Shown here piece after piece: positions 1 through 64,000 of a stretch of DNA of 64,000 nucleotides. How positions within the stretch are numbered: the first letter of the stretch is position 1; the number at the start of each line of letters is the position of its first letter. Origin of the DNA: Nordella sp. HKS 07 (GTDB lineage Bacteria > Pseudomonadota > Alphaproteobacteria > Rhizobiales > Aestuariivirgaceae); the NCBI RefSeq assembly GCF_011046735.1, contig NZ_CP049258.1:1528001-1592000 (forward strand), in the 5' to 3' direction. The notes beneath the pieces were generated by a model, which worked only from the letters and a program-made list of their open reading frames with translations, was not told where the DNA came from and searched no databases. A program made the translations under genes and the position numbers.

Positions 1-1783
1 CGACCACATCGCGCGACTTGGGGCCCATCACCGATAATGTGCCCCAACCTTCCGTGACATCCGCAATCGTCGCATCGAGGCCGGGCTTGATGTGGTCACT
101 GATCCAGGCGAGATCATGCGTGCGGAAGCCGGTGCCGGTGACGATGTAGAAATGATCCCCGGCAAGCCGGGCAACGGTCAGGTCGCATTCGATGCCGCCA
201 CGCGAATTAAGCATCTGCGTGTAAGTGAGCCGTCCCGGCGCCCGCGCCACGTCATTGGCGCATATCCAGGACAGCGCTTCCGCCGCATCCCTGCCCCTCA
301 TCTCATATTTGGCGAAGGATGACTGGTCGAAGACGCCGACCCGCTCGCGCACCGCTCTGTGCTCTTCGCTCACGGCACCGAACCAGTTCTGCCGCCCCAT
401 CGAATAGATATCCTTGGGCTCGGTGCCACGGGCTGCGAACCAATTGGGCCGCTCCCAGCCGAGCTTCGAGCCGAAACAGGCATTGGCGGCTTTGAGCCGC
501 TCATAGAGCGGCGAGACGATACGCGGCCGGCCGCTTTGATATTCCTCATGCGGGAAACCGATCGTGTAATGCTTGCCATAGGCTTCGAGCGTGCGCTCGT
601 TGACCCAGTCGCGGTCCTTGTGCAGGCCGGAGAAGCGTCTGATATCGACGACCCACAGATCCATCGGGGCCTCGCCCGAGGCGACCCATTGCGCCAGCAC
701 CCAGCCCGCCCCGCCGCCGCTCGCAATGCCGAAGGCGTTGAAGCCGGCGCCGACATAATAATTGGCAAGCTCGGGCGCGGCGCCCAAGATGAAATTGCCG
801 TCGGGGGTGAAGCTTTCCGGCCCGTTGATCATCTTCTTGATTCCGGTCGTCTCGAGCGCCGGCACGCGGGCCAGCGCCTGGCTCATATGCTGCTCGAAAT
901 GATCCCAGTCGTCGGCGAAGAGCTGGAACTCGAAATCGTCCGGCACATCGCCGAGCGTCCAGCTCTGCGGATCGGACTCATAGCCGCCCATCACCAGCCC
1001 GCCGACCTCTTCCTTGAAATAGGTGCGCCTATCGGGATCGCGGATCGTGGCGATGTCGGTGGCGAGGCCCTGGACCTTCTCGGTGATGATATATTGATGC
1101 TTGACCGGCTGCAGCGGCACGCTCACGCCCGCCATGGCGCCAAGCTGCCTGGCCCATTGTCCCCCGCAATTGACGACCTTCTCGCAAGCGATGCGCCCGT
1201 GATTGGTCTCCACCGCCACCACGCGGCCCTGGTCTATCTCGAAACCCTCGACTCGCACGCCTTCGAAGAGCTTGGCGCCATGCAAACGCGCGCCCTTGGC
1301 GAGCGACTGAGCGATGTCGGAGGGGCTCGCCTGCCCGTCGGTCGGAAGAAAACTGGCGCCGACGAGATCGGAGACCTCCATCAGCGGCCACATCGCCTTG
1401 ACCTCCTTCGGCGAGAGCAAATGCATCTCCATGCCGAAGCTCTGCGCCGTGGTGGCGAGCCTCTTATACTCGGTCCAGCGGTCCTCGTTGCAGGCGAGTC
1501 TGAGGCAGCCGGTCATCTTCCAGCCGGTTTCGAGCCCGGTTTCCTTGGCGAGGTTCTTGTAGAGCTCGACCGAATATTTGAGCACCTGGGTGATCGAGGC
1601 CGAGGAGCGCAATTGCCCGACGAGGCCCGCCGCATGCCAGGTCGAGCCCGCTGTGAGCTTGTTCTGCTCGAGGAGAATGACATCCGCTTTGTGGTCGCGC
1701 GCCAGATGATAAGCGGTCGAGCAGCCGATGATGCCGCCGCCGATGACGATGATCTGGGCGTGGGCCGGAAGGGAAACGGTCAT
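1..1783 (-). CDS. Dimethylglycine/sarcosine dehydrogenase-like flavoprotein, 3'-partial
   Basis: About 594 residues are visible and the reading frame runs off the left window edge. The N-terminus has a Rossmann FAD-binding motif GGGIIG (residues 15-20). A STWHAAGL segment follows, whose His matches the covalent-flavin His of dimethylglycine and sarcosine dehydrogenases. The end of the visible part has the VMGPKSRD signature of the GcvT-like folate-binding domain. Family members oxidatively demethylate methylated glycines and pass one-carbon units to tetrahydrofolate. The start ATG overlaps the upstream stop (ATGA) and is preceded by a GGAG ribosome site. It is the last visible gene of a betaine-uptake operon, which fits breakdown of an imported betaine. 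Exact substrate (dimethylglycine versus sarcosine) cannot be settled from sequence. Confidence 0.85.
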   Translation of the reverse strand, partial: MTVSLPAHAQIIVIGGGIIGCSTAYHLARDHKADVILLEQNKLTAGSTWHAAGLVGQLRSSASITQVLKYSVELYKNLAKETGLETGWKMTGCLRLACNEDRWTEYKRLATTAQSFGMEMHLLSPKEVKAMWPLMEVSDLVGASFLPTDGQASPSDIAQSLAKGARLHGAKLFEGVRVEGFEIDQGRVVAVETNHGRIACEKVVNCGGQWARQLGAMAGVSVPLQPVKHQYIITEKVQGLATDIATIRDPDRRTYFKEEVGGLVMGGYESDPQSWTLGDVPDDFEFQLFADDWDHFEQHMSQALARVPALETTGIKKMINGPESFTPDGNFILGAAPELANYYVGAGFNAFGIASGGGAGWVLAQWVASGEAPMDLWVVDIRRFSGLHKDRDWVNERTLEAYGKHYTIGFPHEEYQSGRPRIVSPLYERLKAANACFGSKLGWERPNWFAARGTEPKDIYSMGRQNWFGAVSEEHRAVRERVGVFDQSSFAKYEMRGRDAAEALSWICANDVARAPGRLTYTQMLNSRGGIECDLTVARLAGDHFYIVTGTGFRTHDLAWISDHIKPGLDATIADVTEGWGTLSVMGPKSRDVV

Positions 1784-2667
1784 GTTGCTCCATATCGGTC
1801 TTGGAAGGTCCTGAGTGCCCGCTCATAGCGACCGAGATATTCATCGGCATGCGCCGCATAGTCGACGCCCGGCGCATTGAGATGCAGCTCGGAGACCATG
1901 CCCCACATCGCCTCGCGCAAGGCGGAGGCCGTCTTCATCGCATCGAAGGCGCGCAAGGTGGTCTCCGCCGGCGTGCGGTCGAAATAGATCTCGAGCAGCT
2001 GGCGCTCTTCGACCTCGCTCAGCGAGTTGTTGGCGGAGATATTGGCAAGGTCGAACATCGCAGTGCCGAAGCCGCCATATTCCCAGTCGATCAGCCACAG
2101 CCTTTCGCCGTCATCCATGAAATTGCCGGGCAAGAGGTCGTGATGGCCGAAGACGACGGGAAGCGGAACTTGCGCGTCTTCGAGCGTACCAACCGCGGCC
2201 AGCCAACGCGGCACGTCGTTCCTGCGCCGATGGAAGCCGTCCGCCAGCGTGTGGCCGTAGTCGCGCAGCACATGGAACACCCAGAAGATCGAGGCCGGCC
2301 CGGTAACGAGCCGCTTCATGTCGCGGTGGCATTTGCGCACGATATCGACGCAGCGCTCGAGGTTTCTGCGCACATCCGCTTCCGCGTACGTATGGGCCTC
2401 GATGAAACGCACCACCATCAGCCCGGGCTCGGCATGGACGACTTCCGGCGACAGTCCCGCTTCATAGGCGGCAAGGCTGGCGCGCAACTCCCGGTCGCGG
2501 AATACATGGTGGCAGGGAAAATCCTCGCCGACCCTGGCGACATATTTGCCGGTGTCGTCAGTAGCGATGAAGCTCGCATTGCTCAAGCCGCCCTTGAGAG
2601 GCTCGAGTGCGACCGCTCCCCGCCAGCAGGAAAGCTCCCGCACCCGTTGTTCGGCCGTGGCGCTCAT
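1780..2667 (-). CDS. Choline kinase-like / aminoglycoside-phosphotransferase-fold protein
   Basis: A 295-residue soluble protein of the APH/choline-kinase fold. The catalytic loop is HHDLLPGN (H175, D177, N182) and the metal-binding aspartate is in IDWEYGG (D194), so the active site is intact. A glycine-rich nucleotide loop (KGGLSN) lies near residue 26. It is joined to both neighbours by 4-base ATGA overlaps, between a betaine-type permease and a dimethylglycine-dehydrogenase-like gene. A quaternary-amine alcohol such as choline is therefore a reasonable substrate guess; that is inference from context. Other small-molecule kinases share the same fold. Confidence 0.8.
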   Translation of the reverse strand: MSATAEQRVRELSCWRGAVALEPLKGGLSNASFIATDDTGKYVARVGEDFPCHHVFRDRELRASLAAYEAGLSPEVVHAEPGLMVVRFIEAHTYAEADVRRNLERCVDIVRKCHRDMKRLVTGPASIFWVFHVLRDYGHTLADGFHRRRNDVPRWLAAVGTLEDAQVPLPVVFGHHDLLPGNFMDDGERLWLIDWEYGGFGTAMFDLANISANNSLSEVEERQLLEIYFDRTPAETTLRAFDAMKTASALREAMWGMVSELHLNAPGVDYAAHADEYLGRYERALRTFQDRYGAT

Positions 2668-4643
2668 GCGAGACCGCGCTCGGCCTTCATGCGATTGACC
2701 CAGGCGGTGATCAGCCTGTCGGCGACGATGCCGATGAAGGCGATGGCGAGTCCCGCCACGAGGCCTTTGCCGGCATCGGCCTTGGAGAGCGCCTTGAACA
2801 CTTCCTGCCCGAGATCGCGCGTGCCGATCATGGCGCAGATGACGATCATGCTGAGCGACAGGAGAATGGTCTGGTTGAGGCCGAGCATGATCTCCGGCAT
2901 CGCCACCGGCAATTGCACGCGCCAGAAGAGCTGCCGCCTTGTGCAGCCCGCCGCCGTGCCCGCCTCGATCAGCTCATGCGGCACCTGCCTGATCCCGTGA
3001 TTGGTATAGCGGATCGCCGGTACGATGGCGAAGGCGACGGTGGCGATCAGCGCCGTCACATCGCCGATACGGAACAGCATCACCACCGGGATGATGAAGC
3101 AAAAGGACGGGATGGTCTGCAGCGTATCGATGAAGGGGGTGACGATCTTCTCCACCCGGTCGGAGCGCGAGGCGAGGACGCCGATCGGGATGCCGAGAAG
3201 TGCCGCGATCAGAGCCGCGACGCCGCACAGATAGAGCGTCGCCATCGTCTGGACCCACAAGCCCGTCGCGGCGCAGAAGGTGGTGAGCAGCGCCACGATC
3301 GCCGCCAGCCACAGGCCGCCGAGCCGCCAGCCGGCGAAGGCGAGCAGAAGCGCCACGCCGAGCCAGGGCAGGCCTTCGAAGAACGCGCGCAGAGGATTGA
3401 GCACATAGAGCAGGAAGGTGACGCGCACCGCCTCGATCACGTTGAAATAGTTGACCGTGACCCAGTCGACCGCCACCTTCCAGGCGGGAGCCGTGGTGAA
3501 GGTGATCTCGTTCGGTACCTTGGCGAAGGCCGGCAGAACGAGGCTGGCAAGCGTCGTCGCGGCGAGGATGGCCAGGATGGCGATAAGGCTCGCGTGACGC
3601 TGATGCCAGGGCTTGGCGACCGCCTCCTGCTCCGGCGGTTGCTGAGCCGCCGCCTGGCTTACGCGGTCGAGCACGATGGCGAGGACGACGATGGCGAGGC
3701 CCGCTTCCATCGCCTGGCCGACTTTCAAGGCCCTGAGTGCCAGCAGCACGTCATAGCCAAGGCCGCCGGCGCCGATCATCGAGGAGATGATGACCATGTT
3801 GAGCGCCAGCATGATCACCTGGTTGACACCCAGCATGAGCGACGGCTTGGCGCTCGGCACCAGCACGCGCCACAGCTTCTGTCGCCTGGTACAGCCCGCC
3901 ATATCTGCGAAATCCTTGACATCCTGCGGTACCTTCGAGAGGCCGAGCACGGTCGCCCGCACCATCGGCGGCGTGGCGAAGAGACCGGTGGCGAGGAGCG
4001 CCGAGACCGGACTGTTGCCGAACAGGAGCAGCATCGGAATCAGATAGGCGAAGGTCGGGATCGTCTGCAGGAGATCGAGCGCCGGCATGATCAGGATGCG
4101 GTTCACACGCGGATTGAGATAGCCCCAGATGCCGACGAGGAGGCCGGTAGCCACGCAGATCGGCACGCAGACCAGGATCAGAGCCAGGGTCAACATGGCG
4201 CTGTCCCATTGCCGGAACAGCGCGATGGCGAGGAAGGAGAGGCCGCTGAGCAGCGCCAGCTTCAGGCCGCCGAAACGATAGCCGATGAGCGCCGCGACGG
4301 CGCAGATGCCGATCCATGAGAAGCGCGGCAGCGTCACGAAGCCTTCAGTGAGGTTGATCCGGTAGCCCTTGGCGAGGAAGCCGATGGCGAGTTGCAGCGG
4401 GATGTTGATGAGATCGGCGAGGCCGCGCGTCGCCCAGGTGAAGGTCGCCTTCACCCACAGCATGATCGCGCTGATCCAGTCGGCGAACGGGATGATCGCG
4501 GAGGCCGGATAGTCCCAGGCGCCCGGCACGATCCAGGAGATGGCGAGAGCGGCCGCCACGACACCGATGACGAGTGCTGTCTGGCGCCAGCCCGGAAGCG
4601 CATCAAGTCGCGAGTCACGGTGGGTGAGCGCGACATCGGTCAT
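2664..4643 (-). CDS. Double-domain glycine betaine/proline-type ABC permease (ProW-like fusion)
   Basis: A 659-residue inner-membrane protein built from two homologous permease halves, roughly residues 20-330 and 350-650. Each half ends with the EAA-type cytoplasmic loop that docks the ATPase: AGCTRRQKLWRVLVPSAKP in the first half, and AGCTRRQLFWRVQLP followed by AMPEIMLG in the second. Typical ProW/OpuAB permeases are 280-350 residues and form homodimers, so this gene encodes both halves in one chain. It overlaps the ATPase gene upstream and the kinase-like gene downstream by ATGA. Role: transmembrane channel of a betaine/proline-type importer. Confidence 0.9.
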   Translation of the reverse strand: MTDVALTHRDSRLDALPGWRQTALVIGVVAAALAISWIVPGAWDYPASAIIPFADWISAIMLWVKATFTWATRGLADLINIPLQLAIGFLAKGYRINLTEGFVTLPRFSWIGICAVAALIGYRFGGLKLALLSGLSFLAIALFRQWDSAMLTLALILVCVPICVATGLLVGIWGYLNPRVNRILIMPALDLLQTIPTFAYLIPMLLLFGNSPVSALLATGLFATPPMVRATVLGLSKVPQDVKDFADMAGCTRRQKLWRVLVPSAKPSLMLGVNQVIMLALNMVIISSMIGAGGLGYDVLLALRALKVGQAMEAGLAIVVLAIVLDRVSQAAAQQPPEQEAVAKPWHQRHASLIAILAILAATTLASLVLPAFAKVPNEITFTTAPAWKVAVDWVTVNYFNVIEAVRVTFLLYVLNPLRAFFEGLPWLGVALLLAFAGWRLGGLWLAAIVALLTTFCAATGLWVQTMATLYLCGVAALIAALLGIPIGVLASRSDRVEKIVTPFIDTLQTIPSFCFIIPVVMLFRIGDVTALIATVAFAIVPAIRYTNHGIRQVPHELIEAGTAAGCTRRQLFWRVQLPVAMPEIMLGLNQTILLSLSMIVICAMIGTRDLGQEVFKALSKADAGKGLVAGLAIAFIGIVADRLITAWVNRMKAERGLA

Positions 4644-5689
4644 GGCCGCACCTGCTTCGCATTCCGCCCGGCGAGCAGATCGATGACCGCCTGCGGGGTG
4701 ATCTCGCCCAGGAGCTTGCCATTTCCGTCGGTGACGGCGAAGGGCAGTTTCGCGCCGACGATGTCGGCGGCGAAGGTCTCCACCTTGGCCTTGGCGTTGA
4801 CCTTGCCGGCATGCTGGCCGTTCGCATTGCCGGCATGCATCAGGCTCTGCGCCGACATCACCTTGGCGCGATTCACGTCGCGGGTGAATTCCGCCACGTA
4901 GTCGGACGCCGGATTGAGCACCAATTCCTCCGGCGCGCCGATCTGGATGATCTCGCCGTCCTTCATGATGGCGATGCGGTCGGCGAGCTTGATCGCCTCG
5001 TCGAAATCATGGGTGATGAAGACGATCGTTTTCTTCAGAACATTCTGCAGCCGCATGAGTTCCGACTGCATTTCGCGCCGGATCAAGGGGTCGAGCGCGG
5101 AGAAGGGCTCGTCGAGGAACCAGATTTCGGGCTCCACCGCGAGCGAGCGGGCGATGCCGACGCGCTGCTGCTGGCCGCCCGACAATTCACGCGGATAATG
5201 ATGCTCGCGCCCTTTCAAGCCGACCAGATCGATCATCGCCTGGGCGCGCTTCTTCTGCTCGGGTCTAGGCACGCTTTGGACCGACAGCGGAAAGCCGACA
5301 TTCTCGAGCACGGTCAGATGCGGCAGGAGCGCGAAATGCTGGAACACCATGCCCATCTTGTGGCGGCGGATCTCGATCAGCTCGGCCTCGCTTGCTTTGA
5401 GGAGATCGCGTCCGTCGAAATTAACTTCGCCATAGGTCGGTTCGATGAGCCGCGACAGGCAGCGCAGCAGCGTTGACTTGCCCGAGCCCGACAGCCCCAT
5501 GACGATGAAGATCTCGCCTTCATGCACATCGATGCTGGCTTGACGCACCGCACCGATGAGCCGGGCTTCGGCAAGCGCCTGCGCCGAGGTTGCCCCCCGA
5601 TTACGGCGCATGAAGTCCTCGGCGCCCGCACCGAAGACCTTCCATAGATTGCGGCAAGAAAGCTTCACCGGCCGCTTCGCATCGGTCAT
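4640..5689 (-). CDS. Glycine betaine/proline-type ABC transporter ATP-binding protein (ProV-like)
   Basis: A 349-residue ATPase with Walker A GLSGSGKST, signature [15 protein letters not shown] and Walker B IWFLDEPFSALD. A C-terminal tail of about 110 residues contains one CBS-like segment (FAVTDGNGKLLGEITPQAVI), as in ProV/OpuAA, where CBS domains sense osmotic state. The frame stays open upstream to 5830, but that extension is translated hairpin-repeat DNA, so the ATG at 5689 is chosen. It energises the double permease just downstream, with which it overlaps by ATGA. Confidence 0.9.
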   Translation of the reverse strand: MTDAKRPVKLSCRNLWKVFGAGAEDFMRRNRGATSAQALAEARLIGAVRQASIDVHEGEIFIVMGLSGSGKSTLLRCLSRLIEPTYGEVNFDGRDLLKASEAELIEIRRHKMGMVFQHFALLPHLTVLENVGFPLSVQSVPRPEQKKRAQAMIDLVGLKGREHHYPRELSGGQQQRVGIARSLAVEPEIWFLDEPFSALDPLIRREMQSELMRLQNVLKKTIVFITHDFDEAIKLADRIAIMKDGEIIQIGAPEELVLNPASDYVAEFTRDVNRAKVMSAQSLMHAGNANGQHAGKVNAKAKVETFAADIVGAKLPFAVTDGNGKLLGEITPQAVIDLLAGRNAKQVRP

Positions 5690-5751
5690 TGAAGGTCGTT
5701 CCGTATAATTGATCGTCAACGCGCCAGCCGTGCCGCCGCCTCCCCCTGATT

Positions 5752-5774
5752 CCCCTCCCCCTTGCGGGGAGGGG
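5752..5774. repeat. GC-rich palindromic repeat
   Basis: A perfect 9-base stem CCCCTCCCC / GGGGAGGGG with a 5-base loop lies between the binding-protein and ATPase genes of the betaine operon. A close relative sits at 35426-35448. Placement inside an operon suggests possible transcript processing or 3'-end stabilisation of the upstream binding-protein message; that role is inferred. Confidence 0.7.
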
Positions 5775-5808
5775 TTAGGGTGGGGGTTGGGCGGCGACAG
5801 ACCGGAGC

Positions 5809-6774
5809 CTATTGCGCCCAGGCCTTCCACTTCGCCTCATTGGCGGCGATCCACGAGGCCGCGACCTCATCAAGCGACTTGCCATCGAGGTCGACCTCGC
5901 CGGAGAGCTTGTTCAGCTCCGCCGTGTCGATCTGATAGGCCTTGGCGACCTTGTAGGCGATCGGCCACTTATCCTTCATGCCGGCCCAGGAATATTTCCA
6001 GATCTCGCCATGCGGCTTGCCGCAATCATAGGCCTTGTCCGGATTGATGCCGGCCTTCGGGTCGGTGTAGCATTCCGGCGTATATTCCGGGAACGCCACC
6101 CACTCGCCCTCATATTTCGCGGGCGCCCAATGCGGTGAATAGATCCACAGCATGATCGGCGCCTTGCGCTGATAGGCGGAATCCAACTCGGCGAACATCG
6201 CCGCGTCGGTGCCGGCATGAACGACGGTGAAGGGCAGATCAAGCGCGACGACACGCTCGTCGTCGAAGCCTTCCCAGGTCACCGGTCCGCCGAGATAGCG
6301 GCCCTTGGGCGCCGTTTCCGGTGTCGAGAAGGCTTCCGCGCATTTCGGATCCTTCAGCGCTTCCCAATTGGGGAGCCCCGGGCATTTCTCCTTCATGTAA
6401 ATCGGATACCACCATTCTTCTTTGGCCTTCGGCCCGAGCGTGCCGAGCCTCTCGGTCTGGCCCGTGGCGTCGGAGGCCTTCATCGCCTCGCCCGCCGTCG
6501 TGTCCCAGAATTCGACGCCGACCGTCAGGTCGCCATTGGTGAGACCGGTAGTGAGACTCGAAAGATAGTCCGCCGTCGGATATTCGACCGTGTAGCCGAG
6601 CTTTTCGAGAATGCCGCCAAGGATCTTGGCGTTGAGATTGACGCTGGTCCAGTCGAACAGCGCGATCTTGATCGGATCGTTCGACTCGACCGCCTGGGAC
6701 GTCATCGGCGTCAACGCCGTCGCCGCCAGAACGGCAAGGCCAAGCACGGCACGTCTTACGCGCAATATGCTCAT
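5809..6774 (-). CDS. Glycine betaine/proline-type periplasmic binding protein (ProX/OpuAC family)
   Basis: A 321-residue secreted protein with a signal peptide ending near SQA (residue 28). The mature start ESNDPIKIALFDWTSVNLNAK and the later segment GDLTVGVEFWDTT are typical of OpuAC-type binding proteins, whose aromatic residues cage quaternary amines. It is the promoter-proximal gene of the minus-strand operon, followed by the ATPase, permease, kinase-like and dehydrogenase genes. Likely ligand is a betaine-type compound; ligand identity is inferred from family and context. Confidence 0.9.
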   Translation of the reverse strand: MSILRVRRAVLGLAVLAATALTPMTSQAVESNDPIKIALFDWTSVNLNAKILGGILEKLGYTVEYPTADYLSSLTTGLTNGDLTVGVEFWDTTAGEAMKASDATGQTERLGTLGPKAKEEWWYPIYMKEKCPGLPNWEALKDPKCAEAFSTPETAPKGRYLGGPVTWEGFDDERVVALDLPFTVVHAGTDAAMFAELDSAYQRKAPIMLWIYSPHWAPAKYEGEWVAFPEYTPECYTDPKAGINPDKAYDCGKPHGEIWKYSWAGMKDKWPIAYKVAKAYQIDTAELNKLSGEVDLDGKSLDEVAASWIAANEAKWKAWAQ

Positions 6775-7076
6775 GGATGTGAATCCTCTTCCTGGCTCCC
6801 ACAGAGCCTTCCCGAACGGACATTCCGATCGGGTTAAGGCTCGATCGTCTTAGTCCGGAGCGCTTCGCTTATCGCGCAGGTCGACCGACCTTTGCGGGAA
6901 GCGCTCTGGCGGACTTGATGTTTTGGTTTGGTCCGCAGCCGCGAATGTCACGGCACAAGCGCATTTGTGTCAATCCCAAACAGAGATTTTCGTGGCATTT
7001 TGTGGATTTGAGAGATTTATGTTGCCGATATTGACCGTTCCGTGATCAGATTGACGAAAATCGGTCAGTTGAGCTC
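6775..7076. promoter_or_regulatory. Divergent intergenic region with palindromic repeat
   Basis: 302 bases separate the divergently transcribed betaine operon and the DeoR-type regulator. No coding frame is convincing. A hairpin with arms AGCGCTTC (6859-6866) and GAAGCGCT (6898-6905) belongs to the dispersed repeat family also seen near 30830. The DeoR-proximal part is AT-richer and would hold both promoters. A TGACCG / CGGTCA inverted pair lies within the last 40 bases before the regulator start and could be an operator; this is a guess. Confidence 0.45.
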
Positions 7077-7844
7077 ATGAACCGTCTGTCCCGCCGCCAT
7101 GCCGAGATTCGCCAGATGTTGCATGACCACATGTCGGCCTCGGTCAGCGACCTCGCGGAATGGTTGGGCGTCTCGGCCGAGACCATCCGCCGCGACCTGA
7201 GACTGATGGCCGAGCGCGGCGAGGTACTGAAGATGCACGGCGCCGCCGCCTTGCCCCATGCGGTGGGCGAAGCCCCCTTCGAGCGGCGCATGCGCGAGAA
7301 CGCGCTCGGCAAGCGGGCGATCGCGCGCCGCGCCGCTCTCGCCATCGCCGACGGCGACAGCATCATGCTCGATACGGGCACCACGACCAGTTATCTCGCG
7401 CGCGAGCTCGTGCAGAAGCGAGGGCTCACTGTCGTCACCAACTCCTCCGACATCGCCCTCACGCTCTCCACCGTCAACGGCAACAAAGTGCATTTGGCGG
7501 GCGGCGAATTGCAGGGCGACAATGGCGCCGCCTTCGGCAACTCCGCCATCGCCTTCGTGCAGCGCTTCAATGTCCGCCATGCCATCATCACCGCGGGCGC
7601 GCTCGATTCCAGGACCGGCGTCAACGACTACATTCTCGCCGAGGCCGAATTCGCCGCGACCGTTCTCGCGCGCGGCGAGCGCCGGGTCGTCGTCACCGAT
7701 CACAGCAAGTTCGGCAAGAGCGCTCTTGTCAATGTCTGCGGCTTCGCGGCGCTCGACTGCCTGGTGACCGACGCGAAGCCGCCGGCCGATCTCGCCCGCG
7801 CGCTCGCTGCGGCCAATGTCATGGTCGAGGTCGCCTCCCCTTGA
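7077..7844 (+). CDS. DeoR-family transcriptional regulator
   Basis: A 255-residue repressor-type protein. Residues about 7-57 form the DeoR winged helix-turn-helix, with the family signature VSAETIRRDLRLMAERGEV. The C-terminal sugar-isomerase-like sensor domain has LDTGTTTSYLA and the usual VVTDHSKFGKSA near the end. DeoR proteins usually bind phosphorylated metabolites. Its divergent position to the betaine operon makes that operon its likely target. A kinase-like gene in the same operon could supply a phosphorylated effector (inference). Confidence 0.9.
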   Translation: MNRLSRRHAEIRQMLHDHMSASVSDLAEWLGVSAETIRRDLRLMAERGEVLKMHGAAALPHAVGEAPFERRMRENALGKRAIARRAALAIADGDSIMLDTGTTTSYLARELVQKRGLTVVTNSSDIALTLSTVNGNKVHLAGGELQGDNGAAFGNSAIAFVQRFNVRHAIITAGALDSRTGVNDYILAEAEFAATVLARGERRVVVTDHSKFGKSALVNVCGFAALDCLVTDAKPPADLARALAAANVMVEVASP

Positions 7845-7902
7845 TGAGACGCCCTTTCGACTCTACAGAAATGGCGCGCAACGAAGGAAACGGGGCACGC
7901 CC

Positions 7903-8931
7903 ATGAAAGTCGTCTATTCCGAGGATCACCGTCTGCATTTCCCGCAAGGCGAGCTCTATGGCGGCGAGTTCGTGACGCCTTTCGAGCGGCCCTCGCGTGT
8001 CGAATATATCCTGCGCGAATTGAAGCGCCGTAAGATGGACGACCTCATGGCGCCGGCCAAACTCGACATGAAGCCGGTGGCCAAGGTGCATGACAAAGGC
8101 TTTCTCGAGTTTCTCGCCAGCGCCTGGCGCGAATGGACGGAAGCCGGCTTCCGCGGCGAGATCATCCCGACCGGCTTCGCCGCGCGGGGAATGCGACAGA
8201 AGAAGCCCAATCATATCGACGGCAAGGTCGGCTATTACATCCTCTCGATGGAGACCTGCATCACCGCCGGTACCTGGGAGGCGGCCGTATCCTCCGCCGC
8301 CGTCGCCCAAACGGCGCAGAAGCTTGTCGCCGGCGGCGCCCGTTCCGCATTCGCTCTATGCCGTCCGCCCGGCCATCATGCCCATCATGACATGTATGGC
8401 GGCTACTGCTTCCTCAACAATGCGGCGATCGCCGCGCAGGGTTTTCGCGACCAGGGTGCTACGCGCGTCGCCATTCTCGATGTCGACTTCCATCACGGCA
8501 ATGGCACGCAGGACATTTTCTATGCGCGGGACGACGTCCTCTTCTGCTCGCTGCATGGCCAGCCGGAAGACGCATTCCCCTATTTCCTCGGCTACAAGGA
8601 TGAAAAGGGCACGGGCAAAGGTGAAGGGTTCAACATCAACTATCCAATGCCGCCGGGGGCAAAGTACGATGTGTGGGGCAAGGCGCTGAGCGCCGCGCTC
8701 GGCCAGATCAAGCGCTACAAGCCCGATGCTCTCGTCGTCTCATTGGGCGTCGACACCTTCAAGGACGACCCGATCAGCTTCTTTAAGCTCACTTCCGACG
8801 ACTTCCGCACCTATGGCGCGGCGATCGCCAAGGCCAGGCTGCCGACCCTGTTCGTCATGGAAGGCGGCTATGCGGTGGAGGCCATCGGCATCAACACGGT
8901 GAATGTTCTGGATGGCTTCTTGAACGGATGA
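7903..8931 (+). CDS. Histone-deacetylase-family protein (acetylpolyamine amidohydrolase-like)
   Basis: A 342-residue zinc hydrolase of the arginase/deacetylase fold. Landmarks are RPPGHHAHHDMYGGYCFLNN (about residue 155), the metal motif DVDFHHGNGT (about 193), and EGGY near the C-terminus. Bacterial relatives remove acetyl groups from acetylpolyamines or other acylated amines. The ATG at 7903 is chosen over the upstream in-frame codon because MKVVYSEDH is the usual family start. It follows the deoR-like gene by 58 bases on the same strand and may be cotranscribed. Confidence 0.85.
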   Translation: MKVVYSEDHRLHFPQGELYGGEFVTPFERPSRVEYILRELKRRKMDDLMAPAKLDMKPVAKVHDKGFLEFLASAWREWTEAGFRGEIIPTGFAARGMRQKKPNHIDGKVGYYILSMETCITAGTWEAAVSSAAVAQTAQKLVAGGARSAFALCRPPGHHAHHDMYGGYCFLNNAAIAAQGFRDQGATRVAILDVDFHHGNGTQDIFYARDDVLFCSLHGQPEDAFPYFLGYKDEKGTGKGEGFNINYPMPPGAKYDVWGKALSAALGQIKRYKPDALVVSLGVDTFKDDPISFFKLTSDDFRTYGAAIAKARLPTLFVMEGGYAVEAIGINTVNVLDGFLNG

Positions 8932-8978
8932 GGCGTCACCACCTTCCAGCTTCGCCCTTGGAAACCGCTCCCGACTGA

Positions 8979-11009
8979 TCATGGGATTTGCTGCGACATA
9001 TAACGCACAACTAACGTTCGGTCGGCGGCTTTGAGAGCCATTATAGACTGGAGAAAGACAAGCATTGCCTTGCAATTTTGCGCGGCGCTGAGCTGCAGCT
9101 GCGTCCCTTGATAGAATTCATCTTCACTGAGGCCCGCCGCCTGTGCGTCGGCAGAAAACGCCCCAAAGATATGCTCAATTTGCTGATCGATGATCTTGCC
9201 GCCTGCATATGTTCCTTGCGACCCTATAAGCTGTGCGGTCGCATCAAGATCTCGCTTCTGGAGGTCGGCCGGAAGGGCATTGAAATCAAACCCTCTGTGA
9301 TTCCCTCTGAGATAGGCATCGCAAGCATCCGTACCGATTCTCGAGAATGCCTCCACTTCCTCCTTCATGACCTGATAGAAGTTCATCAGCGCCTCGTCTG
9401 AAGCGGATGGCATGCTCTTGTTCACCAGAGGCAGGATGATTTCCCATGTCTGCCCGCGCAGATCCGCAATCGTCTGTCCCTTCTCATAGCCCGCTTTGAA
9501 GATATCAATGATAGCGGCATACTCGGTCGGATGCCGAATGCTTAGCGCTCTGTATAGCTCGATGTTCTGCAGAGCCTCTTCGAATGTCGCCATGTCCTTC
9601 GACAATCCGGAAAGGGCGACATCCGATTCCGCAACATAGGCGGTGGCTAGGCCAGACTCGAACAATTCCTTGTGTGTCGGCATCCAGAACGACTCATGCG
9701 GAACAGACAATCCCCGATCGACGAAGCCGGCAGTCACGCCTCTTGAAATCAGGAACCTCCTGGTCTCCTCAGAAATGCTCTCCAGATCGACTGTCGACAG
9801 CCCCGGAAAATAGGGCTTGTGAAGCCCTAGAACAGCGCCTTTCGCAAGCCACCTCTCCTTGCCTGCGGCAAATACGTTGACGCAGGCGCTTGCGCAGGAA
9901 TTGGACACATATGTGTTCAGCCCCCTCTGCAGGATATACGTCGAGAGTTTCTCAGCCTCGGCCAGCCGTCCGCCCTCGCTGTGCAGGTGGATGACCTTGA
10001 TCGTCGGATGCTGTCCGAGAATGCTCTCGACATCCTGCGCGAGACCAAAATCCAAAGGCCCGGTTATTTCCAGCTCGGAATTATTTCGAAGGGGACGGAT
10101 CACATACCGCTTTTCGTTAGCCTCCGCGAATATTTCGACATATCCTCCGATCTGGGGCAGCCCTTCTCTCACAAAAGTGGTGACTGTCGAAAGTACCGCC
10201 AGCGACGTGAGGAATTTCGCGATGCCGCCCCAATATTTCCTTGGATGCTGACTGGAATATCGTTCGGCCGACCGCCATATGCCGACGCTGAGCCAAAGCT
10301 GACCAATGAGCGTCATTGGCCAGAGGAAGATTATTATAGCGCTTATCAGGCGCGGGTAATTAGAGAATCCAACCGCACCGACAATGACGATGGGCACAGC
10401 AAGGAGGCCGGCGACGGCAAAGCTGTTCAGCCAATAGCTTTTGACGAGGGACAGCTGACCACGCCAGTGCCTGATTAAATAATTCGAGGGAGGACGTTTT
10501 GTTTCAGCGACTACGGACGTATCTTGTGGCGCCACCGTGAACTGGTCGATCGCGAAAATTTGCGCCCAGTCTTGCATCCCGTGTCGCCAGATCCAGTCGT
10601 CCGGCTTCAGCGTCCCTTGCGCCAGTGCGTCCTTGACGGCCGTAATGGCCAGCGGCCCCCTCTCCTGCCCGTTCACATGAACGAACCATGTAGGCACATC
10701 CACTTCACCAGAGCCCTGGGGAATGGGAGCTCTGTCTCCCCGCTTCGCCCGTAACAAGCCAAATATATCGAAGGCCATTACAAGTAGAGATGGCAACGCG
10801 TAAGCACGAAATCCCCATTCCCATTGAACGGGACCGCCATCCGCATGGCCGTAGGCGGAGCCGACCGCAGCTACAATGTAGGTCAGCAGATGAGCAACAA
10901 CAAGGCGCGCAATACTCTGGGCTTTCCAGGCCCCTAATCCCCAGATGGCGAGTCTGGAGAGCAGTATTATTCCTAATACAGCGCCGAGTGTAAATGCCAG
11001 CCATCCCAT
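8979..11009 (-). CDS. Membrane protein with GYF_2-like domain and ClpP-like domain
   Basis: A protein of about 676 residues. The N-terminus has several membrane segments, then a GYF_2-type module (WFVHVNGQERGPL ... W-W motif around residues 107-155). Two more hydrophobic segments follow, then a ClpP/SDH-like fold with HLHSEGGRLAEAEKL and SCASACVNVFAAG, giving a CxSxC nucleophile motif. The C-terminal 200 residues are helical and unassigned. The ATG at 11009 follows AGAGGGGG at good spacing, whereas the in-frame GTG at 11015 would overlap that site. The ClpP-like part resembles the secreted proteins at 31648 and 32810. Function unknown; a membrane-tethered peptidase-like protein is the best description. 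Confidence 0.75.
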   Translation of the reverse strand: MGWLAFTLGAVLGIILLSRLAIWGLGAWKAQSIARLVVAHLLTYIVAAVGSAYGHADGGPVQWEWGFRAYALPSLLVMAFDIFGLLRAKRGDRAPIPQGSGEVDVPTWFVHVNGQERGPLAITAVKDALAQGTLKPDDWIWRHGMQDWAQIFAIDQFTVAPQDTSVVAETKRPPSNYLIRHWRGQLSLVKSYWLNSFAVAGLLAVPIVIVGAVGFSNYPRLISAIIIFLWPMTLIGQLWLSVGIWRSAERYSSQHPRKYWGGIAKFLTSLAVLSTVTTFVREGLPQIGGYVEIFAEANEKRYVIRPLRNNSELEITGPLDFGLAQDVESILGQHPTIKVIHLHSEGGRLAEAEKLSTYILQRGLNTYVSNSCASACVNVFAAGKERWLAKGAVLGLHKPYFPGLSTVDLESISEETRRFLISRGVTAGFVDRGLSVPHESFWMPTHKELFESGLATAYVAESDVALSGLSKDMATFEEALQNIELYRALSIRHPTEYAAIIDIFKAGYEKGQTIADLRGQTWEIILPLVNKSMPSASDEALMNFYQVMKEEVEAFSRIGTDACDAYLRGNHRGFDFNALPADLQKRDLDATAQLIGSQGTYAGGKIIDQQIEHIFGAFSADAQAAGLSEDEFYQGTQLQLSAAQNCKAMLVFLQSIMALKAADRTLVVRYMSQQIP

Positions 11010-11263
11010 GATCACCCCCTCTTTGACGCCACTCTAGGTCAAGTGAGGGTCCGCGGAAAAGGGCCGGACGAGACGGCGTATCGACCTCAAACGATCGATG
11101 CTCGCTCTGCGCAGGAGGTTAAGCTAGTGTGTTTTGCGTCTGAAATGCAACACTGGAGAGGCAGAGGCCTCACGCTGCGCGCGAATCCTCATGGCCGCCC
11201 CCAGATGGACGCCGCCGCTATGCGCCGGGATGACGGAAGTCGGATCCCTCTCCTTGAATGGCG

Positions 11264-11690
11264 CTAGAATGTGCGCTTTTGATAGGGCAGTCCTTCGCCC
11301 GCCTCACAATAGGCTTTGAGGCTATAGAGGAACATGGCCCAGTTATAGTTGCAGGACCGGAAGTATTCCGTCACCTCTCGCCAATTCATGTGCTTCAGAA
11401 GCACCGAGGTCTTGCCGTTCTCCTCCTTGAGATCGAAGCTGACATCGGTTCCTACCCATTCCGGCTCGGAATCGACGCAATGCCACACAAGCCGCTTGGC
11501 ATTCTCCAACTCGATGACCTTCATCAGAGTGGGCTCCTCGTCGCCGAATCTGAACTCTGACAGCACCGAGCTTCGCTTCGACCGACAATGTCTTTGTCCA
11601 GATTTCGGCCAATCCCTCCTCTTGGGTGAGAGCAGCAAAGACCCGGGCAGCCGGAGCATTCACATATTGAACATGTTCGATATTGGCCAT
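11264..11690 (-). pseudogene. SRPBCC (AHSA1-type) protein, frameshifted
   Basis: The N-terminus (MANIEHVQYVNAPAARVF, then EEGLAEIWTKTL) is in one frame and the C-terminus (SEFRFGDEEPTLMKVIEL to FLYSLKAYCEAGEGLPYQ) is in another. Restoring one base near 11558-11566 joins them into a normal protein of about 140 residues of the START-like/Aha1 fold. It lies last in a small operon with another SRPBCC gene, a VOC gene and an ArsR-type regulator. The damage may be a real one-base deletion or a sequencing error. Confidence 0.75.
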
Positions 11691-11717
11691 TTGAATAACT
11701 TCCATCAGGATCGACGC

Positions 11718-12098
11718 TCAAACCGCGCCTGAATCCTCGTAACCACTGACGATATGGACGACACCGGCGGGACTCGCGATCCAGTAGCCATCGAAATTCG
11801 CGGGCAGCTCCTCGATCGCGTCGCAACGAACCACATCCTTTTGCGCCAGATGCTGTGCTGCCGCCTTTGTGTCGTTCGTCCCGATATCGAGCCAGAGCTC
11901 GGCATGCGAGGCTTTCACGCAACGGTCGAGCCACAGGCGGATCGGGCCGTAATCGACTGCATGCGAGTTGTCCGATGTCTGCTTGACGTCGAGACCCAGC
12001 GTGTCGCGATAGAATGTGATCGTCGCCTCATACTGATGCGGCGGCAACTTCATCGCGATATTGCGCCCGCCGCGGAACTTGAGATCGGTACTGGTCAA
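11718..12098 (-). CDS. VOC-family (glyoxalase-fold) protein
   Basis: 126 residues with the paired beta-alpha-beta-beta-beta pattern of VOC proteins. Recognisable pieces are ATITFYRDTLGLDV, RLWLDRC and WIASPAGVVHIV. The start is taken as TTG at 12098 because AAGGAG lies six bases upstream; an ATG start further upstream would run deep into the preceding gene. Substrate cannot be named. It stands 10 bases after the SRPBCC gene, in an ArsR-controlled operon. Confidence 0.75.
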   Translation of the reverse strand: MTSTDLKFRGGRNIAMKLPPHQYEATITFYRDTLGLDVKQTSDNSHAVDYGPIRLWLDRCVKASHAELWLDIGTNDTKAAAQHLAQKDVVRCDAIEELPANFDGYWIASPAGVVHIVSGYEDSGAV

Positions 12099-12108
12099 CG
12101 GATACTCC

Positions 12109-12621
12109 TTACTGTTTTGCCAAAGTTGCATAGTGCTTGAGCGCCGGCTGGAAGACCTCTGAGAAGGTCTTGACCGGTTCTCCGCCCAGCCGCGCGGCGA
12201 GATAGTGAAGATGCGAATCCCACCCTGCCCCGAAGCCCGGCATCTCATCGGCAGCGAGCTTGCGATGCGTGAGGACGAGGCGGACCTCGTCGCCTTCAGG
12301 CGATAGCTCGAAGCGCACGATCGAGGCAGGCTTCGCTTTCCCTGCCGGATCGAGCTCCGTCCAGTTGTAGGAGAGGAGCCGCGGCGGGTCGTAATCCTGG
12401 ATGACGCCCTTGCAGGAGCTGTCGCCGCACTCGTCCTGGGCGCTGAAGGTGAAGGCGAGCGTGATCTCGCCGCCCGGCCGCCAGTCGCCCTTGGCGCCGG
12501 CGAGCCAGGTCTCGAGATATTCGGATTTCGTCAGATAGTTCCAGACCCGTTCGATGGGGCCGGGCAGCAGGCGTTCGAAGCGCACGGTGCTGTTGTCGAG
12601 GAAGACGCCATCATAACTCAT
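12109..12621 (-). CDS. SRPBCC-family (AHSA1-type) protein
   Basis: 170 residues with the AHSA1/START-like pattern: VRFERLLPGPIERVWNYLT at the start, then WRPGGEITLAF, LSYNWTE and a C-terminal helix segment MPGFGAGWDSHLHYLA. It overlaps the ArsR-type regulator upstream by 4 bases (ATGA). ArsR-SRPBCC pairs are common in proteobacteria and usually form self-regulated units. Ligand unknown. Confidence 0.85.
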   Translation of the reverse strand: MSYDGVFLDNSTVRFERLLPGPIERVWNYLTKSEYLETWLAGAKGDWRPGGEITLAFTFSAQDECGDSSCKGVIQDYDPPRLLSYNWTELDPAGKAKPASIVRFELSPEGDEVRLVLTHRKLAADEMPGFGAGWDSHLHYLAARLGGEPVKTFSEVFQPALKHYATLAKQ

Positions 12622-12944
12622 TTCGGATTGTCCTTCTTAAGGGGATCGGGCTGGCGCAGCGCCTCTTCGAGCGCGTCGAGCCTGCCGCGCCAGAAGCGCC
12701 GGATCGTGTCGAGCCAGCCGTCGATCTCGCTCAGACCTTGCGGGTTGAGCGAATAGATGCGGCGCTGCCCGTCCACCCTGACCTGAACGAGGCGCGCTTC
12801 CTTGAGGGCTTTCAAATGCTGCGACACCGCCGGCGCCGTCATCTGGAAGTTCTCCGCCAGTGCGCCGGCGGAAAGCTCACGCTCGGCCAGGAGGCCGATG
12901 ATGCGGCGGCGGGTGGGATCGGAAATGGCCGTGAAACTGTCCAT
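12618..12944 (-). CDS. ArsR-family transcriptional regulator
   Basis: 108 residues with the family winged helix: AISDPTRRRIIGLLAEREL, LAENFQMTAPAVSQHLKAL, then the wing VRVDGQRRIYSL. No cysteine pair for metal sensing is present in the recognition helix, so it is the non-metal SdpR-like kind that accompanies SRPBCC proteins. The ATG at 12944 is chosen because MDSFTAISDPTRR is the typical beginning; an ATG at 12962 is also possible. It is first in the minus-strand operon running down to 11264. Confidence 0.85.
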   Translation of the reverse strand: MDSFTAISDPTRRRIIGLLAERELSAGALAENFQMTAPAVSQHLKALKEARLVQVRVDGQRRIYSLNPQGLSEIDGWLDTIRRFWRGRLDALEEALRQPDPLKKDNPK

Positions 12945-12965
12945 GGCCAGACATTGTAGCATATA

Positions 12966-12991
12966 CTTAAATAAATCAACTCTTAAATAAA
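12966..12991. promoter_or_regulatory. AT-rich direct repeat upstream of the ArsR-type gene
   Basis: The decamer CTTAAATAAA occurs twice, at 12966-12975 and 12982-12991, with a 16-base period, in otherwise GC-rich DNA. It lies just upstream of the ArsR-type start and could be its operator or a promoter element. Confidence 0.45.
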
Positions 12992-13026
12992 GAATGCACC
13001 TTCCTCTCCCGAAGACTTCTTGTTTT

Positions 13027-14463
13027 TCAGAACTTTGGCCGCCCCTTCCTATCGGTGAACCAGCCGCCCGCAGCCCTTTCATAGGCGAGCGCCGCCTTGA
13101 ACACGGTGGCGTCGTCGAAGGTGCGCCCGACGATCTGGATGCCGGTCGGGACCCCGCTACCGGCGAAGCCTGAAGGCACCGCCATCACCGGGCAGTTATG
13201 CAGCATGTTGAACTGATGCGTCATGACCCAACCATATTCGCCGTCGGCCTTGATGCCGTTGATGCGGAAGTCCGGATCCCACGGATCGTGATCGGCATGC
13301 ACCGCCGGAAGATTGAGCGTCGGGCAGATGAAAACGTCATGCGCGTCGAGCACCGGTCCCAGCGTCTGATACATGCGATGCGCCTGCGCCCACGCCTTGT
13401 GGACATCGTCGATGCCGGTGAGCTTGTCGATCGCGTCGGCCGTCTTGAGCGCATAGTCGGTCATCAGATGGCCGTGCGTCTTCTTCCACCACACGGTCTG
13501 GCGGCCGAAATCCATCGCGTTGTACCAATGGAGCGCATTCATCTCGATATCGCCGGTCCAGCCGAGGCGCACCTCCTCCACCTCGGCGCCGAGCGCGCGG
13601 AACAAGCCGAGCGCCTTCAGCGTGTTCTTGCGCACATCGGGATCGACATTCACATAGTCGAAGTCGATTGAATGGGCGACCTTGAAGCCCTTGAGCGAAT
13701 TTCCCCGCTCCGGCAGCGTGACTGTTTCGCGCAAGGAATCGTGGTCGAGCGGATGCGGGCCGGCGGTGATCGACTGCATCAGCGCCGCATCCGCAACGGC
13801 GCGTGTCATCGGCCCGCAATGGTTATAGCGGTCGAAGCAATTGGGGGCGCCGTCGGGATTGCGCCCATGCGGCGGCTTGAAGCCGACCGTGCCGCAGGCC
13901 GACGATGGGATCCGGATCGACCCGCCGATGTCGGTTCCGGTGGCGAGCGTGGTGAGGCCGGCCGCAAGCGCCGCACCCGAGCCGCCGGACGAGCCACCCG
14001 GCCCATAGTCGGTGTTGAAGGGATTATGCGTCGTACCCCAGGCGCGCGAATGGCACACCCCCGAGAGGCAGAATTCCGGCGTGGTGGTGCGCGCATGCAC
14101 GATGGCGCCGGCCTCGGTCAGGCGCTCGATCATCGGGTCGGAATGATCGTCGATATTATCGATGAAGATGAGCGATCCATGCGTGGTGCGCTTGCCCTTG
14201 AGGCGCTGTGCGTCCTTGACCGCGAGCGTGATGCCCTCCAGCGGACGCGGCTTACCGTTGCGCTTGCCGTAAGCCGCCTCGGCCGCCTCGGCCTGCGTCA
14301 GCGCTTCGTCGAAATAGCGGTCGGTAAAGCAATTGATCGTCGGATGGATATCCTCGGCGCGCTCGATCTGCGCCTTGAGGAGCTCGACCGGCGACAGCTT
14401 GCGGGCGCGGAACAGCTTCAGGAGCTGCGCGGCAGGCAGATAGCAAAGATCGTCGTCGGTCAT
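13027..14463 (-). CDS. Amidase signature family protein
   Basis: 478 residues with an intact Ser-cisSer-Lys catalytic triad: Lys83 in AVKDAQ, Ser158 in GPGGSSGGSG and Ser182 in GTDIGGSIR. The 24-residue spacing between the two serines matches fatty-acid-amide hydrolase and GatA relatives. Such enzymes hydrolyse carboxamides to acid plus ammonia or amine. The ATG at 14463 is chosen over an in-frame codon at 14484 because MTDDDLCYLPAAQLL is the natural family start. Standing alone rather than with gatB/gatC, it is a catabolic amidase rather than part of tRNA amidation. Substrate unknown. Confidence 0.88.
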   Translation of the reverse strand: MTDDDLCYLPAAQLLKLFRARKLSPVELLKAQIERAEDIHPTINCFTDRYFDEALTQAEAAEAAYGKRNGKPRPLEGITLAVKDAQRLKGKRTTHGSLIFIDNIDDHSDPMIERLTEAGAIVHARTTTPEFCLSGVCHSRAWGTTHNPFNTDYGPGGSSGGSGAALAAGLTTLATGTDIGGSIRIPSSACGTVGFKPPHGRNPDGAPNCFDRYNHCGPMTRAVADAALMQSITAGPHPLDHDSLRETVTLPERGNSLKGFKVAHSIDFDYVNVDPDVRKNTLKALGLFRALGAEVEEVRLGWTGDIEMNALHWYNAMDFGRQTVWWKKTHGHLMTDYALKTADAIDKLTGIDDVHKAWAQAHRMYQTLGPVLDAHDVFICPTLNLPAVHADHDPWDPDFRINGIKADGEYGWVMTHQFNMLHNCPVMAVPSGFAGSGVPTGIQIVGRTFDDATVFKAALAYERAAGGWFTDRKGRPKF

Positions 14464-14510
14464 GGACAAGCCTCGGTCAAGCACGCTAGAGGCACCACAC
14501 TAGCCCGGGA

Positions 14511-14539
14511 TGCGAAAAAGTGGGTACCGGTTTTTCGCA
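14511..14539. repeat. Short palindromic repeat, family A
   Basis: Perfect 9-base arms TGCGAAAAA / TTTTTCGCA flank an 11-base centre GTGGGTACCGG. A diverged copy in the opposite orientation lies at 23809-23847. It sits between divergent amidase and SDR genes. Confidence 0.65.
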
Positions 14540-14591
14540 AAGATCCCGCGCTGGCATATATGAGTCGATCACGTTTATGAGTTTGGATTGA

Positions 14592-15389
<798 letters not shown>

Positions 15390-15485
15390 GATATCCGATC
15401 GCCACAACCCTGTTGGCAAGGCGTCGCAATCCTCATAGGATCAAGGGCGACGAGAACAGAAAAAGCGTCATCAGGGGAGTTGTGA

Positions 15486-16595
15486 TTGGGTATAGCCGGT
15501 TCTGGGGAGCGGCGCAGCGCCATTGAGGCGATCGGCGTCAGCAAGATTTTCGGCGGCGGTGACGATGCGGTAAAAGCGCTCGACGATGTCGATGTCACCA
15601 TCCGCGAGAATGAATTTTTCACGCTACTCGGGCCTTCCGGCTGCGGCAAGACCACTCTCCTCCGGCTGATTGCCGGCTTCGATTTCCCGACCGAGGGTGA
15701 GATCCGCCTTTACGGTGACGATATCGCGCCGCTGCCGCCCTTCAAGCGGCCGGTCAACACCGTTTTCCAGAATTACGCTCTCTTCCCGCATATGACCGTC
15801 GCCCAGAATATCGGCTTCGGCCTCGAAATGCTGGGCAAGCCGCGCCCCGAGATCGATGCCCGCGTCAGCGAGATGCTGAAGCTGGTGCGCATGGAGGAAC
15901 TGCGCAACCGCCGCACCAGCCAGATCTCCGGCGGCCAGCAGCAGCGCGTGGCGCTCGCCCGCGCTTTGGCGCCCAGGCCCAAGGTGCTGCTCCTCGACGA
16001 GCCGCTTTCGGCGCTCGATTTCAAATTGCGCAAGGACATGCAGATCGAGCTCAAGCGTCTGCAGCACGAGACCGGCATCACCTTCATCTTCGTCACCCAC
16101 GACCAGGAAGAAGCCCTCACCATGTCGGACCGCATCGCCGTCATGTCCAAGGGCCGCATCCTGCAGATCGGCTCGCCACGCGACATCTATGACCGCCCGG
16201 CCGAGCGTTTCGTCGCCAATTTCATCGGCGACACGAACTTCCTCGAGGGCACGGTGAAGACGGTGGGCCCTGGCAAGGCGCGCATTGTGCTTGATGCGGG
16301 GTCCGAGGTCGATGCCGGAATATCCGAGGGTTTCACGCCCGAAGGCAATGTCACCATCGTGGTGCGCCCCGAACATGCCGCCATCCACGCCAAGCCCGAC
16401 AAAGGCGCGCTCAAGGGCACGCTGGAGAACATTGTCTATTTCGGTACCGACACGCATTTTCACGTCAAGCTCGCTTCGGGACCGCATTTCATCGTGCGCC
16501 AGCAGAACCGGCACGGAGCGAGCGAGGACTTCAGGACCGGCATGCCGGTCGGCATCGAGATCGGCGAGAATGCGGCGCAAGTGCTGAAGGACTGA
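15486..16595 (+). CDS. potA: Spermidine/putrescine-type ABC transporter ATP-binding protein
   Basis: 369 residues with Walker [13 protein letters not shown], signature [15 protein letters not shown] and Walker [14 protein letters not shown]-terminal TOBE-type regulatory region contains [11 protein letters not shown] and VVRPEHA. The start is read as TTG at 15486, six bases after AGGGGAG; no in-frame ATG fits. It is the first gene of a polyamine-type importer operon with two permeases and two binding proteins. Confidence 0.9.
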
Positions 16596-16597
16596 TC

Positions 16598-17542
16598 ATG
16601 GCCGTGGAAAATTCGCCTCTTCCCACCCGCGCCGCCCAGGTCGCCGCCGAGGCCGACAGGCGCGAAATCCGCGGTCGCTGGCTCCTCGCCTCTCCTGCCC
16701 TCCTGATCATCCTCTTCGCCGCCATCGGCCCGCTTTTCATCGTCCTCGTCTACTCCTTCCTCACCCCCGGCGATTATGGCGGCGTGGTCTGGAAGCCCTC
16801 CGGCCAGGCCTGGTTCCAGGTGCTGTTCGAGAAGGACATATTCGACGACACGACGACTTTCGCCGACGCTCATCTCTCGATCCTTTGGCGTTCGGTGAAG
16901 CTGTCCTTGCTGACCACGCTGGCGGCGCTGGCCTTCGGTTTCCCCACCGCCTATTTCATCGCCACGCGTCCCGAGAAGAGCCGCGACATCTGGCTCTTCC
17001 TCATCACCATCCCCTTCTGGACCAATCTGCTCATCCGCACCTTCGCGGTGCAGGAGGTCATCCGCAATGAAGGCATCCTCAACACGGCGCTGATCAAGCT
17101 CGGCATCATCTCAAGCCCGATCCAGATCATGTTCACCGATGTCGCCATCATGCTTGGCATGCTCTATGTCTATCTGCCGCTGATGGTGCTGCCGCTCTAT
17201 GCCAGCATGGAGAAGCTCGACTTCCGCCTGGTCGAGGCGGGCTACGACCTCTACGCCAACCGTTTCCAGGTGCTGCGCCGCGTCATCATCCCGCTCGTGA
17301 AGCCCGGCATCATCGCCGGTTCCATCCTGGTCTTCATCCCCTCACTCGGCGCCTATGTGACGCCGCGGGTGCTGGGCGGCGGCAAGAACATGATGCTCGG
17401 CAATCTCATCGAGCTGCAGTTCGGCCAGGGCCGCAACTGGCCTTTGGGCGCCGCGCTCTCCATCACCTTGATGGCCATCGTGATGGTGGCGCTCATGGTC
17501 TATGTGCGTTATGCCGGCCGCTCGGAGACGCGCCATGGCTGA
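16598..17542 (+). CDS. potB: Spermidine/putrescine-type ABC permease, PotB position
   Basis: 314 residues with six predicted membrane helices. The cytoplasmic EAA loop is VEAGYDLYANRFQVLRRVII, which docks the ATPase. Two bases separate it from the ATPase gene, and it overlaps the second permease gene by 8 bases, indicating coupled translation. Belongs to the PotB/PotH group of polyamine and related importers. Confidence 0.9.
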   Translation: MAVENSPLPTRAAQVAAEADRREIRGRWLLASPALLIILFAAIGPLFIVLVYSFLTPGDYGGVVWKPSGQAWFQVLFEKDIFDDTTTFADAHLSILWRSVKLSLLTTLAALAFGFPTAYFIATRPEKSRDIWLFLITIPFWTNLLIRTFAVQEVIRNEGILNTALIKLGIISSPIQIMFTDVAIMLGMLYVYLPLMVLPLYASMEKLDFRLVEAGYDLYANRFQVLRRVIIPLVKPGIIAGSILVFIPSLGAYVTPRVLGGGKNMMLGNLIELQFGQGRNWPLGAALSITLMAIVMVALMVYVRYAGRSETRHG

Positions 17543-18392
17543 CGCATCGCTCCGCAATGCACGATCCGTTCCCGGACCGGCAGGTGCGCGCAAAGGCGCC
17601 ACCTTCTCCGTCAGGCGGCAGACCGGTTTCGGCGGGATCGCGCTCTTCTGCTTCGTGCTGCTCTATCTCCCGATCGCCACGCTCGTCGTCTATTCCTTCA
17701 ATGCCGGCAATTCGCTCGCCATCTGGGAAGGCTTTTCCTGGCGCTGGTATGTCGCGGCCTGGAACAATCAGCAGATCGTCGAGACCTCGATCCGCTCCTT
17801 CGTGATCGCGAGTTTCGCCGCTGTCGTCTCGACCACGGTGGCCACCATGGCGGCGCTCGCCACCACCCGCACCAGACCCTATCGAGGGTTGAATTTCATC
17901 TATGGCTTCATCAACCAGCCGCTGATGGTGCCGGAGATCGTGACCGGCATCGCGCTCCTGATCTTCTTCGCCATGGTCAAGGTCTGGACCGGTTACACCG
18001 GCCTTGGATACCTCATCGCCGCCCATACGGCCTTCTGCATTCCCTTTGCCTATCTGCCCATCCGCGCCCGCCTCGAGAACATGGACCTGACGCTGGAGCG
18101 CGCCGCCGCCGATCTCTATGCCACGCCCTGGATGACCTTCCGGAAGGTGACCCTGCCGCTGCTGTGGCCGGGCATCATCGCCGGCCTGATGCTCGCTTTT
18201 GTCGTGTCGCTCGACGACGTCGTCATCACCGAGCTCGTCAAATCCGGCGGCCAGGATACGCTGCCCACCTACATGCTGGGACAGCTGCGCCGCGTGGTGA
18301 CGCCCGAGATCAACGCCATATCGAGCGTGTTCCTGCTCATCTCCGTCGTCATCGTGACGCTGTTCTTCTTCCTCAATCGCAAGCGGACTTGA
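17535..18392 (+). CDS. potC: Spermidine/putrescine-type ABC permease, PotC position
   Basis: 285 residues, multi-spanning, with EAA loop ERAAADLYATPWMTFRKVTL and the PotC-typical LAFVVSLDDVVITEL near the C-terminus. The ATG at 17535 lies inside the end of the upstream permease gene. It pairs with the PotB-like protein to form the channel. Confidence 0.9.
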   Translation: MADASLRNARSVPGPAGARKGATFSVRRQTGFGGIALFCFVLLYLPIATLVVYSFNAGNSLAIWEGFSWRWYVAAWNNQQIVETSIRSFVIASFAAVVSTTVATMAALATTRTRPYRGLNFIYGFINQPLMVPEIVTGIALLIFFAMVKVWTGYTGLGYLIAAHTAFCIPFAYLPIRARLENMDLTLERAAADLYATPWMTFRKVTLPLLWPGIIAGLMLAFVVSLDDVVITELVKSGGQDTLPTYMLGQLRRVVTPEINAISSVFLLISVVIVTLFFFLNRKRT

Positions 18393-18405
18393 CGCACCGG
18401 ACCAA

Positions 18406-18425
18406 AAGGCGTCACGTGACGCCTT
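18406..18425. promoter_or_regulatory. 20-base perfect palindrome between permease and binding protein
   Basis: AAGGCGTCAC followed directly by its reverse complement, 32 bases before the first potD-like gene. Without a spacer loop it is less suited to be a terminator than a dimer-binding site, but an RNA-processing hairpin is also possible. Confidence 0.45.
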
Positions 18426-18456
18426 GAAATACGATGTATTCAAGGAAAGGAAAATC

Positions 18457-19485
18457 ATGAAGCATGGAGCAGTCATAACAGGCTTGACCATCCTGTTGAC
18501 GGCGGGCCCGGCATTTGCCGAAGGCCAACTCAACATCTATAACTGGGGCAACTATACAAGCCCCGAGCTGATCAAGAAGTTCGAAGACACCTACAAGGTC
18601 AAGGTGACGGTTACCGATTTCGACTCGAACGACACCGCTCTCGCCAAGCTCAAGGCCGGCGGCCATGGCTTCGACATCGTCGTGCCCTCCAATTCGCATG
18701 TCCCGATCTTCATCCACGAAGGCGTCCTGCTCGAATCGCGCCCCGACCAGATGGAGAACTTCAAGAATGTCGACGATCGCTGGGTGAATGTCGAATGGGA
18801 CAAGGGCCGCCACTACACGGTGCCCTGGGCCTGGGGCTCTACCGGCGTCATCGTAAACACCAAGGTCTATAGTGGCGACCCCAATACCTGGAAGATCATC
18901 TTCGACCCGCCCGAGGAGCTGAAGGGCAAGATCAACGTGCTGCCCGAGATGCTCGATACGCTGGGCGCCGCGATCAAATACAATGGCGGCGAGCTCTGCA
19001 CGGACGACAAGGAGATCCTCAAGAAGGCGCATGCGACGCTCGTCGCCGCCAAGCCCAACTGGTTGTCCATGGACTACAGCAACGTCGAAAAATACGTGAA
19101 GGAGGACTTCGCCGCCGGCGTCAATTACAGCGGCGCCGCCTTCCGCGCCCGCCTGCAGAACGACAAGCTCGTCTATGGCTATCCGAAGGAAGGCTATTCC
19201 CTCTGGATGGACAGCGCGGCCATCATCAAGGACGCCAAGAACGTCGATAACGCCAAGCTGTTTCTGAACTTCATCATGGCTCCGGAGAACGCCGGGCTCA
19301 TCTCGAGCTTCACGCGTTATGCCAACGGCATCAAGGGCTCGGAAGCGTTCATGCCCGAAGACATGAAGACGGCGCCGGAAGTGGTGATTCCGGCGGACTT
19401 GCAGGGGCCCGGGAAATTCGACCCCGTCTGCTCCGCGGAAGTGCAGGCGCTCTACACCCGCATCTGGACGGACATCACCAAATAA
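18457..19485 (+). CDS. potD: Polyamine-type periplasmic binding protein, copy 1
   Basis: 342 residues with a signal peptide ending near AFA (residue 21). The mature start EGQLNIYNWGNYTSPELIKK is the PotD/PotF signature. The chosen ATG at 18457 follows AAGGAAAGGAAA. A second gene immediately downstream is highly similar over its whole length, so this is a tandem duplication. Ligand is probably a polyamine or a related amine; the duplicates may differ in preference. Confidence 0.9.
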   Translation: MKHGAVITGLTILLTAGPAFAEGQLNIYNWGNYTSPELIKKFEDTYKVKVTVTDFDSNDTALAKLKAGGHGFDIVVPSNSHVPIFIHEGVLLESRPDQMENFKNVDDRWVNVEWDKGRHYTVPWAWGSTGVIVNTKVYSGDPNTWKIIFDPPEELKGKINVLPEMLDTLGAAIKYNGGELCTDDKEILKKAHATLVAAKPNWLSMDYSNVEKYVKEDFAAGVNYSGAAFRARLQNDKLVYGYPKEGYSLWMDSAAIIKDAKNVDNAKLFLNFIMAPENAGLISSFTRYANGIKGSEAFMPEDMKTAPEVVIPADLQGPGKFDPVCSAEVQALYTRIWTDITK

Positions 19486-19499
19486 GCGCAGACTGAACG

Positions 19500-19523
19500 G
19501 GCCCCGGCGTCAAAACCGGGGCC
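19500..19523 (+). terminator. Intercistronic hairpin
   Basis: Arms GGCCCCGG / CCGGGGCC enclose an 8-base loop. No T-tract follows, so it may act as a partial terminator or 3'-end stabiliser between the two binding-protein genes. Confidence 0.6.
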
Positions 19524-19554
19524 TAAATTATAACGACGTTAGGGAGAAGCTTGA

Positions 19555-20592
19555 ATGACGATGAAACTGAAATGGGCGGGACTTGGCCTCGCCATGACCG
19601 CCTTTGCCGCGAGTCCCGCCTTGGCCGAGGGCGAGCTCAATATCTACAATTGGGGCAACTACACCAATCCCGATCTCATCAAGAAGTTCGAGGAGACCTA
19701 CAAGGTCAAGGTCACCGTGACCGATTATGATTCGAACGACACGGCGCTCGCCAAGGTCCGCGCCGGCGGCCACGGCTTCGACATCGTCGTGCCGTCGGCG
19801 AATTTCGTGCCTGTGTGGGTCAAGGAGGGGCTCCTCCTCGAGACGCGACCCGACCAGATGGAGAATTTCAAGAATGTCGACGATCGCTGGGTGAATGTCG
19901 AATGGGACAAGGGCCGCCACTATACTGTGCCGTGGCAGTGGGGCTCGACCGGCGTCATCGTCGACACCTCCCTCTATAAGGGCGACATCAACACGTCCGG
20001 CATCATCTTCAACCCGCCGGACGAGCTCAAGGGCAAGATCAATGTGGCCCCTGAGATGAACGACGTCATGGCGGCGGTCATCTGGTATCTGGGTGGCGAA
20101 TGGTGCACCGCTGACAAGGGGCTCCTCAAGAAGGCGCGCGACACGCTGATCGAGGCCAAGAAGAGCTGGATATCCATGGACTATGGCGTGATCGACAAAT
20201 TCGCCAGCCGCGATTTTGGTGCCGCCTATTACTGGAACGGCGCCGCCTTGCGTTCCAGAATGAAGAACAAGGATGTCCGCTTCGGCTATCCGAAGGAAGG
20301 CTATCCTCTGTTCATGGACAGCGTCGCCGTGCTGAAGGACGCCAAGAATGTCGAGAACGCCAAGCTGTTCCAGAACTTCATCATGGATCCACAGAATGCC
20401 GCGCTGATCTCCGCCTTCGCCAAATATGCGAACGGCATCAAGGGATCGGAGCAGTTCCTGCCGGAAGAGATGAAGGGCGCGCCGGAAGTCGAGATTCCGG
20501 CCGAATTCGTGGACAAGGGCCACTTCTTCAAGCTCTGCGAGCCGGAAGTGACGGCACTCTATTCGAAGATCTGGACCGAGCTGCTCAAGTAG
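19555..20592 (+). CDS. potD: Polyamine-type periplasmic binding protein, copy 2
   Basis: 345 residues with a signal peptide ending near ALA (residue 24) and mature start EGELNIYNWGNYTNP. It differs from copy 1 in the ligand-facing middle region (for example WQWGSTGVIVDT versus WAWGSTGVIVNT, and AAYYWNGAAL versus VNYSGAAF). It has its own ribosome site (AGGGAGAAG). The importer thus has at least two binding proteins for one channel. A trace of a third copy follows at 20636. Confidence 0.9.
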   Translation: MTMKLKWAGLGLAMTAFAASPALAEGELNIYNWGNYTNPDLIKKFEETYKVKVTVTDYDSNDTALAKVRAGGHGFDIVVPSANFVPVWVKEGLLLETRPDQMENFKNVDDRWVNVEWDKGRHYTVPWQWGSTGVIVDTSLYKGDINTSGIIFNPPDELKGKINVAPEMNDVMAAVIWYLGGEWCTADKGLLKKARDTLIEAKKSWISMDYGVIDKFASRDFGAAYYWNGAALRSRMKNKDVRFGYPKEGYPLFMDSVAVLKDAKNVENAKLFQNFIMDPQNAALISAFAKYANGIKGSEQFLPEEMKGAPEVEIPAEFVDKGHFFKLCEPEVTALYSKIWTELLK

Positions 20593-20602
20593 TCCGCCCT
20601 TC

Positions 20603-20631
20603 GCCTCTCCCGTCCACGGGCCGGGAGAGGC
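20603..20631 (+). terminator. Hairpin after the second binding protein
   Basis: Perfect arms GCCTCTCCCG (20603-20612) and CGGGAGAGGC (20622-20631) lie 10 bases after the stop codon. No T-tract follows. It is comparable to the hairpin after copy 1. Confidence 0.6.
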
Positions 20632-20635
20632 ACCC

Positions 20636-20662
20636 GACGTCTGGACGGAACTGACGAAATAG
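20636..20662 (+). pseudogene. 3' relic of a third potD-like copy
   Basis: Read in frame, these bases give DVWTELTK followed by TAG, which matches the last residues of copy 1 (RIWTDITK) and copy 2 (KIWTELLK). A hairpin follows at 20673, as behind the intact copies. This looks like the remaining tail of a deleted duplicate. Confidence 0.6.
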
Positions 20663-20672
20663 TGTGTAACGT

Positions 20673-20696
20673 CTCCCGGCGGAAATCGGCCGGGAG
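20673..20696 (+). terminator. Rho-independent-type terminator
   Basis: Arms CTCCCGGC (20673-20680) and GCCGGGAG (20689-20696) are followed by TCCTTTCT. It would end the potABCD transcript before the serine-hydrolase gene. Confidence 0.6.
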
Positions 20697-20710
20697 TCCT
20701 TTCTCAAATC

Positions 20711-21919
20711 ATGACATCCTATAAGAATTCAGAGCCGCGCCCGCCGATCATGCGCGAAAGCCCGCCCAAATTGCGCGTGCCTTTTGCCGACTGGGACCGC
20801 CCGCCCTGGAACCGCTGGTCGTTCCAGCATGTGCGCGAATTGCTGCCGACGGCGGAAGTCTGGCGCGGCAACGGCCCGCCATCGAGCCTGCCGCAAGTGC
20901 CGCACGATCTGAGCGGCATCGAATTCTCCGGCGCCGACGGCGTCGGTCGCACAGTCGAGTCGTTTCTCGATGAGAGCTACACCGACGGCTTCCTGGTCCT
21001 GCACAAGGGCCGCATCCTCACCGAGCGCTATTTCAACGGCATGGGCGAGCGCAGCCTGCATCTTTCCCAGTCCATGGCGAAATCGGTGACGGCCGCCGCC
21101 GCCGGCTGCCTGGTGGCGCAAGGCCTTCTCGATCCGGATGCGCTCATCACTTATTATCTGCCCGAGCTCGAAGGGACGGCCTATCGCGGCGCCAGGCTCC
21201 GGCACGTCCTCGACATGACGTCGGGCGTGCGCTTCTCGGAGGATTACACCGATCCGCATTCCGACATAGGCCGCAGCGATGTGGCCTCGGGCTGGAAGCC
21301 CGCCCCTGCCGGAGCTGACGGCTTTCCCGAGCATATGTGGGAGCTCATCCTCTCCCTCACGGCGCTCGAGCGCCCGCATGGCGAGCTTTTTGTCTACCGT
21401 TCGATTGAAACCGACGTGCTCGCCTTCTGCATGGAGCGCGCCAGCGGCAAACGTCTGCCGCAACTCGTCTCCGAGCTCTTGTGGCAGCCGATGGGGGCGG
21501 ATGAGAGCGCCTGCTTCACGCTCGACAGGGCCGGCTATGCGCTCGCCGATGGCGGGCTCAATGCCACCTTGCGCGACTATGCCCGCTTCGGCGCGCTCTA
21601 TCTGCAGGACGGATATTTCAACGGCAGGCAGATCGTGCCGGCCGGCTGGGTGCTGGAGACCCGGATCGGCGATGCGCGCTTGTTCGGCGAGCCTTATACG
21701 CTCACCACGCCCAACGGCGCCTATCGCAACCAGTTCTGGATCGAGGATGTGTCGCGCCCGGCGATCATGTGCCGGGGCGTCTTCGGGCAGCTCATCTATA
21801 TCGACCCGGCCCGCGATCTCGTTGTCGTCAAATTGTCGAGCTGGCCTGACTTCCTCAATATCGAGCTCGGCGTCAACACCTTGCGCATGATCCACGCGCT
21901 GGCCAATGAGCTCGTTTGA
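20711..21919 (+). CDS. Serine hydrolase of the beta-lactamase/class C fold
   Basis: 402 residues. The SxxK nucleophile motif is SMAKS, followed by HVLDMTSGVRFSEDY, typical of class C beta-lactamase-like esterases and D-aminopeptidases. A YRS motif stands in the position of the catalytic YxN. No clear signal peptide, so probably cytoplasmic. Substrate unknown. It lies just after the polyamine importer and may be separately transcribed because a terminator precedes it. The start may instead be the ATG at 20750. Confidence 0.8.
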   Translation: MTSYKNSEPRPPIMRESPPKLRVPFADWDRPPWNRWSFQHVRELLPTAEVWRGNGPPSSLPQVPHDLSGIEFSGADGVGRTVESFLDESYTDGFLVLHKGRILTERYFNGMGERSLHLSQSMAKSVTAAAAGCLVAQGLLDPDALITYYLPELEGTAYRGARLRHVLDMTSGVRFSEDYTDPHSDIGRSDVASGWKPAPAGADGFPEHMWELILSLTALERPHGELFVYRSIETDVLAFCMERASGKRLPQLVSELLWQPMGADESACFTLDRAGYALADGGLNATLRDYARFGALYLQDGYFNGRQIVPAGWVLETRIGDARLFGEPYTLTTPNGAYRNQFWIEDVSRPAIMCRGVFGQLIYIDPARDLVVVKLSSWPDFLNIELGVNTLRMIHALANELV

Positions 21920-21954
21920 GAAGAATTGAACGCCGCGGGATCAACTCATTCAGA

Positions 21955-22311
21955 TCACTGCAGAACGGCGACCTGCACCTTGGCGACGCCGGTATCGTGC
22001 AGGCCCACGGCCATGGCCGCGCCATAGGCGAGATCGATGATGCGCCCACGAACGAACGGGCCGCGGTCATTGATGCGCACAATGACCGAGCGGCCGTTGC
22101 GCAGATTGGTGACGCGCACCTTGGTGCCGAATTTCAGCGAGCGGTGCGCCGCGGTGAAGCCGTTTGGATTGAATTTCTCGCCATTCGCGGTCTTGCGGCC
22201 TGTTTTGTAGTAGGAAGCCATGCCCACTTGTGCCTGGGCGATATCTGCGGATGAAATGAGGACAGGCGTTGCAAAAGCGCAAAAGATCAGCGCAGCGAGA
22301 AATCGCTTCAT
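21955..22311 (-). CDS. RlpA-like septal-ring/lytic transglycosylase protein, short form
   Basis: 118 residues with a signal peptide ending near AQA. The double-psi beta-barrel domain has GMASYYKTGRKTANGEKF and VRINDRGPFVRGRIIDLA with the conserved aspartate. No SPOR domain follows, so it is a minimal RlpA. The ATG at 22311 is chosen because GAGGGGAA precedes it and the signal peptide begins there. It converges on the serine-hydrolase gene. Confidence 0.85.
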   Translation of the reverse strand: MKRFLAALIFCAFATPVLISSADIAQAQVGMASYYKTGRKTANGEKFNPNGFTAAHRSLKFGTKVRVTNLRNGRSVIVRINDRGPFVRGRIIDLAYGAAMAVGLHDTGVAKVQVAVLQ

Positions 22312-22488
22312 CACATTCCCCTCGATTTTATACGGAACCCAAAGACCAGAAATGTCTCTGGACTGATTCAACTTGAAAACAGGTCCCCTGACGGTTCCCC
22401 GCGAGTGAAGAGCGGAATGCCGTGAATAGTGTTCCCTCACATCCCGTAGAATGTGGCGTAGGGGGCGTATAAGGCGAGAATGTGACCG

Positions 22489-23739
22489 CTATGACGCTAG
22501 GTCAGCCATCCCATCCAGGGGAATATTCGGTGTCTTGCCTGCAACAAGATCCGCCGTGATGCGCGCCGCGCCATGGCTCATCGTCCAGCCCATATGGCCC
22601 TGGCCGGTGTTGAACCACAGATTCTTGTAGCGGCCGCGCCCCAGGATCGGCGTTCCCTCCGGCGTCATCGGCCGCAGTCCCGCCCAATGCTCCGCCTGCT
22701 GCCAATCGGCGCCATTGGGAAAGAGCTCGCGCATCACCGCAAGCATGGTGCGGAAATCCTCCGGCCGGTGACTGCGGTTGTAGCATGAGAACTCCGCGGT
22801 CGCGGTGGCGCGCACGCGATCGCCATAGGGCGCATAGGCGACGAGATTTTCCTCGTCGATGCCGCCGATGGCCGGCGGATTGTTCCGACCCGCTACGGGC
22901 GCTGTGATCGAATAGCCCTTCACCGGATAGATCGGCAGGTCGGCGCCGAGCTCGCGCGCCAATTGCGGGGAATAGACGCCGAGCGACAGCACGACGATGT
23001 CGGCCGTCTCGCGGCCTTTGTCGGTGACAACAGCGTTGATCCGGTCACCATCTTTGTCGAAACCTTTGACCGTTGTCCCGAATTTGAATTTCACGCCCTG
23101 CCCCTCGAGCCACGTCGCCATGTTGCGCGCGAAGAGGCGGCAGTCTCCGCTCTCGTCATAGGGCGCATAGAGGGCGCCGGCGAACTTGTCCTTGACCTCG
23201 CCGAGCGCCGCGTCCTTCGCCGCGATTTTGTCGCGGCCGATCACTTCGATGACACAGCCCTGCCGGCGCAGGATCTCGGCTTTCGCCGCCGCCCCGTCGA
23301 GCCCCTTCTGGCTGCGATAGAGATAGAGAAGCCCGTCCTTGCGCCCGTCATAGGCGATCCTGGCGCGCGCCAGCGTCTCGTGGAACACATCGAGCGAATA
23401 GGCGCAGAGCCGCGCTTTGCGCGCGGTATTGAGCGCCGCCTTCTCGGCCGTGCATTGCTGCCAGAATTTCCACATCCAGCGCCAGAATTGCGGATCGGGA
23501 GTGGGCCGGAAGCGCAAAGCCTGGTCATTGCGCCAGAGCGACCGCAGCAGGATGCCGGGGGCCGCGGGCGACGACCAGGCATAGGCGTGGCTCGGCGCGA
23601 ACAGCCCGGCATTGCCATAGGAGGTGAAGGCCGCCGGCAGCGCCTCGCGGTCGATGACCGTGACCTCATGCCCGTCGCGGTTCAATTCATAGGCCGTCGT
23701 CACCCCGACAATGCCTGCCCCCAGAACCAGTGCTTTCAT
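22489..23739 (-). CDS. dadA: D-amino-acid dehydrogenase small subunit-like FAD protein
   Basis: 416 residues. The N-terminal FAD motif is VLGAGIVGVTTAYELNRDGHEVTVID and the C-terminal FAD loop is WFNTGQGHMGWTMS. A SYGNAGLFAPSHAYAWSSP segment is typical of DadA. The enzyme oxidatively deaminates D-amino acids and passes electrons to the respiratory chain. It is divergent from a second FAD oxidoreductase. A neighbouring racemase is absent, so D-amino acids may come from outside or from wall turnover. Confidence 0.9.
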   Translation of the reverse strand: MKALVLGAGIVGVTTAYELNRDGHEVTVIDREALPAAFTSYGNAGLFAPSHAYAWSSPAAPGILLRSLWRNDQALRFRPTPDPQFWRWMWKFWQQCTAEKAALNTARKARLCAYSLDVFHETLARARIAYDGRKDGLLYLYRSQKGLDGAAAKAEILRRQGCVIEVIGRDKIAAKDAALGEVKDKFAGALYAPYDESGDCRLFARNMATWLEGQGVKFKFGTTVKGFDKDGDRINAVVTDKGRETADIVVLSLGVYSPQLARELGADLPIYPVKGYSITAPVAGRNNPPAIGGIDEENLVAYAPYGDRVRATATAEFSCYNRSHRPEDFRTMLAVMRELFPNGADWQQAEHWAGLRPMTPEGTPILGRGRYKNLWFNTGQGHMGWTMSHGAARITADLVAGKTPNIPLDGMADLAS

Positions 23740-23808
23740 GACCGCCCGCTTTTCCTGACCCAGGCCAAGTCGCGACGGCTATCACGCCTTGGCCCATTTT
23801 TTTGCCCA

Positions 23809-23847
23809 TGATCTTATCGGAAAACCGGCATCCACTTTTCCGGATCA
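23809..23847. repeat. Short palindromic repeat, family A
   Basis: Arms TGATC ... GGATCA with inner CGGAAAACCGG and CCACTTTTCCG. Its reverse complement shares GTGG-(TACC/ATGCC)-GGTTTT with the element at 14511-14539. Located in the divergent region between two FAD oxidoreductase genes, so it may overlap their promoters. Confidence 0.6.
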
Positions 23848-23866
23848 TTGGCTAGTGGTAGGCGAG

Positions 23867-25240
23867 ATGAGGCCGTCCGACAATATCGAAGCGCACATGC
23901 CCTCCACCACCCACGCCGATGCCTTCCATTTCGACCATCCCGTCCGCAGCTTCTGGGAAGCGAGCGCCGCCCCTCTGGGGCTAGCGACGCCGCCTTTGGC
24001 GGGTGACGCCCAATGCGACGTGGCGATCATCGGCGCCGGCTATACCGGCCTTGCCGCCGCCCTCAGGCTCAGCAGCGAATACGGCCTCGATGTGCGCGTC
24101 CTTGAGGCGGGCGAGCCCGGCTGGGGCGCCTCGGGACGCAATGGCGGCTTTGCCTGCATCGGCTGTCACAAGCGCAGCTACGGCTCGCTGATCCAATCCT
24201 ACGGCCTCGACGAGACGCGCCGCTTCTATGGCGCCATGAAGGATGCCGTCGACCTGGTGCGCGAGCTCTGCGCAAGTCACGGCATCGACGCCTGGATCCA
24301 TGAGGGCGGCGAGATCTCGCTGGCGCATTTGCCGAGTCGCTGGGCCGAACTGGAGGAAGAGCGCGACTTCATGGCCCGCATCTTTGGCGAGAAGCTGTCG
24401 ATCTTCACCGTCGAGGAGTTGAAGGCGCGAGGCCTGTGGGCGCCGACATTCCATGGCGGCATCCACAATGCCACCGGCTTCAGCATCCATCCCCTGAACT
24501 ATGCGCGGGGCCTGGCCCGCGCCGTTCATTCAGCCGGCGTTCCCATCCACGGCTCCTCGCGCGTGCGGCGCTGGGAACAGGCCGGGGGCCGCCATCGCCT
24601 GACGACTCAGGGCGGCACGCTCACCGCCCGACGTGTCATCGTCGCTACCAATGGCTACACGCCGGAAGACGTCTCACCCCACCATGCCGGCCGCCTGATG
24701 CCGGCGCTCTCCAATATCATCGTCACCCGCCCCTTGAGCGAGGCCGAACGCGCCGAGCAGGGCTGGACCTCGCGCCTGATGGCTTTCGACACGCGCAATC
24801 TGCTTCATTATTTCCGGCTTCTGCCCGATGGCCGCTTTCTCTTCGGCGGGCGCGGCGGCACCGACGCCTCGGACGCGGGCGCCGCTCCGATGCAGCACCA
24901 TATGACCGCGACCTTGCGCCGGATGTTCCCGGTTTTCGGTGCCGCGGACATCACCCATTTCTGGCGCGGCTTCGTCTGCCTCGCTTACGACCTCGTGCCT
25001 TATGTCGGACCGCTCGATACGGAAAAGACGGTGTGGACCGCGATCGCCTATCACGGCAATGGCGTCGCCATGGCGACCTATTCCGGCATGGCCCTCGCCG
25101 ATCTCATCGCCGGGGACCCGAAACGCGCTAATCTCCCATCGGTCCTGACCAGGCGCCTCGCCCGCTTCCCCCTTGCCGGACTGCGGCCGCTTTACCTCAA
25201 GGGCGCCTATCTGTGGTTCAACTATCAGGACGGACGGTAG
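23867..25240 (+). CDS. FAD-dependent oxidoreductase, gamma-glutamylputrescine oxidase-like
   Basis: About 457 residues of the DAO family. The dinucleotide motif is VAIIGAGYTGLAAALRL and is followed by GASGRNGGFACIGC, the usual PuuB/OrdL pattern. The C-terminal FAD contact is AIAYHGNGVAMATYSG. Relatives oxidise gamma-glutamyl-putrescine or related amines with oxygen. The ATG at 23867 is preferred; ATG 23897 is also possible. Its 3' end overlaps the convergent aminomutase gene by 23 bases. Placement near the polyamine-type importer supports an amine-oxidation role. Confidence 0.8.
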   Translation: MRPSDNIEAHMPSTTHADAFHFDHPVRSFWEASAAPLGLATPPLAGDAQCDVAIIGAGYTGLAAALRLSSEYGLDVRVLEAGEPGWGASGRNGGFACIGCHKRSYGSLIQSYGLDETRRFYGAMKDAVDLVRELCASHGIDAWIHEGGEISLAHLPSRWAELEEERDFMARIFGEKLSIFTVEELKARGLWAPTFHGGIHNATGFSIHPLNYARGLARAVHSAGVPIHGSSRVRRWEQAGGRHRLTTQGGTLTARRVIVATNGYTPEDVSPHHAGRLMPALSNIIVTRPLSEAERAEQGWTSRLMAFDTRNLLHYFRLLPDGRFLFGGRGGTDASDAGAAPMQHHMTATLRRMFPVFGAADITHFWRGFVCLAYDLVPYVGPLDTEKTVWTAIAYHGNGVAMATYSGMALADLIAGDPKRANLPSVLTRRLARFPLAGLRPLYLKGAYLWFNYQDGR

Positions 25241-26309
25241 GGTCAGCGCCACCCTCATAGCTGTGGCTTCCGCCCAGATAATCCCGGAGCACGTAGCTTC
25301 CATCGTTCTCCTGGATAATATAGGACGGTCCAATCGGCACTTTTCCATGCCCGCCCGGAATGTCGAGCACATAGGTCGGCTGGCACAGCCCCGACAGGCG
25401 GCCGCGCAGCGCCTGCACGAGCTTCTGTCCGTCAGCGATGGAACAGCGGAAATGCCCCGTGCCCTTCGCTTTGTCGAGATGGTGAAGGTAGTAGGGCTTC
25501 ACCCGCGCCCGCACCAGATCGCGCATGAGCCTGGCCAGGACGTCGACATTGTTGTTCACGCCCTTGAGGAGAACGGTTTGCGACAAGAGGGGTATGCCGG
25601 CATCGGCCAGCCGGGCGAGTGCTGTCCTGACGGCATCCGTCAACTCGTTAGGATGATTGACATGAACGACGACATAGACCGCGGCCCTGGTCTTGAGCGC
25701 CGCGACGAGATCGTCCGTGATGCGGCCGGGATCGACGATCGGGACTCTGGTGTGGAAGCGGATGACATCCACATGCTGCAACTCCGAAATTCGTCGCAGG
25801 ATGGCGCCAAGCCGGCGGTCCGACAGAATGAGGGGGTCGCCGCCGGAGAGGATGACCTCCCAGATGTCCGGCGTCCGCGCAATATAGTCTAGAGCGGCCT
25901 CGAGTTCTTCATGGCTCAGGGCTTCATCGGCCTGGCCGACCTTCTCCCGCCGGAAGCAGAAGCGGCAATAGACCTGGCAGGTATGCGTGGGCTTGAGCAG
26001 TAGCCTGTCGGGATAGCGATGAGTGATGCCTTTGACCTTCTGAAAGGTCTCATCACCGATCGGGTCCGCCATCTCCTCGTTGCGGACATACAGTTCATCC
26101 GTGGACGGCACATATTGCGCATAGACCGGATCCGAAACATCGAGCGCCCGCATCTGCCGGAATGTCTCCGGGGTCAGCCGGATCGAAAAATTCTCCTCCA
26201 CGGGCCGCAACTCGCCGTCGGTCCCTTGCGGGACGACACCGTGTTCGACAAGGGCGTCGAGCGAGTTCAGCGCCTTGGCCGGAATACGCACGGGCTTCTC
26301 TGCGGACAT
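25218..26309 (-). CDS. Lysine 2,3-aminomutase family radical SAM enzyme
   Basis: 363 residues. The radical-SAM cluster motif CQVYCRFCF supplies C111, C115 and C118, followed by the aminomutase-typical EVILSGGDPL and LLSQTVLLKGVNNN. The family uses PLP plus SAM to interconvert alpha- and beta-lysine. This length (shorter than 416-residue KamA) is also seen for EpmB-like enzymes that act for elongation factor P, but no epmA is nearby. The ATG at 26309 follows GAAGGAGGAG. Its neighbours point to amino-acid breakdown, which favours the catabolic reading. Confidence 0.85.
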   Translation of the reverse strand: MSAEKPVRIPAKALNSLDALVEHGVVPQGTDGELRPVEENFSIRLTPETFRQMRALDVSDPVYAQYVPSTDELYVRNEEMADPIGDETFQKVKGITHRYPDRLLLKPTHTCQVYCRFCFRREKVGQADEALSHEELEAALDYIARTPDIWEVILSGGDPLILSDRRLGAILRRISELQHVDVIRFHTRVPIVDPGRITDDLVAALKTRAAVYVVVHVNHPNELTDAVRTALARLADAGIPLLSQTVLLKGVNNNVDVLARLMRDLVRARVKPYYLHHLDKAKGTGHFRCSIADGQKLVQALRGRLSGLCQPTYVLDIPGGHGKVPIGPSYIIQENDGSYVLRDYLGGSHSYEGGADPTVRPDS

Positions 26310-26332
26310 GGTTCTGCCGATCTCCTCCTTCG

Positions 26333-26389
26333 AAAAAATTGAAGCGCGCGAACCTCCCGTCACCTCTGACGGGATGGCTCGCGCGCTTC
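26333..26389 (-). terminator. Strong terminator behind the RidA gene
   Basis: On the minus strand a stem with outer arms GGAAGCGCGCGA / TCGCGCGCTTC and inner arms CCCGTCA / TGACGGG is followed by AATTTTTTCG. It separates the ridA transcript from the aminomutase gene. Confidence 0.8.
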
Positions 26390-26437
26390 CCCTTCGCAAG
26401 CTCAGGCGCCCATTGCCGGGCGCCGGCTATGTTCAGT

Positions 26438-26788
26438 TCAGATCGCCGCCTCGACCATGATCTCGACATCGAGACCGGGGCCGGCAAGCTTGGATTCGAC
26501 GGTGGCGCGGGCCGGCGACTGGCCGGGGACTACCCAGGCATCCCAGGCTTCGTTCATCTCGGCCCAGGTCTTGATGTCGGTCAGCCAGATATTGGCCTTG
26601 ACGATCTTCGTCTTGTCGGTGCCGGCTCCCTTCAGCGTGGCATCGATCTGGTCCAGGATGTCCTTGGTCTGTTCCTTGACCGACTTGCCGACCGTTTTCT
26701 CCGCGACATAGCCGGACAGATAGATCATGTTCCCATGGATCACCGCGTCGCTCATGCGGTTGCCGGCGCCGATACGCTTCAAAGCCAT
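26438..26788 (-). CDS. RidA/YjgF family protein
   Basis: 116 residues with the trimeric chorismate-mutase-like fold of RidA: NMIYLSGYVAE, then VKANIWLTDIKTWAEMNEAW. The family drains reactive enamine/imine products of PLP enzymes; some members instead act on specific substrates. The position of the usual conserved arginine is Ala-Arg-Ala-Thr-Val (PARATVES), which is intact. The start at 26788 follows AAGGAGGAGAG. It stands between the PLP-dependent aminomutase and amidohydrolase genes, which fits a helper role. Confidence 0.9.
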   Translation of the reverse strand: MALKRIGAGNRMSDAVIHGNMIYLSGYVAEKTVGKSVKEQTKDILDQIDATLKGAGTDKTKIVKANIWLTDIKTWAEMNEAWDAWVVPGQSPARATVESKLAGPGLDVEIMVEAAI

Positions 26789-26804
26789 TGCACTCTCCTC
26801 CTTG

Positions 26805-28406
26805 TTATTCGAGCGCGGCCTTGGTGGCACGAAGGACCAGGAGAGGCAAGACGTCAAATGCATAGGGCATATGCAGCCGTTCCAGCCAATGGTGATAGTC
26901 GCGCCCCCAGGGCCCGATATTGATCACCGGATAGGCGGGCGACGGGCCAAGCGCGAAACTGGCGCCCCAGACCGGCGTATTGGCTTCAGCCGCAGACAAG
27001 TCGCCCGATGCCTCGCCGAGGAAGCTCATATCCGAAATGCCTGGGAAATAGCCGAGGCGGGAGACAGTCGTGCCCTTTTCGGCCGCGGCTTGGTCGAGCA
27101 CCGCCATCAGGCGCTCGCCCAGCGCCTCATCTTTCAGCGTCACCGCCGGATAAGGCAGCGAGCCGAAACCGAGGATCACGGCGGGTCCGGGCAGCTTGGT
27201 CGAGGCCCACACGAACTCGGTGATGAGCCTGGCCCGGGCCGGGAAATCAAGATCCTGCCGGTCCGCCAATTCCCGATTGAGGAGCGCAAACGAGGTCTCA
27301 AAATCGGGATCGGATCGGCGCGCCTGGGCGACCAGCTCGGCGAAGCTCAGCACCGCCACGCTTTCCTCACCGAAGGGTTGCGGCGGGCTGACCGCCCGGG
27401 CCCGCGCCGCGAGCCGGGCCACCGCCCGCTCCATGGCCTCGCGCGCCATGCCGGTCGCGATGCTCAAGACTTCCGCCGGTCCCCGGCGATGCTGCAGCGT
27501 GTTCCAGTAGAGAAAGATGCGCGCTGGCGTCGTGACATTGTAGCCGCTCTTCACATCCTTGACGTAGAGGGCGCTGGGCGGTGCGGCGATCTCATGGCCA
27601 CTCGTCTCGGCAAGCTCGGGCGCGCATTCGAACTCGCTGAGCAGCTCGGCGGCGAGATAACTGGCGTTTATCCCGGCAAAGGGATAGCACGCATGCGTTT
27701 CGCGCCCGATCACCAGTGCGGTGAGCAAGAGCTTCCCGATCGATCCCGTCGTCACCGAGCGCCCGAAGGAGCCGTCGCCGTCATCGGCGATCGAATCGAG
27801 ATTGATGACGAGGCTGATGTCGAGACCGCTTTCGCGCGCGATCTCGGGCAGAAGGGCGGCCGCCTTGCGCATGCCGGCCGAACGGTCCTCCTCGTCGGGC
27901 GTCGCCAGCAGCAGCACATTGCCTTGCCGATGCTCCTCCGCCGCGAAGGCCTCGAGCACGGCGATGCCGGCGGCGATCCCCGATTTCATGTCAAGCAGCC
28001 CGCGCCCCGGCAGATACTCGCCCGATTCGAGATCGGCGAGAGCTTGCGGATTCTCGCCGGTGCGCTTGAGCTTGTCGATGATCATCGGCAACAGCGCTTC
28101 CGGATCGCAGGCGAAAGGAGCGAGTTCGGCATAGTCGTCGAAGGGCACGGTGTCGAAATGCCCGGCGAGCACCACCGTCTTGCGTCCCTCGCCCTTCACC
28201 AGCGCCAGCAGGTTCGACCGGCGCGTTCCGTCACCGAGCGGCTGCACCCTCAGATGCTCGGGGTTCAGACGGAAATAGCGGTTCTGCGCCAGCATCGTCC
28301 GGAGGAGATGCGGGAAATCGCATTCCTCCGGCGATCCGGTGACGCTGCGCCATTGCGTCATCTGGATGGCCGCCGCGCGGGTCCGGGCCGCGAGATCGAA
28401 GGTCAC
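26805..28406 (-). CDS. M20-family metallopeptidase, RocB-like
   Basis: 533 residues, unusually long for M20 and close to RocB of arginine utilisation. Metal and catalytic motifs are GHFDTVPF, GRGLLDMKSG and TPDEEDRSAGM. A central insertion and the C-terminal NIGPWGRDYHHWLERLH complete the family pattern. It probably hydrolyses an amino-acid amide or acyl bond. It is 16 bases upstream of ridA on the same strand and follows the next amidohydrolase gene closely, so the three are likely one operon. Confidence 0.85.
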   Translation of the reverse strand: MTFDLAARTRAAAIQMTQWRSVTGSPEECDFPHLLRTMLAQNRYFRLNPEHLRVQPLGDGTRRSNLLALVKGEGRKTVVLAGHFDTVPFDDYAELAPFACDPEALLPMIIDKLKRTGENPQALADLESGEYLPGRGLLDMKSGIAAGIAVLEAFAAEEHRQGNVLLLATPDEEDRSAGMRKAAALLPEIARESGLDISLVINLDSIADDGDGSFGRSVTTGSIGKLLLTALVIGRETHACYPFAGINASYLAAELLSEFECAPELAETSGHEIAAPPSALYVKDVKSGYNVTTPARIFLYWNTLQHRRGPAEVLSIATGMAREAMERAVARLAARARAVSPPQPFGEESVAVLSFAELVAQARRSDPDFETSFALLNRELADRQDLDFPARARLITEFVWASTKLPGPAVILGFGSLPYPAVTLKDEALGERLMAVLDQAAAEKGTTVSRLGYFPGISDMSFLGEASGDLSAAEANTPVWGASFALGPSPAYPVINIGPWGRDYHHWLERLHMPYAFDVLPLLVLRATKAALE

Positions 28407-28430
28407 GGGCTCCTCCCGATCGCCGCTGGT

Positions 28431-29675
28431 TCAGGCGAAGCGCCGGTCGTATTCGAGCACGGCATTGAGCAGAACCTGCGCGCCCGCTCCGCATTCCTCG
28501 AAAGTGGTCGATTCTTCCTCATTGTGCGACAGCCCGCCGAGGCAGGGTACGAAGATCATCGTGGTCGGCGCGACACGTGCGATGTACGCGGCATCGTGGC
28601 CGGCGCCTGAGGCCATGTCGCGGGTGGCGAAGCCGGCCTGCTCGGCGCCGTGGCGCACGCAGTCGATGAGATCGGCCGCGAATTTGACCGCCGGCGACTT
28701 CCAGATGCGTTTCTCCTCGACCTCGAGCTTGAGCTCCTTGGCGATGCGCGGGATCGCCTCCTGGTAGATTTTTTCCATCTTGTCGAGCACGCTTTCGTCG
28801 GGATGGCGCAGATCGACGGTGAAGAAAACCTCACCCGGCACGACATTGCGGCTGTTCGGCTGGCTCTCGATGAGGCCGACGCTGGCGACGCCCGGCAGAT
28901 GGTCGAGGCCGATCTGGTTGATTGCCTCGATCATACGCGCGGCGCCCACCAGGGCATTCTTGCGCAACAGCATCGGCGTGGCGCCGGTATGCGCCGACTG
29001 GCCCTTCACGGTCACCTCGTACCAGCGCATGCCCTGGACGCCGGTGACGACGCCGATCATCTTCTGCTCGGCCTCGAGGATCGGACCCTGCTCGATATGG
29101 AGCTCGAACATCGCCTGGAACTTGTGCGAGCCGACGGGTTCTGTACCCTTGTAGCCGATACGCGCCAGTTCGTCGCCGAGCGTGATGCCGTCACGGTCGG
29201 CTCTGGAATAGGCGAAGTCCTCGGTGAAGACGCCGGCATAGACGCCCGAGCACAGCATGGCGGGCGCGAAGCGGGCGCCTTCCTCATTCGTCCAGTTGAC
29301 GATCATCAAGGGCGCATTGGTCTCATACCCGAGATCGACCATGCTACGCATCGTCTCAAGGGCGCCCAGGACGCCCAGCACGCCGTCGAACTTGCCCCCC
29401 GTCGGCTGGGTGTCGAGATGCGAGCCCATGGCGATGGGGGCGAGCGTGTTGTTCTTGCCCGGCCTCACGGCGAACATGTTGCCGACCGAGTCGATCGAGA
29501 CCTTGCACCCCAAGGCTTCGCATTGCGCCTTGAACCAGTCGCGTACCTTCTTGTCCTCGTCCGAGACGGTGAGCCGCTTGATGCCGCCCTTCGGCGTGCC
29601 ACCATATTTCGCAGTCTCCATGAGCGCGTCCCACAGGCGCTGCGGATTGATGGTGAGGTTGCTTTTGCTGGTCAT
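28431..29675 (-). CDS. M20-type Zn amidohydrolase (N-carbamoyl-amino-acid hydrolase / allantoate amidohydrolase family)
   Basis: 414 residues with GSHLDTQPTGGKFDGVLGV and WTNEEGARFAPAM, diagnostic of the HyuC / AllC / beta-ureidopropionase group. An SxHTGATP segment (KGQSAHTGATPM) in the dimerisation domain supports it. These enzymes split N-carbamoyl or ureido compounds. A dihydropyrimidinase-like gene lies 4 kb away (33942), which together would cover the last two steps of reductive pyrimidine or hydantoin breakdown; this link is inferred. The ATG at 29675 is the natural family start. Confidence 0.88.
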   Translation of the reverse strand: MTSKSNLTINPQRLWDALMETAKYGGTPKGGIKRLTVSDEDKKVRDWFKAQCEALGCKVSIDSVGNMFAVRPGKNNTLAPIAMGSHLDTQPTGGKFDGVLGVLGALETMRSMVDLGYETNAPLMIVNWTNEEGARFAPAMLCSGVYAGVFTEDFAYSRADRDGITLGDELARIGYKGTEPVGSHKFQAMFELHIEQGPILEAEQKMIGVVTGVQGMRWYEVTVKGQSAHTGATPMLLRKNALVGAARMIEAINQIGLDHLPGVASVGLIESQPNSRNVVPGEVFFTVDLRHPDESVLDKMEKIYQEAIPRIAKELKLEVEEKRIWKSPAVKFAADLIDCVRHGAEQAGFATRDMASGAGHDAAYIARVAPTTMIFVPCLGGLSHNEEESTTFEECGAGAQVLLNAVLEYDRRFA

Positions 29676-29696
29676 GAAACGGCCTCTTCGCACGGG

Positions 29697-29933
29697 TTAT
29701 TTTGAGTCTTCGTCGGGCGTCTTCGGCCAACTCAGGAAGAAAGTCCAGATCGCATAGCCGAGCATGGCGCAGGCGATCGCGATCCACAGCCCGTTATTGT
29801 AATAGGTCTCGACGGCGAGCCAGAATGCCACGACAGCGGTAATGGCGATGCGCCGCCACAAGGGCCGGTAGAACGGCGAGGCCTGTTCGTAGGTCCTCGC
29901 CTTGGGCTGCCCGTCCTGCGACTTATCGTCCAT
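29697..29933 (-). CDS. Small two-helix membrane protein
   Basis: 78 residues with two hydrophobic stretches (IAITAVVAFWLAVETYY and LWIAIACAMLGYAIWTFF) and a charged, disordered N-terminus. The ATG at 29933 lies 11 bases inside the end of the lytic transglycosylase gene, suggesting coupling. No family recognised. Confidence 0.65.
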   Translation of the reverse strand: MDDKSQDGQPKARTYEQASPFYRPLWRRIAITAVVAFWLAVETYYNNGLWIAIACAMLGYAIWTFFLSWPKTPDEDSK

Positions 29934-30735
29934 CGATCTGCTTGCCCATGATGGCGATCGCCTGCTGGTAGACCGAGGCGGCATTCCATCCCTGGATTGC
30001 GGCAAAATTGGTCTGCCCCGGCTGATAGCCGGCCCCCCTCACCCAGCCATGGCCTTTGAGGAAATTGGCGGTCGAGGCCAACGCGTCGGCCTTGGAATTG
30101 AGATTGACGCGGCCGTCGCCGTCACCATCGACACCGTAGAGCCGCACATTCTTGGGCAGGAACTGCGTGTGCCCGACCTCGCCATGCATGGCGCCGCGCG
30201 CCGAGGCCGATAATGTGCCGCGGTCGATGAGGGCGAGTGCCGCATAGAGCTGCTCGGTGAAATATTCGGGACGGCGGCAGTCATAGGCAAGCGTCGCCAC
30301 CGCCGAGAGCGTATGCTGGTTGCCGGTGATGTTGCCGAAGCCGGTCTCCATGCCCCAGATGGCGAGAAGCGGGCCGGGCGGCACGCCGTAGCGCTTCTCG
30401 ATCGCCGCGAACAGCGCCGCATTGGAGTTCTTGAGCGCCCGGCCGCGCGCGACGATGGCCGGTGCGCCGCGCTTCGCCATAAAGGCCGAGAGTGACAGCT
30501 TGAAGCTCTTCTGGCCGCGATCGGCGCGGATGGTGGCGGTCGAATAGGTCGTGTCCATGAGGGCGGCGATTGCCCGGGGCTTGATGCCGTTCTGCTTCGC
30601 CTCGGCGGCGAAGCTCTGCTTCCAGCTCTCGAAATTGGCGCCGGTATTGCCGCATTTGGCGGCTTTCGCCGCGTTCACCGCCAGGACCATGACCGCCAGC
30701 CCCGCGACCACGCCCATCCATTTGCTCTGCCTCAT
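29923..30735 (-). CDS. Lytic murein transglycosylase, MltB/SLT_2 family
   Basis: 270 residues with a signal peptide ending near AKA (about 25). The catalytic Glu130 lies in AIWGMETGFGN, followed by YDCRRPEYFTEQLYAAL and GEVGHTQFLPKN, typical of soluble MltB-like enzymes. It cleaves peptidoglycan glycan strands in the periplasm. The C-terminus ends after the catalytic domain with no peptidoglycan-binding module. Confidence 0.9.
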   Translation of the reverse strand: MRQSKWMGVVAGLAVMVLAVNAAKAAKCGNTGANFESWKQSFAAEAKQNGIKPRAIAALMDTTYSTATIRADRGQKSFKLSLSAFMAKRGAPAIVARGRALKNSNAALFAAIEKRYGVPPGPLLAIWGMETGFGNITGNQHTLSAVATLAYDCRRPEYFTEQLYAALALIDRGTLSASARGAMHGEVGHTQFLPKNVRLYGVDGDGDGRVNLNSKADALASTANFLKGHGWVRGAGYQPGQTNFAAIQGWNAASVYQQAIAIMGKQIDGR

Positions 30736-30769
30736 GCCGTTCTCCGCCTCTTTCCGTCATTAGAGCCTT

Positions 30770-30808
30770 CCCACTTTGATCGAAACGATGCGTTTCGATC
30801 AAAGTGGG
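30770..30808. repeat. Long perfect palindrome
   Basis: 18-base arms, CCCACTTTGATCGAAACG (30770-30787) and its reverse complement (30791-30808), with a 3-base loop. GAGCCTT and AAGGCTC extend the pairing outside an A-rich bulge. It is followed by the hairpin at 30850. The region lies between divergent genes. Confidence 0.75.
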
Positions 30809-30849
30809 AAAAAGGCTCGAACAATATCCAATCTGGAGCGCCTCCCTAT

Positions 30850-30873
30850 CGCCAAAGTCGAGCAACTTTGGCG
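30850..30873. repeat. Short palindromic repeat, family B
   Basis: CGCCAAAGT / ACTTTGGCG with a 6-base loop, framed by GAGCGC and GGGAAGCG. The same arms occur at 33850-33872, and a diverged relative at 6859-6905. Confidence 0.7.
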
Positions 30874-30960
30874 GGAAGCGTTCTAGTGGCTGGACATTGC
30901 CATCAGAAGTCGCACTTGTCACCGCTTGGATGAGATGGCATCAGGAGGCCGAATACCACC

Positions 30961-31587
30961 ATGCAGAAGACGCAGTCCCATATCGAGGCGCTGTTTCCCA
31001 CCCTCGTCTATCGCGCCGGCCTCAGCCGTGCCGGCCTTCTCAACCACGCGCTGGAAGAGGCGGCATTGGGGCTCGCCGAGCATGACGAGGCGGGCAGGCG
31101 CTGGTGCGCCAGGCACGGCTATCCGGGCTACACATCCTATGGCTCGCTTGCCGATCTCCCCGACCGCAGCCAGCCCTTTGCGCGGCTGAAGCGCCTCATC
31201 GAGCAGCATGCCGCCCGTTTTGCCAAGGAGCTGCATTGGGATTTGCGCGGCGGCAAGCCGCTCTGCGACACGATGTGGGTGAATGTGCTGCCCGAGGGCG
31301 GCTCGCATAGTTCCCACATTCACACCAATGCTGTCTTGAGCGGCACATATTACGTAAAATCGCCGCCGGGCGCGGGACCCATCGTCTTCGAGGATCCGCG
31401 CCATGCGCTGATGATGGCGGCCCCGCCGCGCAAAGCTTCCGCGCCCCGCACCTTCAAGACTTATGTTTCGCAGGAGCCGACGCCGGGCGCCTTGCTTCTT
31501 TGGGAAAGCTGGTTGCGCCACGAGGTGCCGCTCAACCGCGCGGCCGGCGAGCGCATCAGCGTGAGCTTCAATCTGGTGATCGGCTGA
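30961..31587 (+). CDS. Putative 2OG-Fe(II) oxygenase, TIGR02466-like
   Basis: 208 residues. The N-terminus IEALFPTLVYRAGL and the metal region GSHSSHIHTNAVLSGTYYV, followed by WLRHEVPLN and RISVSFNLVIG, follow the TIGR02466 pattern. The motif gives two histidines and a distal histidine and arginine for Fe(II) and 2-oxoglutarate. Substrate unknown. Weak ribosome site; the ATG at 30961 fits the family length. Confidence 0.75.
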   Translation: MQKTQSHIEALFPTLVYRAGLSRAGLLNHALEEAALGLAEHDEAGRRWCARHGYPGYTSYGSLADLPDRSQPFARLKRLIEQHAARFAKELHWDLRGGKPLCDTMWVNVLPEGGSHSSHIHTNAVLSGTYYVKSPPGAGPIVFEDPRHALMMAAPPRKASAPRTFKTYVSQEPTPGALLLWESWLRHEVPLNRAAGERISVSFNLVIG

Positions 31588-31647
31588 CCCGTTTGCGGCG
31601 GGTGGAAATCGTGTAAGCTTGGCCGCAATGGTAGTCATGCTGATCTC

Positions 31648-32574
31648 ATGCGTATCCTGCACCTGCTTCTCTATGCCCTGATCGTCGCCGCTCTGGCATG
31701 TGCAACCGGCCCTGCCGAAGCAGCGGGCAAGGCCAAGCCGGCGCAAGCCGAAGGCGCGCTCGGGCCTGCGATGCGCTTCGTCGTCGTCCGCAGCCATACG
31801 GAAGGATGCGAGCCCAATTGCCCGCAATGGATCTCGGCGGAAGGTGCGGTCACCCGGCAGACACCGGCTTTGTTCAAAAAGTTCCTCAAGCAGGTCGACA
31901 AGAACCGGCTGCCGATCCTGATCAACTCGCCGGGCGGCGATCTCGACGCTTCCATGGCGATCGGCAAGCTCATTCGCGCCCACGGCCTCGATGTGGGGGT
32001 TGCCTGGACCTTGTTCGCCGGCTGTTGGCCCGACGACAAGGCGTGCAAGCTGCCGGCAGAGCAGCGCGGCGTCTATGACGGCATACCGGTCACCTGGCGC
32101 GCTTTCTGTATTTCGTCCTGCACCTTCATTCTCGCCGGCGGGCGAAAGAGGTTGGCGATCGGCACCACGATCGCCGTCACGCCCATCTCTGTGACGCTGA
32201 CCAACCAGAAAGTCTTCTGGGAGGAGCGCTATCGCATGGTCAACGGCAAGAAGAAGATCATCAGCCGGAAGATCGTCAGACGCGGTCCGGCCAAGACCAC
32301 CACCACCACGAAGTTAGATAAGGCTTCGCGCCGCACGCTCAATACCTATGCGGCGGCAATGGGCCTCGGCAAGGGCTTCCTCGCCCTGTTCGGCAAGGCG
32401 ATCCCGACGTCGATCTATTACGTGACCGGCCACGACGCGCTTACTGCAAAGCTCGTCACCAGCATGGACAGCTCCCGCAGCCTGGTCGACAACCAGCTGT
32501 GCCAGGCTGAGCCCGTCGCTGACAACTGCATCGAGCGCGTTGCGACCATCGAACGGAAATCACTATCCCCCTGA
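31648..32574 (+). CDS. Secreted ClpP-like protein, copy 1
   Basis: 308 residues with an N-terminal signal peptide (LLLYALIVAALACATGPAEA). The core has CPQWISAEG (residues 58-66), INSPGGDLDASMAIG (about 93-107) and CISSC (154-158), resembling the ClpP/SDH serine-protease fold with a CxSxC nucleophile region. The C-terminal third is basic and unassigned. A paralog follows at 32810, separated by a duplicated piece of the dihydropyrimidinase gene. No function is known to me; catalytic activity is unproven. Confidence 0.75.
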   Translation: MRILHLLLYALIVAALACATGPAEAAGKAKPAQAEGALGPAMRFVVVRSHTEGCEPNCPQWISAEGAVTRQTPALFKKFLKQVDKNRLPILINSPGGDLDASMAIGKLIRAHGLDVGVAWTLFAGCWPDDKACKLPAEQRGVYDGIPVTWRAFCISSCTFILAGGRKRLAIGTTIAVTPISVTLTNQKVFWEERYRMVNGKKKIISRKIVRRGPAKTTTTTKLDKASRRTLNTYAAAMGLGKGFLALFGKAIPTSIYYVTGHDALTAKLVTSMDSSRSLVDNQLCQAEPVADNCIERVATIERKSLSP

Positions 32575-32586
32575 CGGTGCCACGGC

Positions 32587-32752
32587 CTAAGGCGTGACCA
32601 CGCCGGCGCGCGGCCGGTTGATCTCGCGCCAGGTCGAGTTGGCGACATGCACGGCGGGATAGGGATCGCGGCGCACCAAATCGCCCTTAACCGCTTGGGT
32701 CGCCCTCCTTCCAGACGACGCGGCCGCGCGACAGCACCGTCACCGGCACTTC
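32587..32752 (-). pseudogene. Duplicated 3' end of the dihydropyrimidinase gene
   Basis: The bases match, with small deletions, the last ~180 bases of the gene at 33942-35399. They include the shared stop region and the stretch encoding VHVANSTWREINRPRA. It has no start and no further homology upstream, so it is a broken copy left by a segment duplication. Confidence 0.8.
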
Positions 32753-32809
32753 CCGTTGCGTCAGAAATCCGTATATAGTCCGGAAATTGGCGATTGTCCG
32801 GTGCAGTCC

Positions 32810-33742
32810 ATGAAGATTGTCTCGCCTTTCCTCCTCGTACTGACGGCCGTGCTGACTGTTTGTGTTCTGCTCGCCGGTGCCGGTGAAGCCGCCACCAAGA
32901 AGACAAAGACGAAAGCGCCCGAGTCCGAAAAGTCCGTTTATGAGCAGCCGCTGCGTGTGGTGATCGTACGCAACATTATCGGCAATTGTGAACCCTTATG
33001 CCCACAATGGATCTCGGCGGAAGGGCAGATCACCGCGAAATCGCCTGCCGTGTTCAAGAAGGCGCTGGCCAAGATTGGCGACGAGAAGCTTCCCGTCATC
33101 ATCACCTCGCCAGGCGGCGATCTCGACGCCGCGCTTTCCATCGGCGAAATGATCCGCAAGCGCGGTCTCGATGTCGCGGTGGGCGGGACCCATTTCGGCG
33201 GCTGTGCGCCTTATCAGAAGACCTGCAAGCCGCCCAAGGAGCAGAAGGGCGTCTATCGCGGCTTCGTGGTCGCAGGGCAAAGCTTCTGTACCTCGGCTTG
33301 TCCCCTGATCCTGGCTTCCGGCACACGCCGCTTCGGCGGCCCCGAAAATTACATCGGCGTGCATCAGATCAGCCGGGTGATCACGCGCGAGAAGGTCCGT
33401 TATCTCGAGCGCTATCTCATCGTCAACGGCAAGAAAAAGGTCCTGAGCCGCAAGGTTGTCAGCCGCAAGCCGATGAAGAGCCTGGTGTCGACCAAGATCG
33501 ACAAACAGCTGCAGAAGAAGCTCACCGCTTATCTGAAGAAGATGGGCGTCGAGCCGACGCTGCTGGACCTGTTCGAGCGCGCTCCACCCTCCTCCATGTA
33601 CCGGATGATGGGCGATGAGCTTCGCAGCACAAAACTCGTGACCGACCTCACGCAAAGTGCCGACCTCACTCAGGTCGTCCGCTGCGTCGCGATACCGCCC
33701 GCCGCCAATTGCGTGGCCGTTCCTGGTACGGCCAAGCCATGA
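32810..33742 (+). CDS. Secreted ClpP-like protein, copy 2
   Basis: 310 residues with a signal peptide (FLLVLTAVLTVCVLLAGAGEA). It shares with copy 1 the block CPQWISAEG (64-72), SPGGDLDAALSIGEMIRKRG (about 100-119) and a CTSAC nucleophile region (160-164). It also shares the later VNGKKKVLSRKVVSR, which is VNGKKKIISRKIVRR in copy 1. The ATG at 32810 gives the signal peptide; the upstream frame is translated from the duplicated dihydropyrimidinase piece. Copy 2 adds GVHQISRVITREKV, where copy 1 has diverged, so copy 2 may retain the more typical active-site surroundings. Confidence 0.75.
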   Translation: MKIVSPFLLVLTAVLTVCVLLAGAGEAATKKTKTKAPESEKSVYEQPLRVVIVRNIIGNCEPLCPQWISAEGQITAKSPAVFKKALAKIGDEKLPVIITSPGGDLDAALSIGEMIRKRGLDVAVGGTHFGGCAPYQKTCKPPKEQKGVYRGFVVAGQSFCTSACPLILASGTRRFGGPENYIGVHQISRVITREKVRYLERYLIVNGKKKVLSRKVVSRKPMKSLVSTKIDKQLQKKLTAYLKKMGVEPTLLDLFERAPPSSMYRMMGDELRSTKLVTDLTQSADLTQVVRCVAIPPAANCVAVPGTAKP

Positions 33743-33840
33743 AGCTCACTTCAGAGGAAGACCGAGGCCGTCAACGGGCAAAGCACGAAGAGCGTGAAGA
33801 AATGTTGGTTCATGCAAACTCTTCGCACTCCGTGATTTAG

Positions 33841-33886
33841 AGCAAATCCCGCCAAAGTTGAAGACTTTGGCGATAAGGATTTGCTC
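33841..33886. repeat. Short palindromic repeat, family B
   Basis: Nested arms: AGCAAATCC / GGATTTGCT outside and CGCCAAAGT (33850-33858) / ACTTTGGCG (33864-33872) inside. Located between convergent genes, so it could serve as a bidirectional 3'-end structure. Confidence 0.7.
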
Positions 33887-33941
33887 CAACATATTGAGCG
33901 AATTCTTTCGGCGAAGTGTTACCACTCCGCCGGGATGCGCG

Positions 33942-35399
33942 CTAAGGCGTGACCACGCCGGCGCGCTTAACGGCGCGCGGCCGGTTGATCTCGCGCCAGG
34001 TCGAGTTGGCGACATGCACGGCGGGATAGGGATCGCGGCGCACGAAATCGCCGTCACCGGCCTTGGCCCTGAGATCGCCGTCCTTCCAGGCGATCCGCCC
34101 CCGCGACAGCACCGTCACCGGCAGGCCGGTGCATTGATAGCCTTCGAAGACATTGTAGTCGATGCGGCTGACCTGCGTCTTGGCCGAGATCGTCTTCGAT
34201 CTGGTCGGATCCCACAGGACGAGATCGGCGTCGGAGCCGACATCGACGCGGCCTTTCTTCGGATACATATTGAGGATGCGCGCGATATTGGCGGAGGTGA
34301 CGGCGACGAACTCCTCTTTCGTCAGGCGGCCCGTATTCACGCCCGCCGTCCACAGCACCGGCATGCGGTCCTCGAGACCGCCGGTGCCATTCGGGATCCT
34401 GGTGAAGTCCTTGGCGCCCATGCGCTTCTGCTCAGTGGTGAAGGAGCAATGATCGGTCGCCACCACCTGCAGCGAGCCCGACTGCAGGCCGGCCCACAGC
34501 GATTCCTGGTGCTTCTTTGGCCGGAAGGGTGGCGACATCACGCGCCGCGCCGCATAGTCCCAGTCCTTGTTGCGATACTCGTCCTCATCAAGGGTGAGAT
34601 GCTGGATCAGCGGCTCGCCATAGACGCGCTTGCCGGCCTCGCGTGCGCGCTTGATCGCCTCATGCGCGTCGCGGCAGGAGGTGTGCACGACATAAAGCGG
34701 GCATCCCGCCATGTCGGCGATCATGATGGCGCGGTTGGTGGCTTCGCCTTCGACTTCCGGTGGGCGCGAATAGGCATGGCCCTCGGGCCCGGTGACGCCC
34801 TGTGCCAGGAGATCGGCCTGCATGCGGAAGACGACATCGCCGTTCTCGGCATGGACGAGCGGCATCGCGCCGAGACCTGCGCAGCGCGAAAAGGAATGGT
34901 AGAGCTCATCGTCATTGACCATGAGCGCGCCTTTGTAGGCCATGAAATGCTTGAAAGTGTTGATGCCGTAGGTCTTCACCACCGTTTCCATCTCGTCGAA
35001 GACCTGTTTGTCCCACCAGGTCACCGCCATGTGGAAGGAGTAGTCTGAGGCCGCTTTCTCGGCCTTGCGCCGCCAGTCCTGATAGGCAGCGAGCATCGAC
35101 TGCTTGGGCGCAGGAATGCAGAAGTCAACGATCATCGTGGTGCCGCCGGAAAGGGCGGCCTTGGTGCCCCACTCGAAATCGTCCGCTGAGACGGTGCCCA
35201 TGAACATGAGCTCCATATGCGTGTGCGGATCGATGCCGCCCGGCATCACATAGAGGCCGCCGGCGTCGATGATCTCCGCCTTGCTTGGCGCTTCGAGCTT
35301 CTCGCCCACCGCGACAATCCGGCCATCGTCGATCAGCACATCGGCGCGCCGCGAATGATCATGATTTACGACGGTGCCGCCGCGGATGAGAATGGACAT
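33942..35399 (-). CDS. hydA: Dihydropyrimidinase / D-hydantoinase
   Basis: 485 residues with all metal ligands visible: HTH in GGIDPHTHMEL, the carboxylated lysine in FMAYKGALM, VHAENGD, VVHTSC and ATDHCSF. The enzyme opens dihydropyrimidines or hydantoins to N-carbamoyl amino acids. The start follows CGGAGG. The N-carbamoyl-type hydrolase at 28431 could act next. The 3' end has been duplicated at 32587. Confidence 0.92.
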   Translation of the reverse strand: MSILIRGGTVVNHDHSRRADVLIDDGRIVAVGEKLEAPSKAEIIDAGGLYVMPGGIDPHTHMELMFMGTVSADDFEWGTKAALSGGTTMIVDFCIPAPKQSMLAAYQDWRRKAEKAASDYSFHMAVTWWDKQVFDEMETVVKTYGINTFKHFMAYKGALMVNDDELYHSFSRCAGLGAMPLVHAENGDVVFRMQADLLAQGVTGPEGHAYSRPPEVEGEATNRAIMIADMAGCPLYVVHTSCRDAHEAIKRAREAGKRVYGEPLIQHLTLDEDEYRNKDWDYAARRVMSPPFRPKKHQESLWAGLQSGSLQVVATDHCSFTTEQKRMGAKDFTRIPNGTGGLEDRMPVLWTAGVNTGRLTKEEFVAVTSANIARILNMYPKKGRVDVGSDADLVLWDPTRSKTISAKTQVSRIDYNVFEGYQCTGLPVTVLSRGRIAWKDGDLRAKAGDGDFVRRDPYPAVHVANSTWREINRPRAVKRAGVVTP

Positions 35400-35425
35400 G
35401 GAAGCCTCCGTAATTTGGTCAATTC

Positions 35426-35545
35426 TCCCTCCCCCTTGTGGGGAGGGAAGGCCCGAAGGGCCAGGGTGGGGGTCGGGTGGTCTTTCAGAACTGAAATTGG
35501 AAAGACCGCCGGACCCCCACCCCTACCCCCTCCCCACAAGGAAGG
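35426..35545. repeat. Mosaic palindromic repeat element
   Basis: About 120 bases built of nested inverted repeats: TCCCTCCCC / GGGGAGGGA at the left, GGTCTTTC / GAAAGACC in the middle, and a right arm CCCCCTCCCCACAAGG complementary to the left end. Related to the repeat at 5752. Non-coding. Confidence 0.65.
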
Positions 35546-35715
35546 ACTACACCATTCCTTATTAAGGCTAAGCTACTGTTTCTCATTGTAAAATTCTAGG
35601 CAATAACTGGTTTCTATTACGAAAGGCAACACATAGGTAGCAGAGCATTAACAACCTATACCAGACTACTAATCTGGGGGTCAGAGGGGCGCGCAACCAT
35701 GCTGTCGATCCCACT
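35546..35715. other. Non-coding stretch with a tRNA-anticodon-arm-like hairpin
   Basis: AT-richer DNA before the degraded gene at 35716. The only structure seen is CCAGA-CTACTAA-TCTGG at 35661-35677, a 5-base stem with a 7-base loop, followed by GGGGTCAGAGG. It resembles part of a tRNA but no complete cloverleaf can be drawn. Confidence 0.3.
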
Positions 35716-36141
35716 TTGTCTGGCTTTGAACTGACGGACGCCCGCAAAAGCATGGATGACGTCGCCTTCAAGCGCGACCGATTGCAAGCGGCCTTGGGAA
35801 AATTGCGGGAGCGGCTCGCACAGTTGAAAGATCAGGAAGAAAATGCACGTCGGCAAGCGGCCTATGACAAAGCCAAGGCTGTGCGCGATGAATTGGCAGA
35901 GGAAATATCCAGCTTTTGCCCAAAAGCTCACCGAACTGCTTGTGCGCGTCGTCATCAATGACCGCGAGGTCGACTACATCAACAATCTGCTCTGCCAAAG
36001 GGAGCCGACCGCCTGCTTGTTGCCGAACTCAAGGCACGCAACCTGCCTTGGGATTCCATAGAGACGCCGCGCCTCACCGATCAGCTTTACCTGCCAACAT
36101 GGCAGCCGCGCTCCAATTATCTATGGCCACCGAGAAAATAG
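35716..36141 (+). pseudogene. Degraded coiled-coil protein gene with two frameshifts
   Basis: Three consecutive frame segments read as one protein. Segment 1 includes RDRLQAALGKLRERLAQLKD and KAKAVRDELAEEI, segment 2 KYPAFAQKLTELLVRVVIND, and segment 3 DRLLVAELKARNLPWDSIET, ending PPRK-stop at 36139. Frame changes lie near 35905 and 35985. The first segment is a charged coiled coil. No family recognised. Confidence 0.5.
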
Positions 36142-36232
36142 TGGTGCAGAGAACGCAGAGGGCAGATCAAGAGTCATAGTGCGCTTAGGGTGCGCAATGC
36201 CTGCCGCTGCTGGCGGAGGCAGTCGCCGGCAT

Positions 36233-36334
36233 TTAGATGCCGTCAACGGCGCGGTTCAGCGGGTCAGTGCCAACTTCGCGGATGACGCTTTCGATCTTGG
36301 CGATCTCGGCGGTCAGGAATTCGGTCGGGGTCAT
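36233..36334 (-). CDS. Possible 33-residue small protein
   Basis: ATG at 36334 is preceded by CGGAGA ten bases upstream. The peptide begins MTPTEFLTAEIAKIESVIRE and ends in VDGI. It lies just beyond the terminator of the VCBS gene. Amphipathic and short; it may also be the surviving start of a lost gene. Confidence 0.35.
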   Translation of the reverse strand: MTPTEFLTAEIAKIESVIREVGTDPLNRAVDGI

Positions 36335-36389
36335 GGGTCGTTGTCTCCGTGTGTTAGTCATACGTAGCAGCCGTAGAGATATACCCACG

Positions 36390-36420
36390 AAAAAGCCGGC
36401 CCCAGACTACTGGGGCCGGC
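36390..36420 (-). terminator. Terminator of the VCBS-repeat gene
   Basis: On the minus strand an 11-base perfect stem GCCGGCCCCAG / CTGGGGCCGGC with a 4-base loop is followed by TTTTT. It lies 18 bases after the stop codon. Confidence 0.85.
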
Positions 36421-36437
36421 TGTCGAGTTACTAGGTG

Positions 36438-38534
36438 TTACGCCCAGTAGTCGTACGTCAGGGTCGCGTCGACAAGCGTGTGGTTGTCGCTGTCGATCTT
36501 GTCGCTCAGTGTGACGTCGAAGTCCACATGACCGTCGGACAGAGCGGCGGCATTGACGTTCGCGAAACCCGATCTCACAACGTTGTCAGGATCCGTCCCG
36601 TCAACCTGACCGGGCGCTCCGCCGCCAATGATCGTGAAGCCGGTGAAGTCGACGCTGGAGACATCCGCGACAATGGCTGTCTCGTTGTTGGCGTCGATGT
36701 CACCCTGCACGACCACGGTCACCTTACCGTTTGTGAAGTCAAACGCGCCAGCATCAGTATGCAGGTCGAAACTGAACTTCTGCTCGATGTCGTTACCGTT
36801 GGATGGGTTATGTGCGGTCTTCTCGCCGTGCGCGGTCACCGACCCCTGGTACTGGTCGGCCGTACCGATGATGTCGAGCGACACCGAGTTGTTGACCGTC
36901 ACTTCACCGTCCGACACCTCATAGGTGATGTTGGCCAGCTGGTGGTCGCCCTTGTGGAGGCCGTCCAGCGCGGCGCTGTTCAGGTCCACCAGCAAGGTGT
37001 GCCCGTCAGTGTCCAACTTCATGTAGGAAGGCAACGGCTGACCGCCGATCTTAATGTTGGAGATATTGAGCACATCACCGCTGTCAACGTCCGAGACGTA
37101 CTTGCCATCGAGCAAGTCGATCTTGAGGATGTCCACGACTGCCTTGGTGTTGGTCTTCGAATCTGTTTCGTTGGCAGACACCGACCAAGACTTCGCCGTC
37201 GGGCCGTCGTTCTGGCCGTGGATGGTGATGGTCGCCGTCTCCGTCGATTCCGCGCCGTTGTTGTCCTTCACCGTGTAGGTGAAGCTGTCGGTCGCCGATT
37301 CACCAGCCGCCAGCGACTCGAACTGGCCGTTCGCGTCGTAGCTGAAGGTACCGTCACCGTTGTTGGTCACCGAACCCAGCGTCCCGGTCGTATCGACCGC
37401 GAAGCTGTGCGTGTCGTTGGTGTCGACGTCCTTGAAGTCAGCCTTAACCGTGACCGACGAATCGTTCTCGTCAACATCACCCGTCACCACCTTCGCCACA
37501 GGAGCGTCGTTGGTGCCAGTAACAGTGATGGTCAGCGTCGAAGTATCAGTGCCACCTTTACCGTCAGAAACGGTATAATCAGCAACGACTTCGACCGTCT
37601 CACCAGCAGCCAAATACTGATAAGCATCGTGACCGGCGTTGAAGCTGTAGTTGCCTTCACCATCCATCGACAGACCATCAACCTGCTCGTCAAGCGAGTA
37701 GGTCAGGACTGCACCATGATCAACGTCGCTGTCGTTAGCGATCGAACCATTGACGGTGAGGTCTTCGTTAACAGCAGCCACGTCAGCGACGGCGATCGGC
37801 TTGTCGTTGGTGCCGGTAACCGTGATGGTGAGCGTCGAGGATGTCTTGCCACCGTGACCGTCATCAACTGTGAAATTGACGGTGATTGGCAACTTTTCAC
37901 CCGCCGCCAAATTCTGGTAGCTAGCGTGAGTGGCGTCGAAGCTGTAGGAGCCGTCGGAGTTGAACGTCAGGCCGGCCGGGGAGGTCCCGTTCAGCGAGAA
38001 AGTCAGCGCGTCGTTGTTGGCATCGGTAGCGTAGTGAGCAACCGAATCATTGAGGATGACGTCTTCATCAACAGCTTCCGCACCAGCAGAAACCACCGGA
38101 GCCTTGTTGGGGTTTTCCCAGCCCTCGACGTAGCCCTTCGGGCTGTTGCTGTCGACCGACGTGAAGTACTCACGAGCGTGATACTGCACGTTCTTGGCGT
38201 TACCACTTGTCCAGTTCTCGGTGGTCGTATCTCCGAGCAAATGACCGATGTTGAAGGTCTGACCCAGAACTTTCAACGTCGGGTCCGGCTCGCCGGCGAT
38301 GTTCGTCATCCCGCCGGTCTTGCTCTGCGCGGCGATGAACAGGTCATCGAGGGAATACTTGCCCTCATCGATCGCCTTGACGATGTCAAGAGCCATCTGG
38401 AAGTTGCCCGGATTCTTCTGGAGGTACTCCCAACCGACCCAACTAGCGAAATCGCTACTGCCGTCGATCGCGGCCCTCAGTGCGGTGGTCGCGTGCTCGA
38501 CCACCGTTTGGTTGCTATCTACAATTACTGCCAT
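36438..38534 (-). CDS. VCBS/cadherin-like repeat protein, likely type I secretion substrate
   Basis: 698 residues, acidic and poor in Cys. After a unique N-terminal 150 residues come several domains of about 100 residues. Each ends in STLTITVTGTNDxP or a variant and carries DGSYSFDA / GEGNYSFNA, the VCBS pattern. No GGxGxD calcium repeats are present. There is no Sec signal peptide; the C-terminus ends TLTYDYWA, compatible with a C-terminal secretion signal. It lies downstream of the ABC exporter and HlyD genes. The ATG at 38534 is preferred because its leader aligns with that of the gene at 43760. Probable surface adhesin or extracellular protein. Confidence 0.8.
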   Translation of the reverse strand: MAVIVDSNQTVVEHATTALRAAIDGSSDFASWVGWEYLQKNPGNFQMALDIVKAIDEGKYSLDDLFIAAQSKTGGMTNIAGEPDPTLKVLGQTFNIGHLLGDTTTENWTSGNAKNVQYHAREYFTSVDSNSPKGYVEGWENPNKAPVVSAGAEAVDEDVILNDSVAHYATDANNDALTFSLNGTSPAGLTFNSDGSYSFDATHASYQNLAAGEKLPITVNFTVDDGHGGKTSSTLTITVTGTNDKPIAVADVAAVNEDLTVNGSIANDSDVDHGAVLTYSLDEQVDGLSMDGEGNYSFNAGHDAYQYLAAGETVEVVADYTVSDGKGGTDTSTLTITVTGTNDAPVAKVVTGDVDENDSSVTVKADFKDVDTNDTHSFAVDTTGTLGSVTNNGDGTFSYDANGQFESLAAGESATDSFTYTVKDNNGAESTETATITIHGQNDGPTAKSWSVSANETDSKTNTKAVVDILKIDLLDGKYVSDVDSGDVLNISNIKIGGQPLPSYMKLDTDGHTLLVDLNSAALDGLHKGDHQLANITYEVSDGEVTVNNSVSLDIIGTADQYQGSVTAHGEKTAHNPSNGNDIEQKFSFDLHTDAGAFDFTNGKVTVVVQGDIDANNETAIVADVSSVDFTGFTIIGGGAPGQVDGTDPDNVVRSGFANVNAAALSDGHVDFDVTLSDKIDSDNHTLVDATLTYDYWA

Positions 38535-38581
38535 GATGTGTGTTACTTTCTTCAACGATAAGGGCTGTTAGAAGCAGGCAC

Positions 38582-38611
38582 AGTTCGTCGTCGGCCCGTT
38601 CACGACGAACT
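38582..38611 (-). promoter_or_regulatory. Leader hairpin shared with the gene at 43760
   Basis: Perfect 10-base arms AGTTCGTCGT / ACGACGAACT with a 10-base loop lie in the leader of the VCBS gene. The core on the minus strand, CGTCGTGAACGGGCC, has a close match in the leader of the other secreted-protein gene. Both are followed by AACAGCC(C)TTATC before the start codon. Confidence 0.6.
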
Positions 38612-38624
38612 GAGTTGGGTATTT

Positions 38625-38661
38625 TCAAATTGGGAAGGTAGTTGGCCCCCAATTTCCCGTA
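38625..38661 (-). terminator. Hairpin behind hlyD
   Basis: On the minus strand GGGAAATTGGGG pairs with CCCAATTT across an 11-base loop and is followed by GAAAAT. It may attenuate transcription between the exporter genes and the VCBS gene. Confidence 0.5.
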
Positions 38662-38707
38662 ATCTGTTAGATATATTCCGTAATCAGTTGTTCACATGGT
38701 GCCTATC

Positions 38708-40057
38708 TTACTTCTCCCGCAGCGAGCGGCGGAAATTCTGGGTAATTGGCTCGCTGAGGTATGCCAGTACAGTCCGGCTGCCCGTGCGGATCATCGCCTC
38801 GCTCGTCATGCCGGGCAGCAACTTGCGGCCCTCCAGCTTGTCGAGTTCGCCCTTGTTGATAATGACGGTCGCGGCGAAGTATGGTGTGCCGCTGCGCTCC
38901 TCCACCAATCGGTCGGCCGAGACGGTTTCCACGACGCCGTCTAGTGGCGGCAGGTTATAGCGGGCGAAAGCCGGGAAGTTGACGCGAGCAACCTGACCGG
39001 GCGCGATCGTCTCGATATCCTCAGGTTTGACCATAGCCTCGACCACCAATTGCTCACCGAGCGGGACGACCGTCAGCAACGTATCGCCGGGCTTCACCAC
39101 GCCACCGGTCGTGTGAACCTTAAGGTCCATGACGATGCCGTCCACTGGCGCGATAATGCGAGTTCGAGTGAGGACGTCTTTGGCTCCCCGCTCCTGCTCG
39201 CGGAGATCGAACAGTTCCGCCTCGACCTTGCTCAATTCCTCCACGGCCTCGTTCAGTCGCACCGTGTCGAGGTTCAGAATTTGCATGTCGATCTCGGCCA
39301 TTGCGCTCTTGGCGCGGGCGATGGAGGCGAGATTCGTCGCCCTTTCGCCTTCGAATTCACGTTGCTGCCGTCTAAGCAACAAGGGCCGCTCGCGGGTAGT
39401 GAGCCGCTTCTCGAGCAGCCCTTCGAGGTCCTTGGATTCGCTCTCGATCGCCGCGATCTGCTTGTCTTCAGTGGCGATCAGTTTCTCCAGTCCGGTGATC
39501 TCTTCCTCGGTCTGGACCCGGCGCTCCGCGAAAATCGCCCGCTCATCCTTCAGGTTGTGGCTCTTCGCTGCGAACACGTCCTTCTGCACAGCTATCGCGT
39601 CTTTGGCCACGCGGGACGGATTTGCCAATAGTTCCGCTGGAAACACGATCTCCGCGTCGTTATCACGCTCCGCCCGCAACCGCGCGACCAGCGCCTCGCG
39701 GGCGGCAATCCGGCTCTGGATCAGATCAAGCTGCGCTTTCGCTTGCGTATCGTCCAACCGGATAAGGGTCTTGCCGGCCCTGACGATGTCGCCGTTGACC
39801 GCGTTCAACTCCGCGATGATCCCGCCCTCAAGGTGCTGGATCAGTTTGCGGTCGCCCGCCACCTTGATGACGCCCGGTGCGACGGCCGCGCTATCCAGCG
39901 GGGCCAATGCAGCCCAGCCCCCGGCCAGGCCGAAGAACATGATCAGGATGGCGAAACCGGTGCGCGTTACGCCCGCGAGACGCAAGGGTGCCGGCTCCAA
40001 GAGGGAAGGCGGCGTAACGGGTAGCGGGACGACGTTCAATGCTGGAGACCGGCTCAT
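38708..40057 (-). CDS. HlyD-family type I secretion adaptor
   Basis: 449 residues: a short cytoplasmic N-terminus, one membrane helix ([19 protein letters not shown]), a lipoyl half-motif [20 protein letters not shown], a long periplasmic coiled coil (about 90-280) and a closing beta domain with [20 protein letters not shown]. This is the PrtE/LapC-type adaptor that bridges the ABC exporter to an outer-membrane TolC. It overlaps the ABC gene by ATGA. No TolC gene is in the window. Confidence 0.92.
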
Positions 40058-41859
40058 GCTTCCTTGACCTCTTGGATTTCTACTTCTCTGACTTCTTTGA
40101 TCGCCAGAGGGCTGATTCTTGTGATCGGGCTTACTTTGCGGGCGCGGTTAGCAAGCTCCGCTAAGACTGCATCACGCGGTCCGAAGAGTTCCTGTTGACC
40201 CCGATTGATGAATAGGACCTTGTCGACCTTCCCCATCACATTCGGCCGGTGCGCGATCAGGATAACGGTTGTCCCCGCTGCCTTGGCCGCGCTGATGGCT
40301 GCGACCAACGCCTCCTCGCCCTCGCGGTCGAGGTTGGAATTCGGCTCGTCCAAGATCAGCAGAGCCGGGTCACCGTAGAGGGCGCGAGCCAAGCCGATCC
40401 GCTGGCGTTGTCCGCCCGACAAGATCGCGCCCGCATCACCGATCTCGGTGGTATAGCCCTGCGGCAAGCCCTTGATCAGTTCGTGGACGCCCGCCATCTG
40501 CGCCGCCCGAACGACGTTGGCAAAGACCGCCGGGTTCAGCTTCGCGAAGCGGCAGATGTTCTCGGCCACGGTACCGGCAAAGAGCTCGATGTCCTGCGGC
40601 AGGTAGCCGACGTAGTGCCCCCGGTCCTCCGCCGCCCATTCAGCGACGCTCATGCCGTCGAGCAAGACTCGCCCACCGGTCGGTCGCCAGGCGCCGGCCA
40701 GCACGCGGGCCAAGCTCGTCTTCCCGGCCGCGCTCGGGCCGATCAGCGCCATTGTTTCACCCGGCCTGAGTTGGAAGTTGATTCCGCGCAAGATCGGTTC
40801 GCCGCCCTGTCGGGCCAGCACCACGTTCTCAACGTCGAACCTACCCGTGGGGCGCGGCAACGGCAGGACTTGTGCGGCTTCCGGTCGCTGGCCGGCGACG
40901 GCGGTCAGGCGCTTGTAAGCAGCCCGTGCGCCGATCGTCGCCTTCCACGTCCCAATCGCTTGCTCGACCGGGGCCAAAGCCCGCCCCATCAGGATTGATG
41001 CGGCGATCATAACGCCGGGTGAAGCTTCGTTCTTCAGCACCAGATAAGCGCCGAGGCCGAGGACGCCCATCTGTAGAGCCATGCGGTGGCACCGGGCGAT
41101 CGCCGCGATGATCCCACCCCGGTTTGCCGCGACAACCTGTCCAATGCTCGCCTCGTCCTGTTGCGCCTTCCAGCCTTCGAGCAAGGGTTTGAGCATGCCC
41201 ATGGCTTGTACGACTTCGGCGTTACGGATTGCTTGTTCGGCCTGTGCGTGGGCCCGTGTTTGTGCGCCAGCGGCGGCCGCTAGCGGCTTGCGGGTGATGG
41301 CCTCGTTCAGCAAAGCCAACCCGAACAACACGACCCCGCCGCCCAGCGCCAACCAACCCAGCCACGGGTGCATTAGGAAGATCGCGGCGAAGAAAAGTGG
41401 CGCCCACGGCGCGTCGAGGATCGGAAAGATACTGGGGCTGGTGAAGAAACTCCGCACTTGGTCGAGGTCGCGCAAGGGTCGCGCGTTCGTTTGACCGGGG
41501 GCAGCGGCGGCGTGTTCGACAGACGCCGTCAGCAGAACCGGGGCCAGCCGAGCGTTCATCCACGCGCCGACGGTAGCCAGCAAACGGGCGCGCACCACTT
41601 CCAATCCCGCCATAGCGATGAGCGCGCCCGCCGCCATCAGCGATAGCATCACCAGCGTTTCCAAGCTGTGGCTCGACAGCACGCGATGGTAGACTTGGAG
41701 CATGTAGAACGCCCCGGTCAGCATCAGCACGTTGATCCCGGCGCTGAACCAGATCAGTGGTTTGACGGCCCGGCGGGCCTCTTTCATCACTACCTGTAGG
41801 GCCGGCGGCTGCGGTGCTTTTATCATTACCCGTACTCGCGTGTTGTGGTTGCGGGGCAT
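40054..41859 (-). CDS. Type I secretion ABC permease/ATPase (PrtD-like)
   Basis: 601 residues. The membrane domain lies in residues 20-320; the ATPase has Walker [10 protein letters not shown], signature [15 protein letters not shown] and Walker [13 protein letters not shown]. There is no N-terminal peptidase C39-like domain, so substrates are of the uncleaved C-terminal-signal type. The start at 41859 follows GGGGGA; the ATG at 41826 and codons further upstream are alternatives. It forms an operon with hlyD and probably the VCBS gene. Confidence 0.9.
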
Positions 41860-41867
41860 GGAATCCC

Positions 41868-41950
41868 CCGTGTCGCTATTTACGTTGCACTTGATTATCT
41901 GTTCACAGGAGAAAGGCCGGGCCCGATCAGTCATCGGGACCGACCCTTTT
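41868..41950 (-). repeat. Terminator-plus-flank repeat, copy 1
   Basis: About 83 bases closely match 42633-42715, sharing CCGTGTCGCTAT, TACGTTGCACTTG and TGTTCACA, then a hairpin (GGGTCGGTCCCGAT / ATCGGGCCCGGCC on the minus strand). Copy 1 lies directly before the exporter gene. Confidence 0.7.
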
Positions 41951-42089
41951 CCCCATTAAGCCCGTAGACGTGATGGACGTCGCTCCGGTTCAGCTGCAGA
42001 TCGCCCACGGTGCCGCGCCGCGAGAGGAAACCGAGGCCGCCGATCTTCACTTGCGTGGACTGATCGACGAGGAAGTTCGGATTCGAGAC
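41931..42089 (-). pseudogene. C-terminal remnant of a lost gene
   Basis: A 52-residue open stretch without a start reads [20 protein letters not shown] and then [20 protein letters not shown]. It ends at a terminator that is a duplicate of the one behind the secreted protein at 42765. This suggests a former secreted-protein gene here. Confidence 0.4.
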
Positions 42090-42345
42090 TTACAGAGCAT
42101 GTAGTGTCGGAGAGGCGCGCGCGAACAAGCCGATGTATGACAAGACAGCTCAACCATCCCAGAAAACAAATGAGGATAGCCGTCAGAACGTCCCCCAAGA
42201 TCATACTCCACGGTACGCCGTGATTAAGCTCTGAGGCCGAGGAATAGATAAGCCCTGTGATTGGCCAACACATCACCATTAAATAAAAGCCCAACACCCG
42301 CGGAAAGCGAGGGCGGCGACGGGGGCTCGGGGAAAGGCGAGTCAT
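41956..42345 (-). CDS. Small membrane protein, C-terminus possibly altered
   Basis: ATG at 42345 follows AAGGTG. The first ~90 residues contain two hydrophobic segments ([18 protein letters not shown] and [20 protein letters not shown]). The last ~40 residues are translated out of frame from the remnant at 41931-42089, so the present C-terminus may be accidental. A conserved upstream element (42411-42474) lies before it. No family recognised. Confidence 0.4.
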
Positions 42346-42410
42346 GATACACCTTACTATTGGCTCGGTCCGCCGTGCGGACCAGGATCGATATGTCAGC
42401 GCTTATTCAG

Positions 42411-42474
42411 GTAAGCGACGCGCATTGGAAATACATATGCAGGTTAGCCAAAATCTTATCATTTCACGCCAAAC
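42411..42474 (-). promoter_or_regulatory. Conserved upstream element, copy 1
   Basis: Read on the minus strand it contains TTTGGCGTGAAAT and GTATTTCCAATGCGCGTCGC, aligning base by base with the elements at 43912-44031 and 44961-45090. It precedes the small membrane protein and the exporter operon. Confidence 0.6.
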
Positions 42475-42632
42475 GATATCTGGCGGCTACCAAGGCGACT
42501 TTACGATGGGTTCGTCAGCATAATGCAGAAATTTGCGCGTAATGAGCGTCGGCGTGGGCTTAATGCGGTTGGCCCAAGGCAATGACGGCAGTGATATTCA
42601 CGGTAGGTGCGTCTAGTCTAGCCTATGCTATT
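42475..42632. other. Intergenic stretch upstream of copy 1
   Basis: No convincing coding frame on either strand. It separates the conserved element of the exporter unit from the terminator of the secreted-protein gene. Confidence 0.4.
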
Positions 42633-42715
42633 CCGTGTCGCTATATACGTTGCACTTGTGCACATGTTCACAAGAAAAAAGGGCGGTCCCGGTCAGTTGC
42701 CGGGGCCGACCCTCT
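42633..42715 (-). terminator. Terminator of the secreted protein (repeat copy 2)
   Basis: On the minus strand GGGTCGGCCCCGG pairs with CCGGGACCGCCC and is followed by TTTTTT. The whole 83-base block repeats at 41868-41950. Confidence 0.75.
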
Positions 42716-42764
42716 CACTGTCAGGATCAAGAAGGGGCGTTACTGCCCCTAACTCCGATTCCTA

Positions 42765-43760
42765 TCAAACGACCCAGTCGTTGATCTGGATGCTGTCGAT
42801 CGAAAAGCCGGTAAAATCCGCCTGCGGCGACGTGTCGACCAGCGTGATCGTGTGGGTGCTGTCAGCATTGTCCGCATAATCCGCGATGTCCACGTCGAAG
42901 TGATACATCTGATTGTTCTCAACGAGATCAGAAGCAAGAATTGTCTTGACCGTCACACCGTCGATCCGGACATCGAACGAAGCGTTCGCCTCCGTCTGGT
43001 AAGCATTGCCAAGATAAGTCAGGTTCTGCTTGGCGATGTCGAAGCTCAACACTGCTGTCTTCCCGCCGACCGCAGCGGTCGAGTCGGTGAAGTCGTGCGA
43101 GATGTTGATCTGGCCAGGCGTGTTCTGCGTGTCGAGCCAGAAACCATCGGGGCCACCGGAAGTGGCTTTGATGCCGCCATAGCCGTCTGCACCAAGCTCA
43201 GAATTCTGAGCCCCGGTCCAGCCGCTGGCGTTGTTGAGGTTGACCGACGCGAACACGGCATTGGTGGAATCTGCCGGGTCATAGTAAGTCTGCTGAACGT
43301 TGGAGTCGTAACCATCGAAGTTCTCGGTGAACAGATTGCCACCGACGTGCGGCACGGGCACGGGGGCCGTCACGTCAACGTCAGCCTGCGACCACGTGCC
43401 CTTGTTGCCGATCTGGACCATGTACTCGATATCACTACCGCCGGCACCGATCGTAAACTCGGTGAAATCAGCGTTGGCCGTGATGTTGTGGGCAAGCAGA
43501 TAAGCAGTCTGCTGGGCGACAGTCGGGATGCCGCCGTGGGCGAAGTCAACGACGCCGAAATCGTTAGCACCGAGGCCGTCGTAGTCGCTGGTGTTACCAA
43601 AGAAAAACTGCTTGGTGACGTTGACCTTGGCGGCGCCGCCCGGATCGTTGGCGAGCAGGTCAGCGATGGTAAACGTGAAGTCACCGTTCAGACCGACAAC
43701 GTCATCCTTGGCGGCGTTATTCACGACGACGTTTGGCTCTTTGATTGGAGTTTGTCCCAT
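42765..43760 (-). CDS. Secreted-type beta protein, likely type I substrate
   Basis: 331 residues, acidic, no cysteine, no Sec signal peptide. The N-terminal part (MGQTPIKEPNVVVNNAAKDD) has a cadherin/VCBS-like look with DFTFTIADLLANDPGG. The C-terminal part (from LFTENFDGYD) resembles a jelly-roll/lectin-like domain, with FDVRIDGVTVKTILASDL and an end QINDWVV. The start at 43760 is chosen because the 25 bases before it align with those before the VCBS gene start. Stop is followed by a strong terminator. Function unknown; export by the adjacent type I system is inferred. Confidence 0.65.
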   Translation of the reverse strand: MGQTPIKEPNVVVNNAAKDDVVGLNGDFTFTIADLLANDPGGAAKVNVTKQFFFGNTSDYDGLGANDFGVVDFAHGGIPTVAQQTAYLLAHNITANADFTEFTIGAGGSDIEYMVQIGNKGTWSQADVDVTAPVPVPHVGGNLFTENFDGYDSNVQQTYYDPADSTNAVFASVNLNNASGWTGAQNSELGADGYGGIKATSGGPDGFWLDTQNTPGQINISHDFTDSTAAVGGKTAVLSFDIAKQNLTYLGNAYQTEANASFDVRIDGVTVKTILASDLVENNQMYHFDVDIADYADNADSTHTITLVDTSPQADFTGFSIDSIQINDWVV

Positions 43761-43813
43761 ATTAATTTGTACTCTCATTCCCGGATAAGGCTGTTTTTGA
43801 CAGTATATGCCCG

Positions 43814-43837
43814 CCGTCGTCGCCTTGTTCACGACGG
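43814..43837 (-). promoter_or_regulatory. Leader hairpin shared with the gene at 38534
   Basis: Arms CCGTCGT / ACGACGG with a 10-base loop. On the minus strand CGTCGTGAACAAGGC matches CGTCGTGAACGGGCC of the VCBS leader, and AACAGCCTTATCC follows in both. Confidence 0.6.
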
Positions 43838-43911
43838 TGAGGGGAGGCTTTGATTTTTAGAAAATCGGCTTCCCTCAGGTTGCCGAGTTGGGGCCTATAT
43901 CGGAAAGGCGC

Positions 43912-44031
43912 ACGTCAATGGCCCGCGATATTGCGTTACCGCAACCCAACGCGACACGCACAATCAAGTAAGCGCTTCTTATCAGAAACACTTACGGCTA
44001 TCCGCCTATATCTTGCGATTTGACGCCAAAA
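43912..44031 (-). promoter_or_regulatory. Conserved upstream element, copy 2
   Basis: 120 bases that, on the minus strand, align with 44961-45090 on the plus strand: TTTTGGCGTCAAATCGCAAG, TAGCCGTAAGTGTTTCTGAT, AGCGCTTACTTGATTGTGCG, then ATCGCGGGCCATTGACG. It points at the secreted-protein gene at 43760. A GTAAG ... CTTAC inverted pair is inside. Confidence 0.75.
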
Positions 44032-44092
44032 GGCCTTAACTCCGCTGGGCGGTGCCACTACTCCCGCTGGACGGGGAGAATGAAGGGTCTCC

Positions 44093-44262
44093 ATGGCAAG
44101 TGACATCTCTTTGTTGGTTAGGCCCCTGTGGACCCGCTGCATTGCTACCGAGCTGAAGAAGGAGGGAGCGGATGTCGAGGCCGCTCTTTCTGCGTCCGGC
44201 CTTGATTGGCGGTCGCTCGACAAGGCCGATGGGTGGATGCCGTTTGTGCATCATGCCGAGCA
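44093..44262 (+). pseudogene. N-terminal fragment of an AraC-type regulator
   Basis: Begins at an ATG with GAAGGG upstream and reads MASDISLLVRPLWTRCIATE ... GADVEAALSASGLDWRSLDK, then DGWMPFVHHAE. This looks like the start of the arabinose-binding-like sensor domain of AraC regulators. Coding sense stops abruptly where a terminator-like hairpin (CCCCGCCAGCGGGG) begins. Confidence 0.5.
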
Positions 44263-44960
44263 CCCCGCCAGCGGGGCTTTCTCGTCTGGGAGTATTGGAC
44301 TCGTGTCATAGCGGCAAGGCACGCGGACATCCATTCGCGAGTGGGGAAAACCCCGCTTCACGGCGCCAGGTGGGGTTTTTTTGTTTCGGGCCGATCAACT
44401 GCAATCGGAAAGCCACGCTTTCCTATATCAAGGTCTAGTTGATAGCGATCCGCAGTTCGGTATGATCCGAGCATTGCATTGCAATCCCGACCGCAAGCTT
44501 TCCCCGAGCGAGCGGAACCCTACGAGTAGACCCCGCCTGGTCCCCTCGGCGGGGTTTCTCGTTCAGGCGGGCCGCGCCAGGCCCCTCAACTTTTGGTTTA
44601 CTGAATTCGGTCATGCTAGGCCCCGTCCGCCAGTCTCCTCATTCAGCGCGCGGACAACGTGTCTGGAAAACCTCGTCCGGTCCCGCCGGCGGGGTTTTCT
44701 CGTTCGAGACCGACGGTGCAAAAGCCGCCAATAACAGCGGCGCCCGTAACGTGCTGCGGTACACCCTTCTTGCCGCGACCGGCCTCAAACTGCGGCGATA
44801 TGAGCGCTGCCCCGCCCTTCTATCAGTTCAGCTCGGGAACGGTCGCGGCGCCTCTGGTGACGACCGGAACGATAACACGAGGGCGGCGGTCCCCGCCCAG
44901 AAAATCGGCGACTTCGGACCGCTCTGGAAAACCCCGCCATGGGCACCCCCGCTTCGCGGG
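44263..44960 (+). other. Array of terminator-like hairpins
   Basis: Five GC hairpins with a following T-run or TTTCTCG occur in about 700 bases, at about 44263-44284, 44350-44382, 44531-44562, 44682-44702 and 44928-44964. Three end in GGGGTTTCTCG or a close variant. Between them no coding frame is convincing. The last hairpin runs into the conserved element, copy 3. Confidence 0.6.
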
Positions 44961-45090
44961 TTTTGGCGTCAAACCGCAAGGCATTGGCGGGTAGCCGTAA
45001 GTATTCCTGATGCGCAGCGCTTATGGATTGTGCGCGTCGTTTATGAACTCGCGTGGGGTCGCAATGCGCAACATCGCGGGTCATTGACGT
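44961..45090 (+). promoter_or_regulatory. Conserved upstream element, copy 3
   Basis: Same element as copy 2, in the opposite orientation and pointing at the cadherin/RTX gene: TTTTGGCGTCAAACCGCAAG, TAGCCGTAAGTATTCCTGAT, AGCGCTTATGGATTGTGCGC and ATCGCGGGTCATTGACG. It has about 10 extra bases near its middle compared with copy 2. Confidence 0.75.
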
Positions 45091-45122
45091 TGTCTGGAAG
45101 GTTGTACCCAGGCCGTAAAGAG

Positions 45123-45156
45123 CGGGTCGGTGGTAACGGCACACCGGCCCGTTTTT
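45123..45156 (+). terminator. Terminator-like hairpin in the RTX leader
   Basis: CGGGTCGGTG / CACCGGCCCG (one G-U pair) with a 9-base loop is followed by TTTTT. It lies between the conserved element and the RTX start, so it would attenuate transcription unless read through. Confidence 0.7.
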
Positions 45157-45371
45157 GCCTGTCCTGCGACGGTCGGCAAGAGCCGGACAGAGCGGCATAT
45201 GCGAGCTGATCGCTTGGATATCTCTGGATTAAATGATGCCAAGGGAACGGGACTGAGTCGCCGACAGAGGCAAAATGGCGTTGGGCTGAAGGGTTATAAC
45301 CAAGGGAAGGCGGAATGTTTCGCCTTTCACGAACAGTGACAAGACAGCACCGCCGCAGGAGGAATTGACTG

Positions 45372-48300
45372 ATGCCAAATTTCTTCAACACATTGGGAAG
45401 TCTCACGGTCGTCGGAACGAACCTGCAGGATACGTTCTTTGCCTTCACCTCCGACGCCAATCTGGACCATATTTTGCCGGACGCAACCTTGCCCTCTCTC
45501 AGCTGGGCAACGGCGATAAAGAACGCCGACGGCTCCGCCTATGTGGTCAACATGACCAATGTCCAGGTTTCCACCGATCTCATTCAGGGTGGAGAAAAGT
45601 CGGACGTCATCTACGGCTCGAATCTCAGTGACGCGATCCTCTACAATAACGGCACGTTTGGCAGTGGCGTCGGGGGCTTTGTTTCAATCGAGCAGTTTTT
45701 CCTGGGCGGCGGAAATGATTTCCTGGACCTTACGGGCCACGGTGCCGGCGGGGTGGATTGCGAAGGATGTGACCATTAACGCGGGTGACGGCGATGACAT
45801 TGTCATCGGCGGCGCTGGTAAGGACACTATCGATGGCGATGCTGGCAACGACTTGATATTCGGCTATCGGGGCTCGGATACGATAAGGGGCGGGTCCGGC
45901 AACGATACTCTGTATGGCGACGACCTGGGTTACAATGGAATATCCGGCGACGATCTGGTCCAGGGCGGGGCAGGCAATGACACGCTCTATGGCGGCGCCG
46001 GAACCGACCGGCTCGAGGGCGGCGACGACAATGACGTGCTCTATGGCGGGCGCGGGGGCGATAACCTCTTTGGTGAAGCCGGCGACGATACGCTCTATGG
46101 CGACGATCCCGGCACCAGCGGTAACGACAAGCTGGACGGGGGATCCGGCAACGATACGATTTTTGCCGGCGCCGGAGACGACGAAACCTACGGCGGCACG
46201 GGCAATGATACCCTGAATGGTGAGGCCGGAAATGATTTCATGCGCGGCGATGCCGGGAATGACTTGCTGCAGGGAGGCAGCGGCAACGACACGATCGATG
46301 GCGCGGCCGATATAGATACCGCCATATACTCTGGCAATAGAGATGACTATTCGATCGTGTTGAATGCGGACGGTGTGTCGTTCACCATTACGGACCTGCG
46401 TCCGTCTTCGCCGGATGGCGTCGATCTGGTGAAGAACGTGGAATTCTTCCAGTTTGCCGATGGAACCATTCCGGCAAATCTTCTCAATCATCCTCCGGTA
46501 ATCACATCCGACGGCGGCGGCGACACGGCCGCGCTGACGATCGCGGAGAACTCGACTTCAGTCACGACGGTTGTGGCGAGCGACGTGGACGCCGGCCAGA
46601 CAGTGACCTATTCGATAGCCGGTGGCGACGATGCGGCGTTGTTCACGATTGATACATCGACGGGTGCGCTTTCCTTTGCGAGCGCCCCGGATTTCGAGAA
46701 TCCGACGGATTCGGACGGGAACAACATCTACAACGTCATTGTGCGGGCTTCTGACGGAAATGGCGGTGTTGATACGCAGGTCATTTCAGTGACTGTTTCA
46801 GATGTGGCCGACGGCGCTGCTCCGGTCATCAGTTCGGATGGCGGTGGTGCCACGGCCTCGATCAGCATTGCCGAGAATACGACGGCGGTGACGACGGTGG
46901 TGGCGACGGATGCCGACGGTCCGACGCCGAGCTACGTCATCCTGGGCGGAGCGGACGCGGCGCTGTTCGCCATAGACCCGGCCACCGGAGCGCTGAGTTT
47001 CGTCTCGGCGCCTGACGCCGAAAATCCCCTGGATGTCGGGCATGACGGCACCTATGAAGTGATTGTCGGTGCAACGGATGGGGCAAATACCGACACACAG
47101 GCGCTTTCTGTGACTGTTACCAACGTGAATGACAATGCACCTGTCATCACTTCCAATGGCGGTGGCGCCGTTGCATCACTGAGCATCGCCGAGAATGCGA
47201 CCGCGGTGACGACGGTGGCGGCAACGGACGCTGATGGAACAACGCCCAGCTATGCCATAGCAGGTGGCGCCGACGCGGCGCTCTTCGGCATTGATGCTGC
47301 CACGGGAGCACTGCAGTTTCTGGCCGCTCCGGACTTCGAGAACCCCGTTGATGCCGGTACTGACGGAACCTACGAGGTTATCGTTTCGGCGACCGATGGC
47401 CTCAACACCGTTACGCAGACCCTCAATGTGACGGTCACGAATGCCAATGACAATACGCCGGTCATAAGCTCGAATGGCGGCGGCGCGACGGCGAATCTCA
47501 GCATCGCGGAGAATACCTCGGCGGTGACGACGGTTGCCGCGAGCGACGCGGATGGGACAGTCCCGACTTACGTCATCACCGGAGGCGCGGACGCGGCGCT
47601 ATTCAGCATCAACGCAACGACCGGCGCTCTGCAGTTCATTGCGCCGCCTGATTTCGAGCATCCGCTGGATGCCGGAAACGACGGCACATACAATGTCATT
47701 ATCGGTGCGACCGATGGCACATTCACGGCGACCCAGGCGCTCGCGATCACTGTCACGGATGTGAGTGAGGTCGGCAGGACGATCACCGGCACCTCCGGCA
47801 ACAATACGATCACGCCAACAACGGCCAATCTCGCGCTTCAGACCACGGCGCTCAACGACACGATATTCGCGCTGGCGGGCAATGACATCATCGACGGTGG
47901 TGGTGGCGCGGATCACATGGAAGGAGGGATTGGCAACGATACATACACGGTCGATACCTATTCGGACGACGGCTTCGACGGCAACGATGACCTGGTCATC
48001 GAGGTCGCCGGGGCGGGAACCGACCTGGTCAATGCGCTGGTCAGCTACCGCCTGCCGACGGAAGTCGAGAATCTGACACTTATCGGCACCGACAATATCA
48101 ATGGCACGGGCAATACGCTCAACAACATCATCATTGGAAACTCGGCCAACAACATTCTGTTGGGCGACCTCGGCAATGATACGTTGACCGGCAATGCCGG
48201 CGCCGATCTGCTCGATGGCGGAGACGGCAATGATATCCTCTCCGGTGGCGCCGATGCGGATACTCTTCGCGGTGGCGTGGGAGCGGACAAGCTGGATGGC

Positions 48301-49164
48301 GGAACCGGCGCCGACATCATGGAGGGCGGCGCGGATGATGACACATATACCGTCGACACCTTCTCCGATGACGGCAACAGCTCGAATGACGACATCGTAA
48401 CCGAGCTGGCGGGCGGCGGCAACGACGTCGTGAACGCGTCCGTGAGCTACATACTGGCGGCGGAAGTGGAAACGCTCACCTTGACGGGAACGGCCGCCAT
48501 TAATGGGACGGGAAATACACTCGACAATACGATCAACGGCAACTCGGCCAACAACATTCTGTCTGGAGATCTGGGCAACGATACCCTCAATGGCAATTCC
48601 GGCTCGGACACGCTGAATGGAGGCGACGGCAATGATTCGCTGTTCGGCGGGAATGACGATGACTTCCTCTTTGGCCAGGCAGGCGGCGACACTCTCCAAG
48701 GAGGTGCTGGCGCGGATCTGCTGGATGGAGGAGCTGGAACCGACACCCTGACGGGCCAGGCTGGATCCGACCGGTTGATCGGTGGGACCGGAAAGGACAC
48801 AATGACGGGCGGCACTGAAGCCGACACATTCGTCTTCAATCCCGGAGACTCGTCCCTCAATAGCGCCAATTATGATCGGATCACCGACTTCGAGACCGGT
48901 GTGGATAAGATTGATTTCTCATTTGTCAGCGGCCCTATAGCATCCTCTGCCTATGCCGAAGGGACCATCGCGACAAATAATTACGCCACCGCGCTGGCGA
49001 CCGCGAACTCTCTGATGGCGAGCGGCACGGTCGCCGTGTTTGTCGCAGGCACGACCGACGGCTGGCTGTTCTCCGACACGAACAACGACTCGATACTCGA
49101 TCAGGCCACACTCATGCAGGGGCTGAATTCGACGGCAAAATTCGACTATCTCGATATCACGTAG
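45372..49164 (+). pseudogene. Large cadherin/RTX calcium-binding protein, frameshifted once
   Basis: The start (MPNFFNTLGSLTVVGTNLQD, ribosome site CAGGAGGAA) is in one frame to about 45755, and the rest is in the next frame to 49164. Dropping one G from GGGG at 45750-45753 fuses them into about 1,263 residues. Order: N-terminal region, RTX nonapeptide block (GGxGNDxLxGG, 45780-46320), four cadherin-like repeats (46492-47770, the last three with an exact 318-base period), second RTX block (47870-48830), and a C-terminal secretion region ending KFDYLDIT. RTX repeats fold on calcium outside the cell after type I export. Marked as pseudogene because of the frameshift, which could be a sequencing error or phase variation. 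Confidence 0.8.
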
Positions 49165-49412
49165 CACGCATCCACATCGGCAAGCATGTGACGAAATCGC
49201 TGCGCTCGGGTAAGAGCGTGGAGTACTGATCTGAAGGCGCTGATGCTAGCCGCATGGAAGCTGGCGAACGTATTCTAAACCCCTATCGCCACCGTATTGG
49301 CCGAATTCGTCGCATCGGTATAGCCCTGTTGACCAGCATGGGAGTCGCCCTCCAGAAGATCAGAATATCGGGCGATCTGGACGGTTGCACGGGGACGTGC
49401 GGCGGAGAGTAA
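49165..49412. other. Non-coding stretch after the RTX gene
   Basis: No convincing gene or strong terminator; only fragmentary frames. It marks the transition to accessory DNA. Confidence 0.4.
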
Positions 49413-49574
49413 ATGGCAGGAGACCGGTGCGCTAGCCTTGCAGGTCCGCACGAGGAACTATGGCTGCCTTCGCGCGGACAGATCGACTTCTACGACCAGC
49501 CCGCGCTCATCGGCGCTGCCGCTGACGCGATCGCGGCCTACTTTCTCGTAACCTTCAATGACCGAATCCAATGA
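49413..49574 (+). CDS. Possible 53-residue protein
   Basis: ATG at 49413 is preceded by GGCGGAGAG. The peptide ends GAAADAIAAYFLVTFNDRIQ. Codon use looks coding-like, but the length and lack of relatives known to me keep this uncertain; it may be a truncated remnant. Confidence 0.35.
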   Translation: MAGDRCASLAGPHEELWLPSRGQIDFYDQPALIGAAADAIAAYFLVTFNDRIQ

Positions 49575-50042
49575 CCCGATGCGGGAAGACCACGAACAAA
49601 GGAGTAGGAGGTTGAGATGACCGATCAACGCTACGGTGCGCCCTAGTAGAATCAAGGCGGTGATGTCCATTTCGGTAGGTCATGGGTGCGCTGGCGCGGG
49701 ATAAAGGAAAGAGGCCCGGAACGTCTTCCGAGCCTCCCTAATCTTGCCATGGCTTCGCGCGTGTCGCGGCCTTCTTTGGGTTCCTGGCACTGGTCACTGG
49801 CCCGAAGGCGCTTGACGCTGGCACTCGCTACCGCTCGGTGAAGGATACCTGCTCGCGCGACATCCGCCAGTAAGCCACAAGACAGTCATTTGTTCAAGAC
49901 AGTAATTTGTTAAAGCAGCCATGCTGTCCTATGTACGGGGTCATCCACAGCACAAGATGAGCACCGGTCTAGCGGCCGAACGCTCCTGCAAGTTCGTGAC
50001 GCTCGTGCCTTGGGCGCGTCAATGACCACGTCGACCGCGCGT
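49575..50042. other. Degenerate stretch with one hairpin
   Basis: No gene supported. A hairpin AGGCCCGGAA / TTCCGAGCCT lies at 49711-49736 and could terminate transcription. Short frames near 49910-50040 have no recognisable content. Confidence 0.4.
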
Positions 50043-50117
50043 TCAACCGAGTCGGGTCGGATCATGATCGTGTCCCTTGAAGACCGCCGCCATCGCTTCA
50101 TCGAGCATGGTTCTCAT
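50043..50117 (-). pseudogene. 24-codon remnant with a strong ribosome site
   Basis: ATG at 50117 lies just after GGAGGTACCCC. It reads MRTMLDEAMAAVFKGHDHDP and stops soon after. The strong start with an immediate stop suggests the beginning of a gene whose body is lost. Confidence 0.35.
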
Positions 50118-50351
50118 TGGGGTACCTCCAACCTCACTCATTGCTGACCAAGGCCTTGCTCGAGCGCTTCGGCGGCCGCGCGACCCCACGATATGCTACG
50201 CGCGCTTCGCCTGGGCGTCGAGCGCATCATGGTCCAAGCGCCGCATCAGGGCCATGATCCGGCAGCATAGGTCGGCCTCGCCACAAATCAAAGAACGGGG
50301 CGTGTGGTGAAAAGCGCCGTTTGGCGACGCTTATACTTTGAGCGCTCGAAA

Positions 50352-50849
50352 TTAGCACGCCCGTTTGAAGAGTTCGCACAAAGTGATCTCAAACGCCATG
50401 GCGAGAGGCTTCGCCACCGAGCCGGCCTCTACCCATTTCACAAGCCGCAGGCGCGCAATCATCTGTGCCTCTTTCAGGTACTCGTACCTGCTTGGGTCCT
50501 TGAAGAACGCGAATGCTACTGAGAGTGCGAGATCATTCGTCGAATAGGGAATTGGCTCAGCGAAAAGCTCCGCCGCCTTATTCTGCACCAACGTCTGATC
50601 AATGCATTCGCACAGAAGGTCTCTGAACGCGATCTGCGACGCCTTCTCGAGGTTCGCAGTCTTTTCGTGACTAAGAGATCCGTACATCCGGATAATCATA
50701 TTATCCAATGCGGCCTCGGGATTCCGCTCTTTGAAAAACCCCAAAACCATCCCGCCTCCCTTCGGCTTGAGTGTCCCAAGGCTTTGGATAAAGGATCTGG
50801 ACATGGAGCGATTTCGAATGCCCGCCAACAACTTATTCCATGACGCCAA
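50352..50849 (-). CDS. Hypothetical protein, 165 residues
   Basis: A mostly helical, soluble protein of 165 residues with segments GMVLGFFKERNPEAALDNMI, LLCECIDQTLVQNKAAELFA and YLKEAQMIARLRLVKWVEAG. The codon pattern looks genuine. No family recognised. A terminator-like hairpin (51033-51065) and AraC-type fragments lie upstream. Confidence 0.55.
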   Translation of the reverse strand: MASWNKLLAGIRNRSMSRSFIQSLGTLKPKGGGMVLGFFKERNPEAALDNMIIRMYGSLSHEKTANLEKASQIAFRDLLCECIDQTLVQNKAAELFAEPIPYSTNDLALSVAFAFFKDPSRYEYLKEAQMIARLRLVKWVEAGSVAKPLAMAFEITLCELFKRAC

Positions 50850-50868
50850 AGCCGTGAGTGGCCGAGGT

Positions 50869-51005
50869 TCAAGCGCTTAATGTCGACTCTTGGGCCGACC
50901 TTAGTTCTCGTGGGGATTTTCCCGTCCAGCGGCGGCACGCAGAACTGAAGGCGCTCTGATTCGAGTACCCGAGAAGAAAGGCAATGTGCGTGAGGTTCAG
51001 GTCCC
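50869..51005 (-). pseudogene. AraC-type C-terminal HTH fragment, copy 1
   Basis: Reads RDLNLTHIAFLLGYSNQSAF then SSACRRWTGKSPRELRS and stops at 50869. This is the second helix-turn-helix of AraC regulators. The upstream part of the gene is missing; the frame breaks at a short palindrome (51003-51020). Confidence 0.65.
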
Positions 51006-51032
51006 GCTGGTGCCAGCGGGCAAAAACAACAA

Positions 51033-51065
51033 CCCCCGGCTAGGGATACGAAGTCTAGCCGGGGG
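51033..51065 (-). terminator. Hairpin with U-rich tail on the minus strand
   Basis: Arms CCCCCGGCTAG / CTAGCCGGGGG with an 11-base loop; the minus strand continues TTGTTGTTTTT. It points toward the fragment at 50869 and the gene at 50352. Confidence 0.7.
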
Positions 51066-51302
51066 CGTCCGGGCGGCATTCTGGTCTTTGTAGGATCAGT
51101 CTGCCGCCGCCATCAAGCCTTCAAACAGAGCCAAACCCAACAGCGCTGATCGCTACAAACACGAACAAGCCCCACGGATTGTGAAGTTGACTTGCGGGGA
51201 CATTACCGATGACAATTGCAATCAGCGGACCACCTAGAGCGGAAGGTTGATCCTCGATTTAGAATATTTAAGGGCCCGCGGATTTCGATTTTCTGCCAGA
51301 TG
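51066..51302. other. Non-coding stretch between AraC fragments
   Basis: No gene seen. It separates two related AraC C-terminal fragments. Confidence 0.4.
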
Positions 51303-51600
51303 CTAACTATTTGACGCCAGAATGAATTGGGCTCTTATTTCGCGGGGCGTCTTTCCCGTCCAGCGCCGACAGGCTGAGCTGAACGCACTCTGGTTTGAAT
51401 AGCCGAGGAGAAAGGCTATTTCCGTAAGGCTCAGATCCCGTTCACTCAAGTACTTGAGGGCAAGGTCATGCCGCAGACGGTCGACAATTTGCGCGAAAGA
51501 GGCGCCTAGCTCGGCCAGGCGGCGTACAAGGGTTCGCGTTCGCTTATTCCAAAATCTGCTGCAATTACCTTCGCTCGCGCATTTCCGCTGGAGAGTCGTT
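51303..51600 (-). pseudogene. AraC-type C-terminal HTH domain, copy 2
   Basis: About 99 residues without a start: RTLVRRLAELGASFAQIVDR, LRHDLALKYLSERDLSLTEI, AFLLGYSNQSAFSSACRRWT and GKTPREIRAQF. Both helix-turn-helix units are present. The sensor domain is missing; an IS5-family element begins about 25 bases away, so the insertion or a later deletion probably removed it. Confidence 0.7.
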
Positions 51601-51624
51601 CGTCGGTCGTGAACAATCTGCCAT

Positions 51625-52967
51625 TCAGGTGGCGAGCGATATTGGCTGCGTCAGGATGGCGGCGAGCAGCAAGCGCAGCAAGAACCTCAGCCAGGTGAGG
51701 AGAAGGCGGAAGTTATAGCCGGCGGCGGCGAGGATGGCGTTGATGGCGTCGCCCTGTGTTCCGGCGAGATAGTTGCGGCCCATGCGATGTTCGTTCTTGA
51801 CTAGGCCGATGACCGGTTCGACGGCGGCCCGCCGCTTCATCTCGCGTTTGATTAAAGGCGTCATCCGGCGCTTCTGGCCAGAGGTGTAGACCCTGAACCT
51901 GTGGGAGAGCGGGGAGTTGTGCCCCTTGTATCCGGCATCGGCCAGAAGGCGCTCGATGCCGTTGCCGAGCATGCCTTCCATCTCAGGGATCACGCTCGCC
52001 AGCGTGTGGCCGTCATAGGGATTGCCGGGCAGCGCCTTGGCATGCAGCGCGAACTGGCCGCCCTTCGAGCGCTTGAGCGCGGTGGCGATCGACACCTTGA
52101 CGGCGAATTCGTAGGGCCGATGCGCCTTGCCCTTGCCGATACATTCCACTTCAGACGCATGCAGACTGTAGACCTTCATGCCGCGCTGGTTCTGCCTCTG
52201 CTCGAGAACACGGCGTGCCAGGGAGAGCGGCCGCCGGATGATGCCCGCAAGGTCATCCTCGCCGGCAATCTGCCGGCCAATGTCGCGAATGGTACGTCCC
52301 AGATAGGTCTTGAGCTTGCGCAGCGCCTTGCCGGCCCGCTTGAACTGTCTGGCGTGGGCATAGCGCTGATGCTTGACCAGCAGCAACTTGCCCACCCGCG
52401 TGTAGCTCTGCCGCAACTCGAGGCCGACCCTCTTGGCCAGCTCACCAACTTCTCGCGCGCCCGCTGAAGGAGCTTGGCATCGGTGGGGAACATAACGTTC
52501 TTTGGCTCGACCGTCGGGTCGACGATCACCCGGCGTGTATCCTGGGGCGCCATGGCGCCGATCCTCACCGCAATCGACAGGCTCTCCTGCAATAACGCGG
52601 CGATCCGATCCTCGCCCATCCGCTGACGCCACCTCGTCATCGACGAGCGGTCGAAGGGCAACTCGCGCAGGAAGAATTCCTCGCCGCAGAAGTACTGGAA
52701 GTAGGGGTTCTCCACCCAGCGCGCGCACAGCTCCTCATCGGACAGATCGAAGGTATGTTTGAGGATCGCCAGTTCCGCCATCAGCCGGGTCGGCAAGGGC
52801 AGCATGCCGGGGCCTTCTCTGCAAGCCTCCCCGCACCTCGCCTCGATCGCCGGCCAGGTGATCGTCTGCGCGAGCTTCACCAGCTCATGCTTCATGCTGA
52901 TGATCTGGTCGAGGCGTGAGCGGAACAGGTCCTGGTCCCCCGTCTCGCGGCGATCCTGTGGCTTCAC
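51625..52967 (-). pseudogene. IS5-family transposase, frameshifted
   Basis: The GTG at 52967 (after GGGAGATT) starts VKPQDRRETGDQDLFRSRLD, followed by the DUF772-like HTFDLSDEELCARWVENPYF. The C-terminal DDE part is in another frame: VGLELRQSYTRVGKLLLVKH, LLADAGYKGHNSPLSHRF and RRAAVEPVIGLVKNEHRMGR. Adding one base near 52440 joins them. The first catalytic Asp is in VIVDPTVEP. Clear terminal inverted repeats could not be found by eye. The frameshift makes the element probably inactive. Confidence 0.85.
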
Positions 52968-53370
52968 TGCGAATCTCCCTGGCCGATCCCCTAACACCAG
53001 TGAATCACGCTTCCAGGGCTTCGTGAATTGAAAAGCGAATCTGCAAGGAAATCGACCTCGCCCCGCCCCTTCCCTGCAAAATCAAAATCTAGAACCTCAA
53101 TGATCAATCAAATCAATCAATGAGTTGGGGATAGCTCACGGGGGACGAAATAGTATGTCTCTGGCAGAGATCCAAACCTCCTGCGGCGCCAAATTTAAGT
53201 GGGCGAGGATTGTTGAGCCTTGGTTGGCCTCGGTTGCGGCCCACAACAATCGGTTATTTCGCGTTTTCGACCGAACAAGTGCCCGCGCAGGTGGGTTGGT
53301 TCGGGCCGGGAAACCAGACACACCCCCGCTATTTTGAAAACAATATAGAGAACCATAAGAGATAAGGGGA
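52968..53370. other. Intergenic stretch, partly AT-rich
   Basis: No convincing gene. It contains the presumed right end of the IS5 element, a short ATCAATCA tandem (53103-53120) and an AT-rich tract at about 53325-53368 directly beside the iteron-like repeats. Confidence 0.4.
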
Positions 53371-53445
53371 ACACCTGTGCCAGAGCTGGCGCAGGTTGAG
53401 CACAAACCTGCGCCAGATCGGTCACACCTACCTGCGCCAGATCGG
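53371..53445. repeat. Iteron-like repeats beside the polymerase operon
   Basis: Four copies of CCTGCGCCAG or a near match in 75 bases: CCTGTGCCAGAG (from 53373), an inverted copy CTGGCGCAGG (53386-53395), and two exact copies of ACCTGCGCCAGATCGG at 53406-53421 and 53430-53445 with a 24-base period. An AT-rich stretch adjoins on the left. Iterons next to AT-rich DNA and a replication-type gene resemble a plasmid-like origin, but they may also be a regulator's binding array. Confidence 0.55.
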
Positions 53446-53453
53446 GCGCGGGT

Positions 53454-53822
53454 TCAATCCGCGGCAGTCTTAAGCACCACGATCTGCGGTGAACGACCAG
53501 GTTTGGTTTCGACCGTGATGAGGCCGAGCTTCGCCAGTTCATCAAGGGCCCGCCACTTCGAGCGCGAGGCCACGCCTTCCTGCTGGGTGATGACGTTGGA
53601 CAGGGCGACGGGTTTGCCACCTCTGCGCCAATGCTCATAAAGCAGTACGAGCGCGACACGATAGGTGCTGACGCGCTTCGTCGATCGAAGCTGCTCAACC
53701 CATGTCCACGGTACACGCACGTAATAGTGCCGCCAAGACTTCGGCCTCTTGACCTTGCGCGCAACTGTCTCGCCATCGACGTGCAGTCGGCTGAGATCAA
53801 ATGGGTCATGGCTCATGGTCAT
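53454..53822 (-). CDS. Winged-helix-type accessory protein of the polymerase module
   Basis: 122 residues. It starts with MSHDPFDLSRLHVDGE, a motif shared with the protein at 55586. The C-terminal half (VSTYRVALVLLYEHWRRGGK, then ASRSKWRALDELAKLGLITV) looks like a winged helix. The ATG at 53822 overlaps the polymerase stop (ATGA), so translation is coupled. It may bind the adjacent iteron-like repeats; this is inference. Confidence 0.65.
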   Translation of the reverse strand: MTMSHDPFDLSRLHVDGETVARKVKRPKSWRHYYVRVPWTWVEQLRSTKRVSTYRVALVLLYEHWRRGGKPVALSNVITQQEGVASRSKWRALDELAKLGLITVETKPGRSPQIVVLKTAAD

Positions 53823-55585
53823 GCCACCACCTGCTGGCGCGCCTGACAGGCCTCGATCAGCTTCATCACCCGGTTCCACATCAGCGCGCCGCGCGGGTCA
53901 CTGTAGCGATCCGGATGCCGGGTGAGGTGCACGTCGGTGCGCAACTCGAAGCCATCGAGCACGATCCGGGACGCCTTCGCCATGGCGTCCCGCATACGCG
54001 CGATGTCATGGTCCAGCCGATCGAGCGGCGCGCAGATCAGCACCGCATCATGGATTAGGGCACACACTTCAATGCCGGCTTCGGTGGCAAGGCAGGCAGC
54101 GAGCCGCAACATTTCGCTGCCGTTGGCCTGACACGGGAAGTTGCGCAGCGAGCGCGGGTTGGGATGCTCGCCGATCAGGACCGGCCAGCCGAACACAGTC
54201 TGCAGCGATCCGGTAAGCATGGCCTGGTCGACCGTCGCGTCCGACCATCTCCAGAACGTCCGGTAGGTTTCATGGTGGATGCGCAGCAGGTCGCGCCCTA
54301 CGATCGGCGGTTTTCCAATGCGGCGTGCCAGCCCTTCTCCTTCCATACCGTACGCCACCGCCAACGCACACTGCTTGAAGAGTTCGCGCGTCGGGCCATG
54401 CGTGTGCTTTGTGGCGCCGGCGGGAACCGCACCGGCTTGGCGGGCAAACTCAAAGTACGGGTCCCGCGACCGGTACGCCGTCTGCATTGCCGGGTCGCCA
54501 GACAACGCCGCAGCGATCCCGTGCTCCTGCTGGCACCAGTCGATGTAGGCGACCCCGAACCCTTCTGGTGGCTGGACCAGGCTGCGCAGCCATACGCTCG
54601 GGCCGAAGATGTAGCGGGTATTGCTCGGCTGGCAGCGCCCGGTGCGCGAGCGGAAGGCGGACAAAATGGTCCGGTTTCGCCCGTCGCTGCCGACCGCAAG
54701 ATCTGCCAGCCGCAGGTCCGACAGCGCGCTGCGCAGCTCGCGCATCGGCGAGACCGCCGGCCAGGCACGTGCCATCTGGCGAAATGTATCGTCGCTCAGG
54801 TCGAGACGGCCGGACTCGAGCACTGGCCACGGGATGGCATGTTTGGCAAGGTAGCGTTGCCATCGGTCCAGTCGGAAACTGCGCCCGTCGAACACGCCGT
54901 AGTCCCGGTCGATGTCGGCGATCAGCTCATACTGGATCGCGGTCCAGTATCGGCGCAGCAGCTCGAGGGCCACAGTGTCGACCGGCGTGCCATTCCACTC
55001 GATGGCGGCGGCCGCCTTCATGAAGCGTCCGCGCAGCAGCGCCCGCGGCAGGTCGAGCCGCGGCAGCATCGCCGCCAGCAGCCGCTCGAGCGTCCGCACG
55101 TCGCTGCCACAGTATTGCAGGATGGCCGCCCGGTCCTCGGCCGCCCACGGGCCGCCGGCCAGGATGCAGGCGCGCAACTCCTGCTTCTCGGTGATGTCTA
55201 TGCCATCGATGCCGAACCAGGCCGCAGCGCCGAGCAGGCCCGCACCATGAGGCAACGTCAGACCGTTTGTGCGGGCGCGGAATTCGGTAAACAGGTCGAG
55301 GATGAAAACCGGCTGTGACCAGCCGAGCGCCTTGAAGCAGCCGAGCTCGGCGCTGGCATAGTAGGCGATCAGCAACGTATCGGTGCCGACCGGAAAGGGT
55401 GGATCGGTTCCAAATTCACCGCGCCACAGGGTCCAGATCTCGCCGCTGCGTAGTTCCTTGGCCACCATGCAGACAGGCCGCGGCCGCTCACCAGATCGGC
55501 CGGCGTCCTCGAGCGTCAGGTGGCCGCCGAACTCAAACTCGAAATCGACGGCCACCACATGGCGGAACGGCAGCCCCTCGAGCAT
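53819..55585 (-). CDS. Family-A DNA polymerase with 3'-5' exonuclease domain
   Basis: 588 residues. The N-terminal DnaQ-like exonuclease shows D14-F-E16 and Y158-x3-D162. The polymerase core shows motif A DWCQQEHG (D349), motif B RELFKQCALAVAYG (R400, K404, Y412) and motif C IHDAVL (D513). In motif C, Ala replaces the usual Glu of Pol I's HDE. The 5'-nuclease domain is absent and the protein is much shorter than cellular Pol I, resembling phage or element polymerases. It lies between two DPFDL-motif genes and opposite two tyrosine recombinases, so it probably belongs to a mobile element. Confidence 0.85.
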   Translation of the reverse strand: MLEGLPFRHVVAVDFEFEFGGHLTLEDAGRSGERPRPVCMVAKELRSGEIWTLWRGEFGTDPPFPVGTDTLLIAYYASAELGCFKALGWSQPVFILDLFTEFRARTNGLTLPHGAGLLGAAAWFGIDGIDITEKQELRACILAGGPWAAEDRAAILQYCGSDVRTLERLLAAMLPRLDLPRALLRGRFMKAAAAIEWNGTPVDTVALELLRRYWTAIQYELIADIDRDYGVFDGRSFRLDRWQRYLAKHAIPWPVLESGRLDLSDDTFRQMARAWPAVSPMRELRSALSDLRLADLAVGSDGRNRTILSAFRSRTGRCQPSNTRYIFGPSVWLRSLVQPPEGFGVAYIDWCQQEHGIAAALSGDPAMQTAYRSRDPYFEFARQAGAVPAGATKHTHGPTRELFKQCALAVAYGMEGEGLARRIGKPPIVGRDLLRIHHETYRTFWRWSDATVDQAMLTGSLQTVFGWPVLIGEHPNPRSLRNFPCQANGSEMLRLAACLATEAGIEVCALIHDAVLICAPLDRLDHDIARMRDAMAKASRIVLDGFELRTDVHLTRHPDRYSDPRGALMWNRVMKLIEACQARQQVVA

Positions 55586-56179
55586 CTAGCCACCGCGCAG
55601 GCGCTTGATGACGGGATGATCGGGGTGGTTGATCAGGCGATCCCGAAACGCGATTCGGTAGATCTCGTCAAACCCCATGTCCGGCCAAACCGGATCGGGA
55701 ATAGAACTCTCGGCTTCGAAGATCTCATTGGCACCGAGCGACATGTTCGCCTTGACGCGCACCCACCGCGTCATGGCGTGCTGCACGGCTGAGGCCGCCG
55801 ACTGGTGCCAGTTGTTCACGCGCCCGTCTGCGGCGGGGATCCGAACCGGCCACATGAACAGCACGTCGGTGCGGGTGATGACGGTGAACAGCGTTGCGAT
55901 GAAGCACTCGCTGTACATTTCCGGCACCGCGCCGAGGTCGACGAGATAAAACTCGCGATTGTCCTTGAACTCGACGAAGGCAAATGTCTCGCGGAACGCC
56001 GGCTCGGGACGCACGCGTATGAAGTCATGGGGGCTCGGCTTTTTCACCGGCACAGTCGTCAGCAATTTCTTAACGGCCGCGCCTTCAATATTCTCCCGGT
56101 TGACGCGCAGCTTTGTCAGATCGAAGGGATCGCTGCTCGCCGCGTTGTCGATTAGCTCAAGCGTCGGTTTCTCGGTCAT
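55586..56179 (-). CDS. Conserved mobile-element protein with DPFDL motif
   Basis: 197 residues. N-terminus SSDPFDLTKLRVNRENIEGA followed by VKKLLTTVPVKKPSPHDFIR, a block shared by small proteins I associate with rhizobial islands carrying a polymerase-like gene. The rest is an alpha/beta protein (LFMWPVRIPAADGRVNNWHQ, HPVIKRLRGG end). The ATG at 56179 follows a strong GGAGGT. Its stop abuts the polymerase start with no gap. Function unknown; association with DNA processing is inferred. Confidence 0.7.
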   Translation of the reverse strand: MTEKPTLELIDNAASSDPFDLTKLRVNRENIEGAAVKKLLTTVPVKKPSPHDFIRVRPEPAFRETFAFVEFKDNREFYLVDLGAVPEMYSECFIATLFTVITRTDVLFMWPVRIPAADGRVNNWHQSAASAVQHAMTRWVRVKANMSLGANEIFEAESSIPDPVWPDMGFDEIYRIAFRDRLINHPDHPVIKRLRGG

Positions 56180-56288
56180 CGAAATACCTCCATGTTTGGC
56201 TGGATGGTTGGGAAACGGGCCGTCGCCGACAGCGACGACAAACGCCTCGTCCTCGGTCACGATATCTACCCTCCGTTCTGGGTGCCAT

Positions 56289-56477
56289 TCAGGCATCTCC
56301 CGCGTCCTTTGCTTTGGAGGCGAGCCAGGCCCTCAGGTCAGCCACCAAGATGAGGCTACGCCGGCCAACCTTCAGCACTCGAAGATTGCCTTTCTGGATC
56401 TCGCAATAGAGAGTTGAGCGTCCGACACCGCCAAGACGGGCGGCTTCCAGGACGGGTACAGCAATCGGCTCGGTCAT
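56289..56477 (-). CDS. AlpA/excisionase-like HTH protein, short
   Basis: 62 residues with a MerR-like HTH_17 fold: VPVLEAARLGGVGRSTLYCE, then GNLRVLKVGRRSLILVADLR. Such proteins act as recombination directionality factors or local regulators. It is the first gene of the minus-strand polymerase operon. Confidence 0.75.
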   Translation of the reverse strand: MTEPIAVPVLEAARLGGVGRSTLYCEIQKGNLRVLKVGRRSLILVADLRAWLASKAKDAGDA

Positions 56478-57014
56478 TCGTATGTCCTCCTGGTCGTGAG
56501 CGGATGAGTCCGGATCACTGAGGACAGGATAGAAACTTTCGCAGGGCTCGATTCCGGGTTTTTTTCATGGCCCATTTAACCAATGGAACCGCATTGCAAG
56601 GCGCTGACAGAGAGAAATTAATGACGTGTTTTCAAAGTCTTAGTTCCTTTGATAGATCGTCAGTATACTGATAAAAATCTCATCTCGCCGGTGCTGACGG
56701 GGCCGACCTCTGACCCTGAGCCCTAACGGCGATTCGGCTGGGCAATGCGCGCCAAAGGGAGGAAGCGGGCATGGGCTGGTTGCCAAATGCGTTTTGGGCG
56801 CTGGGGGTTTGCTTGCGCCCTATGGGATCGAAATCAGTGGATTGCGCTCGACCGGAGGACGCACGCCACCCGCGTTGGTGATACCCCTTAACGCATTGGT
56901 ATTTCTATGGGAAATGGAAAAACTGGTCTCCGAAAATAGGCAAACGCGACCCATTTTCAACTGTTAGCCTCATTCCAACAGCTGGCAACAGCACGCCACA
57001 AAAGGAGTGATGCT
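56478..57014. promoter_or_regulatory. Divergent control region of the mobile module
   Basis: 537 bases without a convincing gene separate the two divergent HTH genes. A perfect 12-base palindrome TCAGTATACTGA lies at 56660-56671 in an AT-rich patch and is a candidate operator. Promoters for both directions should be here. Confidence 0.5.
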
Positions 57015-57323
57015 ATGAAAACCAAGCCCACCCTGATTGCTCATCCCACCTTGGCCGGCACAAAGTACCCCGGCCTGGTCAATCAGTCCGTTGCCAAAAC
57101 CTCAACACCACCGGTTACAGCCCACAACTACCTGTCGGTCAAGGAAGCTGCCGTCTTCCTGCGCCTGTCGAAGAGCTATCTCGATAAGGCACGCGTCGCC
57201 GGGACCGGTCCGGAATTCATCAGGTTGGGCGCCAAGAAGATTGTCTATCGCTTGGCCGATCTCGAAGCCTGGATGCGTCAGAACCGCTACCAATCGACAT
57301 CCGAGTATCGGGAGGGCAAGTAA
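57015..57323 (+). CDS. HTH_17 (AlpA/excisionase-type) protein
   Basis: 102 residues. After a flexible N-terminus the DNA-binding unit is YLSVKEAAVFLRLSKSYLDK followed by FIRLGAKKIVYRLADLEAWM. A ribosome site AAAGGAG precedes the ATG. It lies upstream of two tyrosine recombinases on the same strand and may steer their direction. Confidence 0.85.
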   Translation: MKTKPTLIAHPTLAGTKYPGLVNQSVAKTSTPPVTAHNYLSVKEAAVFLRLSKSYLDKARVAGTGPEFIRLGAKKIVYRLADLEAWMRQNRYQSTSEYREGK

Positions 57324-57504
57324 TCATGGGATATATCCGCAATAACGAGACTAAGTATTACAAAGTAATTCTGAACAATTAGGATATCGCCTCACAGTAA
57401 AGGTAGCCAATATACTTGTAGCGTATTCCTAATTTCTAACGTAATACTACTGTTTACTTCCTAGTGAAACTGCGTCCGATATCCCAAGTTCCTAAGGAGC
57501 TGGT
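57324..57504. other. AT-rich spacer before the recombinase pair
   Basis: 181 bases, clearly AT-richer than the surroundings, with no coding frame. It may hold the promoter of the recombinases; a recombination site is possible but not shown. Confidence 0.35.
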
Positions 57505-59223
57505 ATGGATCACCTTTCTCAACCTCCTAGGGCAACGACCAATCCTGGTGCCGCCCTATTGTTTGAGCCGTCACTTCGCGATGCAATGACTTTCCTCGAG
57601 CAGTCACCGGACCTTCCAGAGAGCCGGAGGCGGCATTGGCTTACAAGCCTGCGGATCACTGCCAAAGGCATTGGGAAACCCCCAGAATCGCTCCCTGTCC
57701 GCTTGACAGCGCTCCGTCACCATTTGGCTCGGCTCAGCCCCGTTCTCATGGGCATTGCGCCAAAGACGCTTTCCAATCATAGATCGAACGTCAAGGCAGC
57801 CATCGTCCATTTCATGGCGGTTGAAGGAATACCTTCGCGCGGCGCGCCGCTATCCCCCGAGTGGACGGCTATCATTAAGTCGATAACCGAAGTCAAGGCG
57901 GCCCGTCTTCTTAGCGGCATAGCCCGCTACTCCGGCGTAAGGGGCATCAAACCTCAGTCCGTGAACGAGCAGATAGTGGCTGCGTATTTTGCCTTCAGAC
58001 GCGAGACGAGCCTCTATGAAACCGGCATCACCCGTCAGCGAGAACTTTCGCGCGCCTGGAATCGGTGCGCCTGCTCGGTACCCGGCTGGCCTGACATCAG
58101 ACTTCGGCTGCCGGACCTTGAGTGCAAATCCGAATCCCGCAAATGGGCTGAATTTCCGGACGGCCTACGCCATGACGTGGCCAGGTATCTCGACCAGCTC
58201 GCCAAGCCCCACAGAACCTCCAAAGGCAAGCGCCGAAAGCCATCCAAGAAGTCCAGCATAGATACACGCCGGCGCGAACTTGTCGCCTTCGCCAACAAGG
58301 CCGTAGCCAATGGCATTGCGATTGAGAGCCTGGTATCCCTGCCGGCTCTCCTGGCTCCCGCAGTCGTTCAGACAGTCCTGGAGGGCTATATGGGTCAGGA
58401 TAAGCCGACCCGGTATGTCATCGACCTTCCCTGGAAGCTTCTGGCGATCGCCAGGTCGATTGGTGCTGCTTCGGAAACAATCGAGCGGCTTGAAGACATG
58501 CGCGAAGCGCTCGAAGCTCAACGCGGCGGCACGATGACCCAGAAGAACATGACCGTGATCAGGGCGGTGATGACGACCGACGTCTGGGATCACGTCTGCG
58601 ATCTTCCGGCTGTGATGATGATGGAGGCGAAGCGCCTGCTGAATAAGTCGCCGTCCAAGGCGGCAAGCCGGGCTGCCCTGGGTGTTCAGATCCTGCTCCT
58701 GACTAGGGCACCTGTCCGGGTGAGCAACCTCCTGAGCATTCGCATCGGGCACAATCTGATCAAGCCCGGTGGCATGAAGGCGCCTTATGTGCTCCTGTTT
58801 CCTGAATATGACGTCAAAAACCGGATCGATCTGGATTTTCCGCTGAGCCTGCCGACGTCAAAGCTGATTGACGAATTTATCCAGCTCTTCCGCCCGCATC
58901 TCGGCATTTCCCATCGCTCTGACTGGCTATTCCCCGGCGAACAGAAGGCCAGAAATGCTACTCATGCTAGCGTCTCAATCGCCGAGCGCATGCTCAAGGA
59001 AACCGGCATCCGCATTACCGCACATCAGTTCCGGCACGCGGCGGCGGCCGTCATTCTCCGCGCCAATCCCGGAAACTACGAATTTACCCGCCGCGTCCTC
59101 GGGCATTTGAACGTGCAGACGACCGTTCGCTTCTATGCCGGTCTCGAGAGTTTTCAGGCAAGCAAGCATTTTGGCGAACTGATTGAAAGCCGCCTCGCTT
59201 TCAGTGAGGATGCCGACGAATGA
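57505..59223 (+). CDS. Tyrosine recombinase 1
   Basis: 572 residues. Catalytic residues are in place: R405 (APVRVSNLL), H507-x-x-R510 (TAHQFRHA), H534 (LGHLNVQTT) and Y544 (RFYAG). The long N-terminal 380 residues include a SAM-like core-binding region. It ends with an ATGA overlap into the second recombinase. Confidence 0.85.
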   Translation: MDHLSQPPRATTNPGAALLFEPSLRDAMTFLEQSPDLPESRRRHWLTSLRITAKGIGKPPESLPVRLTALRHHLARLSPVLMGIAPKTLSNHRSNVKAAIVHFMAVEGIPSRGAPLSPEWTAIIKSITEVKAARLLSGIARYSGVRGIKPQSVNEQIVAAYFAFRRETSLYETGITRQRELSRAWNRCACSVPGWPDIRLRLPDLECKSESRKWAEFPDGLRHDVARYLDQLAKPHRTSKGKRRKPSKKSSIDTRRRELVAFANKAVANGIAIESLVSLPALLAPAVVQTVLEGYMGQDKPTRYVIDLPWKLLAIARSIGAASETIERLEDMREALEAQRGGTMTQKNMTVIRAVMTTDVWDHVCDLPAVMMMEAKRLLNKSPSKAASRAALGVQILLLTRAPVRVSNLLSIRIGHNLIKPGGMKAPYVLLFPEYDVKNRIDLDFPLSLPTSKLIDEFIQLFRPHLGISHRSDWLFPGEQKARNATHASVSIAERMLKETGIRITAHQFRHAAAAVILRANPGNYEFTRRVLGHLNVQTTVRFYAGLESFQASKHFGELIESRLAFSEDADE

Positions 59224-60263
59224 CCATATCCAAGATTCGATCGCTCAAGATCGCGGAGTGGCCGAATGCGGATCGAGAGGCCTGGGAGCGTGCCTGCAGG
59301 CCAGCCAGGAAACTGGGAAAAGGTGGTACAGCCGCTCATCTCAAGCCCGTCAGCCAGAAAGACCTTGAGCGACGTTACGGGTTTTTCCTCGACTACATCG
59401 CGAGGGCGTCATTCCTCGATATGGACGCCGAAGCCGGTGCATACGTGATACCAACGAACGTTGATGGGTATCTTGCCGAGCTGAAGGCCCGATTAAGCTC
59501 GGTGACGGTTTATGGCAGCATCCGCAAGCTGCGCCGGTTCGTCCAGCTGGTAGCGCCTGACATGGATTTGGGATGGCTTCAGGAGATCGAGCAGGATCTC
59601 GATTGGGCAAAGCAGCCAACATCAAAATTCGATCGCATCGTCGATTCGGACCGTATTGTTCAGGCCGGCATGACACTCATGGCGGAGGCAGAAACGGCGC
59701 ACCACCTCACTCCTCTCAGGCGCGCCCACAACTATCGCAACGGCCTAATGATCGCCTTCCTGGCGATCTTGCCAATCCGGCTGAAGAACTTTTCGGCGCT
59801 GAGGATCGGCAAGAATCTCGTGAATTACAGAAAGCATTGGCAGCTCATCATTCCAGCAACCGATAACAAGTCAGGACGTGCCGACGAACGCCCGGTGCCG
59901 CGATTTCTTGCCCCTTACCTTGACAAATATGTGGAAATCTATCGCCCGCTGCTCAAGCCTCAATCGGACGGTTTGTGGGTTTCGACTTATGGTGGCGATC
60001 TTTCATACAAAGGGTGTGCACAGGTCGTCACTGAAACGACAAGGACGACGCTCGGTATCGCCGTTTCGCCCCACCTGATGCGGTCATGCGCGGCCTCAAC
60101 CGCATACCTGCATGCTGGTGATGATCCGGACCTGGCATCGGGGCTTCTTCAACATGTCGATAAAACAGTAACCGAGCGCCATTACAATCGGACACGTGGT
60201 GCCAGCTATGGGCGAGCTTTCTCCTCTTTGGTGGAGAAAGCAGATGGTAGCGGATGCAGCTAG
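59220..60263 (+). CDS. Tyrosine recombinase 2
   Basis: 347 residues with R187 (LPIRLKNF), H285-x-x-R288 (SPHLMRSCAAS), H312 (LLQHVDKTV) and Y322 (ERHYNRT), so catalytically complete. Divergent from recombinase 1 in sequence and length, so not a recent duplicate. Coupled translation suggests both act together, as in tandem or trio recombinase modules of mobile elements. Confidence 0.85.
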   Translation: MTISKIRSLKIAEWPNADREAWERACRPARKLGKGGTAAHLKPVSQKDLERRYGFFLDYIARASFLDMDAEAGAYVIPTNVDGYLAELKARLSSVTVYGSIRKLRRFVQLVAPDMDLGWLQEIEQDLDWAKQPTSKFDRIVDSDRIVQAGMTLMAEAETAHHLTPLRRAHNYRNGLMIAFLAILPIRLKNFSALRIGKNLVNYRKHWQLIIPATDNKSGRADERPVPRFLAPYLDKYVEIYRPLLKPQSDGLWVSTYGGDLSYKGCAQVVTETTRTTLGIAVSPHLMRSCAASTAYLHAGDDPDLASGLLQHVDKTVTERHYNRTRGASYGRAFSSLVEKADGSGCS

Positions 60264-60316
60264 AGCGCGCACTCATGAATCGAGCAAGATTTGTGCGACC
60301 TTCACCATTGTCCGCT

Positions 60317-60377
60317 ATGCCACGATAGCGGACCAAAATTCGCGATGCAGCAAAGCGACGCAATGGGCCAGAATCGG
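60317..60377. repeat. Direct repeat around the sulfotransferase/cyclase pair, copy 1
   Basis: About 61 bases resemble 63342-63402: TATGCCACGATAGCG (here) versus TATGCCCCGATAGCG, and GACGCAATGGGCCA in both. The two copies have the same orientation and flank the sulfotransferase and cyclase genes. Confidence 0.6.
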
Positions 60378-61316
60378 TCATTCAATCTGGCGCGAACGAC
60401 GACAGTCCGAGACGCCGGGCAAGTCCTTACCCCCAACCTCCAGCCATTGCCGGGCGTGTTCATTCGGCACAAGCTCAGCCATTCGCCCCCCATAACGTTC
60501 CAGATCGCTGCCATCGAGCTGCCCGTGCCATTTACCGGTACCGCCCGAATCGAAGAATGCAGCGTCGTCCTCCCAAAACCCCTTGCCACCCTGGGGCGCG
60601 AAACGGTCCGCCTGGGCGCGCATCGCATCAAACGCAGTCGCATTCACGACCTCATTCACCAACTTTACGTCGGCGCTGATCCTAGCCCCTTCGGCGAGGC
60701 GCCGCACGGCGGCGTGCGGGTCCGCGACCATATCCGCGTAGTGCAGAAGAACTAGCCTCGGGAGCCGCCGCTCCAACACGGTCGCACGGAAATGTTGCGC
60801 AATCGTCGCTAGAGAATCGCGGTCGAAATCCTGCGTGTCGACTTCGGACGAAAGAAAGTCGGCCAGTGCAATCTCGAGGGGTCGCCGCATGGGGTGTTCA
60901 GGAGCGTTCTTCCTGTTCAAGGCATGTTTGCGGAGAGAAAAGAACACGTCGAGCGGGTGACGATATACAGCAACTACGGTCACACCGTCCCAGACGGGAA
61001 AACCATCTGCCGGTGTATGGGTTTTCACCACCCGGCGACCGCGTTGCCGCGCGAGGGCGCTCGCCACCTCTTCCGCGTCGCCAAGCGCCGCATCAACCCA
61101 AGGCGAGAGCACGTGAACACGGTCGGTTAAATTGCTTCCGCCGTGAATGAGCATTGTAAGGATCGTCTGTGTCCACGTTGTGCCGCATTTGGGAGGAGTG
61201 CAGACCACAATGTCGCCTGTTCGCGGCTCCCATGTGGACCAACGCTCGGGCGTCGTTAGATCTCCACGGTAGTTCGCGGTTGCAGATGCCAAAACGATGG
61301 CTCGCTCACCATTCAT
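60378..61316 (-). CDS. Sulfotransferase-domain protein
   Basis: 312 residues. The 5'-phosphosulfate loop of PAPS is CTPPKCGTTWTQ (about 39-50) and the 3'-phosphate site is VVAVYRHPLDVFFSLRK. A catalytic His may lie in VVKTHTPADG. The enzyme transfers sulfate from PAPS to a small molecule or surface glycan. The last ~25 residues read into the flanking repeat. Located in accessory DNA beside recombinases, so probably acquired. Substrate unknown. Confidence 0.85.
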   Translation of the reverse strand: MNGERAIVLASATANYRGDLTTPERWSTWEPRTGDIVVCTPPKCGTTWTQTILTMLIHGGSNLTDRVHVLSPWVDAALGDAEEVASALARQRGRRVVKTHTPADGFPVWDGVTVVAVYRHPLDVFFSLRKHALNRKNAPEHPMRRPLEIALADFLSSEVDTQDFDRDSLATIAQHFRATVLERRLPRLVLLHYADMVADPHAAVRRLAEGARISADVKLVNEVVNATAFDAMRAQADRFAPQGGKGFWEDDAAFFDSGGTGKWHGQLDGSDLERYGGRMAELVPNEHARQWLEVGGKDLPGVSDCRRSRQIE

Positions 61317-61474
61317 CGCTTCCAGTCCCTGATTTGCCGGTGGCCCGAGTCAACCCAACGGAATGCTAGGTCAAAGTACAAAACGAAGCGAGACCCAGGT
61401 AAAATTGATGCAGATTGATAGTTAGGATGTCACCTTAGGGCCACAACCGGACCACAGCGACCGCGGAGCTGAGG

Positions 61475-63208
61475 CTACTCCGGAAGCCCCGCTTTGCGCA
61501 GTCCATCAAGCAGGTGATCGCCCAGCGCTTTGTCGGCATAGCCCAGTTTCTTTGCCACAGAATCGAGCGACGCTTTCGGCCTAGCCTCAAGAAAGTCACC
61601 CAGCTCGCGCCGCGCCTCTGTTTCTTGCCCCAGTTGAGCGAACGCTGCGGCCCGAAACATTGGCGTCCAGAAGTGCTTGCCGTGCATCCGCCGGAGCGAG
61701 GCGATCGCCTCTTCGTGGCGCCTCAGAAAGTACTGCGTCTGACCGCGCACCTCCCAGATGTAGGTCGGAGGATAGGAATCGCGCTGCAGGAGATCACCCA
61801 GATAACCCAGTGCATCATCCAATCTGTTCACATACATCAGCCAGTTGGCCCAATCCACTGCCATGCTCACGTCATGCGGGCTGAGGTTGACAGCCTGATC
61901 GAAGTGTTGGCCGGCGAGATCGAATTCCCTCCTCCGAAGGGCAGCCCATCCCATGCTGTTGTGCGCGTATGCATCATTCTCATTGAGTGCCAACGCTCTC
62001 TGAGCGTGTACTGCCGCCTCCTCGATCGTCTCCGGGCTTTCGTCGAGCAAATAGCGGAAGCACAACTGACTGGCCAACCAGGCATGAGCCTGGGCGAAGT
62101 CGGGATCGAGCTCAGTGGCGCGCCGGAACAATTCGACAGATTGTTTGAGATCGTAGTGATAGTCACAGTTCCGTCCCTGCAGGAAGCAGTCGTAGGCGAC
62201 CCAATCCTTGGTCGGCTTGTGACGGGAATACTCGGCCCCGATGGTTAAGAGGCGGCCAAGCAACGTTGCCACAATCGCGCGGGTCACTTCGTCCTGGACG
62301 GTGAAAATATCCTGAATATTGCGATCATACCGCTCTGCCCAGAGATGGCTCTGACTCACAGCATCGATCAGCTGTGCTGTTACCCGAATGCGATCTCCCG
62401 CCCTGCGCACGCTCCCTTCGACGATGTATCGCACGCCGAGCGCTCGTCGTACTGCAGCGATGTCCGTGGCAGGCCCCCGAAATTGGAAACAGGCGTTGCG
62501 CGAAATGACGAGTAGGGAGCGATCGCGGGCCAGCTCAGTAATGATGTCCTCAGTGATGCCATCGCTAAAATACTGCTGCTCCGGATCGCCCGACATGTTG
62601 GTGAAGGGCAGCACCGCGATCGACGGCTTGTCACTCGCCGCCTGGACCGGCTGACCGGCGTCTACCGATTCCGTGGAAATGGGCAGCGTAAGGCGATAGA
62701 CACGTACCGGCTCCGAGATGTTCTTCAAACTCTGTACGCCCAGATCGTCGAAGCCAACCTTGACTTTGTTTCGGATGTGGTCGTGAGCGGTGCCTGAGAT
62801 GAAAATGCTGCCCGGTTCCGCGAGTGCTTCCAGGCGTGCGGCGATGTTAACGCCATCACCGTAGAGGTCGCCGCCCTCAACCATCACGTCGCCCAGATTG
62901 ACGCCAATGCGCAGTACGATGTGAAGATCTTCGGGCTGGTCACCGTTGGCGGCGATCATGGCCTGCTGTAGATCGACGGCGCATTGCACAGCATTGACGG
63001 CGCTGGCGAACTCCACCAAAACACCATCGCCAGTCACCTTGAAGATGCGGCCGTGGTGTTCGGCAGTAAGGGGCTTAAGGATGCGATTCCGCCGAGCCTT
63101 GAGGGCGACCAGTGTTCCCACTTCGTCATGCTCCATGAGCTGGCTGTAGCCAACCACGTCGGCGGCCAGGATGGCGGCGAGGCGGCGTTGGGCGCGTTCT
63201 TCGGCCAT
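61475..63208 (-). CDS. Class III adenylate/guanylate cyclase with TolB-like and TPR regions
   Basis: 577 residues. The N-terminal cyclase domain has metal Asp in LAADVVGYSQL, TGDGVLVEF, a second metal Asp in GVNLGDVMVEGGDLYGDGV and the transition-state pair in NIAARLE. A TolB/FlgO-like region follows (SIAVLPFTNMSGDPEQQYFS, then DIITELARD), and then TPR-type repeats (about 350-560). This architecture is common in rhizobia; it makes cyclic nucleotide in response to an unknown cue. No membrane segment. The ATG at 63208 is chosen; no good ribosome site is visible. Confidence 0.88.
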   Translation of the reverse strand: MAEERAQRRLAAILAADVVGYSQLMEHDEVGTLVALKARRNRILKPLTAEHHGRIFKVTGDGVLVEFASAVNAVQCAVDLQQAMIAANGDQPEDLHIVLRIGVNLGDVMVEGGDLYGDGVNIAARLEALAEPGSIFISGTAHDHIRNKVKVGFDDLGVQSLKNISEPVRVYRLTLPISTESVDAGQPVQAASDKPSIAVLPFTNMSGDPEQQYFSDGITEDIITELARDRSLLVISRNACFQFRGPATDIAAVRRALGVRYIVEGSVRRAGDRIRVTAQLIDAVSQSHLWAERYDRNIQDIFTVQDEVTRAIVATLLGRLLTIGAEYSRHKPTKDWVAYDCFLQGRNCDYHYDLKQSVELFRRATELDPDFAQAHAWLASQLCFRYLLDESPETIEEAAVHAQRALALNENDAYAHNSMGWAALRRREFDLAGQHFDQAVNLSPHDVSMAVDWANWLMYVNRLDDALGYLGDLLQRDSYPPTYIWEVRGQTQYFLRRHEEAIASLRRMHGKHFWTPMFRAAAFAQLGQETEARRELGDFLEARPKASLDSVAKKLGYADKALGDHLLDGLRKAGLPE

Positions 63209-63673
63209 CTGTAACAATTGCTAATAATGATCAAGCTACCCGATTGTATGATTACTGAGGGTGAAGAGTCTATTGGCCCCAACTTCCGGTTCGGGTCATT
63301 CGCTACCGGGCCGAGCCAGCAGCCAAGTCCAGCTATGTCGGCTATGCCCCGATAGCGACTAAACTTCTGCAGCGCAGCAAAATGACGCAATGGGCCATGT
63401 GTGGACGGCTCCGGGCTGTCAAGGTTCTTTTGCATGTCGCAGCGCTGGTCGTAGCAGCCATGTGTTCGGCCTTTGAGTGCGGCTCATAGGGCCGCTGGCC
63501 ATTATGCCTCCCGTGGATCATGTCCCGGTCAAAAGCTCGCATTCGACAATGCTGTGGCCCATGTGGATTGTCCTGATCGCCGGATCGACCGGTTCTGCGT
63601 TACCTGCTGTCAGTCCTTTCCAGCCTTCACATCACGCCCTTGCGGGCGCGATCTCCTCCAAAGTCGCCGTGCC
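63209..63673. other. Intergenic stretch with repeat copy 2
   Basis: 465 bases without a supported gene. It contains the second copy of the direct repeat (63342-63402) seen at 60317, and then DNA leading to the IS110 remnant. Confidence 0.5.
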
Positions 63674-63862
63674 CTAGCGAGCCAGCGCGACGGGTTCCGT
63701 GTAACGCTCGCCCTTGGCCATCATCGCCCAGGCCATGCGGGCGATCTTGTTGGCGAGCGCGATCGCGGCCACCTTTGTCGGCCGCCGCTCCAGCAGCTTG
63801 GCAAGCCATGGCCGATGCTTGGTGCCGTGGATTTTCGCGTATCGGATCACCGCCAACGCGCT
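63674..63862 (-). pseudogene. IS110-family transposase C-terminal fragment
   Basis: Reads AVIRYAKIHGTKHRPWLAKL, LERRPTKVAAIALANKIARM and AWAMMAKGERYTEPVALAR-stop, the usual IS110 C-terminus. The frame upstream continues into unrelated DNA from about 63863, where an IS5-type element seems to begin, so the gene is truncated. Confidence 0.75.
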
Positions 63863-63941
63863 AGAGTCTGTCTTCAGTTGAGGGATTCCCAAATCAGCGA
63901 TTGAGTGATTCATGGGAGGTCGGTTTTTGGAGGGCCGACCG

Positions 63942-64000
63942 ATGCGACGCTATGCATTACGTGACGATCAGTGGGATCGGATCAAGGATTCTCTGCCCGG
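63942..64000 (+). CDS. IS5-family (IS427-like) transposase, N-terminal part, cut by window end
   Basis: ATG at 63942 reads MRRYALRDDQWDRIKDSLPG and continues past the window edge. The start DLTDxQWxRIxxLLPG is typical of this transposase group. The preceding ~80 bases (from about 63863) likely include the left end of the element. It appears to have inserted into the IS110 fragment. Confidence 0.7.
   Translation, partial: MRRYALRDDQWDRIKDSLP

Follow-up and report, generated by a model that had tools for sequence, protein, structure and literature searches.

The polymerase gene and its neighbors in the window (the whole 64,000-nucleotide stretch of Nordella sp. HKS 07 DNA analyzed here) probably form a cassette of the early, replication type found in temperate tailed phages; here it lies in a chromosomal island that lacks virion genes, and a mechanism for it is proposed below. 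The cassette is arranged in the order HTH gene, 236-residue protein gene, family A polymerase gene, and winged-helix gene, followed by a repeat array and a pyrimidine-rich tract; its coding parts are intact and under purifying selection. Within this reading, the island would be either a prophage remnant bordered by an insertion sequence (IS) or a satellite-like element.

Organization of the polymerase operon

The polymerase gene (53819..55585, minus strand) encodes a 588-residue family A DNA polymerase with a 3'-5' exonuclease, as assigned from Pfam, the catalytic residues, and dN/dS. The protein matches PF00476 (E = 4e-14, above the cut-off), and the catalytic motifs A, B, and C of the Pol A domain are present, while the N-terminal 5'-nuclease domain is absent. 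The exonuclease residues are D14, E16, E80, D97, Y158, and D162, those of the polymerase domain are D349, E354, R400, K404, Y412, H512, and D513, and both groups are mostly invariant or nearly so across 26 relatives; DNA synthesis and proofreading are predicted from these residues. The gene for the 122-residue winged-helix protein (53454..53822, minus strand), whose family profile matches winged-helix regulators, starts at 53822 and overlaps the stop codon of the polymerase gene by exactly the four bases ATGA (53819-53822). The preliminary description had named a family A polymerase without a 5'-nuclease, its ATGA coupling to a winged-helix gene, four repeats with an AT-rich tract past that gene, and two tyrosine recombinases on the opposite strand, and all of these parts were recovered.

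Two conserved members of the module had been overlooked there, namely the gene for the 236-residue protein (56296-55586) and an HTH_17 excisionase/AlpA-like gene (56289..56477, minus strand; TIGR01764, above the cut-off), which is the first gene of the same operon. The nearest relative of the polymerase is that of Bradyrhizobium jicamae (79% identity), against which dN/dS is 0.10 for the polymerase and 0.19 for the 236-residue protein, with synonymous sites near saturation; ratios of approximately 0.1 to 0.2 point to functional genes. Neither a primase nor a helicase was recognized in the cassette. The genes at 53.4-60.3 kb include no virion genes, the window showed neither terminase nor capsid genes, and the attachment sites flanking virion and lysis genes, which mark a complete prophage, were not found.

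Predicted structure of the 236-residue protein

The 236-residue protein (55586..56296, minus strand) has no family match and was assigned by fold comparison of AlphaFold models, in which the window protein has a pLDDT of 83 and the core of a relative a pLDDT of 95. PrgE and gp32 came up in these comparisons, but none of the Foldseek matches in the PDB was significant. When the candidates from Foldseek were re-compared, T4/RB69 gp32 ranked first for both models with Z-scores of 4.8/4.7 and 4.7/4.5, which, being below 5, are no proof and lie under the level that stands alone. Mainly OB-fold proteins, including the PRD1 single-stranded DNA-binding protein (SSB) P12, follow gp32 for both models. 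The protein is thus probably an OB-fold single-stranded DNA-binding protein with a weak gp32-like match, and the position of its gene next to the polymerase gene fits an SSB.

An N-terminal peptide of the DPFDLxxLRV type is found in two proteins of the window, as DPFDLTKLRV in the 236-residue protein and DPFDLSRLHV in the winged-helix protein. It is common in the 236-residue family, occurs in a minority of the winged-helix proteins, and was also seen in L127, L129, L037, and L043. Through this peptide, the two proteins might dock on one shared partner.

Repeat array and pyrimidine-rich tract

Approximately 15 bases past the stop codon of the winged-helix gene lie four CCTGYGCCAG repeats (53374..53440), the proposed iterons, which start at 53374(+), 53386(-), 53407(+), and 53431(+). 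The window holds four copies of this motif, compared with one or two in shuffled sequence, and the 7.18-Mb genome contains a single such array. Beside the repeats is a pyrimidine/AT-rich tract (53329..53371, read on the minus strand) with 75% pyrimidine in 40 bases. Repeats, tract, and winged-helix gene are present, and the repeats and tract are read as a predicted iteron origin, which the winged-helix protein would bind as initiator.

A general dense-repeat scan had indicated that repeats are nearly absent from the relatives, a result overturned by the viral contigs and by direct inspection after stop codons. Arrays of three to six repeats are found at or near the stop codon of the winged-helix gene in contigs L127, L128, L129, L131, L144, and L145, and after the polymerase gene in L034, L047, L056, L141, and L150. 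The repeat sequences are lineage specific, but a pyrimidine-rich stretch, often TCTTAT/TCTCTT, comes after every array; repeats that differ by lineage yet keep their position beside a winged-helix gene are as expected of an initiator with iterons. Defined by three or more copies and a pyrimidine content of at least 70% over 40 bases, a criterion fixed after examples had been seen, repeats with a tract directly follow the polymerase or winged-helix gene in 12 of 49 loci, compared with 16 of 509 control stop-codon pairs (p = 6e-7). None of the four testable loci found later passed this criterion, and most bacterial loci have no array, with 0 of 24 positive by the winged-helix criterion. The expectation that homologous loci would carry the repeats therefore held for a minority, in which array and tract occupy the same place, and failed for the majority; the combination is a recurrent, not a universal, feature.

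Distribution in bacterial genomes

When approximately 85,000 species genomes were scanned with an alignment of three polymerase sequences, 30 loci were obtained, mostly from Planctomycetota and Pseudomonadota and also from Myxococcota and Fibrobacterota; many of these loci are metagenome bins, for which the assigned host names may be wrong. The conserved gene order that had been proposed as a check was recovered, with the 236-residue protein, polymerase, and winged-helix genes in approximately 30 bacterial loci and 26 IMG/VR contigs. Every locus with an intact polymerase 5' end has the 236-residue gene immediately upstream, often with a four-base overlap, and in most loci the winged-helix gene is the next one downstream. 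Among 385 sampled alphaproteobacterial genomes, six carry the polymerase, the genome of the window included. A plasmid scan found no close polymerase relatives on plasmids. In the polymerase tree, the Planctomycetota and Pseudomonadota sequences largely cluster by phylum, so that the tree provides no evidence of recent transfer between phyla. Literature searches aimed at the HTH/236-residue/polymerase/winged-helix module returned no description of it.

In B. jicamae PAC68, two contigs (L039 and L061) both end at polymerase residue 397 with a dS of 0.15, and this strain probably holds two copies of the cassette because the two polymerases differ at synonymous sites. Six planctomycete polymerases (L054, L056, L059, L060, L063, and L064) carry an extra domain of approximately 155 residues after residue 232; an intein was considered and appears unlikely, since the insertion starts with a VPTG/VPSG-like sequence and has no intein-type cysteine.

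Phage contigs and tRNA-bounded islands

The 26 IMG/VR contigs were retrieved with a larger alignment; a viral scan with a single protein gave no match, and the alignment-based scans did. Many of these contigs run on into genes for a Nu1-type small terminase subunit (TerS), a gpA-type large subunit (TerL), portal, and capsid proteins, and in several of them a tyrosine or large serine integrase gene lies upstream of the module. TerS, TerL, portal, and capsid genes stand beside the module in L127, L131, L139, L034, and L063, among which L034 and L063 are bacterial loci that also show packaging or capsid genes. The module is thus read as an early, replication-type module of tailed temperate phages, as it often stands between an integrase gene and terminase, portal, and capsid genes. 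In L127, whose polymerase is 65% identical over the best segment, only the module and open reading frames of at most 183 residues lie between the integrase and TerS genes; the small frames that were scanned gave no Pfam match, and no primase or helicase was recognized there. An AAA ATPase gene is located approximately 3 kb upstream of the module in L145, so that some lineages may have helper ATPases. Isolate phages contain only remote polymerase relatives (23-35% identity), and a search with the L131 member of the 236-residue family gave no match among 50,697 isolate phage records. The cassette thus marks a temperate-phage lineage represented in this analysis solely by metagenomic contigs and prophage-like loci.

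The cassette is also found in small islands. In L060 (Pirellulales), a 7.5-kb island is bounded by a 44-bp direct repeat that is the 3' part of a tRNA-Met gene, and it contains two HTH genes, the genes for the 236-residue protein, polymerase, and winged-helix protein, an integrase gene, and a gene pair that is, judged by its sequence, a candidate toxin-antitoxin pair. In L045, copies of a 73-bp tRNA-Sec repeat flank an island of 10.2 kb, and G451 has an imperfect tRNA-Arg repeat. With an integrase and tRNA-derived direct repeats, L060 and L045 are integrative elements, and virion-less, tRNA-integrated islands thus share the phage-type cassette. In most other loci with a tRNA gene at the integrase gene, a second tRNA copy was not found, partly because contigs end there. 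The polymerase gene of L045 (9980-11851) is broken by one in-frame TGA stop codon.

Recombinase pair and borders of the island

Divergent from the polymerase operon, on the plus strand, are genes for a large tyrosine recombinase (57505..59223, 572 residues; Pfam Phage_integrase, E = 9e-12) and a small one (59220..60263, 347 residues; Phage_integrase, E = 9e-6, just under the curated cut-off), both of which retain the R...HxxR...Y motifs. They are preceded by an HTH_17 gene identified by Pfam (HTH102; 57015..57323, plus strand), and this unit is maybe a separate element. The order HTH, large recombinase, small recombinase recurs as a compact unit on alphaproteobacterial plasmids (loci L109, L110, and L111), and it was seen on plasmids of Roseomonas, Azospirillum, and Pukyongiella, where no PolA cassette was found; the recombinase pair is also present in Microvirga, in a record that is unannotated there. 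The pair may have arrived next to the cassette as a unit of its own, or it may represent an exchanged integration module.

Neither att sites nor terminal direct repeats were found around the window element, and a paralogous sulfotransferase region considered as a candidate empty site was discarded because it ends short of the boundary. On the other side, a frameshifted IS with a DUF772/DDE transposase (51625..53152, minus strand; Pfam) borders the cassette from outside. Its end lies approximately 220 bp beyond the repeats, roughly where the phages start the stretch towards their terminase genes, so that an IS-associated loss of late genes is possible. A repeat of approximately 480-530 bases at 63336-63864 has around ten copies in the genome that are 93-97% identical, and a 62-base fragment past the second recombinase gene (60309-60370) is related to its edge.

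Proposed mechanism and alternative explanations

In the proposed mechanism, the winged-helix protein would bind the repeats adjoining its own gene and the neighboring pyrimidine/AT tract would open. The OB-fold 236-residue protein would coat the exposed single-stranded DNA, and the polymerase would extend a 3' end provided by a host primase or a transcript, with proofreading and strand displacement; excision and integration would be carried out by the recombinase pair or by a phage integrase that was lost. More tentatively, and with somewhat less than even confidence, we suggest an undescribed minimal replicon in which a repeat-binding winged-helix protein, a gp32-like SSB, and a proofreading PolA would act at an origin of repeats plus pyrimidine tract without a primase or helicase of their own, and which would be common to uncultured temperate phages and small tRNA-integrated elements of several phyla. 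If the cassette replicates DNA in this way, it would illustrate how a phage can rely on a polymerase and SSB of its own while borrowing priming and unwinding, and the intact copies of the cassette would make the proposal testable on a plasmid.

The preliminary description had proposed an integrative element able to replicate or to prime its own DNA. Self-replication is plausible, and the conserved neighborhood and the relatives with tRNA repeats favor such an element, although phage replication cassette is the better description. Self-priming was not borne out, as nothing recognized in the module is able to prime DNA alone. Integration is evident in the relatives with tRNA-derived direct repeats, whereas no att sites were found for the window, and its recombinase pair, which also exists by itself on plasmids, may not belong to the same element.

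Given the terminase genes downstream of the array in the phages, the main alternative to an iteron origin is a packaging site of the cos/pac type, in which the repeats would be recognized by terminase and the element would be a phage satellite or remnant. The phage array falls between the winged-helix gene and the Nu1/gpA-type terminase genes, a position comparable to that of cosB beside nu1-A in lambda; however, the array is tied to the stop codon of the polymerase or winged-helix gene, with the terminase gene some 600-2000 bases further on, and it is also present in L047 and L056, both of them without a recognized terminase nearby, so that we regard a packaging site as unlikely. Slightly less likely again is that the repeats serve only as an operator or transcript-level site (autoregulation or termination) of the early operon and that replication starts elsewhere. 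Inverted repeat pairs beside a winged-helix gene are typical of operators, and a pyrimidine-rich transcript can act in termination, whereas this array is at the 3' end of the operon and consists of direct repeats approximately two helical turns apart, followed by the pyrimidine/AT tract.

Two further explanations concern the element as a whole. The cassette and the recombinase genes are adjacent and divergent, and they could belong to one integrative element of approximately 7 kb (~53.3-60.3 kb), moved into and out of the chromosome by the recombinase pair and copied as a circle by the PolA cassette after excision. In relatives, the integrase that accompanies the cassette is exchangeable, being of several kinds and located either upstream or downstream, which makes a further swap in the window plausible. 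This single element is nevertheless doubtful, with roughly one chance in its favor to several against, given that the recombinase unit travels on plasmids without PolA and stands beside PolA in no other locus found, that the GC content is 56-58% for the recombinase genes and 66% for the polymerase gene, and that no terminal repeats were found. A role of the polymerase and its partners in anti-phage defense, related to reverse transcriptase (RT)-associated PolA, is highly improbable: the PADLOC RTasPolA profile does match the polymerase (E = 1.8e-18), but over the shared polymerase domain, nine other proteins tested had no defense match, and the cassette sits in phage early regions. The partner reverse transcriptase of such a defense system (DRT) is missing from the neighbor genes scanned. 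The phage replication cassette is the preferred reading, and it is compared below with known systems.

Comparison with known systems

Pipolins are self-synthesizing integrative elements that encode a primer-independent family B polymerase (PMC7385651). Like the element in the window, they are integrated and encode a DNA polymerase of their own as well as tyrosine recombinases (PMC7385651), whereas the window polymerase belongs to family A and is not a piPolB, which sets it outside the pipolins. The 7.5-kb island of L060 resembles the PICI/PICMI phage satellites, which are small integrated islands with an integrase, few genes, and no capsid genes (PMC10803314); however, its replication gene set is different, and neither a helper phage nor packaging is known for it.

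Replication of the T7/T4 type, with the family A polymerase of the former and the gp32 SSB of the latter, shares with the window an enzyme that combines exonuclease and polymerase beside a probable OB-fold single-stranded DNA-binding protein. In contrast, no primase-helicase was recognized in the window, the polymerase is remote from the isolate phage enzymes, and the 236-residue protein has no isolate relative. The lambda-type origin comprises the O protein, four iterons, and an AT-rich region. Its likeness to the window cassette is one of layout and does not imply homology: both place four repeats and an AT/pyrimidine-rich tract beside the gene of a small winged-helix protein, within the early region of temperate phages. 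The repeats of the window follow the winged-helix gene, whereas those of lambda are inside the gene, and the cassette has its own PolA and SSB-like protein, whereas lambda uses a helicase loader and the host polymerase III.
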